Shown here piece after piece: positions 1 to 64,000 of a stretch of DNA of 64,000 nt. Origin of the DNA: Alphaproteobacteria bacterium. GTDB taxonomy: Bacteria; Pseudomonadota; Alphaproteobacteria; Puniceispirillales; Marisalimonadaceae. The DNA lies in NCBI GenBank assembly GCA_004213885.1, contig SGYL01000008.1:1-64000 (forward strand). Reading direction: 5' to 3'. Positions within the stretch are counted from its first letter, which is position 1; each line of letters begins with the position of its first letter. The translations under genes and the position numbers were made by a program. Under the pieces are notes generated by a model, which was given only the letters and a program-made list of their open reading frames with translations, made no database searches and was not told the DNA's origin.

Positions 1-362
1 CTTGTGTTTGTGATGTAATGAAATACGCAAAAGTCACAAAAATTAAGAAAGAATTTCAAGATGGTACAAAAGATTTATATGCCCTAATAATAGATAATCC
101 TTGCATGAAAAAAGATTTTCCTAAAAAAGTTAATAGGAGCTATTTCTGCGATGGTAATATTTTAGATAAAAAACAAGTTGCAACACATAATGATAAATTA
201 ATAATTGGATTATTGTATGATGCCAAATATTGTCAACCTTCAGATTTAAGAAAAATTTATTCTAATAAGATAACTGGTAGATTTTGTCCCATTAGAAATG
301 GTACTCCTATAAATGAATTAAGTTCTGGAATGGGTGATATATTTATAAAGTTAGCAAGATAA
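1..362 (+). CDS. Unrecognised protein, probably C-terminal part
   Basis: I do not recognise this protein. The first Met is at base 18 and would give 114 residues, but the frame stays open to the window edge (Cys-Val-Cys-Asp-Val precede the Met). No ribosome binding site lies before the Met, so the window may hold only the C-terminal part of a longer gene. The product is basic, has four or five scattered Cys residues, and shows no signal peptide or membrane segment. It sits on the 3' side of a tRNA-Leu gene, a common integration target, so it may be island cargo. That is inference from position only. Confidence 0.45.
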   Translation, partial: CVCDVMKYAKVTKIKKEFQDGTKDLYALIIDNPCMKKDFPKKVNRSYFCDGNILDKKQVATHNDKLIIGLLYDAKYCQPSDLRKIYSNKITGRFCPIRNGTPINELSSGMGDIFIKLAR

Positions 363-627
363 TTTTTTTCATATAAATTTTTTTAAGCTTTACTTTTTTC
401 ATAAGTTTCATACTTCTGTAAATACTACTATGGATAGATACGCTAAACCAAAGCCTAAAGCTTAGTAAAGTATCTAAAGGAAGTCCAAAAGTAAAATGTA
501 TATAGTGTCATCAAATACTCAATTTCGTACCATTTTCGTACCACGTTTAGATAAATTAAGAATGTTGGTTAAGCTGAAAATGACGAACAATCTTCCAAAA
601 TCGTTATCTACCTAAACTTGTGAAGTT
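363..627. other. Non-coding stretch between orphan gene and tRNA-Leu
   Basis: No convincing gene is visible. The stretch holds a 39-codon frame (496-615, + strand) without a ribosome binding site. It also holds a doubled 10-mer (523-543), and an inverted repeat (611-630: CCTAAACTT, 3-nt loop, AAGTTTGG with one bulge) touching the encoded CCA of the tRNA. The hairpin could help end the tRNA transcript but lacks a T-run in that direction. Confidence 0.4.
523..543. repeat. Doubled 10-mer near the tRNA-Leu 3' end
   Basis: TTTCGTACCA occurs at 523-532 and again at 534-543, an 11-bp period, about one helical turn. It lies 85 bp from the 3' end of tRNA-Leu. Paired short direct repeats beside a tRNA 3' end resemble recombinase arm or core sites. 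A similar arrangement with a different 8-mer occurs near 61.7 and 62.9 kb. The repeat is seen directly; the role is inferred. Confidence 0.5.
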
Positions 628-712
628 TGGTAGGGATACCCGGAATCGAACCGGGAAGCCTTACGGCACTGGTTTTTGAGACCAGCGTGTTTACCTATTT
701 CACCATATCCCC
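628..712 (-). tRNA. tRNA-Leu (anticodon CAA)
   Basis: On the minus strand a class II tRNA folds. The 7-bp acceptor stem is GGGGATA with TATCCCT, the discriminator is A, and CCA is genome-encoded. The anticodon stem CTGGT/ACCAG encloses loop CTCAAAA, giving anticodon CAA, which reads UUG. A long variable arm (TGCCGTAAGGCTT region) and a T-arm with GGTTCGATTCC are present. The length, 85 nt with CCA, is normal for tRNA-Leu. Its 3' end points toward the unknown left-edge region. Confidence 0.97.
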
Positions 713-758
713 AAACATAATTCTTTAATAATTATCATATTAGTATAATTATACGAAT

Positions 759-1355
759 GTGAAAACCAAAATCAAAATTACAAATACCTCTTTTTTTCAG
801 AAGCTAATTGAACAATCTAAATCAATTTATGCAAGAATATTACTCTATTTTATTTCCTTTATTGAAGCTATTTTTTTTCCAATTCCAGTCGATCCTTTAT
901 TAGCAGTTTTAGTTTTAAATAATAAAGAAAAATATATTAAACTTAGTATTTTTTGTACATTAGCTTCAGTAATTGGTGGAATAGCCGGTTGGCTCTTGGG
1001 TTATTTTATAGGAGAAGAAATAGAAGAGCTTTTGACTATTATTCCATGGATTAAAAATGATAGCTTTAATGATGTCAAAATAGCTTTTGATCAGCACGGT
1101 ATTTTACTCATATTTTTAGGAGCATTTACACCTTTACCATATAAAATAATTTCCGTAACAAGTGGAGTTTTTCATGTTAACATTCTAGTCTTTTTTGTTA
1201 TGTCTTTACTTGGAAGAGGGTTAAGATTTTTTTTGGTAAGTTTGATTGTTAAAAACCTTGGGGACAAAGGCATTTATCTTTTAAAAAAACATACTTTTAT
1301 AATTTCATCTTTATTCGGATTAATTGTTATAATAATGTATCTTATATTTATTTAA
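759..1355 (+). CDS. YqaA/DedA-like (VTT domain) membrane protein
   Basis: A 198-residue inner-membrane protein of the SNARE-associated/VTT (DedA, YqaA-like) group. These proteins are linked to lipid flipping and membrane homeostasis, but this subfamily has no defined substrate. The sequence shows a hydrophobic segment near residues 25-50 with the family-typical Pro-rich FPIPVDP, a Gly-rich segment (GGIAGWLLGYFIG) near 75-87, the re-entrant-like GAFTPLPYK near 122-130, and two C-terminal hydrophobic helices. The start is GTG at 759. The dsbB gene begins 2 nt after the stop and coq7 overlaps dsbB, so the three probably form one transcript. Family placement is firm; function is not. Confidence 0.85.
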   Translation: MKTKIKITNTSFFQKLIEQSKSIYARILLYFISFIEAIFFPIPVDPLLAVLVLNNKEKYIKLSIFCTLASVIGGIAGWLLGYFIGEEIEELLTIIPWIKNDSFNDVKIAFDQHGILLIFLGAFTPLPYKIISVTSGVFHVNILVFFVMSLLGRGLRFFLVSLIVKNLGDKGIYLLKKHTFIISSLFGLIVIIMYLIFI

Positions 1356-1357
1356 AA

Positions 1358-1846
1358 ATGAAAACACTATCTAACAATTTAAATGTAACTCTATCTTTCT
1401 TTTTATCTTCAGGAATGCTTCTTGGTGCAGTTCTTTTAGAAATTTATCTTTCTCTTATTCCTTGCGATTTATGTATTAAACAAAGAATAGTTCATGGATC
1501 TATTTTAATTTTAAGTTTATTGATTTTCCCATTATATACATTTTCTAAATTAAAGTTGATTATGTTATCAATTTTAAATTTTCTTTGGTTGGGTAGTGCG
1601 ACTTTAGCTTTTTATCACTTCGGTATTGAAAAAAAACTTTGGGAAGGATTTTCAGAATGTAGCTCTAATTTAATATTTAATGAAAATACCTTAGATCAAT
1701 TGTTATCAAAAAGTCCTATTAGATGTGACGAAACACAATTTGAATTACTTTACATCAGTTTAGCTGGATGGAATGGAATTTTATCTGTCATTATCTTTAT
1801 TATTTTATCACATTCATTATATAAAACTTATAAGGAGATAAAATGA
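1358..1846 (+). CDS. dsbB: DsbB-family disulfide bond formation protein
   Basis: An inner-membrane protein of 162 residues that by family reoxidises periplasmic DsbA and passes electrons to ubiquinone. The first Cys pair is C36-D-L-C39 (IPCDLCIKQR), in the first periplasmic loop after TM1. The second loop carries C102 and C124, matching the two redox pairs of DsbB. Four hydrophobic segments are visible. The stop overlaps the coq7 start by 4 nt (ATGA), indicating translational coupling. Pairing a quinone-dependent oxidase with a ubiquinone biosynthesis gene makes functional sense. No dsbA is seen in the window. Confidence 0.93.
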   Translation: MKTLSNNLNVTLSFFLSSGMLLGAVLLEIYLSLIPCDLCIKQRIVHGSILILSLLIFPLYTFSKLKLIMLSILNFLWLGSATLAFYHFGIEKKLWEGFSECSSNLIFNENTLDQLLSKSPIRCDETQFELLYISLAGWNGILSVIIFIILSHSLYKTYKEIK

Positions 1847-2355
1847 AGGATAAACTTGATAAAATTTTACGTGTTGATCATGCTGGTGAAGTTGGTGCAG
1901 CTAAAATATATGAAGGTCAATTAAAAGTTTTAGGTAAAACTGATGTCGGGCCCATGATAAAACATATGAAAGATCAAGAAAAAGAACATCTTGATACTTT
2001 TCATGATCTATTAAATAAACATGAGGTCAGACCTACTATTATGCTACCTATTTGGAACCTAGCTGGATATGGATTAGGTGTTATTTCAGCTGCAATGGGT
2101 AAAAAAGCTGCAATGGCTTGTACAATTGCTGTTGAAGAAGTAATTGGAAAGCATTATGAAAAACAAGCAGATCAATTAACAGAAAAAAAATATCAAGGTC
2201 TTAAAAAGAAGCTTCTTAAGTTTAGAGATGAAGAATTAGAGCACAAGGACATTGCAATTGAACATGATGGACAAGAAACGCCTGGATATAAATTTTTAAA
2301 ATTTGTTGTTCAATCAGGATGTAAAGCAGCAATTAAAATTTCAGAAAAGATTTAA
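1843..2355 (+). CDS. coq7: Demethoxyubiquinone hydroxylase Coq7
   Basis: A 170-residue di-iron hydroxylase of the Coq7 family, catalysing hydroxylation of 5-demethoxyubiquinone late in ubiquinone synthesis. Ligand motifs of the ferritin-like fold are in order: VDHAGEVGA (E16), KDQEKEHLD (E46, H49), TIAVEEVIGKHY (E98/E99) and FRDEELEHKD (E130, H134). The length fits the short alphaproteobacterial form. It overlaps dsbB upstream by 4 nt and shares its stop region with the convergent HNH gene (4-nt overlap, 2352-2355). Confidence 0.96.
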   Translation: MKDKLDKILRVDHAGEVGAAKIYEGQLKVLGKTDVGPMIKHMKDQEKEHLDTFHDLLNKHEVRPTIMLPIWNLAGYGLGVISAAMGKKAAMACTIAVEEVIGKHYEKQADQLTEKKYQGLKKKLLKFRDEELEHKDIAIEHDGQETPGYKFLKFVVQSGCKAAIKISEKI

Positions 2356-2906
2356 TTTTTTACAAGTTCTGTATCCCAATACAAGAAATCCATCCAAGTT
2401 TCATGCAAAAAATTTGGTGGAAATAATCTACCGTTATTTTTTAACACAGCTTCAGATGGAACATTGGGCTGAACCTTTAATTTTAAACCTGAATTCTTCA
2501 AAGATTTATTTCCTTTTTTAAAATTACAATTTCTACAAGCTGAAACTACATTTAGCCAATTAGTTTTTCCACCATGTGATCTTGGTATTATATGGTCAAA
2601 AGTTAGATCTTTTATTTTTTTTTTAATTCCACAATATTGACATGTACATTTATCTCTTAAAAAAACATTAAATCTAGTAAATGCAGGATCTTTTTTTGCT
2701 GAAATATATTCTTTTAAGGCTATTACACTGGGTAACTTAAGTGAGAATGTTGGAGAATTTATAACCTGGTCATATTCTGCAACAATATCAACCCTATTCA
2801 AAAAAACTGCCTTTACAGAATCCTGCCAAGACCATAAAGAAAGTGGATAATAACTTAAAGGTTGATAATCTGCATTAAGTACAAGAGTAGGTGAAAAATT
2901 AAGCAT
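2352..2906 (-). CDS. HNH endonuclease family protein
   Basis: A 184-residue HNH nuclease-fold protein. The core lies near residues 95-135: CTCQYCG, then FDHIIPRSHGG with the catalytic His pair, then NVVSACRNCN supplying the second zinc CxxC. The N-terminal part (SPTLVLNADYQPLSYYPLS) is typical of a conserved group found throughout alphaproteobacteria whose cellular role is unknown; it is not restriction-linked here. I chose ATG 2906 over an upstream in-frame TTG (2930) because family members begin close to this Met. It converges on coq7 with a 4-nt overlap of stop codons. Confidence 0.9.
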   Translation of the reverse strand: MLNFSPTLVLNADYQPLSYYPLSLWSWQDSVKAVFLNRVDIVAEYDQVINSPTFSLKLPSVIALKEYISAKKDPAFTRFNVFLRDKCTCQYCGIKKKIKDLTFDHIIPRSHGGKTNWLNVVSACRNCNFKKGNKSLKNSGLKLKVQPNVPSEAVLKNNGRLFPPNFLHETWMDFLYWDTELVKN

Positions 2907-2975
2907 ATTAGTTATCAGATTTAAAAACAATATTTTATCATTTACAACAATTATTTCAGTTTTATGAAATCTACT

Positions 2976-3638
2976 TTAAAATTTGACTATATTTTTTACA
3001 AACTCCATTCCAGCAGTAATACCATCTGGGTCTATCCCATGACCTAATCCTGGCCTATTTACTGTTTTAACGTCAAAACCAATTCCAATAAGTAGTTTTT
3101 TTGCATTTTCTAAAGAGCTAAATGGAACAATATCATCTTCTTCTCCGTGAACTAGTAAGACAGGTGTTGAAGAGTTTTTATGTATATTTTCATTAATTAA
3201 ATGTTTTGAAGCATTAATATTTTCTAGAGATGTTCCTCCAGAATAACCAATAATACCTAAAAAATTATTCTTACTTAATAACAAACTTTGAATGCTCATC
3301 ATTGCACCTTGAGAAAAACCAATTAATAGAACATCTTCAAATTTTAAACTTTCCTTATCACACTCTTGTTTTATTAAACTCAATAATTCGTTAGACGCAT
3401 TTATTGCACCATTTGGAATTTCTTCTATAGGAAACCATTCTTTACCCATTGGTGACATCTTACAATCAAAAGGAGCATCAGGAGAAATAAATTTTGCGTA
3501 AGGTAAAACCATTGAAAATGGTGATGAAAGATCTATGAGGTCTGCTCCATCAGCGCCATATCCATGTATAAAAAAAACTATTTGTTTAGGTGACGTTCCT
3601 GCGGTTGGCGATTTTGTATGAATTTTTCTTTCTTGCAT
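2976..3638 (-). CDS. Phospholipase/carboxylesterase-type alpha/beta hydrolase
   Basis: A 220-residue cytosolic serine hydrolase of the phospholipase/carboxylesterase family (YpfH-like). The apparent triad is S109 in GFSQG, D169 in HGEEDDIVP and H200 in GLGHGID. The N-terminal FFIHGYGADGADL supplies the oxyanion-hole loop. There is no signal peptide. The natural ester substrate cannot be told from sequence. It stands as a single minus-strand gene, divergent from moaA with an 82-bp gap that must hold both promoters. Confidence 0.9.
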   Translation of the reverse strand: MQERKIHTKSPTAGTSPKQIVFFIHGYGADGADLIDLSSPFSMVLPYAKFISPDAPFDCKMSPMGKEWFPIEEIPNGAINASNELLSLIKQECDKESLKFEDVLLIGFSQGAMMSIQSLLLSKNNFLGIIGYSGGTSLENINASKHLINENIHKNSSTPVLLVHGEEDDIVPFSSLENAKKLLIGIGFDVKTVNRPGLGHGIDPDGITAGMEFVKNIVKF

Positions 3639-3720
3639 ATGTAATTATTATGTATACTTGTAATATTAATATTTTATAGAATTAAATTAAATTATTTTTT
3701 TGTTAATTAAAGGATAAATT

Positions 3721-4719
3721 GTGTTAAATCAATTAATCGATCCATTTGGTAGAGAAGTAAACTATTTAAGAGTGTCAGTCACAGATAGATGTGATTTTAG
3801 ATGTACGTATTGTATGTCTGAAAATATGGCTTTTCTTCCAAAAAAAGATATTCTTTCCTTAGAAGAACTTGAAACAATCTGTAATGTATTTATAAAACTT
3901 GGTACAAAAAAAATCAGACTTACAGGTGGTGAACCATTGGTAAGAAAAGGAATATTAAATTTAATTAAAAACCTGGGGAAAAAAATTGGGAATGGGTTAG
4001 ATGAATTGACTTTGACTACTAACGGAAGTCAACTTCAGAAGTATGCAGAATTTTTAAAAGAAAATGGTGTGAACAGAGTAAATGTTTCTCTTGACCATTT
4101 AGATCCAAGTAAATTTAGAGAAATTACTAGATGGGGAAATTTAGACGTAGTATTAGCTGGAATTGAAAAAGCAAAAAATGTTGGAATTAAAGTTAAAATT
4201 AATACAGTTGCATTAAAGGATTTTAATGAAAAAAATATTATAGAAATGATTGAATGGTGTTCTTTAAATGAGTATGACATGACATTAATAGAAGTAATGC
4301 CAATGGGAGATATTGGAAGTGAAAACAGGTTTAATCAATATTTACCGCTCTCAGAAGTTAAGGAAAGACTATCAAAAAAATTTAATTTAATAAATATTCC
4401 AAAAAAAACTGGTGGCCCAGCTAGGTATTATAAAATAGAAGGTAAAAAAATTGATTTAGGATTTATAACACCATTAACTCATAATTTCTGTGAATCTTGT
4501 AACAGGGTAAGATTAACTTGTACTGGAATTTTGTATATGTGTTTAGGTCAAAATGATAATGTTGATTTAAAAAATATTTTAAGAAATAAAGGGTCCTCTT
4601 TTCTAGAGGATAGTCTTTTCAAAGCGATTTCAAAAAAACCTAAAGGGCATGATTTTAATATATCAAAAACTGGAATTAACATATCTTCTAATAGACATAT
4701 GTCTGTAACAGGCGGTTAA
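3721..4719 (+). CDS. moaA: GTP 3',8-cyclase MoaA
   Basis: A 332-residue radical SAM enzyme for the first step of molybdenum cofactor synthesis, converting GTP to (8S)-3',8-cyclo-7,8-dihydroGTP. The SAM cluster cysteines are C24, C28 and C31 (CDFRCTYC). The C-terminal cluster is C257-ESC-C260 and C274. The protein ends in the catalytic Gly-Gly tail. The start is GTG at 3721, preceded by AAGGA about 8 nt upstream. No moaC, moaD, moaE or moeA is adjacent. Other cofactor-maturation genes of the window lie at 10.2-11.7 kb and 54.9 kb. Confidence 0.97.
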   Translation: MLNQLIDPFGREVNYLRVSVTDRCDFRCTYCMSENMAFLPKKDILSLEELETICNVFIKLGTKKIRLTGGEPLVRKGILNLIKNLGKKIGNGLDELTLTTNGSQLQKYAEFLKENGVNRVNVSLDHLDPSKFREITRWGNLDVVLAGIEKAKNVGIKVKINTVALKDFNEKNIIEMIEWCSLNEYDMTLIEVMPMGDIGSENRFNQYLPLSEVKERLSKKFNLINIPKKTGGPARYYKIEGKKIDLGFITPLTHNFCESCNRVRLTCTGILYMCLGQNDNVDLKNILRNKGSSFLEDSLFKAISKKPKGHDFNISKTGINISSNRHMSVTGG

Positions 4720-4733
4720 ATAATACAACTTTA

Positions 4734-5744
4734 ATGAAAAATTTAATTACAGATATCGAAGGAATTTTAGTTGGTTGTGCAGAGGATCATAGATTTTCTA
4801 CCGGTGTAACCGTATTATCTGGACCAAGCCCTTTTACAGCTGCAGTAGATGTTAGGGGTGGTGGAGCTGGAACAAAAGAGACTGAAATTCTTAAACTTGA
4901 AAGTTCAATTGGAAGAGTTGATGCTATTGTTTTATCAGGAGGTTCAGCATTTGGACTAGATGCAAGTACTGAGGTTCAAAAACTTTTACTTGATGAAGGA
5001 AAGGGTTACAAAGTTAAAGATCATTCTATACCTTTAGTATCCTCTGCTGTAATTTTTGATTTAATTCAATCAGATGATTATTGGGAAAATAATGTTTCAA
5101 TATGGAGGATTTTAGCTAATAAAGCATATAAAAATCTTTCAGATAATTTTTTACTTGGATCTAAAGGGGCAGGTTACGGAGCAAATACTGCAACTGTAAA
5201 AGGTGGACAAGGTTCAGCTTCCTGCGAAGTTAAGTTAAGTAATGGGGAAAAAATTAAAGTTGGATCTTTAGTTGTAAATAATGCTGTTGGAAATCCTCTT
5301 TTAAATGATGGGCCAAATTTCTTGTCTGGTCATCTGGAAGTAAATAATGAATTTGGGGGATTAACTCTATCTGATCAAAAATATGATGGTAAAATAAGAG
5401 CAAAAAGAATTACAAATGATTTTGAACAACTTAATACTGTTATCGGAATTATTGCTACAGATGCTCCTTTAAATAGAATGCAGCTAAAAAGAATGTCTAT
5501 TATGTGTCATGGCTCTATATCAAGATCAATACACCCATCTCATACACCAATGGATGGAGATACTATTTTTGCAATTTCTACTTCAGATAAAAGTCTTAAT
5601 GTTTCTGAAGAAATTAGTAAATTAGACTTAACTATTATAAGTTCAATAGCTTCAGACACATTTTCAAGAGCTATTAACCGAGCGATATTTGAAGCTAAAA
5701 ATATAGGAGGCAAACCTTCTTGGAAAGATTTATTTGAAAACTAA
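4734..5744 (+). CDS. P1 (DmpA) family peptidase
   Basis: A 336-residue N-terminal-nucleophile hydrolase of peptidase family S58/P1, which includes DmpA-type L-aminopeptidases and beta-aminopeptidases. The likely self-cleavage point is G177-S178 (IKVGSLVVNNAVGNP), where Ser becomes the N-terminal nucleophile of the beta chain. The N-terminal RGGGAGTKET and LSGGSAFGLDA are also diagnostic of the family. It begins 14 nt after moaA and is probably cotranscribed. The substrate is unknown; small peptides or beta-amino compounds fit the family. Its stop overlaps the convergent pssA stop by 4 nt. Confidence 0.9.
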   Translation: MKNLITDIEGILVGCAEDHRFSTGVTVLSGPSPFTAAVDVRGGGAGTKETEILKLESSIGRVDAIVLSGGSAFGLDASTEVQKLLLDEGKGYKVKDHSIPLVSSAVIFDLIQSDDYWENNVSIWRILANKAYKNLSDNFLLGSKGAGYGANTATVKGGQGSASCEVKLSNGEKIKVGSLVVNNAVGNPLLNDGPNFLSGHLEVNNEFGGLTLSDQKYDGKIRAKRITNDFEQLNTVIGIIATDAPLNRMQLKRMSIMCHGSISRSIHPSHTPMDGDTIFAISTSDKSLNVSEEISKLDLTIISSIASDTFSRAINRAIFEAKNIGGKPSWKDLFEN

Positions 5745-6532
5745 TTGTTTATATTATTTTTTTCAAATTTTGATCTTAATCTATAATAGAATATAGGTGA
5801 GATAAGTATTGTAATAATGTAAATAAGTACTAAAAGTGTAAAACCTTTTGTAGGATCGCTTATTATATAATGACTCAAAATTCCAAGAAAAATCAAAAAT
5901 GGAATTACAAATTTCCTTGGTACAAGCATAACTTTTCCAGAAAAAGTTGGTAAATTACTTACCATTCCAATAGAAATTAGAGAAATCCAAATACTAATAT
6001 AAAATTCTGTTTTAAATTCATTAAGATCAAATATTTCTAGACCTGTAATTGGCAAAAGAGCTAAAAATGCAGCTGCTGGCGTTGGAATTCCACTAAAATA
6101 ATTTTTTGCATAAGTTGGTTTATCTGAGAGCTCAGAATTAAATCTAGCAAGCCTTAATGAAGAACATATTATAAAAAGAACTACCACAACCCAAAGATAT
6201 TTATTTTCAGTTCCTCCCATCCAAAAATAAATCGTAATTGGAGGAATTGTACCAAATACAACAAAATCAGATAATGAATCTAAATACATGCCAAAATTAC
6301 TTGTTGATTTTAAGAGTCTTGCCACCCTTCCGTCTAACAAATCAAACACAGCAGCTATAATTATAAAAATTATAACTAAATTCCAATTTTCTAATAATGC
6401 ATGATAAAATGCTTGTAACCCAAAAATCAAAGCACATATAGTTAAGAAGTTTGGCAAAAGCCAAGTTATCGAAAATTTTTTAGGCCGATCAGAAAAAGCC
6501 TTCCTAGCTAGTTTAATACCTCTTATTTTCAT
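5741..6532 (-). CDS. pssA: CDP-diacylglycerol--serine O-phosphatidyltransferase
   Basis: A 263-residue integral membrane enzyme making phosphatidylserine from CDP-diacylglycerol and serine. The CDP-alcohol phosphotransferase motif D-G-x2-A-R-x8-G-x3-D-x3-D is complete (D67, G68, A71, R72, G81, D85, D89). About seven or eight hydrophobic segments follow. It lies 3 nt downstream of psd, so the two-step route to phosphatidylethanolamine is an operon, an order seen widely in alphaproteobacteria. Confidence 0.96.
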   Translation of the reverse strand: MKIRGIKLARKAFSDRPKKFSITWLLPNFLTICALIFGLQAFYHALLENWNLVIIFIIIAAVFDLLDGRVARLLKSTSNFGMYLDSLSDFVVFGTIPPITIYFWMGGTENKYLWVVVVLFIICSSLRLARFNSELSDKPTYAKNYFSGIPTPAAAFLALLPITGLEIFDLNEFKTEFYISIWISLISIGMVSNLPTFSGKVMLVPRKFVIPFLIFLGILSHYIISDPTKGFTLLVLIYIITILISPIFYYRLRSKFEKNNINN

Positions 6533-6535
6533 AGT

Positions 6536-7225
6536 CTATTTTTTTTTTGAATTTATCTCAGCAAGAATAGTTTCTCCAGCAATTGAAGTTTGTCCTTTTA
6601 GAACATTAATTTTTGATCCTATTGGAATATAAACATCTACTTTACTTCCAAATCTTATAATGCCAAAAATTTCACCTGTAACAAGTTTATTTCCTTCTTG
6701 AGCTTCATTAACAATTCTTCTTGCTAATAGGCCTGCAATTTGTACAAAAGCAATTTTAATTTTGTTATTAACATTCATTACCAAAGACAGTCTTTCATTT
6801 TCTTTAGATGCTTTGTCTAAACTAGCATTGAAAAATAAGCCTGGTATATAATTTCTCTTAGATATTGTTCCAGACATTGGAGATCTATTTACATGAACAT
6901 TGAAAACATTCATAAATATTCCAATCTTTGTATATTTATTTTTAGGTAAACCTATTTCTTCGTCAGGAGTGATATCCTCTATCTCAATTATTTTGCCATC
7001 AGCTGGAGCTATTACCAAATTATTATTGATATTTTCTGGGGTAACTCTCTCAGGATTTCTAAAAAAATATATGCACCATAGCGTTAAAATCAGTCCTATA
7101 AAAAACAAAGGAGCCCAGATCCAACTAATTATCAAAGTGATTAAACAGAATATAATTATAAAAGGCAAACCAGATGGATGAATTGGAACTAATACACTTT
7201 TTTTAATTGAATCTAATATTGACAT
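6536..7225 (-). CDS. psd: Phosphatidylserine decarboxylase proenzyme
   Basis: A 229-residue pyruvoyl-dependent decarboxylase converting phosphatidylserine to phosphatidylethanolamine. It is the short, archaeal-like PSD-A form: the processing site is G193-S194 in RFGSKVDVYIP. APADGKI and the FMNVFNVHVNRSP block are also present. Two N-terminal hydrophobic segments anchor it. The frame extends upstream to 7306, but ATG 7225 gives the family's normal N-terminus and avoids overlap with the divergent small gene, so I use it. It is followed after 10 nt by pssA. Confidence 0.94.
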   Translation of the reverse strand: MSILDSIKKSVLVPIHPSGLPFIIIFCLITLIISWIWAPLFFIGLILTLWCIYFFRNPERVTPENINNNLVIAPADGKIIEIEDITPDEEIGLPKNKYTKIGIFMNVFNVHVNRSPMSGTISKRNYIPGLFFNASLDKASKENERLSLVMNVNNKIKIAFVQIAGLLARRIVNEAQEGNKLVTGEIFGIIRFGSKVDVYIPIGSKINVLKGQTSIAGETILAEINSKKK

Positions 7226-7264
7226 TTTGTTTAAAACCCACGAATATTGATGTATAGTATTATA

Positions 7265-7519
7265 ATGTTTAATTCTGAAGAAAACAAGCTTGATAAATTG
7301 GAACAAGAGTTATTAGATATAGAAAAAGTCGCTAAAAATTTAGATTTAAATTCTAAGGACGAAGATCGAATGGTTTTAACAAATATTGTTTCCGAAACTC
7401 AAAATGTTCCAAAAGATCAGAGTAAAAATGATCTAATTAACAGTTTAAATAATATTAAGTTAAATCTTAACCAACAAATCAAAGAAATTAATGACATAAT
7501 TAAAAGTTTTGATAAATAA
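7265..7519 (+). CDS. Small hydrophilic coiled-coil protein
   Basis: A predicted 84-residue protein I do not recognise. It is rich in Lys, Asp, Glu, Asn and Leu, with heptad-like spacing in both halves (KLDKLEQELLDIEK near the N-terminus; NNIKLNLNQQIKEINDIIK near the C-terminus), suggesting a helical coiled coil. There is no signal peptide or Cys. ATG 7265 is preferred to an in-frame ATG at 7247. It is divergent from psd and lies 80 bp before the Ig-like secreted protein. A functional link to the latter is possible but unsupported. Confidence 0.6.
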   Translation: MFNSEENKLDKLEQELLDIEKVAKNLDLNSKDEDRMVLTNIVSETQNVPKDQSKNDLINSLNNIKLNLNQQIKEINDIIKSFDK

Positions 7520-7599
7520 ATATTTTGTTGATTAAAAATAAAAATATCTTATTTTAGAGATTGATATAAAATAGTATTATTATAAATTTGGAGATTTTA

Positions 7600-8760
7600 A
7601 TGTATACATATTTAGCTAAATTATGGGGATACACTTCATTAGCAGCAATTGTAATTATTGGAACTGCAAATTTAAATATTTCTTTTGCTGGAGGCGATCC
7701 AAGCATTAAAGATAAAAAAGTTTATAAAACTAAATCTAATATTAAACAACATGATCATAGTAGCACCTACAAAACACAAAATAAAAAAGAAAACTTAAAT
7801 AAAAGTAATAATAGTTCAAATTCAAAAAATACTAAAAAAAATGAAGAATCAACCGTTTCTGGATTTTCAGCAGTAGAAGATGAGCCTCTAATTGTTGATT
7901 TATCATCAGTTATTGACTCAGACGGAATGGGCCAAGTAAGTGTTCAATGGCAAATATCAGATGCAGGAAGTAATTGGAAAAATATAAGTAAAGAAGTAAG
8001 TCAATCTTTTACTCCAAGAGAAATTCATGTAGGTAAGAAATTAAGAGTAGTTATTTCTTACGTCGATGGACAAGGAAATTTGGAGACGTTAATCAGTCCA
8101 CCTTCATCTACTGTAAAAAATGTTAATGATAAACCTACTGGTTCCGCTAGACTTATTGGATCTCCAGTAGAAGATAGTGCTCTCGTTGTTGATACATCTA
8201 GTATTTCTGATGAAGATGGTATAGGTGGATTTGAAATTTCTTGGCAACGTTCTTCATCACAGTCAGATTGGGAAGCTTTTCCAGCAGAAACTTCTGAAGT
8301 TCTTAGATTACAACAAGAACATGTAAATTATTCTTTTAGAGCCGTAGTTTCATATGTTGACAGCCATGGAACTAGAGAAGTGTTATATACAAGTCCATCA
8401 GAATCTATAGATAATTTAGATGATCCTGTCCAAGGTGATGTTACTATAAATGGATCACCTAAAGAAGGTTCAGTTCTTAAAGCAATTTCGAATTCATTGT
8501 CAGATGAAGATGGTATAGCTTCTATCAATATTAGCTGGGAAAAATCGAAAGATGGACGTAATTGGATAGCTCTAAATAGTATTAGTGGTCCTTCACTTAA
8601 TCTTAATCAAAATTTAGTTGGTTTTCAAATAAGAACAAGAGTTGCAGTTGTTGATAATTTTGGCATTGAAACAAATCTCTATAGCCTAGCAACAAGAACT
8701 GTTGAAAATGTAAATAATAGACCCTCAGGAAGAATAATTATTCGTAGGGTTGGTCAATAA
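7600..8760 (+). CDS. Secreted protein with three Ig-like tandem repeats
   Basis: A 386-residue exported protein. A signal-type N-terminus (to about residue 30, ending near SFAGG) is followed by a low-complexity Lys/Asn/Ser linker (about 33-84). Three repeats of about 98 residues follow, at roughly 86-181, 182-280 and 281-378. Each shows the pattern GSPxE, (S)xSDxDGI, (I)SWxxSxDxxxW, a hydrophobic RAVVSYVD-like strand, and closes with NVNDKPTG-like residues. This is the bacterial Ig-like/cadherin-like unit usually found in giant adhesins and calcium-binding repeat proteins. Here it is small, with no membrane anchor, autotransporter or sorting domain. GGAG lies 6 nt before ATG 7600, deciding the start over an in-frame TTG at 7588. 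Confidence 0.8.
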   Translation: MYTYLAKLWGYTSLAAIVIIGTANLNISFAGGDPSIKDKKVYKTKSNIKQHDHSSTYKTQNKKENLNKSNNSSNSKNTKKNEESTVSGFSAVEDEPLIVDLSSVIDSDGMGQVSVQWQISDAGSNWKNISKEVSQSFTPREIHVGKKLRVVISYVDGQGNLETLISPPSSTVKNVNDKPTGSARLIGSPVEDSALVVDTSSISDEDGIGGFEISWQRSSSQSDWEAFPAETSEVLRLQQEHVNYSFRAVVSYVDSHGTREVLYTSPSESIDNLDDPVQGDVTINGSPKEGSVLKAISNSLSDEDGIASINISWEKSKDGRNWIALNSISGPSLNLNQNLVGFQIRTRVAVVDNFGIETNLYSLATRTVENVNNRPSGRIIIRRVGQ

Positions 8761-8830
8761 TTTAATGATAAACATATAATTATAATTGTAATCAAATTTA
8801 ATTTTATGTTATTAATGGTTAGGTACTTTG

Positions 8831-9103
8831 ATGTCAGCTAAAAATAAAAAAACAAATTCAAATATTATTAATTTCAATAATTTTAAGAAAAAAAATAAAA
8901 AAATAACTTCTACAATAGCTGCTATAATTGCTGTAAACGTGGAACATTCTGAAAATACTTCACCTGAAGATGTATTAATCGATAGTCTTGAATTTAACAA
9001 AAATATTGAACTTGTTGCTTTTGAAGATGCATTGGAAGATTTGATTGACAATTCTCAAATTGATAATTCTAAAAACTCCAAAAATTTTGTAAATGATGCT
9101 TAA
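8831..9103 (+). CDS. Small two-part charged protein, unknown
   Basis: A 90-residue protein I do not recognise. The N-terminal 26 residues are strongly basic (Lys/Asn rich). A short nonpolar stretch follows (STIAAIIAVNV, about 27-37), then an acidic tail rich in Asp, Glu and Asn. The hydrophobic stretch is too short for a certain membrane helix. It begins 70 nt after the Ig-like gene in the same direction and could share its transcript. Its stop overlaps the convergent rhodanese gene by 4 nt (TTAA), an arrangement found at other real gene pairs here, which supports it being a true gene. Confidence 0.6.
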   Translation: MSAKNKKTNSNIINFNNFKKKNKKITSTIAAIIAVNVEHSENTSPEDVLIDSLEFNKNIELVAFEDALEDLIDNSQIDNSKNSKNFVNDA

Positions 9104-9483
9104 ATAATTTTTACTGGTAAATTTTTTTTCCAGTTTTGATTATTCTCATTATCAAATCCATCGTATATATTAAAACAATGTTCAAAACCAAATACAATTG
9201 CAAATTTTGCTGCCATAAGTGATCTTGAACCAGATCTACATATAAAAAATAGACTATCTTTTTGATTAAAACTATTTAAGAGAAATTTTTTATATTGTTC
9301 AAAAAAAGTTTGATCTAGAACTGGTCCCCATTTTATTAAATTCGCTTCTTTATTTATTGATGATAAATCTGGTATTCCTGTAGTTTTCCATTCTACATCT
9401 GATCGAGTATCAATTAAATGAGAATTAACTTTTTTTGATAAAAAGTCAAAGGCGTCTATTGCTTTAATCTTAATAGGTTTCAA
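9100..9483 (-). CDS. Rhodanese-like domain protein
   Basis: A 127-residue single-domain rhodanese, a sulfur-carrier or sulfurtransferase fold acting in the cytosol. The active loop is CRSGSRS near residues 83-89, with Cys as the persulfide site. LIDTRSDVEW near 23-32 is the conserved first motif. No tandem domain or TusA partner is visible. It is separated from bioY by 14 nt on the same strand, so they are probably cotranscribed. The specific acceptor is unknown. Confidence 0.9.
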   Translation of the reverse strand: MKPIKIKAIDAFDFLSKKVNSHLIDTRSDVEWKTTGIPDLSSINKEANLIKWGPVLDQTFFEQYKKFLLNSFNQKDSLFFICRSGSRSLMAAKFAIVFGFEHCFNIYDGFDNENNQNWKKNLPVKII

Positions 9484-9497
9484 TGTATTTATTCAAT

Positions 9498-10088
9498 TTA
9501 TTTAGATATTTTCCAAATATAGGGGGTGATTATCCCAGCTAAAAGCAATTTATAAAAATCACCCAATAAAAAAGGATAAAACCCTTTTAACAAAGCAAAA
9601 TTAAACCCTTTTAAGAGTGCTAATTGAAAAATTCCTAAACTATAAATTACTAACATGCCTATCAACATTGAAACTATTGACAATAAAACCTTTTTTCCCC
9701 AACCACGATCAGCTAAATGTCCTACTATAAAAGCACTTACAAAGAAACCCAAAATAAATCCTCCAGTCGGACCCATTAAATACATAAAGCCTCCTCCAAA
9801 TGCAAAAACTGGTAGTCCAATGATACCTTTAAATATATATAAGCCAACTGTAAGAGTTGCTAGTTTTCTTCCAAATAACATTGCTATCATCAATACGGCC
9901 AAAGGTTGCAAAGTCATTGGAACAGGATAAAGAGGTACTTTAATTTTTGCAGATGCTATTAATAATAAACTACCTAAAAAAACAGTAATTATTGAAAAGA
10001 GTATTTTTATATTTTTGTTTTCAGTATTCTTACCTATAAGGTTTCCAACCCAAGTTTCAGTATTCATAGCATTTGATTGATTTAACAT
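9498..10088 (-). CDS. bioY: BioY biotin transporter
   Basis: A 196-residue membrane protein of the BioY family, the substrate-binding S component for biotin uptake. About six hydrophobic segments are visible, with the typical KVPLYPVPMTLQPLAVLM near residues 50-67 and the Gly-rich GPTGGFILGFF near 106-116. The ECF partners EcfA and EcfT are not in the neighbourhood; solitary BioY transporters are known from alphaproteobacteria. No biotin synthesis gene is seen here, which fits biotin scavenging, though the window covers only part of the genome. Confidence 0.95.
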   Translation of the reverse strand: MLNQSNAMNTETWVGNLIGKNTENKNIKILFSIITVFLGSLLLIASAKIKVPLYPVPMTLQPLAVLMIAMLFGRKLATLTVGLYIFKGIIGLPVFAFGGGFMYLMGPTGGFILGFFVSAFIVGHLADRGWGKKVLLSIVSMLIGMLVIYSLGIFQLALLKGFNFALLKGFYPFLLGDFYKLLLAGIITPYIWKISK

Positions 10089-10166
10089 TTATAAACAGCC
10101 TTGTTTGTATTTATTGTTTAATGATAATATCAATATAATATAACAAAATAATAAATGAAATAAAAT

Positions 10167-11120
10167 ATGAATAATTTAGATGATATTATCACACCAACTT
10201 TTAACTGGTTAAAAGAAAAAAATAAAGTTGCAATTGCAACTGTTATTTCTACTTGGGGGAGTGCTCCTAGACAAGTTGGTGGTCAAATGGCTATTAACGA
10301 AACCGGCGAAATTATAGGTTCTGTATCTGGAGGATGTGTAGAAAACTCTGTAATAACAGAAGCTCTTGATTCATTAAAAGATAAAAAACATAGAATCAAA
10401 GATTATGGGATTACCAATGATTTAGCATGGGAAGTTGGGTTAGCATGTGGAGGTAATTTAAAAATATTAATAAACCCATTAGAAGATAGTGACAAAATTA
10501 TTTTCAAAACAAAAAACATGATGCAAAAAAGGGAAAGAGTTATAATAAAAGCGGATTGCAAAACTGGAAAGAGAGAAATTATTTCAAAATTAGATCAAGA
10601 ACAAAATAAAACTAGTTACCTAGATTATAATGAGAATATTTTTTATCATATAATCGACCCAAAACCACGTCTTTTTATTATTGGAGGAGTTCATCTATCA
10701 CAAGCACTTTCTTCATTAGCAAATATATGTGAATATGAAGTGATAATAATTGACCCAAGAGAATATTTTGCAAATAAAAAAAGATTCCCAAATGATTTAA
10801 TTATTAACAAATGGCCAGATGTTGCATTAGAAAACTACAGTTTTAATTTTTCAGACAATATAGTTACACTGACCCATGATCCTAAAATAGATGATCTTGC
10901 ATTAAAAATAGCTTTAAAGTCTGCAGCTGGTTATATTGGTTCCCTTGGAAGCAGAAAAACTCATGCAAGTAGAATTGAGAGACTTAAAAGTGAAGGCTAT
11001 GATTTAGAGGACATTAAAAAAATTCATGCGCCAATTGGATTAAATATTTCATCTAAAACACCACAAGAAATTGCCCTTTCTATTATGGCTGAGATTATAC
11101 AAGTAAGAAGAAGTTTTTGA
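10167..11120 (+). CDS. XdhC/CoxI family molybdoenzyme maturation factor
   Basis: A 317-residue XdhC/CoxI-family protein that in studied systems binds molybdenum cofactor and helps sulfurate it for xanthine-dehydrogenase or CO-dehydrogenase-type enzymes. The N-terminal domain shows GSAPRQVGGQMA and GSVSGGCVE. The C-terminal Rossmann-like domain starts at FIIGGVHLSQ near residue 172 and holds GYIGSLGSRKT. The stop overlaps the start of the MocA-like gene (TTGA), so they are translationally coupled. The expected client, a large molybdenum hydroxylase, is not encoded in this window. Confidence 0.92.
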   Translation: MNNLDDIITPTFNWLKEKNKVAIATVISTWGSAPRQVGGQMAINETGEIIGSVSGGCVENSVITEALDSLKDKKHRIKDYGITNDLAWEVGLACGGNLKILINPLEDSDKIIFKTKNMMQKRERVIIKADCKTGKREIISKLDQEQNKTSYLDYNENIFYHIIDPKPRLFIIGGVHLSQALSSLANICEYEVIIIDPREYFANKKRFPNDLIINKWPDVALENYSFNFSDNIVTLTHDPKIDDLALKIALKSAAGYIGSLGSRKTHASRIERLKSEGYDLEDIKKIHAPIGLNISSKTPQEIALSIMAEIIQVRRSF

Positions 11121-11731
11121 AAAATAATAAGATCATAAAGGTTGTTTTAGCTGCCGGATTAAGCAAAAGATATGGATTAAAAAATAAAATCTTAGAAAAA
11201 ATTAATGGAAAAACTGTTATTGAAACTATTTTAGATCGACTTATTCAAATTGATTCAAATAAAAATAATATAGTAGTAATTGGTGGAAATAATTATAATT
11301 CTTTAAAAAAAACATTGAAAAAATATGATGTAAAACTTTTTTATAACAAAAATTATAAAAAAGGTTTGGGGAGTTCAGTATCATTTATTTTTAAAACTAA
11401 AATAAGTAAAAATGGCATAATGTTTATTCCAGGAGACATGCCTTTAATTTCTAAAAAAGATTTTAAAAAACTAATTAATACTTTTGTTCAAAAAAAAAAT
11501 AAAATTATTTCCCCATGTTACAAAAAGAAAATTGGTAACCCTTTAATAATTCCAAAGATCTATTTTAATTTGTTAAAAAACCTAAAAAATGACGAAGGTG
11601 CTAGAAAATTTTTACCCTCTAAAGATTTTATCTACGTGCCATGTGGCTATGGTACTATTTTTGACATAGATACAAAATATGAGTTGTTAAAAGCAAAACT
11701 ATTAAATAAAAAATTAAATTATTTAATTTAA
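11117..11731 (+). CDS. MocA-like molybdenum cofactor nucleotidyltransferase
   Basis: A 204-residue nucleotidyltransferase of the MobA/MocA group. The N-terminal VVLAAGLSKRYG is the nucleotide-binding loop, and IPGDMPLISKKD near residue 104 carries the catalytic Asp. Pairing with XdhC favours cytidylyl transfer to molybdopterin (MocA role) rather than guanylyl transfer, which would fall to the separate MobA at 54.9 kb. That split is inference from context. It starts at TTG, overlapping the xdhC stop by 4 nt. It is unusually rich in Lys and Asn compared with its neighbours. It converges on the RND gene with a 4-nt overlap. Confidence 0.87.
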   Translation: MKNNKIIKVVLAAGLSKRYGLKNKILEKINGKTVIETILDRLIQIDSNKNNIVVIGGNNYNSLKKTLKKYDVKLFYNKNYKKGLGSSVSFIFKTKISKNGIMFIPGDMPLISKKDFKKLINTFVQKKNKIISPCYKKKIGNPLIIPKIYFNLLKNLKNDEGARKFLPSKDFIYVPCGYGTIFDIDTKYELLKAKLLNKKLNYLI

Positions 11732-14700
11732 TTACTTTTTTGATATCTGAAGGCTATCATTAATAATGGAGGGATCATAAAAAAAGTAAGTAACATTGAC
11801 ATTGTTAAACCTCCAAAAATAACTGCTCCAATACCTCTGTAAAGCTCAGATCCCGCTCCCGGAAATAGAAGTAAAGGTGTTAAACCGAATAAACTAGTTA
11901 AAGTAGACATAAAAATAGGTCTAATTCTATTCTTAGTAGCTTCTATTATACAATTTTTAAGTGTTAAGTTTTCATGTTTTTTATGCCAAACGGTTTGCTC
12001 CACCATTAAAATTGAATTATTAACAACTACGCCTGTTAATATTACAAAGCCTAGCATAGTTAACATGTCTAAAGGTTGTTTAATAAACAAATTTATAATA
12101 ATTAATGCCATAATTCCACCTACTGCTGCAGAAGGAACAATAACTAAAACTATTAAGGGTAATGTAAATGATTTCATTAAAATTGTTAAAAGAATAAATA
12201 TTACAAAAATTGCAATTAAGACATTTTGCTGCATGCTATTCCATGTTCTTTCTAATTCACTTGCAGCTCCAGATATATTTACAAATACACCTTTAGGAAG
12301 TTTACTATTTAAAGGTTTAATTAATTTATCATTTAAAATTTTAATTGATTCCTCTAATGAAATCTCTTCATTAGGTCTTAATAGTATGGACAAAACTCTT
12401 TTACCTGAAAGGCGTTGTATTTGATTGGGAAGACCTACTATTTCTAAATCAGCAACCTGAGACAACGTTATATTTTCTCCACTATTTGTTACAAAAGAAA
12501 AATTCTCTAAATCATCAATTTTATTAAAGTTTCTTTTGCTAGATAACAATGTCATATCAATTAATCTTCCCTCAAAAGGAACTTCAGAAACTCTTAAACC
12601 ATCATTGTAAACATCCAAAACAGTTGCAAATTCTCTAGCTGAAATACCATACTCTGACAATTTCAAGTTATTTGGCTTTATTATCACCTGAGGAACACCA
12701 TTATTTAAAGTTGGTATGGAACGCACCTGATGACCATCTGATGGAGGAAATTCCTTTCTAATACCTCTAAATAAATTTTGTGCAACTGGTTTTATCTGTT
12801 TAAGTGAAGATCCTGTAATATTAACTCTTATTGATCGAGAACCGCCAACAGATCTTCCAAAAAGTGATGCTTGTTGAGCAAATGCCCTTGCACCAGGTTG
12901 AGCTCTAACAGGATTAGTTAAAATTGGTAAAATTTCTTTCACTCGTTTAGCATTTTCGGTCGCAGCACCAGCAAAAGCACCTCCTGAATATGCCACAAAA
13001 AAGAACCTAGATATTTTTGGCTTTTCACCTTCAACATCAGTTTTCTTTTCCCATAATGGTTGAGCTGATTTTTCCATTGCTCGTGCTATTTCTAATGTAG
13101 CCTCTTTATTATACCCTGGAGGAACAATTATTCTTGCAAATACAAAGTTTCTATTTCCGTCAGGTAAATAATCCAAAGGAGGGATAAATGAAAAAACAAA
13201 AATAAACGATATTAAAATTATGCTAAATATTACTGTTAAACCTCTTTTTGATGATACAAGGGACCATTCAATATAGTTTAATATCCATGTTTTAAAATTA
13301 TTAGCTAAGTTATCAATAATAGGTATTTTAAATATTTTGTCTTGATAAAGTTTATTTCTTCTTAATGAAATATTAGCCATTGTAGGTATTAACGTTAATG
13401 ATACTAAAACAGAAATAACTACAGAAACAGATATGGCAACAGCAATATCTCGAAATAATTGTCCAACAGGAAGATCAACCATTAAGACTGGTATAAAAAC
13501 AACAACAGTGGTTAACGCAGAACCTAAAATAGGTTTCCATACTTGCAACGCACCATTTAATGACGCTTTTTCTGAATTTAAACCCGATTGATTAAGTCTA
13601 TATATGTTTTCTTGGCTAACAATAGAAGCGTCAACAACCATACCAACAGCAAAAGCTAAACCTGCAAGAGAAATTACATTTATTGAAAGTCCCAAGGAGG
13701 AAATCATTACGAAAGTTCCAATGACTGAAACTGGAATAGAAAACATAATTATAAGAGTAGGTCTTAAATTTCTTAAGAAAATCATCAAAACACAAATAGC
13801 TAGAATTCCTCCAATGATTATGTTTTGTTGAACTAAATCTATTGCATTGTTAATGTAGACGGTTTCATCATACACATTATACAAGTCTAAGCCTTTGTTG
13901 TTTAAATTTGTTTTATTTAAATTTTCTATTTCTTCATTTAATAATTCCATGGTTTTGACAACATTCGCTCCTGGTTCTCTTAAAACCGCAAATGTTATTG
14001 CATCTTCACCATTAATTCTTCTAAAGCTAGTTGGGTCTTTGTAAGAAATAAAAATATCAGCAACATCACCTAATTTCACTGAAGTACTGCTAGTGCTAGA
14101 TGAATTATCAGTTTTTATAATTATATTTTGAGCACTTTCAGGAGTATAAGCAATTGATTCAGCTCTAAGAGTATATGTTCTTTTACCCTCAATTAATTCA
14201 CCTGCCGTCAGTTGGGCAGAGCTGTTTTTAAGAGAATTAACTAAACTATTGATATTAATACCAAAATTAGAAAGCTTTTGCATATCTACACTAATTTTTA
14301 ATTCTTTTTTACTACCTCCTCTAAATGTAACTTCAGAAATACCTTCAATTCTTGATAAATTTTCTATTATTTCAAATTCAACTAAATCACCCAAAGTGGT
14401 CATTTCACCAACTTTAGAGTCTTTCGTTTTGATTAAAACTAATCTTGATATAGGACTGTCTTCTGAATTAGATGTCCTAACTACAGGTTTTGAAGCTTCT
14501 TCTGGAAGTCCATTAATTGTTGAAATTCTGTTCAACAATTTAATTGTAGCATTATCTATATTTTCTCCAATGTTATATGTTAAGGTAACTCTACCTGAAC
14601 CGTATCTACTATCTGATTCTATTTTTTCAACCCCTGATAAAGAACTTATTGATCTTTCTAATCTTGTAATTATTTCTCTTTCAACATCATTGGGTGAAGC

Positions 14701-14862
14701 ACCAGGCCAAGACACACGAACTTGAAGAATAGGTTTATCTATGTCTGGAGTCATTTGTATTGGAATTTTTTTAAGAGCAACAATACCAAAGACTACGGTT
14801 AACATAACCAGTGCTAAAATAGCTACAGGGTTTAGTATACAAAGCCTTATAAAGTTTTTCAT
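11728..14862 (-). CDS. RND efflux transporter permease (HAE1-like)
   Basis: A 1044-residue inner-membrane RND pump subunit with the standard duplicated plan: a TM helix near residue 10, a large periplasmic loop, TM2-6, a second loop, then TM8-12. The TM4 relay reads AVGMVVDASIV, so the second Asp of the AcrB pair is Ala. The TM10 position of the AcrB Lys is Asn (VVVNNSILMVEQ). This paired change is shared by a large subclass whose substrates are poorly known, so drug efflux should not be assumed. It overlaps its adaptor gene by 4 nt. No TolC-type outer membrane partner is in the window. Confidence 0.94.
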   Translation of the reverse strand: MKNFIRLCILNPVAILALVMLTVVFGIVALKKIPIQMTPDIDKPILQVRVSWPGASPNDVEREIITRLERSISSLSGVEKIESDSRYGSGRVTLTYNIGENIDNATIKLLNRISTINGLPEEASKPVVRTSNSEDSPISRLVLIKTKDSKVGEMTTLGDLVEFEIIENLSRIEGISEVTFRGGSKKELKISVDMQKLSNFGININSLVNSLKNSSAQLTAGELIEGKRTYTLRAESIAYTPESAQNIIIKTDNSSSTSSTSVKLGDVADIFISYKDPTSFRRINGEDAITFAVLREPGANVVKTMELLNEEIENLNKTNLNNKGLDLYNVYDETVYINNAIDLVQQNIIIGGILAICVLMIFLRNLRPTLIIMFSIPVSVIGTFVMISSLGLSINVISLAGLAFAVGMVVDASIVSQENIYRLNQSGLNSEKASLNGALQVWKPILGSALTTVVVFIPVLMVDLPVGQLFRDIAVAISVSVVISVLVSLTLIPTMANISLRRNKLYQDKIFKIPIIDNLANNFKTWILNYIEWSLVSSKRGLTVIFSIILISFIFVFSFIPPLDYLPDGNRNFVFARIIVPPGYNKEATLEIARAMEKSAQPLWEKKTDVEGEKPKISRFFFVAYSGGAFAGAATENAKRVKEILPILTNPVRAQPGARAFAQQASLFGRSVGGSRSIRVNITGSSLKQIKPVAQNLFRGIRKEFPPSDGHQVRSIPTLNNGVPQVIIKPNNLKLSEYGISAREFATVLDVYNDGLRVSEVPFEGRLIDMTLLSSKRNFNKIDDLENFSFVTNSGENITLSQVADLEIVGLPNQIQRLSGKRVLSILLRPNEEISLEESIKILNDKLIKPLNSKLPKGVFVNISGAASELERTWNSMQQNVLIAIFVIFILLTILMKSFTLPLIVLVIVPSAAVGGIMALIIINLFIKQPLDMLTMLGFVILTGVVVNNSILMVEQTVWHKKHENLTLKNCIIEATKNRIRPIFMSTLTSLFGLTPLLLFPGAGSELYRGIGAVIFGGLTMSMLLTFFMIPPLLMIAFRYQKSN

Positions 14863-15977
14863 TTTTTGTTTTTCTTAATTTTTACAGATTGATTCGGTCT
14901 AATATTTTCATTACCTTTGATAACAACTAAATCACCCTCATTTACTCCAGATTTTATTTCAATTTGATCTTTAAATGATTGTCCAAGAGTAACAGTTTTT
15001 CTTTTAACTTTATTTTTATCAACTATGTAAACTAATTTTTCAATCCCATCTGCAATTAAGCCATCTTTAGGTATAATTAATCTAGATTTACCATCATTTA
15101 TCGGGACTCTTAATTCAATTCGTTTGTTTGGAAAATTAAATTCTATTGGAAGAGATTTTGGTAATTTAATTTTCAATAATCTAGATCCAGTTTTTATATT
15201 TTCTGATGCAATTATAGCTCTGATTTTAGAATTTAAAATTTTATTATCAATTATAATCTGTACAGGAAAATCTGGCTTTAACTTTGAGGCTAAATCAGAT
15301 CTTAAGGATGTCTCTATTTCATTATTTGTTGGATCTAATATTGAACCAATGTTAACTCCTTTATTTAAAACAGAACCCAATTTAACATCGAATTTAATGA
15401 GATTACCATTTATAGGTGATTTAATTACCGTATTATTTAAATCATCTTTACTTGACAAAAGAAGATAAGATAATCTCTTTAAATCAAATTCAACTTTTGA
15501 AACCTGTTTATTCAAATTAATTTTCTTTATTCTCAAATCATCAAATAAATCATTCGAAATGACTTTATTTTCTTTTAGATTCAAAAATCTTTTTAGTTTA
15601 TCATTAACAATTGATAGTTCTTCATTTAAGAATTTGAGATTTTCTTTGCTGTATAAAATTTCAGCTTCATATCTAGCAATAAGCCTTTTTATATTTTTAT
15701 TTTCTAACTCAATTAGTTTCTGCCCTTTTACAACTTCAGCACCTTCTAATACATGTATTATTTTTACCTCTTCATTGATTTTTGAAATAAGTGAATAGGG
15801 TTCTAAAGAAATAATTCTTCCATAAGATGGTGTCAAACTATATAGTCTAGTTTTTTTAGCTTCGATTACTTCAACAGGCGTGGCTCTATTGCCCCAACTT
15901 TTTTTTGATTGTTTTTGTTGAGCATATACTTCAATTTGTGCACTAATTAATAGTAAAACAATTAAAATAATTTTCAT
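14859..15977 (-). CDS. RND efflux periplasmic adaptor (membrane fusion protein)
   Basis: A 372-residue periplasmic adaptor for the pump encoded next to it. An N-terminal signal sequence (to about residue 19, VYAQ) precedes a lipoyl-like half (EEVKIIHVLEGAEVVKGQKL). A long helical hairpin spans about 108-170, then the second lipoyl half (KSPINGNLIKFDVKLGSVL) and a beta-barrel follow. It overlaps the permease start by 4 nt. It begins 18 nt downstream of the pckA stop on the same strand, so the pump may be read from the pckA promoter, an unusual pairing. Confidence 0.92.
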   Translation of the reverse strand: MKIILIVLLLISAQIEVYAQQKQSKKSWGNRATPVEVIEAKKTRLYSLTPSYGRIISLEPYSLISKINEEVKIIHVLEGAEVVKGQKLIELENKNIKRLIARYEAEILYSKENLKFLNEELSIVNDKLKRFLNLKENKVISNDLFDDLRIKKINLNKQVSKVEFDLKRLSYLLLSSKDDLNNTVIKSPINGNLIKFDVKLGSVLNKGVNIGSILDPTNNEIETSLRSDLASKLKPDFPVQIIIDNKILNSKIRAIIASENIKTGSRLLKIKLPKSLPIEFNFPNKRIELRVPINDGKSRLIIPKDGLIADGIEKLVYIVDKNKVKRKTVTLGQSFKDQIEIKSGVNEGDLVVIKGNENIRPNQSVKIKKNKK

Positions 15978-15995
15978 AAATATTAGATATATATG

Positions 15996-17600
15996 TTAAA
16001 CTTGTGGTCCAAATTTTACTAAATTTTTGCCATCTTCGCCATCACAGAATTGATCAAAATTGGCAATAAATAATTTAGCTAATTCTGTAGCTTTATTTTC
16101 CCAAGCTATATTTGAGTCCCAACTTTTTCTTGGATCAAATATCTCAGAATCAATGTCATTTAATTCCGTCGGTATTTCTAAATTAAAAATTGGAATATTA
16201 GTTGTTGGTACATTATCGATTTTGTCATTTAAAATATTATCAATTATTGATCGAGTATTTTTTAAAGAAATTCTTTCACCTCTACCATTCCAACCCGTAT
16301 TAACAAGATAAGCTTTAGAATTATTCATTTTCATTCTTTTTGATAGTACTTCAGCATATTTAGTTGGATGTAAAGTTAAAAAAGCAGCACCAAAACAAGC
16401 AGAAAAAGTTGGAGTTGGTTTATCTACACCTCTTTCAGTACCAGCTAATTTTGCTGTAAAACCTGATAAGAAATGATATTGAGCTTCTTCATTACTCAAT
16501 ATAGATACAGCTGGCAAAACGCCAAATGCATCTGCGGTTAAGAAAATAACTTTATTAGCATGACCAGCTTTTGAAATGGGTTTAACAATATCATTTATAT
16601 GGTAAATCGGATAGGATACCCTAGTATTTTCAGTTAAAGATATATTTTCATAGTCCACTTTACCATTATCATCAACAATTACATTTTCTAAAAGAGCATC
16701 TTTTTTTATAGCTTTAAAAATATCAGGTTCTTTTTTAGGATCTAAATTAACTGTTTTGGCATAACAGCCCCCTTCAAAATTAAATATTCCATCATCATCC
16801 CAACCATGTTCATCATCGCCAATTAAACTTCTTTTAGGATCTGTAGACAAAGTTGTTTTTCCAGTTCCAGACAATCCAAAAAATAAAGCAACTGTATCGT
16901 CGTTGATACCTTTATTGGCAGAGCAATGCATTGAAGCTATACCTTTTTGAGGTAACAAATAATTCATAACAGCAAACATACCCTTTTTCATCTCACCTCC
17001 ATACCAAGTACCCCCGATAAGTTGTATCCTTTCGGTTAGGTTGAAGGCTATAAATGTTTCAGAATTCATATTATGTTTCTTATATTCTTTGTTACTAGTC
17101 TTAGATCCATTAATTACATGGAAATCTGGAACAAAATTTTTAAGTTCTTCTTCTGACGGTCTAATAAACATATTTTTTACAAAATGAGCTTGCCAAGCTA
17201 CTTCCATTATAAATCTAACTTTTAAGCATGTGTCTTTGTTAGCTCCACAAAACGCATCAATTATATATAATTTTTTATTTGATAATTGTTTTGTTACATT
17301 AAGTTTTAAATCTTCCCAAACTTTTTGTGAAATTGGTTTATTGTCATTTTTTCTCTCACTTGACGTCCACCAAAAATTATCTTCTGTGGTTTCGTCTTTA
17401 ACTATATATTTATCTTTAGGAGACCTACCAGTATAAATTCCAGTTTTGACGTTCAATGCACCATATTCTGTTTTTTGAGATTTTTCGTAACCAGTTAATT
17501 CTGGAAGAGTTTCCTCTTCATATAATTTATCAAATGAAGGATTATAAATTACTTCAAGAGGGTCGGTTATACCTATTTTTTTAAGTTGGTCAGAAATCAT
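15996..17600 (-). CDS. pckA: Phosphoenolpyruvate carboxykinase (ATP)
   Basis: A 534-residue cytosolic enzyme converting oxaloacetate and ATP to phosphoenolpyruvate, the entry to gluconeogenesis. The kinase P-loop [12 protein letters not shown] and the metal-binding [17 protein letters not shown] are intact. [14 protein letters not shown] and the C-terminal [11 protein letters not shown] are family signatures. I place the start at ATG 17600; the open frame continues to a TTG at 17642, but family members begin near this Met. It is divergent from the monooxygenase gene with a 131-bp gap. In this window it takes C4 units delivered by the propionate module toward sugar synthesis. Confidence 0.97.
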
Positions 17601-17731
17601 TCTTTGAGTTTGTAACAATATGTAACAGTTAAAAAAAGACAATTTAACAACTATTTATTTATTGCCAAGAAAAAAATAAAAAAATTGTACTTTTTTATGT
17701 TTATTTTAAATTAATTATTTAAATTAGTTAA

Positions 17732-18826
17732 ATGAAGAAGATTTTAATAATCGGAAATAGTTTATCTGCATGGTCTGTTGCTAGTGCATTTATAAATCAA
17801 AAAGTTAATATTACAATAATTGGAAAGAAGAATAACACATTTGGAGCACAACAATTATCTCCTAATGGGTTCAGAGCCTTAAAAAAATTAATTCAAAATG
17901 ATGATGTTAAAAACATTGTTTATGAAATAATTAAGTTTCAAATAAATAGTTACAATAATAATGAAACTAAAAACTTGAAAAATTTTTATTTTAATGAATT
18001 TGATTTAAAATATTTTTCTGTAAGCAGAGAAATGCTAATTAATTTTTTAATAAAAAATGTAAAAAACAATATTCAAATAAATGAAATAAATAAATCCTGT
18101 GTTGGCATAATTCATAAAGAACCAGGAAAGCTTGAAGTTTTAACAGATGATAATGAATATATATTAGCTGATATAATAATTGGTTGCGATGGAGTAAATG
18201 GTATTACTCGAAAATATGTATGTGGCACTACTAACATAGTCAAAAAACAAGTTTTTCGCGGAATATCAAATGATAAAAAAAAATTATTATTAAAACAAAA
18301 AACACTTGAATTAAATTTTTCAAATTATGGACATTTTGTTTCTTATCCGTTTATTAACAATGACAAAACCTATATTAATTATGTTTTTATCCCTAATAGA
18401 CTTTTTCAAAACTCAAATGAAATATTAGATAAACTAAAAAGTATTTCAAAATTTTCGCAAATAGATTGGAATGATGGGCATTTTTATTTTTACGAAGATG
18501 AAATTCAAACAATTCACAAAAATAATGTTTTGCTATTTGGAGAAGCTGGATTTTCTTTTGAACCCCATTTAGCCCAAGTAGGAAATAATATAATTGAAGA
18601 TGCAAATTATCTAAAATTCTTAGTTGAAAATACTAATTCATATGATGAAATTTTTGAAAATTTCTCAAGAAATACTTGTAAAAAAAAGAGAAAACTCAAA
18701 TCTATTTCAAATATAGTTGGAATTACTTTTGGAATTAGTACTTTAACTAAATTAAGAGATAGTTTAGTTTCTAATTTTTCAGATCAACTCATGTGTAATT
18801 TTCTTAAAAAAGTTTGGTATGATTAG
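17732..18826 (+). CDS. FAD-dependent monooxygenase, UbiH/VisC-like
   Basis: A 364-residue flavoprotein of the p-hydroxybenzoate hydroxylase fold. The N-terminal dinucleotide fold is ILIIGNSLSAWSVASAF; the usual GxGxxG is degenerate (GNSLSAWS). The mid-protein FAD/NADPH motif is IIGCDGVNGITRKYV near residue 150. The second FAD motif is LLFGEAGFSFEPHLAQVGN near 268, close to the GDAAH-P-GQG block of UbiH-type ubiquinone hydroxylases. A ubiquinone hydroxylation role is plausible but not proven. The 3' end overlaps the glutathione peroxidase gene by 8 nt. Confidence 0.82.
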   Translation: MKKILIIGNSLSAWSVASAFINQKVNITIIGKKNNTFGAQQLSPNGFRALKKLIQNDDVKNIVYEIIKFQINSYNNNETKNLKNFYFNEFDLKYFSVSREMLINFLIKNVKNNIQINEINKSCVGIIHKEPGKLEVLTDDNEYILADIIIGCDGVNGITRKYVCGTTNIVKKQVFRGISNDKKKLLLKQKTLELNFSNYGHFVSYPFINNDKTYINYVFIPNRLFQNSNEILDKLKSISKFSQIDWNDGHFYFYEDEIQTIHKNNVLLFGEAGFSFEPHLAQVGNNIIEDANYLKFLVENTNSYDEIFENFSRNTCKKKRKLKSISNIVGITFGISTLTKLRDSLVSNFSDQLMCNFLKKVWYD

Positions 18827-19358
18827 TAAAAGTTTTTTAATTATGCTATTTACTTTTTTTATGAGCATAACTTTTCCTGCAAATTCTGACTTTTATGATT
18901 TAAGTTTTGAGAGTATTAATGGAAATACTATTTCATTAAAAGAATTCAAAAACAAACCAATAATAGTTGTAAATTCAGCTTCATTTTGCGGTTTTACTTA
19001 TCAATATGAACAATTAGAAACCCTTTATCAAAAATATAAAAAAAAGGGACTTGTTATAATAGCAATTCCATCTAATGATTTTGGAGGACAAGAATATAAA
19101 GATAACAAAAAGGTAAAAGAATTCTGTGAAGTAAATTATAATATCTCTTTTCATATTACTACAATAACTAAAGTCAAAGGAAAAAGCCGACATTCTTTTT
19201 TTAAGTGGGTTGAGAAAGAAGCTGGATATTTGTCACTTCCAAAATGGAACTTTTATAAATATTTGATAAATAAAGAGGGAAAATTATCGTCGTGGTTTTC
19301 TAGTGTAACCAAACCTTCATCAGAAAAATTTTTAAATGAATTAAAAAAAATTATGTGA
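18819..19358 (+). CDS. Glutathione peroxidase family protein, exported
   Basis: A 179-residue thiol peroxidase of the glutathione peroxidase fold. The peroxidatic residue is Cys57 (NSASFCGFTYQYEQLE); no selenocysteine codon is present. The conserved IAIPSNDFGGQE and the WNFYKYLI motif supply Gln and Trp/Asn of the catalytic site. Residues 1-23 form a signal peptide, so it probably acts in the periplasm. It overlaps the upstream flavoprotein gene by 8 nt, suggesting joint expression; a flavoprotein that makes peroxide next to a peroxidase is a sensible pair. A strong terminator follows immediately. Confidence 0.93.
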   Translation: MISKSFLIMLFTFFMSITFPANSDFYDLSFESINGNTISLKEFKNKPIIVVNSASFCGFTYQYEQLETLYQKYKKKGLVIIAIPSNDFGGQEYKDNKKVKEFCEVNYNISFHITTITKVKGKSRHSFFKWVEKEAGYLSLPKWNFYKYLINKEGKLSSWFSSVTKPSSEKFLNELKKIM

Positions 19359-19359
19359 A

Positions 19360-19394
19360 ATAAAACCCATCAATATTAAGATGGGTTTTATTTA
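19360..19394. terminator. Bidirectional intrinsic terminator
   Basis: A perfect stem of about 12 bp, ATAAAACCCATC (19360-19371) with GATGGGTTTTAT (19380-19391), has an 8-nt loop and is flanked by A-rich and T-rich runs on either side. It sits between two convergent genes and can serve both. It is the clearest intrinsic terminator in the window. Confidence 0.92.
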
Positions 19395-19402
19395 TTAATT
19401 AA

Positions 19403-20131
19403 TTACTCACGATTACCAAGTAATGATAATAAAAATTGAAACATTAAAATAAAATCTAAGTATAAAGTTAAAGCACCTATTATAGATTTTTTTCCTGCTG
19501 TTTCACTATCATCAGCGGCATAGTACATATTCTTTATCTTTTGTGTATCATAAGCTGTTAGGCCAGCAAAAATTAATACACCTATGACTGAAATCATAAA
19601 GTCTAAACCTGATGAAGCTAAGAAGATATTAACAATTTGAGCTATTATAAGCCCAAAAACGCCCATAATAAGAAATGACCCTAGTCCACTTAATGACTTT
19701 TTTGTAGTATATCCGTAAATTGATAATCCAGCAAATGATGCAGCAGTTATAAAGAATACTCTTACAACTGATTCACCAGTGTAGACTAATAAAAGGGATG
19801 ACAAAGACAAGCCCATCAAACCTGCATAAATATAAAAAAGGTTTCTAGCTTTTCCTGAGCTAATACTTTGCAATTTGGCCGATATGTAAAACACCATTCC
19901 TAAAGGTGCTAATATAACTACCCACTTAAGAGGGCTTAAGAAGAAAAGTTCACCTATTGGAGTCAACTGACCATTAGAAACTGATAGAAAGTTTAATCCT
20001 AATGCCAATAAACCAGTTAATGCAAGTGCTGTAGTCATATGATTATACACGCCTAGCATGTATGATCTTAGACCAACATCAATCTGAGCAGCCTGCGCTT
20101 GTGAACTCGACATGAAACGATTATCATTCAT
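19403..20131 (-). CDS. Bax inhibitor-1/YccA family membrane protein
   Basis: A 242-residue protein with seven hydrophobic segments, of the Bax inhibitor-1/YccA/YbhL family. The family is linked to protection of membrane protein quality control (YccA inhibits FtsH) and to pH-gated calcium leak in one structural homologue. The N-terminal QIDVGLRSYMLGVYNHMTTALALTG and C-terminal LIFAGLTAYDTQKIKNMY are diagnostic. The start is set by AAGGAT 7 nt upstream of ATG 20131. It is a single gene, ended by the shared terminator. Confidence 0.94.
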   Translation of the reverse strand: MNDNRFMSSSQAQAAQIDVGLRSYMLGVYNHMTTALALTGLLALGLNFLSVSNGQLTPIGELFFLSPLKWVVILAPLGMVFYISAKLQSISSGKARNLFYIYAGLMGLSLSSLLLVYTGESVVRVFFITAASFAGLSIYGYTTKKSLSGLGSFLIMGVFGLIIAQIVNIFLASSGLDFMISVIGVLIFAGLTAYDTQKIKNMYYAADDSETAGKKSIIGALTLYLDFILMFQFLLSLLGNRE

Positions 20132-20231
20132 AATTTATCCTTTTGATTTGTTTTTTTATTAATATAGTTATTAAAGTTTATGAAAGCAAGAACATCATGT
20201 ACTAAATATATTGATTAATTCATAGTAAATA

Positions 20232-21314
20232 TTAATGAATTGAAGATAATAGAAATTTTTTTCTTTTTTCAGTTTTTGATTTAAGTTGACCACAAGCAGC
20301 CAATATATCATCACCCCTTGTTGTTCTTATTGGAGTGGGATAGCCAGCTTTCATAATTATATTAGAAAAAAGTTTAATTTGTTCTGTAGTAGAAGTTTCA
20401 TAAAAAGTTCCAGGCCAAGGATTGAAAGGAATCAAATTAATTTTTGAGGGTATTCCTTTAATTAAACTTAATAAATTGATAGCATCTTCTTTTCTATCAT
20501 TAATATCTTTTAACATTACATATTCCCAGGTTATTCTTCTAGAATTAGATAAACTTGGATATTTTTTACACGCTTGTAAAAGAGTTGAAATATTATATTT
20601 TTTATTTATTGGTACTAATTCATCTCTAAGCTTGTCATCAACAGCATGAAGAGAAATTGCTAAATTTACATCAAGATCTTTTCCACATTGCTCAATCATT
20701 GGTACAATCCCTGACGTAGACATTGTTATCCTTCTTTTTGAAATACATAAGCCATTAGAAGACATAACTATCTTTAACGCTTTTTTAACATTTTCATAAT
20801 TCAGTAAAGGTTCGCCCATCCCCATCATAACTAGATTAGTTACTTTCCTATTTGTCTTACTCATTGGCCAATCATTTAAATGGTCAATAACAGTAAAAAT
20901 TTGTCCTAAAATTTCGTAAGCAGTAAGGTTTCTTACTAATTTTTGAGTGCCAGTATTACAAAAAGTACAGTTCAAAGTACACCCAACTTGGCTAGAAATA
21001 CAAATTGTTCCCCGCTTGCCTTGTGGAATAAAAACTGTTTCAATTAAACTTTTATCATCCATCTCCAACAACCATTTTATTGTTCCATCGTTACTTTCAT
21101 GAACACTATTTATTTTCGGTCTAAATATGAATGAGCATTCATTTAGCAATTCTCTAGTTTTTTTATCTAGATTTGTCATTTCTTGAAAATTGGTTTTTCC
21201 AAAACAGTATATCCAATTCCAAATTTGTTTAGCTTTAAAGGTTTTTAAACCTAATTCTAAACAAAACTTCTCTAATTCTATTATAGATAAATCAATAATA
21301 TTTTTTCTTTGCAT
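20232..21314 (-). CDS. rlmN: 23S rRNA/tRNA m2A methyltransferase RlmN
   Basis: A 360-residue radical SAM enzyme that methylates C2 of A2503 in 23S rRNA and A37 of some tRNAs. The cluster cysteines are C112, C116 and C119 (CTLNCTFC). The C-terminal catalytic Cys lies in [10 protein letters not shown] near residue 345. [10 protein letters not shown] and [12 protein letters not shown] are also conserved. It follows the IalB-like gene with a 6-nt gap, so DUF3429, ialB-like and rlmN genes form a three-gene run. Confidence 0.97.
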
Positions 21315-21320
21315 AAAAAA

Positions 21321-21833
21321 TTAAGAACAATTTTTGTCTATTAAAGCTAGTGCTTTTGTAAAACCACTTAAGGAATAATGGTCTACTATTACATTTCCAG
21401 GAGATGATGTTCCTTCAATAATCAATTTATTTCCCTTTTTCATTTTTCTAACTAAGGTTTTATCAACTTTAGGGGATTCTGACCATGCTCTGTCGTCTAT
21501 TGGAAACAATAAAGTAGTATTTTTATCTATAGTAAATTTGACCTTAGTATTCTTTTTATAATTGAAACCTGCAACAACTGAAATTTCATGATTTGTTCCA
21601 TTTTTTACATTAGTTACAAAAACATATGTTTTGCCTCTATTACTTTTATTATATTTTCCAGAAGACTTAAGTGGTTCAGAAGCTATAAAGCAAGTTTTAC
21701 CATTTTTTTCTTTGTTTGAGTAAGCTGTCCAGTCTTTATGTGTGCCAATAAATTTAGTTTTTGCTGAAGTAGAACTTACAGACGATATTACAAGGACTAG
21801 GGAAAATAATATTTTGTTTAGTAGATTAAACAT
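21321..21833 (-). CDS. Invasion-associated locus B (IalB) family protein
   Basis: A 170-residue exported protein of the IalB family, common in alphaproteobacteria and usually called invasion-associated only because of Bartonella. Its role in free-living bacteria is unknown. A signal peptide ends near residue 24 (TSAK). The mature part has the typical W-x-A-Y near the N-terminus and two Cys (TCFIAS near residue 48 and the penultimate Cys) that may form a disulfide. It overlaps the upstream DUF3429 gene by 8 nt and precedes rlmN, the order seen in related genomes. Confidence 0.85.
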   Translation of the reverse strand: MFNLLNKILFSLVLVISSVSSTSAKTKFIGTHKDWTAYSNKEKNGKTCFIASEPLKSSGKYNKSNRGKTYVFVTNVKNGTNHEISVVAGFNYKKNTKVKFTIDKNTTLLFPIDDRAWSESPKVDKTLVRKMKKGNKLIIEGTSSPGNVIVDHYSLSGFTKALALIDKNCS

Positions 21834-22293
21834 TACTATTGATAATATAATAGTAAATCATCAATGTTACAACCACTACAGTCAAAAATCTTCTAAGTAA
21901 AATGTACCAATTGAAATAAACTTTATGCTTAAATAATATCTCATCTAAGGTTTGACAAATTAAGAAACCTACAACAAGAAAAATAATATTTAAATAATTT
22001 GAAACTATTACCGCTATGACAGCAAACATAAAAGGAATAATTGATAAAACTGGTAATAGATAATTTAATTTTGAATTACTTTTAATAAGGATACTAATTG
22101 ATAAGCCCCAGTAAATACCACTTAAGAAACATAATATAGTTATTCCATACCAAATAGTAAGATCTAAAATTTTAATTTCAAAAAAATCTACTAAACCATT
22201 TTTTTCCATTAATGGGAGGCCATAAGGTATCAGGCCAAGCAGACCAATTATTATTAAAATATACTTATTATCTTTATGAATTAAATTTTTCAT
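21826..22293 (-). CDS. DUF3429 membrane protein
   Basis: A 155-residue protein with five hydrophobic segments, matching the DUF3429 (TMEM69-like) family. GLIPYGLPL is near the N-terminus and YGITILCFLSGIYWG near residues 49-63. Function is unknown throughout the family. It is first in the run with the IalB-like gene and rlmN, overlapping the former by 8 nt. It is divergent from the CPBP-like gene with a 31-bp gap. Confidence 0.75.
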   Translation of the reverse strand: MKNLIHKDNKYILIIIGLLGLIPYGLPLMEKNGLVDFFEIKILDLTIWYGITILCFLSGIYWGLSISILIKSNSKLNYLLPVLSIIPFMFAVIAVIVSNYLNIIFLVVGFLICQTLDEILFKHKVYFNWYILLRRFLTVVVVTLMIYYYIINSNV

Positions 22294-22324
22294 TTAAATG
22301 TACTAATATTTACAGATAGTTAAA

Positions 22325-22960
22325 ATGAACAGAAAAAAACAAAAATTAATAGAAATTTTTTTGATTACATTTTTTTTCTTCATTTTTATTATATTATTCC
22401 AACTTCAATCTTTTGTTATAGTTATACTCTTAGTGGCAAGCTTAATAATATGTTTACGCTTCAAAAATGATATATTAGAAATTATTCTTCCAAAAAAAAA
22501 ACACTTTTTATTTTTTGTTTTTTTTGACATTTTCTTAATCATCTCAATGATAAAATCATTTGGAGATGAATTTTTTCTAAACCATCTTGATTTAAAAAAA
22601 TATTTTTTCACATCGTTTTTACTTCTATTTTACTTACTTTTTTCTGTCATACCTCAAGAAATAATTTTCAGATTTTTATTTTTTTTTAAATATAAAGATT
22701 ATTTTAGAAAATTCGAAGTCCTATTACTTAACTCCTTAGTATTTTCTTTTTGCCATTTAATATATTTTGATATTTATATATTATTATTCTCTTTTTTTGG
22801 AAACTTATTGTTCACATTTAACTACATGAAAAATGAATCTTTGTTAGTGGTAATAATAGAGCATTTTTTACTCGGACAAACACTTATAATTTTAGGATTT
22901 TTTGATAATTTTAATTTTTCTCTTATAAAAAAACTTTATAATTTAGCTCTTATCAACTAA
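22325..22960 (+). CDS. CPBP-like intramembrane protease homologue
   Basis: A 211-residue protein with about seven very Phe/Leu/Ile-rich membrane segments. Remnants of the CPBP/Abi glutamic-protease motifs are visible in order: [11 protein letters not shown] near residues 116-126 (motif 1 is normally EExxxR; here the first Glu is Gln), FSFCHL near 140-145 (FxxxH) and EHFLLG near 178 (third motif). The substituted first Glu means activity is doubtful. It is only 10 nt upstream of argG in the same direction, so it may be cotranscribed with it, but no functional link is known. Confidence 0.65.
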
Positions 22961-22970
22961 AGATATAATT

Positions 22971-24176
22971 ATGGATATTAAAAAAGTCGTACTAGCTTAT
23001 TCAGGAGGATTAGATACTTCTGTAATATTAAAATGGCTAAAAGAAAAATATAATTGTGAAGTGATTACTTTTACAGCTGATATTGGACAAGGTGAAGAAG
23101 TTGAACCTGCAAGACAGAAGGCAAAGCAACATGGTGTTAAACAAATTTTCATTGAAAATCTTAAAGAAGATTTTGTTAAAAATTATGTTTTTCCAATGTT
23201 CAGAGCTAATGCTTTATACGAAGGCGTTTACTTATTAGGGACATCTATTGCAAGACCTTTAATTGCAAAGCGACAAATTGAAATTGCCAAAGAAGTTAAT
23301 GCTGAAGCTGTATCTCATGGAGCAACTGGGAAAGGTAATGACCAGGTAAGATTTGAGCTCGCTTACTTAAGTTTAAACCCAAACATCAAAATTATTGCAC
23401 CTTGGAGAGAGTGGGATCTTTCAAGTAGAACTAAATTAATAGAATATGCTGAAAAAAACCAAATTGTAGTTCCAAAGGATAAAAGAGGAGAGGCTCCATT
23501 TAGCATTGACTCTAATTTATTACATATCTCAGCTGAAGGAAAAATTTTAGAAGATCCATGGATGGAACCAAGTGAATTGGTATTTTCACGTACTAAGTCA
23601 CCTATAGATGCTAAAGATGAAGTCTCTGAAATCCATCTTAGATTCGATAAGGGAGATCCAGTAGAACTAAATGGAAAAAACTTATCTCCTGCTGAAATGC
23701 TACATCAATTAAACATTCTAGGTGGTGAAAATGGTATAGGAAGAATTGATATTGTAGAAAACCGGTTTGTTGGAATGAAATCTAGAGGTGTTTATGAAAC
23801 TCCTGGAGGTACTATTTTATTTCATATGAGAAAAGCTATAGAATCAATTACTTTAGATAAAGGCGCATCTCATCTTAAGGATGAGTTAATGCCCAAATAC
23901 GCCGAATTGATTTATAATGGGTTTTGGTTTTCTCCAGAAAGACAAATGCTTCAAAAAGCAATAGATGAAAGTCAAAAAAACGTTAATGGAGTTGTTAGAG
24001 CAAAATTATATAAAGGAAATGTTATAATTACAGGAAGGAAATCGCCAAACTCTCTTTATGATGAAGACTTAGTGACATTTGAAGAAGGTTCATTTAATTA
24101 TAACCATCATGACGCTGAAGGCTTTATTAAATTAAACGCCCTCAGACTCATGATGAATAATATTAAACAAAAATAA
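22971..24176 (+). CDS. argG: Argininosuccinate synthase
   Basis: A 401-residue enzyme joining citrulline and aspartate with ATP cleavage, the penultimate step of arginine synthesis. The N-terminal PP-loop is [25 protein letters not shown] near residue 117 and [13 protein letters not shown] near 83 are the citrulline and aspartate regions. The length is normal. It complements argD and argF at 38-40 kb; argH is not in the window. The convergent small gene ends 3 nt past its stop. Confidence 0.98.
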
Positions 24177-24179
24177 ATT

Positions 24180-24410
24180 TTAATTACTACATATTTCTCC
24201 AACGGAACCATCATTAGATTTTTGTTTAAGTATAACTTTACCAGTCGGGGCTAATACGTAGCTTTTATTATACGGACCTGATTTACATGATGTTGCTTTT
24301 ACAAATTGATATTCTATCTTATTATGTTTATTAGCTTCAACTAGAAAGTTTTTTACATTTTTATCATTTATAGTAAATAATGAGTATAGTAATAAAATAC
24401 CTGCTTCCAT
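24180..24410 (-). CDS. Small orphan protein with strong ribosome site
   Basis: A 76-residue protein I do not recognise. The N-terminus is weakly hydrophobic (GILLLYSLF). Two Cys residues lie in the C-terminal half (TSCKSGPYNKSY and the near-terminal EICSN). It may be a short exported or membrane-associated protein. AAAAGGAG 6 nt upstream of the ATG is one of the best ribosome binding sites in the window and argues for a real gene. It converges tightly on argG. Confidence 0.6.
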   Translation of the reverse strand: MEAGILLLYSLFTINDKNVKNFLVEANKHNKIEYQFVKATSCKSGPYNKSYVLAPTGKVILKQKSNDGSVGEICSN

Positions 24411-24559
24411 TTAATTCTCCTTTTAATATAATCAGAATATTATATATTAAGGTGACTATAATTTGATCAAATTAGGCATTTTTTTGACTATTAATTCTGT
24501 CTTTACATTGAATCAATTAATATTAAAATTATTAGTTAATAATTAATTAAGAGATAAAA

Positions 24560-25567
24560 TTGAATAAATTAAAAAAACCAAATGATACAATGAAAGCTGT
24601 TGAAATTGTAAAATTTGGAGGACCTGAAAATTTGAAATTGAAACTTAGAAATATACCTAAGTTGAAAAAAGGGGAAATACTTATAAAGGTTCATTATGCT
24701 GGAGTTAATAGGCCAGATATACTTCAAAGAGAAGGTAACTATCCAGTCCCAAAAACCGCAAGTGACATTCCAGGCTTAGAAGTCTCTGGTATAGTTGTAG
24801 ATAGAGAAAAGTCTGCTATCAAATATCCAGTTGGTTCTAAAATATGCGCTTTATGTCATGGAGGTGGTTACGCTGAGTATGTAGCAGTTAATCAAGATCA
24901 TTGTTTGCCCATACCAAAAAAAATAAGTTTAGAGGAAGCAGCTTGTATACCTGAAACTTTTATTACAGTATGGAGCAATGTATTTTTGAGAGGTGGACTC
25001 AAAAAGAATGAGAGTATTTTAATTCATGGTGGAGCAAGTGGTATTGGTACAACAGCAATACAACTTGCTAAAATTTTTGGAGCTAAAGTATATGCAACAG
25101 CAGGTTCTGCAAAGAAATGTGCTGCAGTTAAAAAACTTGGTGCAATTGAATGCATAAATTACAAAATGGAAAATTTTGAAAAAAAAATAAATTTATTAAC
25201 AAAAGACAAGGGCGTTAATTTAATCCTAGATATGGTTGCTGGAGACTATGTCAAAAAAAATTTGAAATGCCTTTCAGAAGATGGAAAGCTTATCATAATA
25301 GCTGTACAAGGAGGTTTAAAAGGTAGCTTAAATTTTGGATATCTAATGAGAAAAAGATATACTATTACTGGATCAACTTTAAGACCTCAAGAAGATAAAG
25401 TTAAGGCATCTTATGTAAGAAGTTTAATTAAACATGTATGGCCTTTTTTAGAAAAAAGACAAGTAGTACCAATAATTCAAAAATGTTTTGGTTTATCTAA
25501 AGTTTCTTTTGCTCATAAAGCTCTAGAAAAAGGTGACCATGTTGGTAAATTTGTTCTAAAAATTTAG
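24560..25567 (+). CDS. NAD(P)H quinone oxidoreductase, PIG3-like zinc-free MDR
   Basis: A 335-residue medium-chain dehydrogenase/reductase. MKAVEIVKFGGPENL and the VHYAGVNRPDILQREG stretch near residue 50 are typical of the PIG3/TP53I3-like quinone oxidoreductase group. The nucleotide-binding fold carries HGGASGIGTTAIQLAK near residue 151. Zinc-binding Cys/His positions of alcohol dehydrogenases are absent. I keep the TTG start at 24560 because AGAGAT precedes it; ATG 24590 is the alternative. It converges on prpE with a 4-nt overlap. Confidence 0.9.
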   Translation: MNKLKKPNDTMKAVEIVKFGGPENLKLKLRNIPKLKKGEILIKVHYAGVNRPDILQREGNYPVPKTASDIPGLEVSGIVVDREKSAIKYPVGSKICALCHGGGYAEYVAVNQDHCLPIPKKISLEEAACIPETFITVWSNVFLRGGLKKNESILIHGGASGIGTTAIQLAKIFGAKVYATAGSAKKCAAVKKLGAIECINYKMENFEKKINLLTKDKGVNLILDMVAGDYVKKNLKCLSEDGKLIIIAVQGGLKGSLNFGYLMRKRYTITGSTLRPQEDKVKASYVRSLIKHVWPFLEKRQVVPIIQKCFGLSKVSFAHKALEKGDHVGKFVLKI

Positions 25568-27450
25568 ATTATATTAAAATTTTTTAAAGCAATTTTACAA
25601 TCATCAAACACATTGGGATTTTCGACTGTTGGTGGCATAGTCCATTGTTCTTTATTAATTATACTTCTAATTGTTTTTCTAAGTATTTTACCAGATCTTG
25701 TTTTTGGAAGAGCTTGAACAATAGCTACTTTTTTAAAAGAAGCTACAGGACCAATTTCTTTTCTAATCAAATCAATAATTTCATTACAAATTTCAGAATG
25801 TTCTCTGTTACATCCAGCATTCAAACAAGCTAAACCTACTGGCACTTCTCCTTTTAATTCATCTTTAACACCAACAACAGCGCACTCAGCAACGTCTGAA
25901 TGGTTTGAAACAACTTCTTCCATTGCACCTGTGGATAGTCTATGACCTGCCGTATTTATTACATCATCTGTTCTTGACATAACAAAAATATACCCATCAT
26001 CGTCGATATAACCTGCATCACCTGTTTCGTAATATCTTGGAAATTTAGATAAATATGCTTCTATAAACCTATCATCAGCGGCCCAAAGAGTTGGAAGGCA
26101 AGATGGTGGCAGTGGTAATTTTATGCATATTGATCCTAACTCATTTGATGATAATTTTTCTCCATTATCATCTAAAATATCAATCTCATATCCCGGCAAA
26201 GAAACTGTTGGAGAACCTTTTTTAATTGGTAGCAATTCAATACCAGTTGGATTTGCAGCAATAGGCCAACCTGTCTCTGTTTGCCACCAATGATCAACAA
26301 TTGGTATATTTAATTTATTTTCTAACCACAGAACAGTATCTGGATCAGCTCTTTCTCCTGCTAAAAACAAAGTCTCTAATGATTTAAGCTTTTCTTTATC
26401 AATATATTTACCGTCATTATCTTCCTTTTTTACAGCTCTTAAAGCAGTAGGAGCAGTAAAAAATGACTTTACCTTATATTCACTAATAATCCTCCAAAAT
26501 GTGCCTGCGTCTGGAGTTCCAACAGGTTTCCCTTCAAATAAAACTGTTGAACAACCATGAAATAATGGAGCATATATAATATAGGAATGTCCTACAACCC
26601 AGCCAATATCTGAAGCTGCCCAGAAAACTTCTCCAGGATTCATATTGTAAACATTTTTCATAGACCATTTCAATGAAACGAGATGGCCTGCATTATCTCT
26701 TACCACACCTTTAGGTTGTCCTGTAGTACCAGATGTATATAAGATATATAAAGGGTCATTACCATTTACTGGAACTATATCAGCAGGCTTAACATCTTCA
26801 ACTGCCTCATTCCAAGAAACATCTAAATCTGCATTTAATTTTACACTTAATTGTTCTCGTTGAAAAATTATACATTTTTTAACTTTATGGTTTGACAATT
26901 TTATTGCCTCATCCAAAAGAGGTTTGTACTCCACAATTCTGCCTGGCTCAATACCGCAGGAAGCAGAAATAATAAGCTTAGGTGAACAATCATCAATTCT
27001 TACTGCAAGTTCTTTAGCTGCAAATCCTCCAAAAACAACAGAATGTACAGCTCCAATTCTAGCTATTGCTAAAACAGCTATAATAGCTTCAGGTATCATA
27101 GGCATATAAACTATAACTCTATCACCTTTTGATATATTATATCTCTTTAAAGCACCGGAAAATTTTTCAACTTTAAACTTTAATTCATTATAGGTTAGTT
27201 TTGATTTTGAGTTTGTTATTGGACTATCGTAATAAATAGCAACCTGATCTCCTTTTCCTTCTAAAATATTTTTATCTACAGCATTGTAACATGTGTTCAA
27301 AATACCGTCTGAAAACCATTCATAAAAATAGTCACTTTTCTTTTTTAAAATTTTTTCAGGAAATTTAATCCAGGAAACATCTTCAGCATTTTTTTTCCAA
27401 AATTCTATTGGATTATCTCTCCATTCTTTATAAATTTTAGAATATTTCAT
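25564..27450 (-). CDS. prpE: Propionyl-CoA synthetase PrpE
   Basis: A 628-residue acyl-CoA synthetase of the ANL superfamily activating propionate with ATP and CoA. The AMP-binding motif is YTSGTTGQPKGVV near residue 236, WWQTETGWP is the adenylation core, and [12 protein letters not shown] holds the regulatory, acetylatable Lys. It is distinct from the acetyl-CoA synthetase at 42.7 kb and is placed last in the prp/pcc/mcm run, which supports propionate as substrate. The gap to mcm is 2 nt. Confidence 0.93.
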   Translation of the reverse strand: MKYSKIYKEWRDNPIEFWKKNAEDVSWIKFPEKILKKKSDYFYEWFSDGILNTCYNAVDKNILEGKGDQVAIYYDSPITNSKSKLTYNELKFKVEKFSGALKRYNISKGDRVIVYMPMIPEAIIAVLAIARIGAVHSVVFGGFAAKELAVRIDDCSPKLIISASCGIEPGRIVEYKPLLDEAIKLSNHKVKKCIIFQREQLSVKLNADLDVSWNEAVEDVKPADIVPVNGNDPLYILYTSGTTGQPKGVVRDNAGHLVSLKWSMKNVYNMNPGEVFWAASDIGWVVGHSYIIYAPLFHGCSTVLFEGKPVGTPDAGTFWRIISEYKVKSFFTAPTALRAVKKEDNDGKYIDKEKLKSLETLFLAGERADPDTVLWLENKLNIPIVDHWWQTETGWPIAANPTGIELLPIKKGSPTVSLPGYEIDILDDNGEKLSSNELGSICIKLPLPPSCLPTLWAADDRFIEAYLSKFPRYYETGDAGYIDDDGYIFVMSRTDDVINTAGHRLSTGAMEEVVSNHSDVAECAVVGVKDELKGEVPVGLACLNAGCNREHSEICNEIIDLIRKEIGPVASFKKVAIVQALPKTRSGKILRKTIRSIINKEQWTMPPTVENPNVFDDCKIALKNFNII

Positions 27451-27452
27451 TT

Positions 27453-29627
27453 TTAAACAATCCTAGATTTTCTATAATTATGCATTCTTTTTAAATGATC
27501 AGTTGTATTTTCAATTACCTTATGAGCTGCATCAACTACTGAGGACCCTGGTCCAAAAATCTCAGATACTCCAGAATCATAAAGAAATTGATAATCTTTT
27601 TTAGGTATTACACCTCCACAAAAGACTAGAATATCATCTGCTTTTCTCTTTTTTAATTCTTTAATTAAATCAGGAATTAGAGTTTTATGACCTGCTGCAA
27701 GAGATGAAACACCAATCACATGGGCATTTTTTTTTAGGGCTTCGTCTACTGCTTCAGCAGGAGATTGAAACAAATTGCCTACTTCAACATTTATACCAAA
27801 ATCAGAAAAAGCAGATGAGATGACTTTAGCTCCTCTGTCATGTCCGTCTTGTCCTAACTTAGCCATATATATAGTGATAGTTTCATTATCTATTTGCTTG
27901 AATTTATCTAAAGAAATTTTTATTTTTTTTAGTTCATTTTGATCATCAAAAGTGTTTGCATAAACTTCTGTAACTATAGATTGTTTTGTTTCATAGCGAG
28001 TATAGACCTTTTCTAAAGCAAAAGATGTTTCACCTACTGTTGCTCTATTTCTCATAGCTTCAACAAATAATAAAAGCAAATTTTCATTTTTATTTTTAGC
28101 TGCATTAGTAATTTTTTCTAAAGACTGCTTTACCAGGTTATTATCTCTTTCAGATTTAATTTTATCTAATTTTTCAATCTGTTCTTTTCTTACTTGAATA
28201 TTGTCAATATCTAAAATATTAACATCATCTAAATGATCTGATTTGAATTCATTTACACCAACAATAATTTCTTTTTTAGAATCTATTCTTGCCTGTTTCT
28301 CAGTTGCTGATTTTTCTATTTCTGATTTTGGAAAACCACTTTCAATGGCTTTTGTCATTCCACCCATATCATTAATTTTCTCAATAATTTTATTTGCATT
28401 TTGAATTAACTCATTTGTTAAATTCTCAACATAATAACTTCCTGCCAAAGGATCTACTACATCAGTTACCCCTGTTTCATTTTGAAGAATTAACTGCGTA
28501 TTTCGAGCGATTTTAGCTGAAAATTCAGTAGGCAATGCTATTGCCTCATCAAAAGAGTTTGTATGCAAAGATTGGGTTCCTCCTAGAACACCTGCTAAGG
28601 CTTCGATTGTAGTCCTGACAATATTATTATAGGGATCTTGTTCTTGAAGGCTTGCTCCAGATGTTTGGCAGTGCGTTCTTAAAATTTGTGATTTAGGGTT
28701 TTGATTATTAAATAATTTTTTTACCCAATAAGACCATAAATATCTAGCAGCTCTTAATTTTGAAGCTTCCATAAAAAAATTCATACCAATAGCAAAAAAG
28801 AAAGATAACCTAGGAGCAAATTTATCAACATTCAAGCCTCTGTCGACTGCAGCTCTAATGTATTCCAAACCGTCAGATATTGTAAAAGCCAACTCTTGAA
28901 CTAAATTAGCTCCAGCTTCCTGCATGTGATAACCGGAGATTGAAATTGAATTAAATTTTGGCATCTTTTCAGATGTGTAAGAAATAATATCTGATACTAT
29001 TCTCATTGAAGGTTCAGGAGGATAGATATAAGTATTCCTAACCATGAATTCTTTTAAAATATCATTTTGAATTGTTCCACTCAATTGTTCAACAGGAACT
29101 CCTTGTTCTTCACCAGCAACTATAAAACTAGCAAGTACAGGCAAAACCGCTCCATTCATGGTCATAGATACAGACATTTTATCAAGAGGTATTCCATCAA
29201 AAAGAATTTTCATATCCTCAACAGTATCAATAGCCACACCAGCCTTGCCAACATCAGCACTAACTCTTTCATTATCTGAATCGTAGCCTCTATGGGTTGC
29301 TAAATCAAAAGCAATAGATAATCCCTTTTGTCCAGCTGCAATATTTTTTTTATAAAATTTATTTGATTCTTTAGCCGTAGAGAAACCTGAATATTGCCTT
29401 ACAGTCCAGGGTCTTGATGTATACATAGTTGCCTTAGGACCTCTTACAAATGGCTCTATGCCAGGTAGAGAATTCACATGATTTAAATTTTCTAAATCAT
29501 CTTTAGTGTATAATGGTTTAACTTTAATACCCTCTGGAGTTTCCTTAATTAATCGATCCGTTTTAATTCCTTTTAGTTCTTCTAAAGCAATTTTTTCCCA
29601 GTCATTAATATTAGATTCTTTACTCAT
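27453..29627 (-). CDS. Methylmalonyl-CoA mutase, single-subunit type
   Basis: A 724-residue B12-dependent mutase interconverting methylmalonyl-CoA and succinyl-CoA. The N-terminal TIM barrel shows [22 protein letters not shown], typical of the catalytic large chain. The C-terminal cobalamin domain has [10 protein letters not shown] (DxHxxG, the lower-axial His) near residue 606. Catalytic and B12 domains are in one chain, consistent with an alpha-type homodimer. No MeaB/ArgK chaperone GTPase is adjacent. It lies between pccA (15 nt) and prpE (2 nt) in one probable operon. Confidence 0.96.
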
Positions 29628-29642
29628 AGTTTGATATAATAC

Positions 29643-31676
29643 CTAAAACTCAATAATTATGTCATCAACTTTTAAAAGATCGTTGACTTTAAAATTTATT
29701 TTCTTTACCTGTCCTTTCAAAGAAGACTGAAGTGTGTTTTCCATTTTCATAGCTTCAACTATGCACAAGTTTTGTCCGACCTCAATTTGATCTCCTACTT
29801 TTACAAATAATTCAATTAGCTTTCCAGGCATTGGGCATATTAAACTATTTTTATTTTCTTCATCATCAACTTTTTTCATAAATTTAGATAATTCTAGAGT
29901 AACTGAATCTCTCGTAACACCTTTTACTGATGATCCTCTAAAATCAATCTGATAATAGGGAAAGCAATAATTTAATTTTAAAAAAGTACTTAATAATATT
30001 TGATCATCTTCATAAATATTAATGTTTATTAAATTTGTCTGAAAATCTATCTGATGATTTACTCTTAATTTATTATACATTTTATCAAGAAAGTATATAT
30101 TTCCATCTAATTTGCTTATTTCAAACATTTTGTTTTCTAATATTACAATGTATTCATCTGACACATATTTTTTGTTATCAAAAGAGTCACACAGCTCTAC
30201 AAATGTTTTTTTATTAAATGTTTCAAGATTTAGATTTCTAATGTCATTTTCTGCACTTAAAATAAGAATGATTATTTCAAACAAACTTTTATATTGCTTT
30301 ATTGGAAGACCTTTAAATCCGTTTACAAATTCTTTTTCAATAAATGCAGTTGATATATCACCATTAACAAATTTAGGGTTCAAATAAATTGATGAGAGAA
30401 AAGATAAATTATTTTTCAATCCACTAATACAAAATTCATCAAGTGCTTTTTCCATAGATTTAATTGCACTTTTTCTATCTTTTCCCCAAGTTGATAATTT
30501 AGCAATCATAGGATCATAAAAAATAGATATTTCATCACCTTCTTTTACACCAGTATCATTTCTTATTTCGTAATCCATAGACTTTTCTTCAGATGGAGGA
30601 CTATATTTTGTCAATCTGCCTATGGAAGGTAAAAAACCTTTATAGGGGTCTTCTGCATATATACGACTTTCAAAAGCCCAACCATTCAACTTTATGTCTT
30701 TTTGAGAGAATGATAATTTTTTATTATTTGCTACATTGATCATTTCATGTACTAAATCAAGTCCTGTTATCATTTCTGTCACAGGATGTTCAACTTGAAG
30801 TCTTGTATTCATTTCTAAAAAATAAAAATTTTTATCTTTATCAACTATAAATTCAACTGTCCCCGCACTTGAATATTCTACTTCTTCAGCAAGCATAATG
30901 GCTTGCGTTGACATATCTCTTCTCAGCGTTTCATCTAAAAAAGAAGATGGAGCCTCCTCAATCACTTTTTGATTTCTTCTTTGAATTGAGCATTCTCTCT
31001 CTCCAAGTGAAACGACATTTCCATAATTATCTGCAATTATCTGTATTTCTATATGCCTGGGCTCGACAAAGTATTTTTCTACAAATAACCTTTCATCTCC
31101 AAAACTATTTTTAGCTTCACTTGAAGCTCTCAAAAAAGCTTCCTCAACATCTTCCTCACTATTAACAATTCTCATTCCTTTTCCACCACCACCAGCACTA
31201 GCTTTTACAATAACTGGAAAGCCAAATTTTTTAGAAATTTCTCTAGCATGATTTACGTTATTTATCTCACCAATAAATCCTGGAACAACATTTACACTTG
31301 CTTTTTCAGCAATCATTTTTGATTTGATTTTGTCACCCATTGAAATTATTGCGTTCTCAGATGGGCCAATAAATATAATTTTGTTCTTAGTTAGCTGTCT
31401 TACAAAATTAGGGTTTTCAGACAAAAAACCATACCCTGGATGAACGGCATCAACTTCAGCCTTTTTACAGATTTCAATTATCTTTGATATATTTAAATAA
31501 CTCTTTGAGGCCTCTGATGGACCTAAATAATAATTTTCATCTGACATAAGTACATGTTCAGCATTAATGTCCGAATCTGAATAAATTGAAACAGTTTTAA
31601 TTTTAAGTTTCTTTGCCGTTTTTATTATTCTACAAGCTATTTCACCCCTATTAGCAATTAAAATTTTTTTTATCAT
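29643..31676 (-). CDS. pccA: Propionyl-CoA carboxylase alpha (biotin) subunit
   Basis: A 677-residue biotin-dependent subunit. The biotin carboxylase domain occupies the first 450 residues (GEIACRIIKTAK, VHPGYGFLSENP, ASAGGGGKGMRIV ATP-grasp loop, EMNTRLQVEHPVTE). A variable linker follows, and the C-terminal carrier domain carries biotinyl-Lys in EAMKMEN. It charges biotin with CO2 and passes it to PccB. Biotin need ties it to bioY at 9.5 kb. It is 8 nt downstream of pccB, with AAGGAC preceding the ATG. Confidence 0.96.
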   Translation of the reverse strand: MIKKILIANRGEIACRIIKTAKKLKIKTVSIYSDSDINAEHVLMSDENYYLGPSEASKSYLNISKIIEICKKAEVDAVHPGYGFLSENPNFVRQLTKNKIIFIGPSENAIISMGDKIKSKMIAEKASVNVVPGFIGEINNVNHAREISKKFGFPVIVKASAGGGGKGMRIVNSEEDVEEAFLRASSEAKNSFGDERLFVEKYFVEPRHIEIQIIADNYGNVVSLGERECSIQRRNQKVIEEAPSSFLDETLRRDMSTQAIMLAEEVEYSSAGTVEFIVDKDKNFYFLEMNTRLQVEHPVTEMITGLDLVHEMINVANNKKLSFSQKDIKLNGWAFESRIYAEDPYKGFLPSIGRLTKYSPPSEEKSMDYEIRNDTGVKEGDEISIFYDPMIAKLSTWGKDRKSAIKSMEKALDEFCISGLKNNLSFLSSIYLNPKFVNGDISTAFIEKEFVNGFKGLPIKQYKSLFEIIILILSAENDIRNLNLETFNKKTFVELCDSFDNKKYVSDEYIVILENKMFEISKLDGNIYFLDKMYNKLRVNHQIDFQTNLININIYEDDQILLSTFLKLNYCFPYYQIDFRGSSVKGVTRDSVTLELSKFMKKVDDEENKNSLICPMPGKLIELFVKVGDQIEVGQNLCIVEAMKMENTLQSSLKGQVKKINFKVNDLLKVDDIIIEF

Positions 31677-31684
31677 TTATGTCC

Positions 31685-33229
31685 TTATAAAGGTATATTT
31701 CCAAATTTTTTATTTGGATTCTTTAATTTTTTATCTTTTAATTTTGAAAAAGCTTGAATGATTCTATACCTAGTGTTTTTAGGTATTATTATATCATCAA
31801 GAAACCCTCTTTCAGCTGCTATAAAAGGATTTGCAAACTTATCTTCATATTCTTGTGCTTTTTCATAAATAAACTTCTTGTCATCAATTTTTTTTCTATG
31901 CAAGATTTCAACTGCACCTTTTGCGCCCATGACTGCAATTTCTGCAGTAGGCCAAGCATAATTTGCATCACCTCTTAAATGTTTTGAACTCATAACATCA
32001 TAAGCTCCACCATAAGCTTTTCTGGTGATTAAGGTTACTTTTGGAGTAGTTGCTTCTGCATAAGAAAATAATAATTTTGCTCCATTTTTTATAATTCCAC
32101 CATATTCTTGTGCTGTACCTGGCATAAAACCAGGAACATCTACTAGAGTGAGTAAAGGAATATTAAATGCATCACAAAATCTAACAAACCTTGCTGCCTT
32201 CCTACTAGAATCAATATCTAAACAACCAGCTAAGACAAGTGGTTGGTTAGCAACAACACCTATAGTCTCACCATTCAATCTGATAAATCCAATTAAAATA
32301 TTTTTAGCATAATTTTTTTGTAACTCAAAATATATACCTTCGTCAGCGATGCTGATTATTAATTCTTTCATATCATAAGGAAGATTTGGATTATCTGGAA
32401 TAAGAGTGTCTAACGAAGCAGTCTGTCTTCTAATACTATCTGTTGTATACCTAGTAGATGCTTTGGAAATATTTGAAGAAGGTAAATAGGACAAAAATCT
32501 TCTCATTTCCAAAAGTGCATCAATATCGTTTTCAAAACAACCATCTGCAACAGATGATTTTGTTGTATGTGTTAACGCTCCACCTAATTCTTCAGCTGTT
32601 ACTTCTTCAGAGGTAACAGTTTTGACTACATCTGGCCCAGTCACAAACATATAACTTGTATTTTTGACCATGAAAATAAAATCTGTCATTGCTGGAGAAT
32701 AGACTGCTCCACCAGCGCAAGGCCCCATAATTAGTGAAATCTGTGGTACAACTCCCGATGCTAATGCATTTTGTAAAAAAACATCTGCATATCCACCAAG
32801 TGATTCTACACCTTCTTGAATTCTTGCTCCACCACTATCATTCAAGCCAATCAAAGGCGCCCCATTTTGAATCGCTAATTTCATAACTTTTACAATTTTA
32901 GAAGCATGCGCTGATGACAAAGACCCACCAAAAACAGTGAAGTCTTGAGCATAAATATAAACTAATCTATTATTAACTTTTCCTGATCCTGTGATTACGC
33001 CATCACCTGAATAAGTGTTATTTTCCATACCAAAATCTTTTATCGTATGAACAACAAACATATCAGTTTCTTCAAAAGTATCTTTATCTAAAAAAATTTC
33101 AATTCGTTCTCGGGCTGTTAATTTTCCAGTGTAATGTTGCTTATTTATACGATCAACACCACCACCAGCTCTAGCCTCAATTCTTCTATTTTGTAATTCT
33201 TCTATAATTTGTTTACTTGTTTTTCTAAT
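31685..33229 (-). CDS. pccB: Propionyl-CoA carboxylase beta subunit, probable ATT start
   Basis: The carboxyltransferase subunit, 514 residues if begun at ATT 33229. The first in-frame ATG (33061) would discard about 56 residues that clearly belong to the family: [28 protein letters not shown] and [10 protein letters not shown]. In the extended frame there is no ATG, GTG, TTG or CTG before those residues, back beyond 33300. ATT 33229 is preceded by AAGGA at normal spacing. [12 protein letters not shown] and the [15 protein letters not shown] oxyanion motif are intact. The gene heads the pccB-pccA-mcm-prpE run and is divergent from mce. Confidence 0.9.
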
Positions 33230-33242
33230 TGTTTTTTCCTTT
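33227..33242 (-). promoter_or_regulatory. Ribosome site deciding the unusual pccB start
   Basis: On the minus strand AAAGGAAAAAACA lies directly before ATT 33229. The AAGGA element is about 7-8 nt from the ATT, the normal Shine-Dalgarno spacing. It is the only such element near the conserved N-terminus, and supports initiation at ATT rather than at the internal ATG 33061. Confidence 0.6.
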
Positions 33243-33315
33243 AATGAAATAAGGTTATAATAAACATAAAAATATATTAAAAATAAAGTATTACAATTAG
33301 TAATGAAAGAATTAA

Positions 33316-33729
33316 ATGGAAAACAAAAATAAAAAAATTAACCATATTGCAATTGCAGTCCCTAATGTAAAAGAGGCTGCATTAAAATGGCAACAAGCAT
33401 TAAACATGAAAAAGAGTGAGATAATAATTTTAGAGGAACATGGTGTAAAAGTTGTTTTTTTAGAATTTTCTAATTTAAAAATAGAGTTGCTAGAACCTCT
33501 TAATAATAAAAGTCCAATATCAAAATTTTTAGAAAAAAACCCCAAAGGCGGGATGCATCATATTTGTTTCGAAGTAGAAAAAATTACAGAAACTATAAAT
33601 TCATTAAAAAATAAAAATATAAATATTTTAGGTGATGGAAATCCTAAAATTGGAGCTCATAACAAACCCGTTGTTTTTCTTCATCCTAATGATTTATCTG
33701 GTACATTAGTTGAATTAGAAGAAACGTAA
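33316..33729 (+). CDS. mce: Methylmalonyl-CoA epimerase
   Basis: A 137-residue vicinal-oxygen-chelate protein that epimerises (S)- to (R)-methylmalonyl-CoA, linking PccAB to the mutase. Metal ligands are visible in [11 protein letters not shown] (His near residue 9), a mid-protein Glu, GMHHICFEV (His near residue 79) and the terminal LVELEE (Glu). It is transcribed away from pccB with an 86-bp gap to the proposed pccB start; a shared control region for the propionate module is likely. Its 3' end overlaps the convergent SprT gene by 49 nt. Confidence 0.93.
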
Positions 33730-34235
33730 TTCTTTTTGTACAAAACTTCAGATCTACAAATTTTACATATAAGGTTCTGTTTTCTTCTATAACATTTTTG
33801 TTCCCAACAAAAATTTGAACAATATTTTATCCACCCTGGATTTGAAAAATTTAATGAATGGTAAACTTTACCAGTACATCCTATTGATAGAGCTTTTTTC
33901 TTCCAGATGTTATTATGACCCTGATTAGGCCCAACAAGAGCATGCGATATTTCATGTAATAACGTATCATTCAAGTCAAAAGAAGACGAATTTCTTAAAA
34001 AATATATTGAAAAAGAAAGTTCCTTTTTGGAATAAATACAAGCACCAGCTCTTCTTTTTGCGTAATCAAAAGTTACTTTCCAATCATTTAAATTAAATTG
34101 TTGAAGTTTTGAATTTGCCTCATCATAAAAATTTTTAAACTCAGATTTATATTCTTCAAATTTATTCTTTGAAATATTTTTTTTTTTATTTTTTATTAAT
34201 TTAAATCTACTATTTTTAATTATGTTAAAAATCAT
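33681..34235 (-). CDS. SprT-like zinc metalloprotease
   Basis: A 184-residue protein of the SprT/Spartan-like family. The protease motif is HEISHALVG (residues 94-102), with GHNNIWKKKA following, as in the HExxH...H arrangement. The C-terminal zinc ribbon has Cys pairs (YCSNFCWEQKC and LICKICRSE). Eukaryotic Spartan cleaves DNA-protein crosslinks; bacterial members are little studied. ATG 34235 is chosen because the longer frame would overlap the divergent ABC gene. Its last 16 codons lie antisense to the end of mce, a larger overlap than at most pairs here. Confidence 0.85.
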   Translation of the reverse strand: MIFNIIKNSRFKLIKNKKKNISKNKFEEYKSEFKNFYDEANSKLQQFNLNDWKVTFDYAKRRAGACIYSKKELSFSIYFLRNSSSFDLNDTLLHEISHALVGPNQGHNNIWKKKALSIGCTGKVYHSLNFSNPGWIKYCSNFCWEQKCYRRKQNLICKICRSEVLYKKNYVSSNSTNVPDKSLG

Positions 34236-34257
34236 GTTAAAAGCTTTTTGATCTAAA

Positions 34258-34893
34258 ATGTTAGAAATAAAAGATATTACATTTAGTTTTGATAAAAAAG
34301 AAAAAAAACCTCTTATTAAAAACCTAAGCTTTAAAGTTAAAAAAGGTGAAATACTTTTTATTTCTGGCAGAAGTGGCCTTGGCAAATCTACATTGCTAGA
34401 TTTGATTTCAGGATTTCATGATAATAATTTAATTTGGACAGGTAAAATATACCTTAATAAACTTGATATAACCAATGCTTCAATTCAAAATAAAAAAATT
34501 GGATATATGTTACAAGATTATTTTTTATTTCCTCATTTTAATGTCAAAAATAATCTAATTTTTTCTTTACCAAAACAAACTAGAAACAAAAAAGAACAAG
34601 CATTGGATTATTTAAAACAAATTAATATGGTTGAATTTTCAGATCATTACCCATATGAGCTTTCGGGAGGTCAAAAAGCAAGAATAGCTTGTCTAAGAGC
34701 TATTGTTTCAAATCCTGATGCTTTGTTATTAGACGAACCTTTTTCATCATTAGATAAAAAAACCATAAAGTCATTTCAGAAATTTTTATTTGAATATGTT
34801 AAAAAACTCAATATTCCTTGTGTAATAGTATCACATAGGCTGATAGAAAATTTAAATAATTCCATGGAACTTAACATTACAAAATTCGCATAA
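34258..34893 (+). CDS. ABC transporter ATP-binding protein without visible permease
   Basis: A 211-residue ATPase. Walker A is GRSGLGKST (37-45), the Q-loop is at MLQDYFLFPH (near 86), the signature LSGGQ at 135-139 and Walker B ALLLDEP at 155-161, with the switch His in VSHRL. Its size and the short helical region resemble YnjD- or ThiQ-type import ATPases. No permease or binding protein lies beside it; folE follows after 82 bp and SprT is divergent. It could serve a permease elsewhere. The 3' end is Lys/Asn-rich and family assignment beyond ABC is uncertain. Confidence 0.85.
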   Translation: MLEIKDITFSFDKKEKKPLIKNLSFKVKKGEILFISGRSGLGKSTLLDLISGFHDNNLIWTGKIYLNKLDITNASIQNKKIGYMLQDYFLFPHFNVKNNLIFSLPKQTRNKKEQALDYLKQINMVEFSDHYPYELSGGQKARIACLRAIVSNPDALLLDEPFSSLDKKTIKSFQKFLFEYVKKLNIPCVIVSHRLIENLNNSMELNITKFA

Positions 34894-34975
34894 AAGTAAA
34901 TTTCTAATAAATCAGTTGTTTTGGAATGTAAGTATGTTACGTTTCTAATAAAGTATACCAAAAGGATTAAAAGTT

Positions 34976-35593
34976 ATGTCTTCATATTCATCAATTACTA
35001 AAGCTTTTAAAAGTGATGATGTAAAAAAAAAAGTGACAGTTGAGGAAGCTGAAAAAGCTGTTGAAACACTTATAGCATGGATCGGTGATGATCCTAAAAG
35101 AGAAGGTCTTTTAGAAACACCTAAAAGAGTTATTAAATCATTCAATGAGCATTTCGGAGGTTATAAAGAAAATCCATCAGAAATTCTATCTAAGACTTTT
35201 AAAGAAATTCAGGGTTATGACGATATTGTTGTTTTAAAAAAAATAGATTTTGAGAGTCATTGTGAACATCATATGCTTCCAATTATTGGCAATGCAAGTA
35301 TCGGGTACTTACCTAATAAAAGTATTGTAGGAATATCAAAATTAGCAAGAATAGTTAATACATTTGCAAAACGTCTTCAAACACAAGAAATAATGACATC
35401 TCAAATTATCAATGCAATACATGATAATCTAAATCCAATTGGAGTTGGAGTAGTAATAGAAGCCGACCACCATTGTATGAAAACAAGAGGTGTTCATAAA
35501 AAAAATTCTTTGATGCTAACTTCACAGTTCAAGGGATCTTTTTTAACCGATGAAAAGTTAAGAAACAGATTTTTGGACTTTATAAAAGATTAA
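34976..35593 (+). CDS. folE: GTP cyclohydrolase I (FolE)
   Basis: A 205-residue type IA enzyme converting GTP to 7,8-dihydroneopterin triphosphate for folate synthesis. The zinc and catalytic site is visible in HCEHHMLPIIGNASIGYLP (Cys, His, His) and the second Cys in EADHHCMKTRGV. GISKLARIVNTFAKRLQTQE is fully conserved. AAGGATT 9 nt before ATG 34976 sets the start. The 82-bp leader holds two copies of TTTCTAATAAA (34901 and 34945 regions), of unknown meaning. Confidence 0.97.
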   Translation: MSSYSSITKAFKSDDVKKKVTVEEAEKAVETLIAWIGDDPKREGLLETPKRVIKSFNEHFGGYKENPSEILSKTFKEIQGYDDIVVLKKIDFESHCEHHMLPIIGNASIGYLPNKSIVGISKLARIVNTFAKRLQTQEIMTSQIINAIHDNLNPIGVGVVIEADHHCMKTRGVHKKNSLMLTSQFKGSFLTDEKLRNRFLDFIKD

Positions 35594-35607
35594 ACTTATA
35601 ATTAATT

Positions 35608-37053
35608 ATGAAATTTCAACCTGTCATTAATTTAATAGGCTTGTTACTTTGCACTTTATCAGCATTTATGCTGATACCTGGATTTGTTGATTATATACTT
35701 GGAGACGAAGATTGGGCTGCGTTTTTAGTATCATCATTCATAACTTTATTTGTTGGAGCGGGACTATATCTGTCTTCACGAGAAAGCAATCCTGAACACC
35801 TAGAACTTAGACAAGCTTTTCTTCTAACTAATAGTGCGTGGATTTCTATTTCACTTTTTGGTTCATTACCTTTCTTATTCTCAAATCTAAACTTAAATTT
35901 TATTGATGCATTTTTTGAGTCAACATCTGGAATTACAACAACAGGATCAACTATAATACCAAATCTTGAACAAGTTTCTTACGGGATACTTTTATGGAGA
36001 GCCCTTCTTCAATGGCTAGGCGGAATTGGTATAATTGTAATGGCTGTTGCAATTTTACCAATGTTATCAATCGGAGGCATGCAACTCTTTAAAACTGAAT
36101 CTTATGAAACACCAGATAAAATTATTCCTAGAGCCGCTATTTTTGCTAGTGGCATAAGTGTTGTTTATATCGTTTTAACATCCACATGGGCTTTAATGCT
36201 ATGGCTTGCTGGAATGCCAATATTTGACTCTATAACACACGCAATGACAACTCTTGCTACTGGTGGATATTCAACGAAATCAGAATCCTTAGGTGCATTC
36301 AACTCAGTAAATATAGAAATGATTATTGTACTTGGAATGATAGTTGGGTCCTTACCTTTTATACATTATTTATCAATTTTAAAAAACGGCTGGAAAAATT
36401 TAATTAATGACCAACAAGTAAAATGGTTTTTACTAATTTTATTTTTTCTAATTTCAATCGTCACATTCAACCTATATATAAATGGTCAGAATTTTTTTTC
36501 ATCATTAAGAGTTTCAATTTTCAACGTGGTTTCAATTGTAACTGGCACAGGCTTTGGCACTGATGATTTTAGCCAATGGGGAGGTTTTGCAACAACCTTA
36601 CTTTTAATATTAATGTTTATGGGTGGATGTGCGGGCTCAACAACTTGTGGTTTAAGAATGGCTAGAATTCAAGTTTTAATAGCTAATGCAAAAACACAAG
36701 TATTAAAACTTTTAACACCTCATGCAGTAATTATTCCTTATTATAATAAAAAACCTATTCCAGAATCTGTTACTGAATCTGTTATGGGATTTTTCTTTTT
36801 ATATATACTTGTTTTTATAATTATCTCATGCCTGCTTGGAAGTTTAGGATTAGATTTCATGACTTCTTTATCTGGAGCAGCATCTGCTATAGGGAACGTG
36901 GGCCCAGGATTAGGTGAAATGATCGGACCAAACGGCACTTATGCTGAAATACCTAATTTAGGAAAATTAATTCTTTGTTTAGGAATGGTATTAGGAAGAT
37001 TAGAAATATTCGCAATATTAGTAATGTTTACAGCATCATTTTGGAAAAAATAG
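35608..37053 (+). CDS. TrkH family potassium uptake protein
   Basis: A 481-residue potassium-conducting membrane subunit of the Trk/Ktr type. Four pore-loop-like filters are visible in order: TSGITTTGSTI (near 105), TTLATGGYSTKSESLG (near 214), VTGTGFGTDDFSQWG (near 312) and AIGNVGPGLGEM (near 427). At least ten hydrophobic segments are seen. The regulatory NAD-binding partner TrkA is not adjacent. It begins 14 nt after folE. Its stop TAG is directly abutted by the stop of the convergent hslO. Confidence 0.93.
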   Translation: MKFQPVINLIGLLLCTLSAFMLIPGFVDYILGDEDWAAFLVSSFITLFVGAGLYLSSRESNPEHLELRQAFLLTNSAWISISLFGSLPFLFSNLNLNFIDAFFESTSGITTTGSTIIPNLEQVSYGILLWRALLQWLGGIGIIVMAVAILPMLSIGGMQLFKTESYETPDKIIPRAAIFASGISVVYIVLTSTWALMLWLAGMPIFDSITHAMTTLATGGYSTKSESLGAFNSVNIEMIIVLGMIVGSLPFIHYLSILKNGWKNLINDQQVKWFLLILFFLISIVTFNLYINGQNFFSSLRVSIFNVVSIVTGTGFGTDDFSQWGGFATTLLLILMFMGGCAGSTTCGLRMARIQVLIANAKTQVLKLLTPHAVIIPYYNKKPIPESVTESVMGFFFLYILVFIIISCLLGSLGLDFMTSLSGAASAIGNVGPGLGEMIGPNGTYAEIPNLGKLILCLGMVLGRLEIFAILVMFTASFWKK

Positions 37054-37932
37054 CTATTTCAAATCTTGTTCACTGTAAACTCTTTTTGTCTTACAAAATT
37101 CACAAACAACTTCAATTGATTTTTTTTTATTAAACAAATATTTTATTTCTTTTTTATCCATTGACTTTAAAGTATTTAAAACTCTTTCATTTGAACATTG
37201 ACAATTATTATTAAGATTTATTTCATCGAAAATTTTTATTTCGTATTGTCCAAATAAGTTTAATAAAATTTGTTTTGAAGTTTTATTTATATTTAAAAAT
37301 TCTTCGGAATTCATAGTTTCCAAAAACATTAATATAGTTTTCCAATCTTCATTTGGTTTTTCGGTATTGTTAAAGTCATTAATCTCAGGCATTAACTCTA
37401 ATTTTATTGCACCAGCAATATAATTGCTCTCAGGTTCGTATTTTGTAAGATTAAAAATGTTAAATAATTTAAAAAAAGATTTAACTTGTTCAGATGAATT
37501 GAAATAAGTGTCGATAGCATCTTTTATAGATTTACCTTTAATTTCAACTAAGCCTTGGTAATTTTTAGAAAACTTACCTTCTTTAATATTTAAAGCCAAA
37601 ATTCCATTTGATATTAGCTTTTCGAAAGGAAGATTTTCAATATTTTCAAAATTATTTACTGATATATAACCCCGAACTGATGAATTATAATTCAAGTCAA
37701 CAAAAATTGTTTTGATTACCCCCTCACTATGAGCCTGAAAACTAAAAACACCATCATTTTTCATTCTCGATCCAATTGAAGCAGTAATAGAAATAGAATC
37801 AGCAAATATTGAATTTATGTTTTTAGGATATTTATCATTGATAATTTGAGATGCTACAGAGCTTAATCTTACAATAGTACCTTTGATTTTATTATTAATC
37901 TGAAAAGGAATAACTAAATTTTCTAAAACCAC
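37054..37932 (-). CDS. hslO: Hsp33 redox-regulated chaperone
   Basis: A 292-residue cytosolic holdase chaperone activated by oxidation. The C-terminal zinc centre is present as CQCSNE (CxC) and CEFCKT (CxxC), with the linker between them. The N-terminal domain shows RSYISVN-like beta structure typical of the family. The start is GTG at 37932. It follows argF by 11 nt and ends the run ABC2 permease-dcd-argD-argF-hslO, an order (argD-argF-hslO) familiar from alphaproteobacteria. Confidence 0.94.
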   Translation of the reverse strand: MVLENLVIPFQINNKIKGTIVRLSSVASQIINDKYPKNINSIFADSISITASIGSRMKNDGVFSFQAHSEGVIKTIFVDLNYNSSVRGYISVNNFENIENLPFEKLISNGILALNIKEGKFSKNYQGLVEIKGKSIKDAIDTYFNSSEQVKSFFKLFNIFNLTKYEPESNYIAGAIKLELMPEINDFNNTEKPNEDWKTILMFLETMNSEEFLNINKTSKQILLNLFGQYEIKIFDEINLNNNCQCSNERVLNTLKSMDKKEIKYLFNKKKSIEVVCEFCKTKRVYSEQDLK

Positions 37933-37943
37933 AATAAAACTTT

Positions 37944-38840
37944 TTAATGATTATCTCTACAACAGTGTTTTATTATAGATTTTTGAGCATGAACTCTATT
38001 TTCAGCCTGATCAAAAACAACTGACATTTTAGAATCTATAACTTCATCTGTAACTTCTATTCCTCTATACGCAGGTAAACAGTGCATAAAAATTGCATCT
38101 TTTTTAGCTAATGACATTACATTTGAATTGACTTGGAATGGTTTAAAATGATCTACATATTTATCCTTTTTATCTCCCATAGATATCCACGTATCAGTCA
38201 TTATACAATCAGAATTTTTAGCAATATCATTAAAGTTATCTGAAATAATCAGATTTTTGTTATTCTCTTCAAACCATTTAATTGTATTTTTTGAGACCGA
38301 TACTTCACTTGGACAAGCAATAGAAAAATTTATGTCTAAAAGTGCAGCTGCTTCTACCCAACTTTGAGTTACATTATTATAATCTCCAAACCAAGACACT
38401 TTTTTATTTTTAAAATTTCCAAACTTCTCTTTGAAAGTAACTAAATCAGCAATGACTTGGCAAGGATGACTATGATTTGTTAAAGCATTTATAATAGGTT
38501 TTGAAAAATTACTTTCAACTTCTTTCAAAATTGAATGCTCAAAGGATCTGATAATCATGAAATCCACGTATCTATCAAGAACTTTAGTACTGTCATAAAT
38601 ACTCTCTCTTTCACCAAATTTAAATTCATTTGAATTTAGAATTAGAGAATTTCCACCTAAATCATTAATACAAACTTCAAACGAAACTCTTGTTCTAAGA
38701 GATGGTTTTTCAAAAATCATTAATACATTTTTATTTTTAAGTATTTTGTCACATCCATTTTTTTTTATATCAATTGAATCATCAATAATTCTTTCTAAAT
38801 CTTTTTTAGAAAGATCTTTTATATCAAAAAAACTAGTCAT
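37944..38840 (-). CDS. argF: Ornithine carbamoyltransferase
   Basis: A 298-residue enzyme making citrulline from ornithine and carbamoyl phosphate. The phosphate-binding SLRTRVSFE near residue 45, NHSHPCQVIADL and the catalytic Cys in FMHCLPAYRG near 253 are all present. I use ATG 38840, which gives the family's usual N-terminus (MTSFFDIKDLS); an in-frame ATG at 38870 would extend it into argD. It overlaps the argD 3' end by 8 nt and is likely translationally coupled. Confidence 0.97.
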   Translation of the reverse strand: MTSFFDIKDLSKKDLERIIDDSIDIKKNGCDKILKNKNVLMIFEKPSLRTRVSFEVCINDLGGNSLILNSNEFKFGERESIYDSTKVLDRYVDFMIIRSFEHSILKEVESNFSKPIINALTNHSHPCQVIADLVTFKEKFGNFKNKKVSWFGDYNNVTQSWVEAAALLDINFSIACPSEVSVSKNTIKWFEENNKNLIISDNFNDIAKNSDCIMTDTWISMGDKKDKYVDHFKPFQVNSNVMSLAKKDAIFMHCLPAYRGIEVTDEVIDSKMSVVFDQAENRVHAQKSIIKHCCRDNH

Positions 38841-40050
38841 TTTTTTTATGCAACTCTTGAGATATCTCATTTAATTTTAAAAAAGCTAAATCAATCTCTT
38901 CAAATGATGTATTAAGCGGTGGTAAAATTCTAATGGTATTTTCTGCTGCACCAACCAACAAAAGGCCTTTTTTTCGTGCTTCTGAAGAAAAATCAGCAAC
39001 AGAAACTTTTTCTGATAGTTCTACACCACGTAAAAAACCATATCCCTTCTCTTTTAAAAATATAGGCTCATTGTGATTATCTAAATTATTTCTTTCATCT
39101 TTAATAAGAGAATTAATTTTATTATCCAAATATTTAATTTTCTCATTAAGAGTTTCTAAAAATCCATCTTCAGTGATTAAATTAATTACTACCTCTGCAG
39201 CTCTCATTGCTAAAGGGTTGCCACCAAATGTACTTCCGTGAGTTCCAGGGACCATAGCATCACCAACTTCAGATTTTGCAAGAACTGCTCCAACTGGGAA
39301 ACCTCCTCCCAATCCTTTTGCAAGTGCAATTATATCAGGTTCGATATTCTCATTTTGATAAGCAAATAACTTTCCAGAACGACCCATTCCAATTTGAACT
39401 TCATCAGATATTAGTAAAGATCCATTTTGTTTTGTTAATTCCTCAACTTCCTTTAAATAATTAATTGGTGCTTTTCTGGCACCACCTTCACCTTGAACAG
39501 GCTCGATCAATACAGCTGCTACTTTGTTATTTAATTTCTTTTTTAAATCTTCAATATTGCCCCACTCAGCATGACTAAACCCTGGAACTTTAGGTCCAAA
39601 ACCTTCTCGAAAGAGAGGTCTATCATTAGCTGCAAGCATAGCTAATGTTCTGCCATGGAATGCTCCTGTAACACATAAAATCTCATCTCTTTCAATATCC
39701 TTTTTAGACCAAGCATATCTTCTTGCTACTTTTACAGCACCCTCCGTAGCCTCAGCACCAGAATTACAAAAAAAAGCTTGATTTGCACATGAATACTTTA
39801 CGAGTAAGTTCGCTACTTTGTCTTGTTCTGGGATTTTATAAAGGTTTGATACATGCCATAATTTAGAAGCTTGGTCTTGCAATGCATGTATCAATTTTGG
39901 GTGAGAATGCCCAAATGCATTTACAGCAATGCCAGTTGCATAATCAAGATATTTGCTTCCATCCTCAGAAAATAGAAAACTACCTTTACCATGTGTAAAT
40001 GCAATATCAATTCGACCATATGTTTTCATTATGTCTGGACTTAAAGCCAT
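38833..40050 (-). CDS. argD: Acetylornithine aminotransferase
   Basis: A 405-residue class III PLP aminotransferase of arginine synthesis, which may also act on succinyldiaminopimelate for lysine. SGAEATEGAVKVARRYA near residue 97 binds PLP phosphate, LISDEVQIGMGRSGKLFA near 213 is the family signature, and the Schiff-base Lys lies in ALAKGLGGGFPVGA near 243. It is 42 nt downstream of dcd and overlaps argF by 8 nt. Confidence 0.96.
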   Translation of the reverse strand: MALSPDIMKTYGRIDIAFTHGKGSFLFSEDGSKYLDYATGIAVNAFGHSHPKLIHALQDQASKLWHVSNLYKIPEQDKVANLLVKYSCANQAFFCNSGAEATEGAVKVARRYAWSKKDIERDEILCVTGAFHGRTLAMLAANDRPLFREGFGPKVPGFSHAEWGNIEDLKKKLNNKVAAVLIEPVQGEGGARKAPINYLKEVEELTKQNGSLLISDEVQIGMGRSGKLFAYQNENIEPDIIALAKGLGGGFPVGAVLAKSEVGDAMVPGTHGSTFGGNPLAMRAAEVVINLITEDGFLETLNEKIKYLDNKINSLIKDERNNLDNHNEPIFLKEKGYGFLRGVELSEKVSVADFSSEARKKGLLLVGAAENTIRILPPLNTSFEEIDLAFLKLNEISQELHKKND

Positions 40051-40091
40051 TTTAAAAATCCTTAATTAAAAAATAATTATATTAATCTAAT

Positions 40092-41228
40092 TTATACAAA
40101 ATGTTTAGATAATTTTAAACCTTGGGATTGATAATTATTTTTGCCTTTTATATCACCATATAATTTATCTGGGATATTTGACATGGGCTCATAAATTAAT
40201 CGACAAATAGTTTGTCCATCTTCAATTATAAACGGAACATCATGCGATCTTACCTCAAGTACTGCTTTAGTGTTATTAGCATTTAATTCTGGAGAGCCAA
40301 ATCCAGGATCAAAAAAGCCTGCATAATGAGCTCTGAATTCTCCGATATTAGTATCGTAAGGTCGCATTTCAGCGGCTAGATTTTTTGGAACTGAAACTGA
40401 TTCCTTACTACACAATATATAAAAAGCATCTGGACTTAAAACTAAAGATCTATTTTGGTTTTCTTCAGAGATTATTAAATCATCAATCGTTATCTTCTCC
40501 CAAAAATAGGAGACCTTATAATTTTTAACTTTATCACAATCAATTAACTTCGAATGTTTTTTTGCTTTATATCCAACAACACCATCAACACCCTTTAAAT
40601 CAACTGATAAAGGTAATCCATTTTCTAATTTATCTGATAGTTCAGATGATTCATTATTTTTTATCAAATCATGTTTATATTGAAGTTCAGCCATTTGTTT
40701 GTCTGTCAAACTTGTATCACCAATTGAAAACCTTAATTGATTTAATCGAGTGCCAGTTCTAACAACAACTGAAAAAGTTCTTGGAGAAATTTCTAAAAAT
40801 AGCGAACCTTTATACCCTTTTGGGACATTTTCAAATTGCTGAGTTCGGTCAACAATTAAACGAGTAAAAACATCTAACCTTCCAGTTGAGCTTTTTGGAT
40901 TAGCCATGCCAGATATATTTTTAGGTAAGTTTAAAGCTTCCAGTAATTTAACTATGTACACACACCCACATTCTAATACCGCACCATTTGATAAGCTAAA
41001 TTCATGCATTGCTATTTGATTTAACTTTTCTTCAACTGTACTTTCTTTGCCAGGCAAAAATGATGCAGGAACTCGCCATGCTTTAAAACCTAATCTTAAA
41101 TCAATTGATGCTGGTTGAATTAAGTCTTCATTTATATTCTCATTACTAAATATAAAGTTTCTATCAATTAATTCTTTAATGTATTGAGAAGGTAATACAC
41201 CATTTTTTTCATTATTTAAAAAAACCAT
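40092..41228 (-). CDS. dCTP deaminase, long two-domain form
   Basis: A 378-residue protein of the 2'-deoxycytidine 5'-triphosphate deaminase/dUTPase fold. Two related halves are seen: the first has STGRLDVFTRLIVD and LFLEISPRTFSVVVRTGTRLNQLRF-type residues (115-168), the second AEMRPYDTNIGEFRAHYAGFFDPGFG and EDGQTICRLIYE (290-355). This double-length form replaces the short Dcd in many alphaproteobacteria. It supplies dUMP precursors for thymidylate. It is placed between the ABC2 permease gene (18 nt) and argD (41 nt). Confidence 0.9.
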   Translation of the reverse strand: MVFLNNEKNGVLPSQYIKELIDRNFIFSNENINEDLIQPASIDLRLGFKAWRVPASFLPGKESTVEEKLNQIAMHEFSLSNGAVLECGCVYIVKLLEALNLPKNISGMANPKSSTGRLDVFTRLIVDRTQQFENVPKGYKGSLFLEISPRTFSVVVRTGTRLNQLRFSIGDTSLTDKQMAELQYKHDLIKNNESSELSDKLENGLPLSVDLKGVDGVVGYKAKKHSKLIDCDKVKNYKVSYFWEKITIDDLIISEENQNRSLVLSPDAFYILCSKESVSVPKNLAAEMRPYDTNIGEFRAHYAGFFDPGFGSPELNANNTKAVLEVRSHDVPFIIEDGQTICRLIYEPMSNIPDKLYGDIKGKNNYQSQGLKLSKHFV

Positions 41229-41246
41229 TTTATAAACCGATAATTG

Positions 41247-42056
41247 TTATGACTTAAGCCTATAGCCACTATTAAGTATGTACCAAGCAGAATAACCTAA
41301 AATAATATTGAAACCTAATAATATTATTAAAGATGTATATGGAGAAACATCACTTAAACCTAAAAACCCATAACGAAATCCATCAATTACGTAAAAAAAT
41401 GGATTTGAATAAGCCAATGGTTTTAAGAATTCTGGTAATCTATCTATTGAATAAAATGTTCCAGATAAAAAAGCGAGAGGTTGAACAACGAAATTTGAGA
41501 CAATAGATAGCTGATCAAATTTTAAGGCCCATATCCCAGCAATCATCCCAATCGAAGATAAAGCAAAACCACCTAAAAATAGAAATAAAAATGTCCATAA
41601 AAAATTAATTGGAAATTCTGCAATTCCTAAAAGAAATAAAAGTATAAAAGATGCTACAAAAACTAAAATCCCCCTCGTAATACCAGCTAAGGTATGTGCA
41701 AGAAAAATTTCAAATGAACCTAATGGGGCTAATAATAAATCTACAATTGATCCGGTAACCTTAGCGGTCATAAACGCTGAAGACACATTAGCAAATGCAT
41801 TTTGTAAAACACTCATCATCATTAAACCTGGTATTAAAAACGTTATATAAGTAACGCCTTTTATTCCTGCTGATCTGTCAATTGCAACTGAAAATACAAC
41901 AACAAATAAAAGAGTTGTTATCATTGGAGCTGTGACTGTTTGAAGAAAAACATTTGTAAAACGCTTTACTTCTTTAAGATACAAAGTATATAAACCAAGC
42001 CAATTTACAATATTTATGTCTCTACGAACATTTAAGTATTTGTTTTTATTTTTCAT
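41247..42056 (-). CDS. ABC-2 type transporter permease
   Basis: A 269-residue membrane protein with six hydrophobic segments, of the ABC-2 export permease family (YadH/NodJ-like). The C-terminal block SGTFYSIDRLPEFLKPLAYSNPFFYVIDGFRYGF is diagnostic. The exported substrate is unknown; the expected ATPase is not adjacent, though an orphan ATPase lies at 34.3 kb (of importer-like type, so probably not its partner). ATG 42056 is preferred to an upstream TTG at 42083. It is divergent from recX with a 51-bp gap. Confidence 0.92.
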   Translation of the reverse strand: MKNKNKYLNVRRDINIVNWLGLYTLYLKEVKRFTNVFLQTVTAPMITTLLFVVVFSVAIDRSAGIKGVTYITFLIPGLMMMSVLQNAFANVSSAFMTAKVTGSIVDLLLAPLGSFEIFLAHTLAGITRGILVFVASFILLFLLGIAEFPINFLWTFLFLFLGGFALSSIGMIAGIWALKFDQLSIVSNFVVQPLAFLSGTFYSIDRLPEFLKPLAYSNPFFYVIDGFRYGFLGLSDVSPYTSLIILLGFNIILGYSAWYILNSGYRLKS

Positions 42057-42107
42057 AATTATTAGTATTATTTTTAAATACAATTTATAAAAAAAATCAA
42101 ATTTAAA

Positions 42108-42662
42108 ATGAATAATGAAAATGAAATTTTAGAATTTCTTAATACCAATGGATTGAGATATTTATCGAAGTTTGAAACAACAGAATCTCAATTTAAATCT
42201 TTTTTAAAGAAAAAAATTGATATTTTCGAACCAAATTTAAGTACTTACAAAAAAAATGAATTTATTCATTTAATTACTGAGAAAATGAAAAAGCTGAATT
42301 ATGTAAATGATTTAAGATATTCTGAAATCAAAGGTCAAAAAATTTTTAATAGTGGTGGTTCAAAAAAGCTTCTTAAATTTAAGTTAAATGAGAAAGGCGT
42401 CGATCATGACATCATTGAAAAAATTACACATAAATTTTTTTCTAACAAATTAGACGAAATTCAATCTGCTTTAATTTATACAAAAAAGAAAAAAATAGGT
42501 CTATTTTATCAAAAAGATTTAAATAAAATAGACGCTAGTAATTTGAAAAATAAATGGTTTGGAACTCTTGCAAGAAGAGGTTTTTCATATGAAACAGCTA
42601 AAAAAGTTTTCGAGATAGATAATTTGTCTGAAGCAGAAAACATTATTAATAGAACAGTTTAA
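42108..42662 (+). CDS. recX: RecX-family regulatory protein
   Basis: A 184-residue helical protein matching RecX, which caps and limits RecA filaments. Three-helix units are visible, with LRYLSKFETTESQFKSFLKKK near the N-terminus, YVNDLRYSEIKGQK in the middle (FIDDxxYA-like) and KNKWFGTLARRGFSYETAKKV at the C-terminus. recA is not adjacent. Sequence is divergent and Lys-rich, so the symbol rests on motif order rather than strong identity. Confidence 0.8.
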   Translation: MNNENEILEFLNTNGLRYLSKFETTESQFKSFLKKKIDIFEPNLSTYKKNEFIHLITEKMKKLNYVNDLRYSEIKGQKIFNSGGSKKLLKFKLNEKGVDHDIIEKITHKFFSNKLDEIQSALIYTKKKKIGLFYQKDLNKIDASNLKNKWFGTLARRGFSYETAKKVFEIDNLSEAENIINRTV

Positions 42663-42720
42663 AAATTTATTATATTATAGTCTATCTATAAGTTAAAAAA
42701 ATAATTTCAAAGGTAAAGCA

Positions 42721-44655
42721 ATGGACGATTTGTATAAACCAAGTAATAAAATTGTAGAAAATGCTCATATTAATAAATCGAAATATGAAGATATGTATAA
42801 GGAATCAATTTCAAACCCAATTAAATTTTGGAGTAAACATGGAAAACGAATTGATTGGATTAAAAATTATGAGAAAGTAAGAGATTTTTCATATAACCAA
42901 AAAAACTTATATATAAAGTGGTTTGAAGATGGAACATTAAATGCCAGCTATAATTGTATTGATAGGCACCTAAAAAATAATGGTAATAAAACTGCAATTA
43001 TATGGGAAGGTGACAGCCCAGATGAACAAAAATCAATAACATATAAAGAACTATATAAAAACGTTTGTAAGTTCGCTAATGTTTTAAAAAAATTAGGCGC
43101 TAAAAAAGGTGATAGGATAACTATCTATATGCCAATGATACCAGAAGCAGCTTACGCTATGTTAGCTTGTACTAGGATAGGAGCTATTCATTCTGTTGTT
43201 TTTGGAGGGTTTTCACCTGAAGCTCTTGCAGGAAGAATTGAAGATTGTAATTCAAATTTGATAATAACTGCTGATGAAGGTATTAGAGGTGGTAAGACAA
43301 TCCCTTTAAAACAAAACACTGATGAAGCATTAAAAAAAGCATCTTCATGTAAAAAATGTCTTGTTATTAAAAGAACAAATGGTGATATCAATTGGGTTAA
43401 TAACAGAGATTTTTGGTATCATGAGTTGTTCGAAGAAGTAGCAGAAACTTGTGAACCTGAAGAAATGAAAGCAGAAGATCCAATGTTTATACTATATACA
43501 TCTGGGTCTACAGGAAAGCCAAAGGGTGTGATGCATACAACTGGCGGTTATATGGTTTATACATCTATTACTCATGAATATATTTTTGATTATAAACCAA
43601 ATGAAGTTTACTGGTGTACAGCAGATGTTGGATGGGTTACTGGACATTCATATATAGTTTATGGACCTTTATCAAATTGTGCTACCACTCTAATGTTTGA
43701 AGGTGTTCCAAATTATCCAACTTCTAGTAGATTTTGGGAAGTCGTTGATAAGCATAAAGTAAATATTTTTTATACAGCTCCTACAGCACTTCGAGCATTA
43801 ATGGCCGAAGGGGAAGCTCCAGTAAAAAAAACAAATAGAGGTAGTTTAAGAATTTTAGGTACAGTTGGAGAGCCAATAAATCCAGAAGCATGGAATTGGT
43901 ATAACGAAATTGTAGGTGACAAAAGATGCCCTATCGTTGATACATGGTGGCAAACAGAAACTGGAGGGATACTTATTACACCACTTCCTGGAGCAATAGA
44001 TACAAAGCCTGGTTCTGCTACAAAACCCTTTTTTGGTATTAAACCAGTATTAGTTGATAATGAAAATAATGAGTTATTTGGTGAAGCTGAGGGAAATCTA
44101 TGTATTGAGATCTCATGGCCTGGTCAAATGAGGTCAGTCTATGGGGATCATCAGAGATTTGTTGATACCTATTTTAAAACATTTCCAGGACGATATTTTT
44201 CTGGTGATGGTTGTCGTAGAGATAAAGATGGATATTATTGGATAACTGGAAGAGTTGATGATGTAATAAACGTTTCTGGTCATAGAATGGGTACAGCCGA
44301 GGTTGAGTCAGCTTTGGTTGCTCATACTGATGTTGCAGAAGCAGCAGTTGTTGGATATCCACACGATATAAAAGGACAAGGAATTTATGCTTATGTTACT
44401 TTGAATATTGGTGTAGTTTCATCAGATCAATTACATGCTGAATTAAAAAAATGGGTTAGAAAAGAAATTGGTCCTATAGCTACTCCAGATTTATTACAAT
44501 TTTCTCCACAATTACCAAAAACTCGTTCAGGTAAAATAATGAGAAGAATTTTAAGAAAAATCGCTGCTAATGAATACCAAGATTTAGGTGATACATCTAC
44601 ATTAGCTGATCCTTCAGTAGTAAATGATTTAATTGATAATAGACAAAATAAATAA
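42721..44655 (+). CDS. acs: Acetyl-CoA synthetase
   Basis: A 644-residue ANL-family enzyme activating acetate with ATP and Co[20 protein letters not shown] near residue 259 binds [13 protein letters not shown] near 410 is the adenylation core, and [16 protein letters not shown] near 600 holds the acetylatable Lys. The acyl-pocket segment around [10 protein letters not shown] fits acetate. AAAGGTAAAG precedes ATG 42721. A second synthetase of the same superfamily (prpE, 25.6 kb) handles propionate, so both short-chain acids are usable. Confidence 0.97.
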
Positions 44656-44661
44656 AATTTT

Positions 44662-45546
44662 GTGAAATATAATAAATTTGAATTTTCAAAATCTCAGGGT
44701 TTTGTAGCAATAATCTATATGATATTATCAGGATTTTGTTTTGTCATAATGCATGCGGCAGTAAAATATATCTCTGAAGAAATTCATCCTTTTGAAATTG
44801 CTTTTTTTAGATGTGCATTTGTTATTATAATTTTGAGTCCAATGATATTATATCAAGGGAAATCAATTTTAATTACTAAAAATCCTAAATTACAAATTTA
44901 TAGAATAGGATTAAATTCAATTGCACTACTCTGTTTTTTTTATGGGTTAAGTAAAATTAATTTAGCAGAAACAACTGCTCTAGGTTTTACAGTTCCAATT
45001 TTTACAACAATTTTTTCAGTTTTATTTCTTAAAGAGATAATTAGGATTCGAAGAATAACAGCTTTGATAATAGGATTTATTGGGACACTTATAGTTCTAA
45101 GACCAGACATTACTATTGAAATAGGGTCCTTAATGGTAATCCTATCATCTTTACTTTGGTCAATTTGTCTTATTATTATTAAGAGGTTAACTATTACAGA
45201 TTCAGTATATACAATATCTTTATATGCTGGTGTTGGTCTGATTCCTGCAACGTTCTTTCTAGCATTGCCAGTTTGGACTTCACCAACATTAATACATATT
45301 TTATTTTTTTTGTTTATTTCGCTTACAGGAACATTTGCACAAACTTTAATGAATAGCTCATTTAAAAGAGCAGAGGTTGCTATGCTTTTACCATTTGATT
45401 TTTTAAGATTAATTTGGTCAGCTTTACTTAGCTACACAATTTTTAATGAAACACCTGAAATAACTTTATGGATTGGTGGAACCATTATACTTAGTTCAAC
45501 TTGTTATCTCGCTTATAGGGAAATGATTTTAAAAAAAACTAGTTAA
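44662..45546 (+). CDS. EamA/DMT family transporter
   Basis: A 294-residue drug/metabolite-transporter superfamily protein with ten hydrophobic segments and two EamA repeats (about 15-145 and 155-290). GLSKINLAETTALGFTVPIF near residue 93 is typical. The substrate is unknown. It starts at GTG 44662, 6 nt after acs. A paralogue of similar plan lies at 50.8 kb. The 3' end overlaps the convergent CoA-transferase gene by 8 nt. Confidence 0.92.
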   Translation: MKYNKFEFSKSQGFVAIIYMILSGFCFVIMHAAVKYISEEIHPFEIAFFRCAFVIIILSPMILYQGKSILITKNPKLQIYRIGLNSIALLCFFYGLSKINLAETTALGFTVPIFTTIFSVLFLKEIIRIRRITALIIGFIGTLIVLRPDITIEIGSLMVILSSLLWSICLIIIKRLTITDSVYTISLYAGVGLIPATFFLALPVWTSPTLIHILFFLFISLTGTFAQTLMNSSFKRAEVAMLLPFDFLRLIWSALLSYTIFNETPEITLWIGGTIILSSTCYLAYREMILKKTS

Positions 45547-46285
45547 ACCATAATTTTTTTGCGAACTGTGGATAAAAATTTAATACCTTAGGAGCAATCA
45601 AATTACGTAAAATATCAATTCTTTTTTGGGAGGGCATAGAAAAATATTTTAAATTTTTATTAGTTTTAAATTCAAAACCTGTACTTTTAATTACCTCGTC
45701 TAATGTAAATTCTGGATTTATTTTTTCAATTTTAAAATTTTTTTCCTTTTTGTTAAAACTAAATAAAGCTCTATTTGTGATTAAATATTTAGGACCACCT
45801 GGTCTATATACGTTAGGTGGTGAAATACCAGGAGCAGAAATGAAATCAACTTTTTTTACTAATGTTCTGGGCGTATGTTCTTCACGAAATAGAATAATTT
45901 TGGGTACTACAAAATACATTAATGCCGAACCAAATGATCCTGAAAAACGTTTATCCAATTTTGGGTAACGACCAGTTCCAACTAAATTTATGTTAGCTTC
46001 ACCATCTATTTGAACTCCACCTAAAAAGAAAGTGTCTATTCTACCCTGAGCTGATGCATCAAATAATTCTCTAGAGCCATCAGTAAAATTATTAAATTTT
46101 TGTGAATGTAAAATTGTTACTTTTAACTTTAAATCAGAGTTTTTTCTTTCTTCTTCAGCTAAAAGAGCTGCTGAACCAGGTATTGGAGATGCTGCTCCAA
46201 TTGCGACATGTCTATCATCTCTTAATAAATTAGATATTTCACTTATTAAAATTTCGGGTTGTAAAACTTCAGTCACTAGATTCAA
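45539..46285 (-). CDS. CoA-transferase beta subunit-like protein (GctB/IpdB group)
   Basis: A 248-residue class I CoA-transferase-fold protein. FFLGGVQIDGEANINLVGTG near residues 83-102 and SAPGISPPNVYRPGGPKYLITN match the beta chain of glutaconate CoA-transferase-like proteins. The exposed E-N-G-type catalytic Glu motif of true transferases is not obvious, so a hydrolase-type activity as in IpdAB is possible. The start overlaps the alpha gene's stop by 4 nt (ATGA), as expected for a heteromer. The substrate is unknown. Confidence 0.85.
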   Translation of the reverse strand: MNLVTEVLQPEILISEISNLLRDDRHVAIGAASPIPGSAALLAEEERKNSDLKLKVTILHSQKFNNFTDGSRELFDASAQGRIDTFFLGGVQIDGEANINLVGTGRYPKLDKRFSGSFGSALMYFVVPKIILFREEHTPRTLVKKVDFISAPGISPPNVYRPGGPKYLITNRALFSFNKKEKNFKIEKINPEFTLDEVIKSTGFEFKTNKNLKYFSMPSQKRIDILRNLIAPKVLNFYPQFAKKLWFN

Positions 46286-47121
46286 TTGTTTGAATAGAAA
46301 CTCTGTGAAATGAAATTTTTCATATATGCATCAAATGTTTCTTGATGTTTTGCGGCTTTAGCATACTTGTTCATTTCTTCACTATCTAATGTGTAATAGT
46401 CAGTTAATCCACACGGCCAGGCACCATTTTTAGACAGCGATATGCCGTCAATATATAAAGATGGTAATGTTGCTGAAGCTTTAAGTTCGCATTCAAAAAA
46501 ATCTTCGTTTACAATTTCTTCTACAGTTACATAAACTTTTTTTGCAGCATGAGCAAGTGTGGCTAATTCTCTTCTTCTACCTATTTGAACATTACCATTG
46601 ATATCGGCTTTAGCTGCATGAAAAATTAAAACATCTAATTGAACAGCTGGCAAAATAACAATTTTTTCATCATCTTTAGAATGGGTCTTCACTGGGTTAT
46701 CAATTACTGACCAATCTTTCCTATTATGATATAAGTCTGATCCTATAATTCCTCTTAGTGGCATGAATGGCACTGATTTTTCTGTAGCTTGCAATTGCGC
46801 ATGCAATGCAGGACAAGTAGAATCTTTAATCTTAATTTTATTATTTTCGATAGCATCTTGAAACCTAGGTGCTTGTCCATATTCTCCAAGTGTGACTGCT
46901 GCAGTTTCTATTTCTTTAACACATCCAGAGCCAATTAACATATCGCCTTGTATTGTTGTAAGAGGAAGACAGTAAAGTCGCAAATTTCTTTTTTTTCTTT
47001 TGATAATTTCAATTGTCACAGACATGGGAACTCCCGAATAGTCCGCAGGAATACCAATTAAACTATTATCTTCAACTTTTGAAGCAATAGCTTCGACTGT
47101 CATGAGATCAAAATTAACCAT
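46282..47121 (-). CDS. CoA-transferase alpha subunit-like protein (GctA/IpdA group)
   Basis: A 279-residue partner of the beta chain. The family pattern includes AAVTLGEYGQAPRFQDAIE near residue 76, VPFMPLRGIIGSDLY near 117 and LIFHAAKADINGNVQIGRRRE near 165. The N-terminal Gly-rich CoA loop of classic alpha chains is only partly present (NSLIGIPADYSGVP). Together with the beta gene it would move CoA between acids or open a CoA thioester ring. It lies 3 nt after a TPR-protein gene. Confidence 0.85.
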   Translation of the reverse strand: MVNFDLMTVEAIASKVEDNSLIGIPADYSGVPMSVTIEIIKRKKRNLRLYCLPLTTIQGDMLIGSGCVKEIETAAVTLGEYGQAPRFQDAIENNKIKIKDSTCPALHAQLQATEKSVPFMPLRGIIGSDLYHNRKDWSVIDNPVKTHSKDDEKIVILPAVQLDVLIFHAAKADINGNVQIGRRRELATLAHAAKKVYVTVEEIVNEDFFECELKASATLPSLYIDGISLSKNGAWPCGLTDYYTLDSEEMNKYAKAAKHQETFDAYMKNFISQSFYSNN

Positions 47122-47124
47122 AAA

Positions 47125-47601
47125 TCAATATGAACTTTTTTTTCCTATTTTTGCATTTTCTATTGATTTTTTTAGTTTGTCAAATTCAGCACAACCTAAA
47201 AAACAAATCTTATCTAAAATTTTTAAATTATTTTCAGCATCTTTAATTTGATTAAGTGTGATAAACATTTCACCTTGATATTCAAGTGCACCTTTATGTT
47301 TAGGGTTTATTTCGAGTGCTTTTTTATAATAATTTGAAGCTTTATCTAATTGATTTATTTTTCTATATGAAAATCCTAGGTAATTATATATATCTGCATC
47401 TTTATCATCAAAAAATAAAGCATCGTTAAGTTTATCTATGGCTTTCGAAAATTGCTGATTCTTAATAAATTTTTCTGCTTCATAATAAGCAAGAGATTTT
47501 GATTTTGTGCTTTTTGAATCTGAACTAGATCCTGCAGAAAAAACAATACTAGAATGAAAAAAAGTGATCATGATTAATAAACTTAATTTAAAAAAATTCA
47601 T
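47125..47601 (-). CDS. Exported TPR-repeat protein
   Basis: A 158-residue protein with a signal peptide (to about residue 23, FSAG). Three tetratricopeptide units follow, the clearest being ADIYNYLGFSYRKINQLDKASNYYKKALEINP (two 16-residue halves) and GALEYQGEMFITLNQIKDAE. Two Cys near the end (ICFLGCAEF) could form a disulfide. It is probably a periplasmic scaffold or assembly protein. GAGGGAC precedes the ATG. It sits just before the CoA-transferase pair on the same strand; a functional link is not evident. Confidence 0.85.
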   Translation of the reverse strand: MNFFKLSLLIMITFFHSSIVFSAGSSSDSKSTKSKSLAYYEAEKFIKNQQFSKAIDKLNDALFFDDKDADIYNYLGFSYRKINQLDKASNYYKKALEINPKHKGALEYQGEMFITLNQIKDAENNLKILDKICFLGCAEFDKLKKSIENAKIGKKSSY

Positions 47602-47645
47602 TTTGTCCCTCTTTAAAAAAGAAATATAGTTGTTAAGATATAGAT

Positions 47646-48137
47646 ATGGTTCTAAATCATAATTTAAAGAGACTAAAATCTACAATATTCGTACTTATAT
47701 CAACTTTACTTCTAATTGTTTATTTTAATAAAATATCTAATGCTGACATTAAGCCAAATGATAAATTCAGTCCTCAAGAAGTTGTCGAAATTCAATTAAC
47801 TTCACTTCAAAATAATAGCAACAATAATTTAGGCATTTATCAATGTTGGTTATTTGCTCATCCAGACAATAAAAAATATACAGGTCCCTTAGATAGATTT
47901 ACTTCAATGATCGAATCAAACCCTTATGATGTATTACTCAATTCTTTTTATTTTAAAACAAAATTAATTTTTCAAAACAAAAATGATGCAAAAGTAGAAG
48001 TTTTATTAGATAGTAAGAATAAAAATAAATATAAAATTTTATGGTCATTAAGTAGAAGTAATATTAGCAATGAGTGCCGTAATTGCTGGATGACAATAGG
48101 AGTATCACAACCTTACAATTTAGGTCCAATTATATAA
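47646..48137 (+). CDS. DUF4864-like exported protein
   Basis: A 163-residue protein with an N-terminal hydrophobic signal or anchor segment (about 12-28). The body resembles DUF4864: PQEVVEIQLTSLQ, a short gap, WLFAHPDNKKYTGPLDRF near residue 70, and a beta-rich C-terminal half with three Cys. Function is unknown in the family. It is followed after 19 nt by a rhodanese gene in the same direction. The start at 47646 is uncertain because no clear ribosome site is seen. Confidence 0.65.
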   Translation: MVLNHNLKRLKSTIFVLISTLLLIVYFNKISNADIKPNDKFSPQEVVEIQLTSLQNNSNNNLGIYQCWLFAHPDNKKYTGPLDRFTSMIESNPYDVLLNSFYFKTKLIFQNKNDAKVEVLLDSKNKNKYKILWSLSRSNISNECRNCWMTIGVSQPYNLGPII

Positions 48138-48156
48138 ATGATTAAAGGAGAAATTA

Positions 48157-48531
48157 ATGAAAACAGCTCAAGACTTTTTAAAAGAAGCTAATGATATTGT
48201 CAAAAGAATTGATACAAATGAAGCAATAAAAAAACATGGTTCTGATGAAACAATATTTATCGATGTTCGTGATAGTTCCGATATTCAAAAAACAGGAACT
48301 ATAAAAGATTGTCTTACAATCCCAAGAGGATTTTTAGAATTTGCAGCAGATGATAAAACACCTTATTTCAACCAAAAGTTAAATAAAAATAGTGAAATAA
48401 TTTTAGTTTGTGGCGCTGGTGGACAAGCTGCTCTTGCAGGAAAGACTTTAATAGATATGGGTTATACTGATGTTAAAAATGTTGGGGGAATTGGAGATTG
48501 GGAAAAAAATAATGGTCCAATGAATAAATAA
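48157..48531 (+). CDS. Rhodanese-like domain protein
   Basis: A 124-residue single rhodanese domain. TIFIDVRDSSDIQKTG near residues 32-47 is the first motif. The active loop begins at Cys in LVCGAGGQAALAG near residue 87, and NVGGIGDWEKN is the typical C-terminal stretch. It is cytosolic. AAGGAG before ATG 48157 sets the start. It lies between the DUF4864-like gene and the dehydrogenase, the latter starting 8 nt later, so a small operon is likely. Confidence 0.92.
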   Translation: MKTAQDFLKEANDIVKRIDTNEAIKKHGSDETIFIDVRDSSDIQKTGTIKDCLTIPRGFLEFAADDKTPYFNQKLNKNSEIILVCGAGGQAALAGKTLIDMGYTDVKNVGGIGDWEKNNGPMNK

Positions 48532-48539
48532 TCTGATTT

Positions 48540-49430
48540 ATGATAAAAAAATCTAAAATTGGTATGTTAATGCCTGGTGATATGGGGTATGGAATTGCTA
48601 AAGTATTAATTGAAAGTGGTTTTGAAGTATTTACCTTTTTAAAAGGTAGAAGCAAAAGAACAAAGTTATTAGCAAAAGAAGCGAAAATAAAAAATATTGA
48701 AAATTTTACATCTTTCTTAAAAGAAGTTGAAATCATTCTATCTGTAATCCCTCCCGAAAAAGCTTATGAACAAGCTGAAATTGTTGCAAAGTATAATTCT
48801 GATTTATGTAAAAAAATCACATATGTTGATTGTAATGCTATCTCACCTGAAACCTGTAGAAAAATAGAAAAGCTTTTTGAAAAACAAAAAATTGATTTTA
48901 TTGATGCTGGAATAGTTGGCTTGAATCCAATTATTGAAAAAGGGAAAACTAGATTATATTGTTCAGGACCTAAAGCAGATAAATTAAAAATACTTAATAA
49001 AAATGGTATGATTGTTAAAAACATTGGAAAGAAAATTGGCCAGGCCTCAGCCTTTAAAATGATATATGCAAGTGCTACCAAAGGTACATTTGCACTTCAT
49101 GCTGCAGTTATTACAGCTGCGCATAAATATAACTTGTTTGATGAATATGTTGAAGAGTTAGAGTTTAGTAAACCAGATATATTAAAATCAATGGGAAATA
49201 TGGTTCCTAAAATTCCACTTGATGCCAAAAGGTGGGAAGGTGAAATGTACGAAATCATGAAAACTTATGAAAATATTAACTTAACATCAAAATTTCACGC
49301 AGGTTCAGCAGAGATAATGAAACTTGCACATAAAACTCCAATATCTAGAGAAACTAGACAAAATTATAATCAAAATAGAACCCTAAAACAAGCAGTTGAA
49401 ATGTATGCAAAGGCTGTCGACAAAAATTAA
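48540..49430 (+). CDS. NAD(P)-binding 6-phosphogluconate dehydrogenase-like protein (DUF1932)
   Basis: A 296-residue member of the beta-hydroxyacid dehydrogenase superfamily. The N-terminal fold begins KIGMLMPGDMGYGIAKVLIE; the usual GxGxMG is altered to PGDMGYG. A helical C-terminal domain contains GQASAFKMIYASATKGTFAL near residue 165, where the superfamily's catalytic Lys lies. The C-terminal half resembles DUF1932. The substrate is unknown. It is 8 nt downstream of the rhodanese gene. Confidence 0.85.
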   Translation: MIKKSKIGMLMPGDMGYGIAKVLIESGFEVFTFLKGRSKRTKLLAKEAKIKNIENFTSFLKEVEIILSVIPPEKAYEQAEIVAKYNSDLCKKITYVDCNAISPETCRKIEKLFEKQKIDFIDAGIVGLNPIIEKGKTRLYCSGPKADKLKILNKNGMIVKNIGKKIGQASAFKMIYASATKGTFALHAAVITAAHKYNLFDEYVEELEFSKPDILKSMGNMVPKIPLDAKRWEGEMYEIMKTYENINLTSKFHAGSAEIMKLAHKTPISRETRQNYNQNRTLKQAVEMYAKAVDKN

Positions 49431-49484
49431 TTTAACATTTAATTTAATTGCTTAAAATTTAATTAACATGTAAAGTAATTTGCT

Positions 49485-50777
49485 ATGCTTTTAACTAAAA
49501 CAAAATTTGTAAATAACATTAATAATAATTTTTTTTATGGTTGGATAATTGTAGTAATTGGGGGTTTAGGAATTTTTACAAGTGGGGCAGGACAATCACA
49601 TACATTTAGTGCTTTTCTCCCAATAATTACAAAAGAACTAGGAATATCTAGCACTTCTATTTCAACTGCATACATGATGGCAACGTTAGTTGCAGCATTT
49701 CTACTACCCAAAATTGGTAAGCTAGTTGACAAGTTTGGACCACGAATTGTTTTAATTTTTACAATAATATTATTAGGATTTGGATGTTTATTTTTTGGTG
49801 CTGCTTCAAATTTTTTAATGCTTGCTTTAGGATTTGGATTTTTAAGATTTTTTGGACAAGGTTCTCTCATGCTTTGTTCATCAAATATAGTAACTCAGTG
49901 GTTTGATAAGAAGAGAGGACTAGCTCTTGGTTTGATGGGATTAGGTTTTGCTTTATCAATGGGTTTACATCCTCCTATATCTAATTTCCTTATAGAGAAC
50001 TATGGCTGGAGAATAGCTTGGGCTATTATTGGTTTATCAACCTGGATAATAATGATACCTCCCTTAATTTTCTTTGCTATAAACAAGCCCGAAGACGTTG
50101 ATTTAATGCCAGATGGAATTAAATTTGAAATAAGTGAGAATAACAAAAATCAAATTTATGGATTAACTTTAGATGAAGCACTTAAAGAGAAATGCTTTTA
50201 TATTTTAGCCTTTTCTTTTTTTTCTATATCAATGTTAGTGACAGCTATTCATTTTTTTCAAGTTACAATCCTAAAAGATTATTTTGGATTATCAAATAAA
50301 GTTGGTACTGCTTTATTTATACCTACAATGTTAGCAATGATAGTTTTTATTCCAATAGTGGGAAAAATGTTAGACAAGTTCAAAACGCACTTGATTATTT
50401 CTATTGCTTTATTAGTAACGGCGTCATCTTTAATTTTAATTACATTGGCAACCTCTTATGTAAATGCAATTATATATTCAATAGTTTTTGGAATTAATAA
50501 CGCGTTTAGCATCTCCTTATTTGGCTACATTTGGGCAAGATATTTTGGTAGACTTCATGTTGGTAGCATTCAAGGAACTGGTCAAATGATATTGGTGGTT
50601 GGTGCATCTATAGGACCCATACCTTTTGCGGCAGCAATAGATCTTTTTGGTGACCCAATTACAACTATCAGATTATCATCAACATATCCCTTTTTTGCTT
50701 CAATCGTATGTTTCTTTTTTTTAAGAGAACCAAAGAAGATGTCACATTTTAAATTACAAAAAAACACACAAGATTAA
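49485..50777 (+). CDS. MFS transporter (monocarboxylate/oxalate-formate type)
   Basis: A 430-residue major facilitator protein with twelve hydrophobic segments. The N-terminal FFYGWIIVVIGGLGIFTSGAGQSHTFSAF is typical of the monocarboxylate and oxalate:formate antiporter group, and the loop 2-3 motif appears as GKLVDKFGPRIV. The actual substrate is unknown. It is followed after 3 nt by an EamA transporter gene, so two transporters of different families are cotranscribed. Confidence 0.9.
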   Translation: MLLTKTKFVNNINNNFFYGWIIVVIGGLGIFTSGAGQSHTFSAFLPIITKELGISSTSISTAYMMATLVAAFLLPKIGKLVDKFGPRIVLIFTIILLGFGCLFFGAASNFLMLALGFGFLRFFGQGSLMLCSSNIVTQWFDKKRGLALGLMGLGFALSMGLHPPISNFLIENYGWRIAWAIIGLSTWIIMIPPLIFFAINKPEDVDLMPDGIKFEISENNKNQIYGLTLDEALKEKCFYILAFSFFSISMLVTAIHFFQVTILKDYFGLSNKVGTALFIPTMLAMIVFIPIVGKMLDKFKTHLIISIALLVTASSLILITLATSYVNAIIYSIVFGINNAFSISLFGYIWARYFGRLHVGSIQGTGQMILVVGASIGPIPFAAAIDLFGDPITTIRLSSTYPFFASIVCFFFLREPKKMSHFKLQKNTQD

Positions 50778-50780
50778 ATT

Positions 50781-51668
50781 TTGGAATTAAATATTAATAA
50801 TAATTTTAAGGCTATAACTGCAATGGTTCTTGCAGTAATTAGCGTTACCTTGATGAGTGCTCAAGCTAAATTAATCGGAACTGATTACAGCCCTATCCAA
50901 ATTGCTTTCATAAGAGCAATTACTGTAATGATCTTATTATTTCCTATTATTTATAAACTTGGGGGAGTAAAATTTCTTAAAACAAAGAAACCCTTTCTAC
51001 ACTTTTTTAGATCAATTGCAGGTGTGATTGGAAATGTACTATTTTTTTATTCTTTTCAGAGATTACCTATAGCTGATGTAACTGTAATCTCAATGGCTGT
51101 TCCAATATTTAGCTCAATTTTAGCTTTAATTATTTTAAATGAAATCATTGGATGGAGAAGATGGACTGCTATAATGTTTGGTTTTTTGGGAGTTATTATC
51201 GCACTCGATCCATCTATCAACATGAAATTTTCTTCCATCACTGCTTTATTAGCCACTCTAATGTGGTCAATAACTATAATTTTTTTAAGAATTCTTGGTT
51301 CTACAGAACATCCTATTAAAACTGTTTTTTATTTTATGTTTGTTAGTTTCCTTGCAACATTATTTTTTCAGCCATTTGTATGGAAAAATCCATCTTTATA
51401 TGTTTGGTTTCTACTTATTGGATTAAGTATTTGTGCATTTTTTACACAAACCTTAATGACATACGCACTTCAAAAAGCAGAAGCATCTATAGTAAGTCCT
51501 TTTAATTATACTGGAATTATTTGGGCTATCATTTTTGATTTACTTATTTGGAATGTGTTACCTGTTAAAAGTACAATTATAGGAGGTTTAATTATTACAA
51601 TTTCAGGAATATATATTTTTAATAGAGAAACTAAAAGTTTAAAAAAAAAATCTAGAAAAATACCATGA
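50781..51668 (+). CDS. EamA/DMT family transporter
   Basis: A 295-residue drug/metabolite transporter with ten hydrophobic segments and two EamA halves. RLPIADVTVISMAVPIFSSILA near residue 93 matches the equivalent stretch of the paralogue at 44.7 kb. I keep the TTG start at 50781 because it gives an N-terminus like the paralogue's; ATG 50823 is the alternative. The basic C-terminal tail overlaps the convergent MFS gene by 30 nt. Confidence 0.88.
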   Translation: MELNINNNFKAITAMVLAVISVTLMSAQAKLIGTDYSPIQIAFIRAITVMILLFPIIYKLGGVKFLKTKKPFLHFFRSIAGVIGNVLFFYSFQRLPIADVTVISMAVPIFSSILALIILNEIIGWRRWTAIMFGFLGVIIALDPSINMKFSSITALLATLMWSITIIFLRILGSTEHPIKTVFYFMFVSFLATLFFQPFVWKNPSLYVWFLLIGLSICAFFTQTLMTYALQKAEASIVSPFNYTGIIWAIIFDLLIWNVLPVKSTIIGGLIITISGIYIFNRETKSLKKKSRKIP

Positions 51669-52823
51669 CAATAAAAAACCTATAATTGATATCATTAACA
51701 TAGCCATTGTTAACGGAATATATTCACCACATAGCCCTATAAAAATGCCTCCTAAAGATAACGAACCAAATGAAATTGTTGACCACCATGTTAAAACACG
51801 AGCTCTATATTTTTCTTCAACATTTAATTGAATAAGAGTTTGAGTTCCAATTCCAATTAAAGTTGTAGAAAATCCAATTAAAAGAAAAGATATTGTTAAA
51901 ATTAACAGATTTGGGAATAAACTAATAATTATACAATTCAAAAACCCTATGACTAACATAGGTTTAAAAAAATTAATTAAATTTTCTTTTAAGTACTTTC
52001 CAGACCCTAAAATTATCGCTCCAAAAAGTGCCCCAATTCCAGCACTAGTAGTTATAATTGATAAGCCAGTACTACTTCCAGACAAAAGATCTCCAGCTAT
52101 TGTGGGTTGTATTTCTAAAACACCCCTTATAAAAAAAGCATTCACAAAAACTAACGATAAGTTTTTTAATATAAATGAATTATTTAATGCAAATCTTAAT
52201 CCTTCTATTAATTTTTTAAAAAAACTCTTTTCTATTTTTTTTGATAATTTTCTATCTCTTAGTGGCAAAAAAAATAAAATTAAAATAACAGGTAAGTAAA
52301 ATAAAGCGGATATCAAAAAAGCGGTTCCTAGATCATAATAATATATTAAAAAACCTGCTATTGCAGGACCTAAAACTCTTGATCCATTAAATGACGCTGC
52401 ACTTAAACCTATTGCACTACTTAATAAAGATTTTTTAATTAAAACCGAAACAAAAACAAGTCTTACTGGATGGTATAACGCACTTAAAACACCGTAAACA
52501 ACAGACAAAAAAGCTAAAGATAAAACAGTATGAAGTTCAAAAAATTGTAAAATATATATAAATATAGAAATCAAAAACATTGCAAACTTTAAAATAATAC
52601 TGGCTTTTCTCATGTTCCAATTTTCTGCCCAAACAGCAAAAAAAGGTCCTAAAATTCCAGCTGGAACCATTAAGGCTAAAGTTACAAAACTTGTCCAAAA
52701 AGTTGATTCTGTAATTTGCCAAGTCAACCAACCTACTCCAACTTTTTGCATCCATAATCCCAATAATGAGAGTGAATTTGTAGTGAAATAGAGTAAAAAA
52801 GGTTTATATGAAAATGCTAACAT
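51639..52823 (-). CDS. MFS transporter (EntS/exporter-like)
   Basis: A 394-residue major facilitator protein with about eleven or twelve hydrophobic segments. The N-terminal GWLTWQITESTFWTSFVTLALMVPAGILGPFFA resembles the enterobactin-exporter/MFS_3 group. The loop after TM4 (SALYHPVRLVF) and GIGTQTLIQLNVEEKYRARVL near residue 325 also fit. The substrate is unknown. It overlaps the convergent EamA gene by 30 nt and lies 2 nt downstream of an alpha/beta hydrolase gene. Confidence 0.88.
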   Translation of the reverse strand: MLAFSYKPFLLYFTTNSLSLLGLWMQKVGVGWLTWQITESTFWTSFVTLALMVPAGILGPFFAVWAENWNMRKASIILKFAMFLISIFIYILQFFELHTVLSLAFLSVVYGVLSALYHPVRLVFVSVLIKKSLLSSAIGLSAASFNGSRVLGPAIAGFLIYYYDLGTAFLISALFYLPVILILFFLPLRDRKLSKKIEKSFFKKLIEGLRFALNNSFILKNLSLVFVNAFFIRGVLEIQPTIAGDLLSGSSTGLSIITTSAGIGALFGAIILGSGKYLKENLINFFKPMLVIGFLNCIIISLFPNLLILTISFLLIGFSTTLIGIGTQTLIQLNVEEKYRARVLTWWSTISFGSLSLGGIFIGLCGEYIPLTMAMLMISIIGFLLSWYFSRFFF

Positions 52824-52825
52824 TT

Positions 52826-53647
52826 TTATTTTAAAAATTTATGCACTGTATCATTAAATAATTCAGGTTTTTCACAATATGGTGCATGACCTGCATCTTC
52901 TATATTAAAACGAATTGAATTTTTTATTTTTTGATTTAAGAAAATAGCATTGCCTTCATTACAAACTACATCCTTAGAAGCCGATATAATCAAAGATGGA
53001 CAAATTATTTTTTCTAATAACTCAGTAGCATCCAAAATCTGCATAGCTTCTCCACCACATAAAATACTATTTGTAGAAATTTCTGAGCTAATGCTTGAAA
53101 GAATTTTTAAGATTGATTTATTTTTTAAATGAGGGACCATATTTTGAGCTCTTAATTTTCCAAATTCATCATCTGACATTTTTTTTCTTTCATCTAACCT
53201 TTTAAAATAAGGGTCTCGAAGAGGTTTTCTAAATGACATTGCAAACCCTTGATGAGTACATGATAGGACAAGTTTATTTATTTTTGATGGATAATAAGAT
53301 GCAATTACTTGACCCAACATACCTCCCATTGAATGACCAATAAGTGAAAAATTATCAATCCCCAATCTAGCAAAAAGCCTGATGTATAAATTTGAAACTA
53401 TATTCATGTCTATGTTTTTTATAGGACTTGATGCACCAAATCCAGGAAAATCAATAGCTAGAACAGAATAATATTTAGAGAAATACTCAAACTGAAAAAC
53501 CCAACTTTTACTTGATCCGTTATACCCATGTAGAAAAACTAAATAAGGTTTGTTTGATTTTTTTTTTATTCTATATGAAATATTAATATTGAGATTATTA
53601 TCAATCCCAATTTCCAAATCAGGTAATTTTTTTAAAATGTCTTCCAT
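52826..53647 (-). CDS. Alpha/beta-fold hydrolase
   Basis: A 273-residue serine hydrolase. The oxyanion loop is LVFLHGYNGSSKSW near residue 37, the nucleophile S106 lies in LIGHSMGGML, the probable Asp in ISASKDVVCNEG near 226, and the His in EDAGHAPYCEKP near 257. There is no signal peptide. The reaction could be ester, C-C bond or lactone cleavage; nothing fixes the substrate. Coupled downstream to the MFS gene (2-nt gap), it may process an exported or imported compound. Confidence 0.9.
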   Translation of the reverse strand: MEDILKKLPDLEIGIDNNLNINISYRIKKKSNKPYLVFLHGYNGSSKSWVFQFEYFSKYYSVLAIDFPGFGASSPIKNIDMNIVSNLYIRLFARLGIDNFSLIGHSMGGMLGQVIASYYPSKINKLVLSCTHQGFAMSFRKPLRDPYFKRLDERKKMSDDEFGKLRAQNMVPHLKNKSILKILSSISSEISTNSILCGGEAMQILDATELLEKIICPSLIISASKDVVCNEGNAIFLNQKIKNSIRFNIEDAGHAPYCEKPELFNDTVHKFLK

Positions 53648-53751
53648 CTTATTTCATATATTATTCAAATGATAATTAAATTTTTAATATAAGGTATGAG
53701 TTATTTATAATAGTTTTATTAAGAATGATATAATATAATATTATATAAACT

Positions 53752-54915
53752 ATGTGTATTGAAAAAGAAATAACCCAAATTTTTCCAAAAATGAAACAAT
53801 GGAGACAGAAAATTCATTCGTATCCTGAAATCGCTTATGAAGAATTTAAGACGTCAGAGTTTATTGAACAAAAATTAAAATCATTTGGTATAAAAGTATA
53901 TAAAAATTTTGGAACAACTGGCTTAGTTGGTCTTTTAGAAGGAAATAAGTCATCTTCAAAATCTATTGGGCTTAGAGCTGATATGGATGCGCTGCCAATG
54001 AGTGAAAAAACTAATTTAAAATATCAATCAAAAAACGAAGGAAAAATGCATGCATGTGGCCATGATGGGCATGTTACTATGTTACTAGGAGCTGCTTATG
54101 CTTTATCAAAAAATCAAAATTTTTCTGGAAAAGTTTATTTTATTTTTCAACCTGCTGAAGAAGGTGGCAGAGCAGGTGCAAAGTCAATGATAGATGACGG
54201 TTTATTTAAAAAATTTAAAATTGATAATGTCTGGGGCATTCATAATTGGCCAGGAATTCCAATTGGCAAGGCTGTAATTCATAAAGATTTTACGATGGCA
54301 GGTGGAGATCTTTTTGAAATCAAAATTATTGGAAAAGGTGGTCACGCAGCACAACCTCAAAATGTTTCTGATCCTGTTGTTGCTCTAGGGTTTATATTAA
54401 TCGCAGTACAGACAATAATCTCCAGACAATTAGACCCATTTAGTAATGCTGTAATTTCAATAACAAAAATTAATGCTGGAAGCGCTTTCAATGTAATTCC
54501 TGATGAAGCATACATTGGCGGAACTCTAAGAACAACTAAGAAAACTGAAAGAAATACACTTCTTAAAAAAATTAAAAAAATGGCAGAAGAAACTGCATTA
54601 AGTCATAATTGTAAAATTGATTTTAAAATTAATCCTGGATACCCTCCAACAATAAATAATGAAGAAAAAAGTTTAATTGCAAGTAGCGTTTTTAAAGAAA
54701 CATTTGGTAAAGATATGGTTTTAGATAATGAGAAGCCAACCATGACATCCGAAGACTTCTCTTACATGCTTAAGGAAAGACCAGGAGCTTATATATGGTT
54801 AGGTGCTGGAGAAAATTCTGAAAAATTACATAGTCCTTATTTTGATTTTAATGATGAATTACTGCCAATTGGAGCTCAATTTTGGAAAAGTTTAGTTCAT
54901 CAAGTGCTAAACTAA
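53752..54915 (+). CDS. M20 family amidohydrolase (hippurate hydrolase-like)
   Basis: A 387-residue metallopeptidase-fold amidohydrolase of the HipO/N-acyl-amino-acid hydrolase group. Metal ligands appear in HACGHDGHVTM near residue 102, QPAEEGGRAGAKSM near 136 and the final His in KLHSPYFDFND near 360. RADMDALPM near 77 is characteristic. The dimerisation domain spans about 185-300. It would cleave N-acylated or auxin-like amides to free amino acids. Its stop TAA overlaps the mobA start by 1 nt (TAATG). Confidence 0.94.
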   Translation: MCIEKEITQIFPKMKQWRQKIHSYPEIAYEEFKTSEFIEQKLKSFGIKVYKNFGTTGLVGLLEGNKSSSKSIGLRADMDALPMSEKTNLKYQSKNEGKMHACGHDGHVTMLLGAAYALSKNQNFSGKVYFIFQPAEEGGRAGAKSMIDDGLFKKFKIDNVWGIHNWPGIPIGKAVIHKDFTMAGGDLFEIKIIGKGGHAAQPQNVSDPVVALGFILIAVQTIISRQLDPFSNAVISITKINAGSAFNVIPDEAYIGGTLRTTKKTERNTLLKKIKKMAEETALSHNCKIDFKINPGYPPTINNEEKSLIASSVFKETFGKDMVLDNEKPTMTSEDFSYMLKERPGAYIWLGAGENSEKLHSPYFDFNDELLPIGAQFWKSLVHQVLN

Positions 54916-55535
54916 TGATTAAACCATTTTCATTTGCAGTAGTAATTCTTGCAGGTGGAAAATCATCAAGAATGAATGGCATAAACAAAGCATTTTTATA
55001 TATTAATAGCCAAAAATTAATAAATACTATTTTATGTAAAGTTATAAATTTAAAGTTACCCGTTGCAATTAATGCAAACCAGCACATTAATAGATTCAAG
55101 CAATTCAATAATAATGTAATTAAAGATAAAAATTATATTGGTCATGGTCCATTGTCAGGTGTCTATACTGCAATGAATTGGACTAAAACCCAAAATCTGA
55201 ATTGGGTTTTAACTTTACCATGTGATGTTCCTTTTTTTCCAAATGATATTTTTTTTAAGGTTGAAGAAAAAATTAAACATATAAATAAAAACATCAAAAT
55301 TATTTCTTTTTCATCAAACGAAAAAAAACATCACATAATATCTGCATGGAACCTGTGTCTAAAAAAAGAATTAAAATTTGCTCTCGAAAATGGGGTAAGA
55401 AAAGTAGATACTTTTGTATCTCGGTTTAAAAATGTATATTTAAACTATAATTTTGATGAAAAATCATTAGATCCTTTTTTTAATATAAATTCAGAAAATG
55501 AAATTAAAAAATTAGAAAATTATAACATAAATTAA
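54915..55535 (+). CDS. mobA: Molybdenum cofactor guanylyltransferase
   Basis: A 206-residue nucleotidyltransferase. VVILAGGKSSRMNGINKAFL at the N-terminus is the GTP-binding loop, GPLSGVYTAM near residue 76 and LPCDVPFFPND near 100 complete the MobA pattern. It converts molybdopterin cofactor to the guanine dinucleotide form used by DMSO-reductase-type enzymes. ATG 54915 overlaps the preceding stop by 1 nt and is preferred to a longer frame from 54882. No enzyme of that type is in the window. Confidence 0.88.
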   Translation: MIKPFSFAVVILAGGKSSRMNGINKAFLYINSQKLINTILCKVINLKLPVAINANQHINRFKQFNNNVIKDKNYIGHGPLSGVYTAMNWTKTQNLNWVLTLPCDVPFFPNDIFFKVEEKIKHINKNIKIISFSSNEKKHHIISAWNLCLKKELKFALENGVRKVDTFVSRFKNVYLNYNFDEKSLDPFFNINSENEIKKLENYNIN

Positions 55536-55606
55536 TAGTGTAAAAATTAATTTTTTTTATGTTTTAATCTATTTTTTTTTATTATAGTTTTATTAATTGG
55601 TAAAAA

Positions 55607-57007
55607 ATGGAAAATTTGTGGTCGTTAAAAGCGAGTGAAATATCTAAACTTTATCTCTCAAATGAAATATCTTTAGATGAAATTATTAATTCTGTGGAAG
55701 AAAGGTTTAACCAAGTTAACCCAAAGATTAATGCAATTCCAGAATCAACATTCGAATATGCAAGAAAACAGGCTAAACTTTTAGATGATAATAAAAAAAA
55801 TGATAAACCATTAGGTTGTTTGGCTGGTGTTCCAGTAACTGTTAAAATTAATACTGATCAAACTGGCTTTGCATCAACAAATGGCTTGAGATTAAACAAA
55901 TCCTTAATCGCACATAAAAACAGTACCGTAATAGATAATTTAGAAAAGGCAGGTGCTTTAATTGTTGGTAGAACAAATACCCCAGCATTCAGTATTAGAT
56001 GGTTTACTAATAACTCTCTTCATGGCCATACTTTTAACCCACATAATAAAAATATAACACCGGGAGGATCCTCTGGGGGTGCTGCTTCAGCAACTGCTAG
56101 TGGTATAGGTTGTATAGGTCATGGGACTGATATAGCAGGCTCCATAAGATATCCTGCTTATGCATGCGGTATACATGGAATTAGACCAAGCCTTGGACGA
56201 GTTCCAATGATAAATTATTCTGCTCCTGATAGATATATTGGTGGTCAAATAATGGCTGTTTCCGGCCCTCTTGCAAGATCAATTAAAGATTTAGAGTTGG
56301 GTTATGATGCTATGAGACAATCAAATTACGATGACCCATGGTGGACTCCATTATCAAACGATTTACCAACTTTAAACAAGAAAATTGCATTGCTAAGTGA
56401 GATTAAAGGCATGAAAATTTCTAAAGAAGTTAAATCAAATCTATTAGATGTTGCAAAAAAATTAGAAAAAGAGGGCTGGATTGTAGATCAAGTTGAAGGA
56501 CCAAACTTTGAAGAGATTGCCCATTATCAAGCTGTACTTTGGCTTGCTGAATTTAGAAGATCTTCTGGCAAAGCTATTTTTGATGAAAAAGATGAAGAAG
56601 CTATATTTGTTTTTGATCAAATGTCAAAAAAATGTCCTGACACCTCTATAGAAAAATTCATGGATTCACTTCAAAATAGAGCTACCTTAGGACGAAAATG
56701 GGCTCATTTTTTTGATAAATACCCCTTGATATTATGTCCAATCTCGGGAGATCTTCCTTTTGAAGATCTTAAAGACACAAAGTCTGAAAAAGATTTTGAT
56801 GAAGTTTTTACATCCCTGCTACCACAAATTGCACCTCCTTATCTAGGTTTACCTGGATTATGCTTTTCAAATCATGTTAATGAAAAAAAAATACCTATAG
56901 GTGTACAATTTATTAGTAGAAAATTTAGGGAAGATCAGTTATTTAAAGTAGCATATGATTTAGAGAAACTGTTTCCAGAAATTAACCCCATCAATCCAAA
57001 TTATTAG
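55607..57007 (+). CDS. Amidase (amidase signature family)
   Basis: A 466-residue Ser-cisSer-Lys hydrolase. Catalytic Lys is in GVPVTVKINTDQ near residue 80, the Gly/Ser loop is PGGSSGGAASATASG near 154, and the nucleophile Ser lies in GTDIAGSIRYPA near 178. The frame is complete. It belongs to the general amidase group, not to the GatA operon context, since no gatB or gatC is adjacent. Clustered with an M20 amidohydrolase and transporters, it probably takes part in organic-nitrogen scavenging; the substrate is unknown. Confidence 0.93.
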   Translation: MENLWSLKASEISKLYLSNEISLDEIINSVEERFNQVNPKINAIPESTFEYARKQAKLLDDNKKNDKPLGCLAGVPVTVKINTDQTGFASTNGLRLNKSLIAHKNSTVIDNLEKAGALIVGRTNTPAFSIRWFTNNSLHGHTFNPHNKNITPGGSSGGAASATASGIGCIGHGTDIAGSIRYPAYACGIHGIRPSLGRVPMINYSAPDRYIGGQIMAVSGPLARSIKDLELGYDAMRQSNYDDPWWTPLSNDLPTLNKKIALLSEIKGMKISKEVKSNLLDVAKKLEKEGWIVDQVEGPNFEEIAHYQAVLWLAEFRRSSGKAIFDEKDEEAIFVFDQMSKKCPDTSIEKFMDSLQNRATLGRKWAHFFDKYPLILCPISGDLPFEDLKDTKSEKDFDEVFTSLLPQIAPPYLGLPGLCFSNHVNEKKIPIGVQFISRKFREDQLFKVAYDLEKLFPEINPINPNY

Positions 57008-57022
57008 GTGGAAGATTAATAA

Positions 57023-57832
57023 ATGTTAAAAAAATCAGTCAAAATTACATATGCTGAACCTTGGTTGCCCCTTCATCACAGATTATTTATTGAAGTCGTT
57101 GAAACTTGCTCTGCAAGGTTTGCTCTAAAAAAAAGATACGATAGTTATACAAAAAATGTTCAAAATAAAATTGGTAATGATTGTTGGGATTTAGCCCTAA
57201 ATAGTTTAGGGGTCCAATTTCCAAATTTAAACTTACCAAAAAAAAATAAAAATACAGGATTAATTATTGCAGCTAATCACCCTTATGGCGTGACTGATGG
57301 AGTGATACTTTCTTGGTTAGCTTCACGATATGATTCTAATTTTAGAGTAATAGCTCATGGTATATTGCAAAAAGAACCATCGTTAGCACCAAATATATTA
57401 CCAATCGATTTTAGCAATAATAAAAATGCAATGAGAAATAATGTTAATATAAGAAAAGAAGCAATAAATATTTTAAATAATAATGGTGTTATTGCAATAT
57501 TCCCAGCAGGTGCAGTAGCTTGGTCTAGAAAAAAGGGCGAGCCTATTAAAGAAGAGTATTGGAAACCAATGATTGGTAAACTATTAAACTCATCAGCATC
57601 GGATCTTTTGTTAATAAAATTTAAAGGAAGCAACTCAAAAATTTTCCAGACAGCGTCTAGAATTAATCAAACAATGAAACAAAGTTTATACCTTTATGAA
57701 ATTAAAAAAAGCTTGGATAAATATATTGATCTAGAAATATGTGAATTTATCCAGAATAAAAATTTACCAAATTTAAATGATAAAGAATTAGCACTATTTC
57801 TTCAAAGTAAAATTGAAAAATTTATTTTCTAA
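57023..57832 (+). CDS. Lysophospholipid acyltransferase-like protein (PlsC fold)
   Basis: A 269-residue glycerolipid acyltransferase-like protein. The acyl-transfer motif is AANHPYGVTDGVIL near residues 82-95 (NHxxxxD form) and the glycerol-phosphate-binding block is IAIFPAGAVAWSRK near 160. A third conserved region is PMIGKLLNSSASDLLLIKFKG. No clear membrane helix is seen, and the spacing differs from PlsC proper, resembling hemolysin-associated acyltransferases of the ornithine-lipid type. GGTGGAAG precedes the ATG. It converges on the small frame ending at 57822, overlapping it by 11 nt. Confidence 0.82.
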   Translation: MLKKSVKITYAEPWLPLHHRLFIEVVETCSARFALKKRYDSYTKNVQNKIGNDCWDLALNSLGVQFPNLNLPKKNKNTGLIIAANHPYGVTDGVILSWLASRYDSNFRVIAHGILQKEPSLAPNILPIDFSNNKNAMRNNVNIRKEAINILNNNGVIAIFPAGAVAWSRKKGEPIKEEYWKPMIGKLLNSSASDLLLIKFKGSNSKIFQTASRINQTMKQSLYLYEIKKSLDKYIDLEICEFIQNKNLPNLNDKELALFLQSKIEKFIF

Positions 57833-58055
57833 ATAACTCACCACTACTTGTTTTTAATTGAGGTGGGGCTGTTGGTCTGTTAAAAAAAGCTGCAGCCTCA
57901 TTTGGATTCAAAAATTTTAAACCAGCTTTTTTGATTTCTTTGTCTTCAAGTTTTTTTATAGGAGTATAATTAGGGTGATGATGCTTAATAAATGGATTAT
58001 TATCAGCTATTTTTTTTGCGCTGAATTTAAAACACTGACCATATATAATTAATCT
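57822..58055 (-). CDS. Conserved-looking frame without start codon, reached by a -1 shift
   Basis: After the A7 run at 58055-58061 the minus-strand frame -1 to the upstream small gene is open for 77 codons to TAA 57822-57824. It reads as a plausible protein: KKIADNNPFIKHHHPNYT, LEDKEIKKAGLKFLNPNE, AAAFFNRPTAPPQLKTSSG, ending FRK. No ATG, GTG or TTG occurs in its first two thirds, and the frame is closed by TGA at 58077-58079. It may therefore be the C-terminal extension of the 58049-58267 gene through frameshifting, begin at a rare ATT or ATA codon, or mark an indel. I do not recognise the family. Confidence 0.5.
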   Translation of the reverse strand, partial: RLIIYGQCFKFSAKKIADNNPFIKHHHPNYTPIKKLEDKEIKKAGLKFLNPNEAAAFFNRPTAPPQLKTSSGELFRK

Positions 58056-58267
58056 TTTTTTACAGTATTCCTTTTTTCATTATACCTTCTTACAGCACTT
58101 TCTGGTATGTCTTCGGTAATTTCACAAAGATCATAATTCAATCTTTTCATAAAATTTTCTGCATCTTCTTTTTCATTCCAGCATTGCACAACGAGCTCTT
58201 CGGGATCTCTATAAAGAAACCAATCATCCATTTTACGTTTAATAGGTATAATTTTTATAGCATACAT
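58049..58267 (-). CDS. Small acidic protein, possible frameshift donor
   Basis: A 72-residue protein in the zero frame. It has a basic N-terminus (MYAIKIIPIKRKMDDWFLYR) and then an acidic helical part (DPEELVVQCWNEKEDAENFMKRL). I do not recognise it. The last sense codons are GTA AAA AAA GAT before TAA, so the perfect slippery heptamer A-AAA-AAA lies just two codons ahead of the stop. A -1 slip would continue into the 77-codon frame downstream, giving a fused protein of about 147 residues. Confidence 0.65.
   Translation of the reverse strand: MYAIKIIPIKRKMDDWFLYRDPEELVVQCWNEKEDAENFMKRLNYDLCEITEDIPESAVRRYNEKRNTVKKD
58055..58061 (-). promoter_or_regulatory. Candidate -1 ribosomal slippery heptamer (A7)
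   Basis: Read on the minus strand, A-AAA-AAA followed by G is in the correct phase relative to the upstream gene (GTA AAA AAA GAT TAA). It immediately precedes the zero-frame stop and connects to the exact -1 frame that is open downstream. A run of seven A can also cause transcriptional slippage. No strong downstream stem is evident. Confidence 0.45.
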
Positions 58268-58324
58268 AATTAATCAATATGTAATTTATAACTATTTTAA
58301 AAATAATTTTCAATAAAAATTATT

Positions 58325-59596
58325 TTAATCGTTATAATATGCTCTTTCACCATGTGATCGTAAATCTAAACCTTCTATCTCCTCTTGTTCTTCAACCCTT
58401 AAGGAGGTAAAAAGAGAAGTTATTTTTAGGGCAACATAAGTAAAAATTAATGTCCAAACAACAGTTAAAATTACACCAAATAATTGAGCTAGAAATTGAG
58501 AATTTACTGACATTTCTTCTGCTAAACCGGCACCAGAAAAAGTTTTTAATGTAAGAAAAGATACCATTAGTGTACCTAAAATCCCTCCAACACCATGTAC
58601 AGCAAAAACATCTAAACTATCATCAATTTTAAGTTTAGATCTAATTAAATCGACGGAAAAATAACATATTATTCCGCCAGACAGCCCTAAAATTAAACCT
58701 CCGGGTACCCCTATAAAGCCAGAAGCTGGAGTAACTGTTGCTAAACCGGCAACCATTCCAGTTACAATGCCAACAAGAGAAGGTTTATCAAATCTAATCC
58801 ATTCAATTATCATCCAAACAATAGCTCCCATGGCGGCAGAAATATGTGTTACTAATATAGCCATCCCAGCGTTTGTACCAGCTGATAGCGCAGACCCTCC
58901 ATTAAAGCCAAACCAACCAACCCAAAGCATAGACGCACCTATCATTGTTAAAACGGGGCTATGTGGTGGATTAATAGAAGTTGGAAATTTTCTTCTACAC
59001 CCTATAACTACTGCAGTTACCAAGGCTCCAACACCTGCTGTCGCATGCACAACGAGACCACCTGCAAAATCCAAAACATTCCATTTTGATAAAATTCCTC
59101 CTCCCCATACCCAATGCGTCACAGGTGCGTACACAATTATTATCCACAAGGATAGAAAAATTATCACTGCCAAAAATTTCATTCTTTCAACAAAAGCTCC
59201 AATCATAAGAGCAGGGGTAATTATTGCAAATGTCATCTGGAAACCAATAAAAGTACTTTCTGGTATTGTTCCATTGATATCCTCATATTGAAGATTAGTT
59301 AAAAATATATTTGAAATACCACCAATCCAATCATTTCCTTCAGAAAATGCTAAAGAATAACATATTACAACCCATAATACAGATGCTAAGCATGCAATAG
59401 CGAAATGATTCATCAAAACCGAGACTGCATTCTTTGACTGAACAAGTCCAGTATAAAATAAAGCTAATCCTGGCAATGTCATTAATAAAACTAGAGCTGT
59501 AGATGTTAGTATCCATGCTGTATCACCAGAATTGACTTCAGCAAAAGCATGATTTGGAACAAAAAACAGAAAACAGAATGATAATAAAAATTTCAT
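58325..59596 (-). CDS. amtB: Ammonium transporter
   Basis: A 423-residue Amt/Rh channel for ammonium. An N-terminal signal-like segment (ends near AFAE) precedes eleven hydrophobic segments. The pore twin histidines lie in DFAGGLVVHATAGVGAL and VFAVHGVGGILGTLM. The aromatic gate region GFQMTFAIITPALMIGAF is present. GGGGAG 7 nt before ATG 59596 is a strong ribosome site. No glnK is adjacent, unlike the usual glnK-amtB pair, so control by a PII protein, if any, comes from elsewhere. Confidence 0.96.
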   Translation of the reverse strand: MKFLLSFCFLFFVPNHAFAEVNSGDTAWILTSTALVLLMTLPGLALFYTGLVQSKNAVSVLMNHFAIACLASVLWVVICYSLAFSEGNDWIGGISNIFLTNLQYEDINGTIPESTFIGFQMTFAIITPALMIGAFVERMKFLAVIIFLSLWIIIVYAPVTHWVWGGGILSKWNVLDFAGGLVVHATAGVGALVTAVVIGCRRKFPTSINPPHSPVLTMIGASMLWVGWFGFNGGSALSAGTNAGMAILVTHISAAMGAIVWMIIEWIRFDKPSLVGIVTGMVAGLATVTPASGFIGVPGGLILGLSGGIICYFSVDLIRSKLKIDDSLDVFAVHGVGGILGTLMVSFLTLKTFSGAGLAEEMSVNSQFLAQLFGVILTVVWTLIFTYVALKITSLFTSLRVEEQEEIEGLDLRSHGERAYYND

Positions 59597-59773
59597 AAAA
59601 AACTCCCCAACGTAAAATTATAGAAAGTTGTTGTAAATGCTATTATTATTGTCAGAATTTATAATTATAGTATTATTAATGATTAAATTTTAAGCATTAT
59701 TTTTTATTCTCCAAATTAATCTTTTAATTGCACTCTTCTCAAACTGATGTATGTATAGCTTTGACTAATTAAG

Positions 59774-60295
59774 ATGCGTTTTTACAATCATAAATCATCA
59801 GCTATATTCGATATATATTTAAAATTATATGATAGTGAACTTAGTTTTGAAAAAAAGAAACTAATATTTAAATCTTTGTTAGTTGGTGAATCATGGTCAT
59901 GGAAAGTTACTGGCATTTCAAAATTATGTCTTGAGAGCTTTAAAAAAAATAAATTTGAAAAATCTAGAAAAATCAAAACAAAGCGTAGAACTATAAAAAA
60001 TGTAGTGAGACATCAACTTACAAATATTGATGATACAATTAAAGATATTTTTTTTACCAAAAGAACTAAAGAAGAATGGTGGGATAAAATTTTAACCGAA
60101 GAAAAAACACATCTGGTAACAAAAGATGAATTGAAAGATGAATATTATTTATTCACAGATATTCCAGAGGATGGTGGATATTTTATTAATGGCACAACTG
60201 GATACCTTTATAGTGATAAAGAAAAACTTTTATTGAAACATATTAGTAAAACAAAAATTTTGTGGAAAAGAAGTAATGATCCTTTAATGCAATAA
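59774..60295 (+). CDS. Hypothetical protein
   Basis: A 173-residue cytosolic protein I do not recognise. The N-terminal half is basic (KKNKFEKSRKIKTKRRTIKN near residues 55-75). The C-terminal half is acidic with clustered aromatics (EEWWDKIL, DEYYLFTDIPEDGGYFING). There is no Cys-pair motif, signal or membrane segment. It lies alone between amtB (divergent) and a small gene. No ribosome site stands out before ATG 59774. Confidence 0.6.
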   Translation: MRFYNHKSSAIFDIYLKLYDSELSFEKKKLIFKSLLVGESWSWKVTGISKLCLESFKKNKFEKSRKIKTKRRTIKNVVRHQLTNIDDTIKDIFFTKRTKEEWWDKILTEEKTHLVTKDELKDEYYLFTDIPEDGGYFINGTTGYLYSDKEKLLLKHISKTKILWKRSNDPLMQ

Positions 60296-60457
60296 AACAT
60301 TTTCACAAATTGAGTATCTTTTCGATGAGTATTTAATATGCAACTAAATTAAATTTTGATTTTTATTTGATCATTTTTAAAATTTTTTATAATTAAAAAT
60401 AAGTATTATCCCAATTTAAATTTAAGCTTGATAAAAACATCACAAAGTGAGGTTAAT

Positions 60458-60658
60458 ATGTTTCAAGCCATAATATCCGTATGCAATTTAATTAATTTAG
60501 AATGTGTACTTCTGAAAGATAAAATAGGGTTAATAAGTACACATAAAGAGTGTTCAATACGTGCTGAAAACATGCGTAAAGACTTTATTGACCTATATAA
60601 AGGCCCAGTAATAATTGAAAAAAATTGTATAAAAATTAATAATTATAAAAGTATTTAA
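60458..60658 (+). CDS. Small protein, unknown
   Basis: A 66-residue protein I do not recognise, with three Cys (SVCNLINLECVLL and EKNCIKI, plus HKECSIR). The start is ATG 60458, preceded by GTGAGG at good spacing; an in-frame TTG at 60428 is rejected for lack of a site. It ends 8 nt before the DsrE gene and is probably cotranscribed with it. A link to sulfur chemistry is conceivable because of the Cys content and partner, but is speculation. Confidence 0.6.
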   Translation: MFQAIISVCNLINLECVLLKDKIGLISTHKECSIRAENMRKDFIDLYKGPVIIEKNCIKINNYKSI

Positions 60659-60666
60659 TATTATTA

Positions 60667-61029
60667 ATGGCAAAACTATTATTTAACATTACTAATGGCA
60701 CAAATAATCCCACAAAAGCTTCTCTAGGATTTATGCTGGCAAGAACAGCTGTGGAAGAGGGCCACGAAGTACAAGTTTTCTTAAATGCTGATGCAGTAAG
60801 TTTGATTAGGAAACCTGTTTTAGACAGTTTAGTCGGTTTAGGAACTGGGAAACTTAGTGAACATTTTGATATTTTAGTGGATGCAAACGTGCCAATATAT
60901 GTATCTGCAATATCTTGTGAGATTAGAGGTGTTACAGAAAAAGATTTAGAAGAAACAAATTCAATTAAAGTTTTTCCTAAAACTCTCCTTAATTTATCTT
61001 TACAGTCAGATAGAACATTTGTTTACTAA
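60667..61029 (+). CDS. DsrE family protein
   Basis: A 120-residue protein of the DsrE/DsrF/YchN fold. AKLLFNITNGTNNPTKASLGFMLA at the N-terminus and EEGHEVQVFLNADAVSL near residue 31 are family features. Cys near residue 82 (SAISCEIRGVTEKDL) matches the position of the active Cys in sulfur-relay members. There are no DsrF, DsrH or TusA genes beside it, so true sulfur relay is unproven. It is the last undamaged recognisable gene on the + strand before the decayed region. Confidence 0.88.
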   Translation: MAKLLFNITNGTNNPTKASLGFMLARTAVEEGHEVQVFLNADAVSLIRKPVLDSLVGLGTGKLSEHFDILVDANVPIYVSAISCEIRGVTEKDLEETNSIKVFPKTLLNLSLQSDRTFVY

Positions 61030-61056
61030 TTATTCTATAATCCATTTGAAACTACT

Positions 61057-61254
61057 ATGCAGAAAATTTTAATACTCTTAGTAATAACAATTTTCATAAT
61101 AGGTTTATTATATCCTTACATAAAAAAGATTGGATTTGGACAATTACCTGGTGATATGATATTTAAATAAGGAAACTCAACATTCTTTTTTCCAATAGTA
61201 ACTTGCTTAATAATTAGCTTAATTTTAACAATAATAATTAACTTATTTAAATAA
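61057..61254 (+). pseudogene. DUF2905 membrane protein, interrupted by a TAA
   Basis: The frame matches DUF2905, a two-helix membrane protein of about 65-70 residues. The first helix runs ILILLVITIFIIGLLYP, the conserved block is KIGFGQLPGDMIFK, and the second half is FFFPIVTCLIISLILTIIIN ending NLFK. A single in-frame TAA (61168-61170) falls just after GDMIFK, where family members have a charged residue. No frameshift is seen. It may be a recent nonsense mutation, a sequencing error, or two short peptides. Confidence 0.85.
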
Positions 61255-61263
61255 TAACGACTC

Positions 61264-61599
61264 CTAGTTATTTACTTCTAAAAAGTAAAAGATAAAAATA
61301 ATTAGTAAAATAATGATTAAAATTTTTAAATAGTCTTGTTTTTTTTCTTCAACCTCTACTTCATTACTTTCAGTAAATTCTTTTTTTTGCAACTCAATTA
61401 TTTTCTTTAGCTTTTTTGTTTTTTTGTAAAAATAATAATTTAAACACATAGATATAAGAAAAAATAAAGGACCTATAATTACAAATAACCAAATATTAAT
61501 TTCTTCATAAGTAATGCCAAAGAGATCGGCAACTACGTATAAAAACTTTACACACCAATCAAATGTAATATCTACCCAATATATGCCAGAATTTGCCAA
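61264..61599 (-). CDS. Small two-helix membrane protein
   Basis: A 111-residue protein with an amphipathic N-terminal part (YWVDITFDWCVKFLYVVADLF), a first membrane segment near residues 36-56 (INIWLFVIIGPLFFLISM), and a basic then acidic stretch (KKTKKLKKI; ESNEVEVEEKK). A second membrane segment is at the C-terminus. I know it only as a type of small conserved membrane protein of marine alphaproteobacteria; function is unknown. It borders the decayed region: the first direct repeat starts 36 nt upstream of its ATG. Confidence 0.65.
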   Translation of the reverse strand: MANSGIYWVDITFDWCVKFLYVVADLFGITYEEINIWLFVIIGPLFFLISMCLNYYFYKKTKKLKKIIELQKKEFTESNEVEVEEKKQDYLKILIIILLIIFIFYFLEVNN

Positions 61600-61629
61600 A
61601 ATTAACCTTCTTAAAACTAATATTTGTTA

Positions 61630-61639
61630 TGGCGGAGAG
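61630..61639 (-). other. Short match to a tRNA-Ser 3' end including CCA
   Basis: Read on the minus strand, CTCTCCGCCA equals the usual alphaproteobacterial tRNA-Ser acceptor 3' half plus CCA. No T-arm or other tRNA part precedes it, so it is not a gene. A 3' fragment of this kind is what remains at the distal end of an element integrated into a tRNA gene. Ten bases can match by chance. Confidence 0.35.
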
Positions 61640-61726
61640 AACCTCCTCGTTATTCCATTTTAATCATCTGATTTACTTATATTTTATAGACTAATAATTT
61701 TTCAGTCTACAATTTAGTCTACAAAT
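61635..61726. repeat. Direct repeat copy A, flanking the dead hydrolase gene
   Basis: About 92 bp with about 85 percent identity by eye to 62796-62888. Shared blocks are TCTCGTTATTC or its one-base variant, TTAATCATCTGATTT, ATTTTAT, GACTAAT, and the fully identical TTTTTCAGTCTACA-type end. The end holds AGTCTACA twice (61704-61711, 61716-61723; 12-bp period). The copy lies just past the 3' end of the hydrolase pseudogene. Confidence 0.85.
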
Positions 61727-61735
61727 AAATTTTCT

Positions 61736-62789
61736 TTAATTACTACTTTTAATTGTCTTAATAATTTCTTCATCTACTTGTTTCATTACTTCTTGATTAG
61801 CAGTTGTATTACCTTTTCTTCTTGGACAATTTTCACTAAGAAACTTAAAGGCGTCATTGTCAGTAGGGTTTAAGATTGAAGAATTTGTTGTGAATATTTT
61901 TTTATCTTTAAAATCAAAATTTAAACCACAGTTATAAGTACTTACCATATTTTGAGGCCATCTATGTTTGTGATGAGCTAATCTCCAAGGTCCTTCAGGT
62001 TTACCGAACCAATCCATTCCTTCGGCAGAACGCATCGAGTCCCACATATGACCTATACTTTTAAATTGGCTTCCTTTAAAAACCTTAATAGAAGCATTTA
62101 CACCTCTTTTTTTATTGTTTGGATAAATGTCTTACATGCTTTTTCTTCATAATTTGAATCATCTGTTCCAATAAAATGTTTATAAATTGTTTGTTTGTAT
62201 ATCTCATTATTCGTTAACTGGCATGCTCCATACAAATTAATAAACCCCTTAAAATCAATATTTGATTTTTTAAAGTTTTTAGTAAAATTTTCATCCAAAG
62301 ATAAAGTAGCTAAAAATCCTCCTAAAGAAAATCCTATAAACATGATTCATTTATATCTATTTCATTGAAATCACTTAGATGAAATAATGCTCCATAAGCA
62401 TCATGCATTCTTGAACCAGCTCCTGCTATTGCGAATTTCATGGACCATTTCTGATTATGTGGAATATCTCTAGATGCATAAGTTCTTACTCCTATGCAGG
62501 CAATTCCATTTTATGATAATTTTTCACACATTCGATTATCTCTTCCTCTTTGACCTCCTAATCCAGGAACAAGTATAGCTAATGGGAATTTTGAACTATT
62601 AGAGGCCTTTTTTGGAAGGTATAAAATTCCATGAGTAGTAATAGGTTTAACTTTTTTACCCCATAAATCTTCTCCATGGTATGAAGAAAAATCAATTCTT
62701 TTACCATCTTTATCTGAGTAAAGTTTTCCAAATGAATATGAAGTTTTAAGTATTAAAACAAAAACTAAAATTAATGAAAGCTTATGCAT
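61736..62789 (-). pseudogene. Dienelactone-hydrolase-like gene, broken
   Basis: Three pieces in different frames reconstruct an exported alpha/beta hydrolase of the dienelactone hydrolase type. The first piece (62789-62511) has a signal peptide and LAILVPGLGGQRGRDNRMCE, ended by TAA. The frame then continues (NGIACIGVRTYASRDIPHNQ) to a frameshift near 62345, where FIGFSLGGFLATL carries the nucleophile Ser. The Asp region is HFIGTDDSNYEEK. A second shift at an A7 run near 62107 restores KSIGHMWDSM, with the catalytic His, and the C-terminus. The count is one nonsense codon and two frameshifts. It lies exactly between the two direct repeats. Confidence 0.88.
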
Positions 62790-62795
62790 GGTTTA

Positions 62796-62888
62796 CAGAG
62801 ACAACCTTCTCGTTATTCAATCTTAATCATCTGATTTTCTTGTATTTTATCGACTAATAGTTTTTCAGTCTACAATTTAGTCTACAAA
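62796..62888. repeat. Direct repeat copy B, upstream of the dead hydrolase gene
   Basis: The second copy of the repeat described at 61635-61726, same orientation, 1163 bp away. It also ends with doubled AGTCTACA (62867-62874, 62879-62886). It begins 7 nt upstream of the hydrolase ATG, so a promoter for that gene would lie inside the repeat. The copies differ at scattered bases, so the duplication is not recent. Confidence 0.85.
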
Positions 62889-63110
62889 TTATATTAAAGA
62901 TTACTGAATTATTGGCACTAAAAGTTTTTTTTTTAATTAAACTGCACAATTACTCTATCTTTATCACCTTGTAGTTCATTTGTTCACACTACCAAGTATA
63001 ATTTTATTTGTGAAGTATTTGGATGTTTATTAAAAACGTTCCTTAAAGGACATTTAGACGATATGTTAAATATAAAATTTTGTTTGTGCAGAAGATTAGG
63101 TGCTTTAAAA
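62889..63110. other. Stretch without a clear gene
   Basis: No gene is supported. A + strand frame is open from 62937 to TAG 63126-63128 (63 codons). It reads protein-like in its second half (EVFGCLLKTFLKGHLDDML) but has no start signal near its beginning. It could be the tail of a lost gene. Confidence 0.3.
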
Positions 63111-64000
63111 TTAATTAAAATATTTTAGCACTTTACCACCAGACGATAAAAATTCTTTTTTCTCGTTTACATTAATACGAAAAACACGTTGAACATTTGG
63201 GTAACCATCTAATTGTAAATTTTTTTTGAAGTAATCACAGTTTGTCAACTCCAGTTCATTACACTTTCCTGCAGTTCCAACTTTTGCAAAATAAATTTCT
63301 ATATCTTTTGGGTTTTTTGTTTTATTTAAACCAATTCGCTATAAACCAAACTTAAATGAAATTGTATCCGCACCAAATGAGGTTTTTCCACGATACCTAA
63401 TAATTTTTTTATCATCTATTCAAGCATCATAAGCACCTTTGTCTTGATTAGACCATATTGCTCTGCTAACAAAATTAACCCATCTATTAGTAAATTTTTT
63501 TATAGGCCCAATAATTATATTTACATCTATTTTATCACAGAATGAATTTTCTCCATCTCCATCTTTACCAATAACACAATCATTTTTATCAAAATTATGT
63601 TTGATTTTTAAAATGCTGCCTTTTCCTTCATCTCTTATCGCAAGGTTTAATAAAGGACCAAACTGTTGATTGTTTCTTATCTCTTTAAGGTCAAACAAAG
63701 CTGTTTGGTCTATGGAGACAGTATCTTCAGGGAGCCAAAAAACAATACGTGTCCATATCTCTTTATCAAATTTTTGAGTATATTGTTTTTGTTCACCATA
63801 TTCAAAACGTTGAGCATATCCAGTTACTCCGTTTCTAACCCAATCATCTTTTGCACCCTTCATGTTCATGCCTAATTTAAATTTCGCAGAATACAAACCT
63901 TGATGTTCAATCATTTTAAAAGCTTCATTATGGGAAACGTTTCTTTCATCAAACTTATAACCAGATTTTGCATCACCAACCATAATTGAACTAGTATCTT
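63111..64000 (-). pseudogene. Polysaccharide-lyase-like gene, two nonsense codons, continues past window
   Basis: The frame resembles heparin-lyase-I-like polysaccharide lyases, with a beta-jelly-roll pattern: RFEYGEQKQYTQKFDKEIWT, IVFWLPEDTVSIDQTALFDL, RWVNFVSRAIWSNQDKGAYDA, then a Trp position read as TGA (63420-63422). The same frame continues IDDKKIIRYRGKTSFGAD to a TAG at 63339-63341 and then to a normal-looking end at TAA 63111-63113. No frameshift is seen. The frame is open upstream of the first Met (63983) to the window edge, so the N-terminus lies outside. Substrate class is uncertain. Confidence 0.8.

Follow-up and report, generated by a model that had tools for sequence, protein, structure and literature searches.

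A broken hydrolase gene is probably one swappable cassette at the edge of a tRNA-Ser island of the kind that repeats divide in most of the SAR116 family

Bacteria of the SAR116 group are widespread in surface seawater, and it is an open question how ocean bacteria with small genomes exchange genes one by one. In integron arrays, small gene cassettes each carry a recombination site at one end. The closest precedents of the locus described here are tandemly accreted islands and CIMEs. In Dehalococcoides, tandem islands lie downstream of a single RNA gene, ssrA, and direct repeats of the 3' end of this gene form their boundaries; many of the islands lack an integration module and have been suggested to be cis-mobilizable (PMC3146451). 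CIMEs have lost their integration genes but are still bounded by attachment sites and accumulate in tandem, and the accretion of ICEs and IMEs has been reviewed (PMC5704250). Additive islands with repeated tRNA 3' ends and 1 to 63 genes are found at tRNA-Lys in the small-genome aquatic Methylopumilus, and the same paper describes tycheposons as tRNA-bounded cargo islands of 4-200 kb with a tyrosine recombinase in marine bacteria, the recombinase of the Methylophilaceae tycheposon being of the XerD type (PMC10872708).

The window, meaning the whole 64-kb stretch of DNA that was analysed (C15:1-64000; C, G and L denote our contigs, genomes and loci), comes from a genome of 1.4 Mb that is 84% complete. 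It contains two direct repeats of 92 bp at 61635-61726 and 62798-62889, which are identical at 84 of 92 positions (91%) with a spacing of 1163, while the next best placement of the 92-mer in the window gives 45 identities of 92, and the other strand gives 50. The 20-mer AGTCTACAATTTAGTCTACA occurs exactly twice, against an expectation of 0.01 computed with up to 3 mismatches. The repeat pair around the decayed hydrolase gene is real and far beyond chance. As the original prediction had described from this sequence, the repeats are imperfect and hug the gene closely; measured exactly, the right copy starts 8 nt before its ATG (62789, minus strand) and the left copy ends 9 nt after its stop (61736). 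AGTCTACA is indeed present twice in each copy with a start-to-start spacing of 12, but the proposal that these are paired recombinase sites needs to be refined, because the same pair adjoins an integrase gene in relatives and is therefore best read as a pair of arm-type sites and not as the core. At the opposite end, TGGCGGAGAG (61630-61639) resembles, when reverse-complemented, the 3' end of tRNA-Ser, and the conserved unit is thus about 95-96 bp long (61630-61725) rather than 92 bp. The features are collected in Table 1.

Table 1. Features at the island edge, in window coordinates
Feature	Position	Strand	Remarks
AmtB-like flank gene	58325-59596		With the DsrE-like gene, boundary marker in G012
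DsrE-like flank gene	60667-61029	+	With the AmtB-like gene, marks the same boundary in G012
Small flank gene (MANSGIYW...)	61264-61599	-	Past the last repeat here, also in G012 and G003
Distal att-type repeat	61630-61725	-	In tRNA direction TTTGTAGACTAAATTGTAGACTG...GAGGAGGTTCTCTCCGCCA; final island repeat ahead of the flanking genes
Core CTCTCCGCCA	61630-61639	-	Identical to the tRNA-Ser(GGA) 3' end on contig C4 of the same genome
Paired arm-type motif TGTAGACTAAATTGTAGACT	61704-61723	-	Near match directly before the integrase gene in relatives
Single-gene cassette, decayed hydrolase	61726-62792	-	86% DNA identity to the G023 cassette
Broken serine-hydrolase-like gene, FSH1/DLH-like	61736-62789	-	ORFs 61736-62047, 62098-62343, 62511-62789
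Internal att-type repeat, degenerate core GTCTCTGTAA	62793-62888	-	
Paired arm-type motif of the internal repeat	62867-62886	-	
First gene of the following unit, on the tRNA side	63420-63998	-	Polysaccharide-lyase match weak, under the curated cut-off; continues beyond the window end

The hydrolase gene was correctly recognised as broken: three ORFs of 92, 81 and 103 aa, one of which gives the FSH1 match, stand in place of the single open frame of a relative from another genus (G023), and these two are the only carriers among 37 family genomes. The copy in G023 lies on a contig with tRNA-Ser(GCT), that is, at a different tRNA-Ser locus. The match between the two extends from 2 bp outside the cassette start to 6 bp short of the cassette end, so that homology stops within 2-6 bp of the cassette edges. 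Its content is one decayed hydrolase gene; like a CIME, it is free of integration or transfer genes, including an integrase, and no phage genes were seen in it, nor was a transposase seen beside the hydrolase gene. The broken hydrolase is one swappable cassette at the edge of a tRNA-Ser island.

The position of this edge follows from comparison with G012, in which one contig carries lepA, tRNA-Ser(GGA) with the integrase, the array, and then the small gene and the DsrE-like and AmtB-like genes. Because in the window's own genome lepA and tRNA-Ser(GGA) are on contig C4 and the other flank is on C15, the ends of C4 and C15 most likely bound one island across an assembly gap, and synteny places the window at the tRNA-distal edge of this tRNA-Ser(GGA) island. 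Two more copies of the repeat, flanking a quinone-oxidoreductase-like gene, were found in this genome at the start of C4. Homologs of the small flank gene occur inside other islands (L094, 2117-2332; L099, 14063-14254), so this gene, too, may be cargo, and the real boundary of the chromosome may be situated more to the left.

Searching the repeat in its own genome and in relatives, as had been suggested, showed that it is by no means confined to this site. Copies were found in 36 of 61 related genomes in a first survey (33 of 37 within the family) and in 48 of 121 genomes in an order-wide survey, namely in 45 of the 52 surveyed genomes belonging to the same SAR116 family and as three weak matches in a second family. 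Pattern matches in named genomes fell in the SAR116 cluster, with a few labelled only Alphaproteobacteria or Pseudomonadota. The copies form same-direction arrays with different genes between them, and they are not coding; the ends of a duplicated gene were rejected as their origin, since the same block stands between many unrelated genes. Together with the integrase found in relatives, these results support the original prediction of a tandem-insertion trace left by a site-specific element that carries single genes. The repeat had no match in phage records or plasmid records, and the arm pattern and the integrase were absent from viral contigs; carriage by a phage or plasmid, or as a prophage or phage satellite, was rejected because nothing was found in the viral, phage and plasmid collections. 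By title, we recognised no paper in the open literature on such arrays in SAR116.

In the tRNA direction, TTGTAGACTAAATTGTAGACTG opens the conserved block and GAGGAGGTTC[TC]CTCCGCCA closes it, and conservation across 76 copies drops at both repeat edges. The tRNA-Ser 3' ends read ...CTCTCCGCCA (GGA) and ...CCCTCCGCCA (GCT), and one or the other forms the core end of many repeats, many internal copies being altered. The distal repeat of the window ends with CTCTCCGCCA and thus matches the 3' end of tRNA-Ser(GGA), with about 10 nt in common only. In having the tRNA 3' end repeated directly at the far island boundary and, in relatives, a tyrosine integrase adjoining tRNA-Ser, the locus is like tRNA-targeted tyrosine-integrase islands. 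One attachment arm with a core is the best reading of the repeat, and the core is probably the tRNA-Ser-3'-like end opposite the AGTCTACA pair. The base after GGTT in the core showed no consistent agreement with the tRNA isoacceptor, and its use to sort GGA-derived from GCT-derived repeats was rejected as inconsistent by eye. A divergent repeat end (TGTGGYAGATG..CCCTCCGCCA) at L110 831, L133 2255 and L137 3405 may be a second arm type with the same core. A conserved non-coding block that adjoins genes and contains a weak inverted repeat (TGTAGACT...AGTCTATA) could also be a structured RNA, a terminator or a regulatory element spread by transposition, in which case its place in tRNA-Ser islands would be incidental. 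We consider this very improbable, as there was no Rfam match up to E = 1, only one of the 11 pairs of the consensus structure had a two-sided compensatory change, and the DNA-fold z-scores of the two window copies ranged from -1.94 to -0.02; the fixed orientation to tRNA-Ser, the tRNA-end core and the motif common to the integrase arm also speak against it.

A profile search of the fetched loci gave 122 matches, with one locus overlapping the window. On contigs with tRNA-Ser(GGA) or tRNA-Ser(GCT), 42 of 42 copies on 14 contigs by our tally have one orientation relative to the tRNA, and a lone copy near tRNA-Ser(TGA) in L131 has the opposite orientation to the other arrays. Downstream of tRNA-Ser(TGA), in L131 9625-10880 and L143 9755-9844, there is a different paired motif, TTGTGGGACAAATTGTGGGACAG. 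The 50 units between neighbouring copies measure 450 to 7821 bp (median about 2 kb) and hold one to a few cargo genes, mostly one to three. When only the 48 units shorter than 6.5 kb are considered, just one gene of 95 or more codons is present in 20 of them; 81 cargo genes point with the tRNA and 31 against it. Examples of cargo are an EgtB/EgtD-like fusion, an epoxide hydrolase, an acyl-CoA ligase, a transporter and a nitronate monooxygenase-like gene. A ydhR-like gene of 101-102 aa recurs in many examined arrays at varying positions (L089 6588-6893, L088 16972-17277, L090 6787-7095). Some repeat copies are truncated or decayed. In most of the SAR116 family, the repeats split hypervariable tRNA-Ser islands into small swappable cassettes. 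Same-direction units of mostly one to three genes with a common site of ~95 bp at one end call to mind an integron or an integron-less attC array (CALIN), to which we nevertheless give almost no credence: a search of 10 family genomes gave no integron integrase (TIGR02249) that passed the curated cut-off, and the integrase that accompanies the repeats is P4/CP4-like and has an arm-binding domain. The site itself is similar to the 3' end of a tRNA and, in the two window copies, lacks the unusual single-stranded DNA folding of an attC-like site. Integrase and site type thus differ from those of integron arrays, and the cargo genes point both ways.

The tyrosine recombinase that was to be looked for beyond the right edge is present in relatives, on that side, beside tRNA-Ser and with a matching arm motif, but no integrase of this P4/CP4-like type was found in the window's own genome, where C4 keeps left-arm sequence after tRNA-Ser(GGA) without an integrase. 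In nearly all loci of relatives that hold both, the integrase gene starts about 143 bp after tRNA-Ser. It has the Pfam domains Arm-DNA-bind_3, Phage_int_M and Phage_integrase, matches solved domains of phage and CP4-like integrases, and is 64-98% identical to the query in most tRNA-adjacent loci and 44% identical in one. Just before the integrase gene, the tRNA-integrase stretch of most such loci contains TTGTAGACCGAGTTGTAGACT, in which the AGTCTACA pair recurs, and from this shared arm motif, the one observation that ties enzyme and site together, we infer that the P4/CP4-like integrase recombines these repeats. An AlpA-like gene adjoins the integrase in L087. The integrase-side arm is rare at the left ends of units, apart from cases like L110, in which a complete integrase element lies between two repeats; the window unit has repeats on both sides.

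We consider it probable, with good confidence, that the repeats are attachment-site halves of integrative elements at tRNA-Ser 3' ends, which left same-direction cassette arrays behind. Each repeat would consist of an arm of about 80 bp, which contains paired TGTAGACT and other conserved sequence, and of a terminal core imitating the 3' end of the tRNA. The likely enzyme would be the P4/CP4-like tyrosine integrase, whose gene lies 143 bp behind the tRNA in relatives and whose own arm has the same paired motif. If elements inserted in tandem at the core again and again and the integrase end was lost, a same-direction array would result in which each unit ends with arm plus core. Units could then be gained, lost and exchanged at the repeats, through the integrase in cis or in trans or through homologous recombination of one copy with another. 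The window would represent the tRNA-distal end of such a tRNA-Ser(GGA) island and contain a single-gene cassette in decay. Shown by the sequences themselves are the repeat family, the orientation of its copies, its resemblance to the tRNA 3' end and the shared arm motif. The cassettes would move without a left arm of their own, and may do so today. Points against this reading are the window's genome without such an integrase, the scarcity of integrase-side arms at the left ends of units, the core base that does not track the isoacceptor, and the breakpoints away from the core and homologies ending inside units that are described below. A system convergent with integrons, in which the P4/CP4-like integrase moves single-gene cassettes with one arm and a tRNA-mimic core in trans between tRNA-Ser loci and strains throughout the family, is a more far-reaching proposal that we regard as rather unlikely.

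The acyl-CoA-ligase cassette of the tRNA-Ser(GCT) island of G005 recurs with 95% identity in G003, at a distal tRNA-Ser(GGA) boundary matching that of the window, with its right end 4 bp (+4) from the core, and a 1272-bp transporter cassette of G021 (326 aa), together with one repeat, separates two cassettes that directly adjoin in G023 and G036. The cassette boundaries, the occurrence across loci and genera and this one present/absent cassette are likewise shown by sequence. Over all cassette comparisons, which are not independent, 53 right ends of homology fell near the core versus 8.6 expected if uniform, and 19 left ends fell at the cassette start versus 5.1 expected; 102 right and 114 left ends lay inside units. 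Since many homologies end inside units or just before a repeat, gene movement is not all repeat-bounded. If the integrase acted alone, pairs with a shared upstream cassette should diverge at the core, and those with a shared downstream cassette should converge there. The average over pairs shows the switch at about positions 84-86; pair by pair, some break at 84-90 after an identical or nearly identical flank and arm (G009/G005 and G036/G032 at 85, G028/G029 at 90), others in the first 25 positions, at the outer edge or the TGTAGACT pair, and others between. The many breakpoints at positions 0-25 or mid-repeat instead of at the core would suit repeats that are old attachment scars, with present shuffling being homologous recombination of incoming DNA anchored on them and no role for the integrase once the scars exist, as would the window's genome without an integrase and the truncated or decayed copies. 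We hold this to be a real possibility but on the whole doubtful, because junctions such as the three named pairs switch exactly at the core and the arm kept across genera suggests selection on a site, although conversion between copies could also keep the arm. Some junctions do look like ordinary homologous recombination between repeats and not like integrase strand exchange, and both processes may contribute. Given this mixed result, breakpoint mapping is not claimed as proof of integrase action; we claim the attachment-site nature of the repeats and not the balance between integrase and homologous recombination.

The SAR116 arrays differ from the described systems in several respects. The Dehalococcoides ssrA islands use a serine recombinase and a 20-bp repeat, whereas in SAR116 a tyrosine integrase would target tRNA-Ser, and a conserved 95-bp arm-plus-core stands at most boundaries of units that go down to one gene (PMC3146451). 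CIMEs keep attL and attR, whereas most SAR116 units have only an arm-plus-core on one side, and on the other side the core that precedes them, in longer arrays of smaller units (PMC5704250). In Methylopumilus the repeat is reported to be the last 20 nt of the tRNA only, with no conserved arm described in the accessible part of that paper, while the SAR116 arm is conserved (PMC10872708). The loci of relatives share with tycheposons a tRNA at one border and a tyrosine recombinase, but by the description in that paper they differ in being sub-divided arrays with a P4/CP4-like integrase (PMC10872708). Tandem islands at RNA genes are already known, and by this comparison the SAR116 arrays would stand apart through an arm that is conserved at most boundaries, through their small units and through their distribution over a family. 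A conserved site at the edge of single-gene units family-wide would allow cassette gain, loss and exchange to be counted directly in single-cell genomes, and would put to the test the idea that integron-like arrays can be built by an ordinary tRNA integrase.

Other paired arm-like motifs, TACCCACA pairs and GGCCCCACA pairs, lie just downstream of the same tRNA genes (tRNA-Ser(GGA) in L102, L124 and L127; tRNA-Ser(GCT) in L094 and L126), which suggests further integrase types using the same targets. Inside the array of L103 (5965-6283), a short tRNA-Ser(GGA)-like 3' fragment, preceded by TGTACCCA-type motifs, is followed by the integrase-side arm and an integrase fragment.
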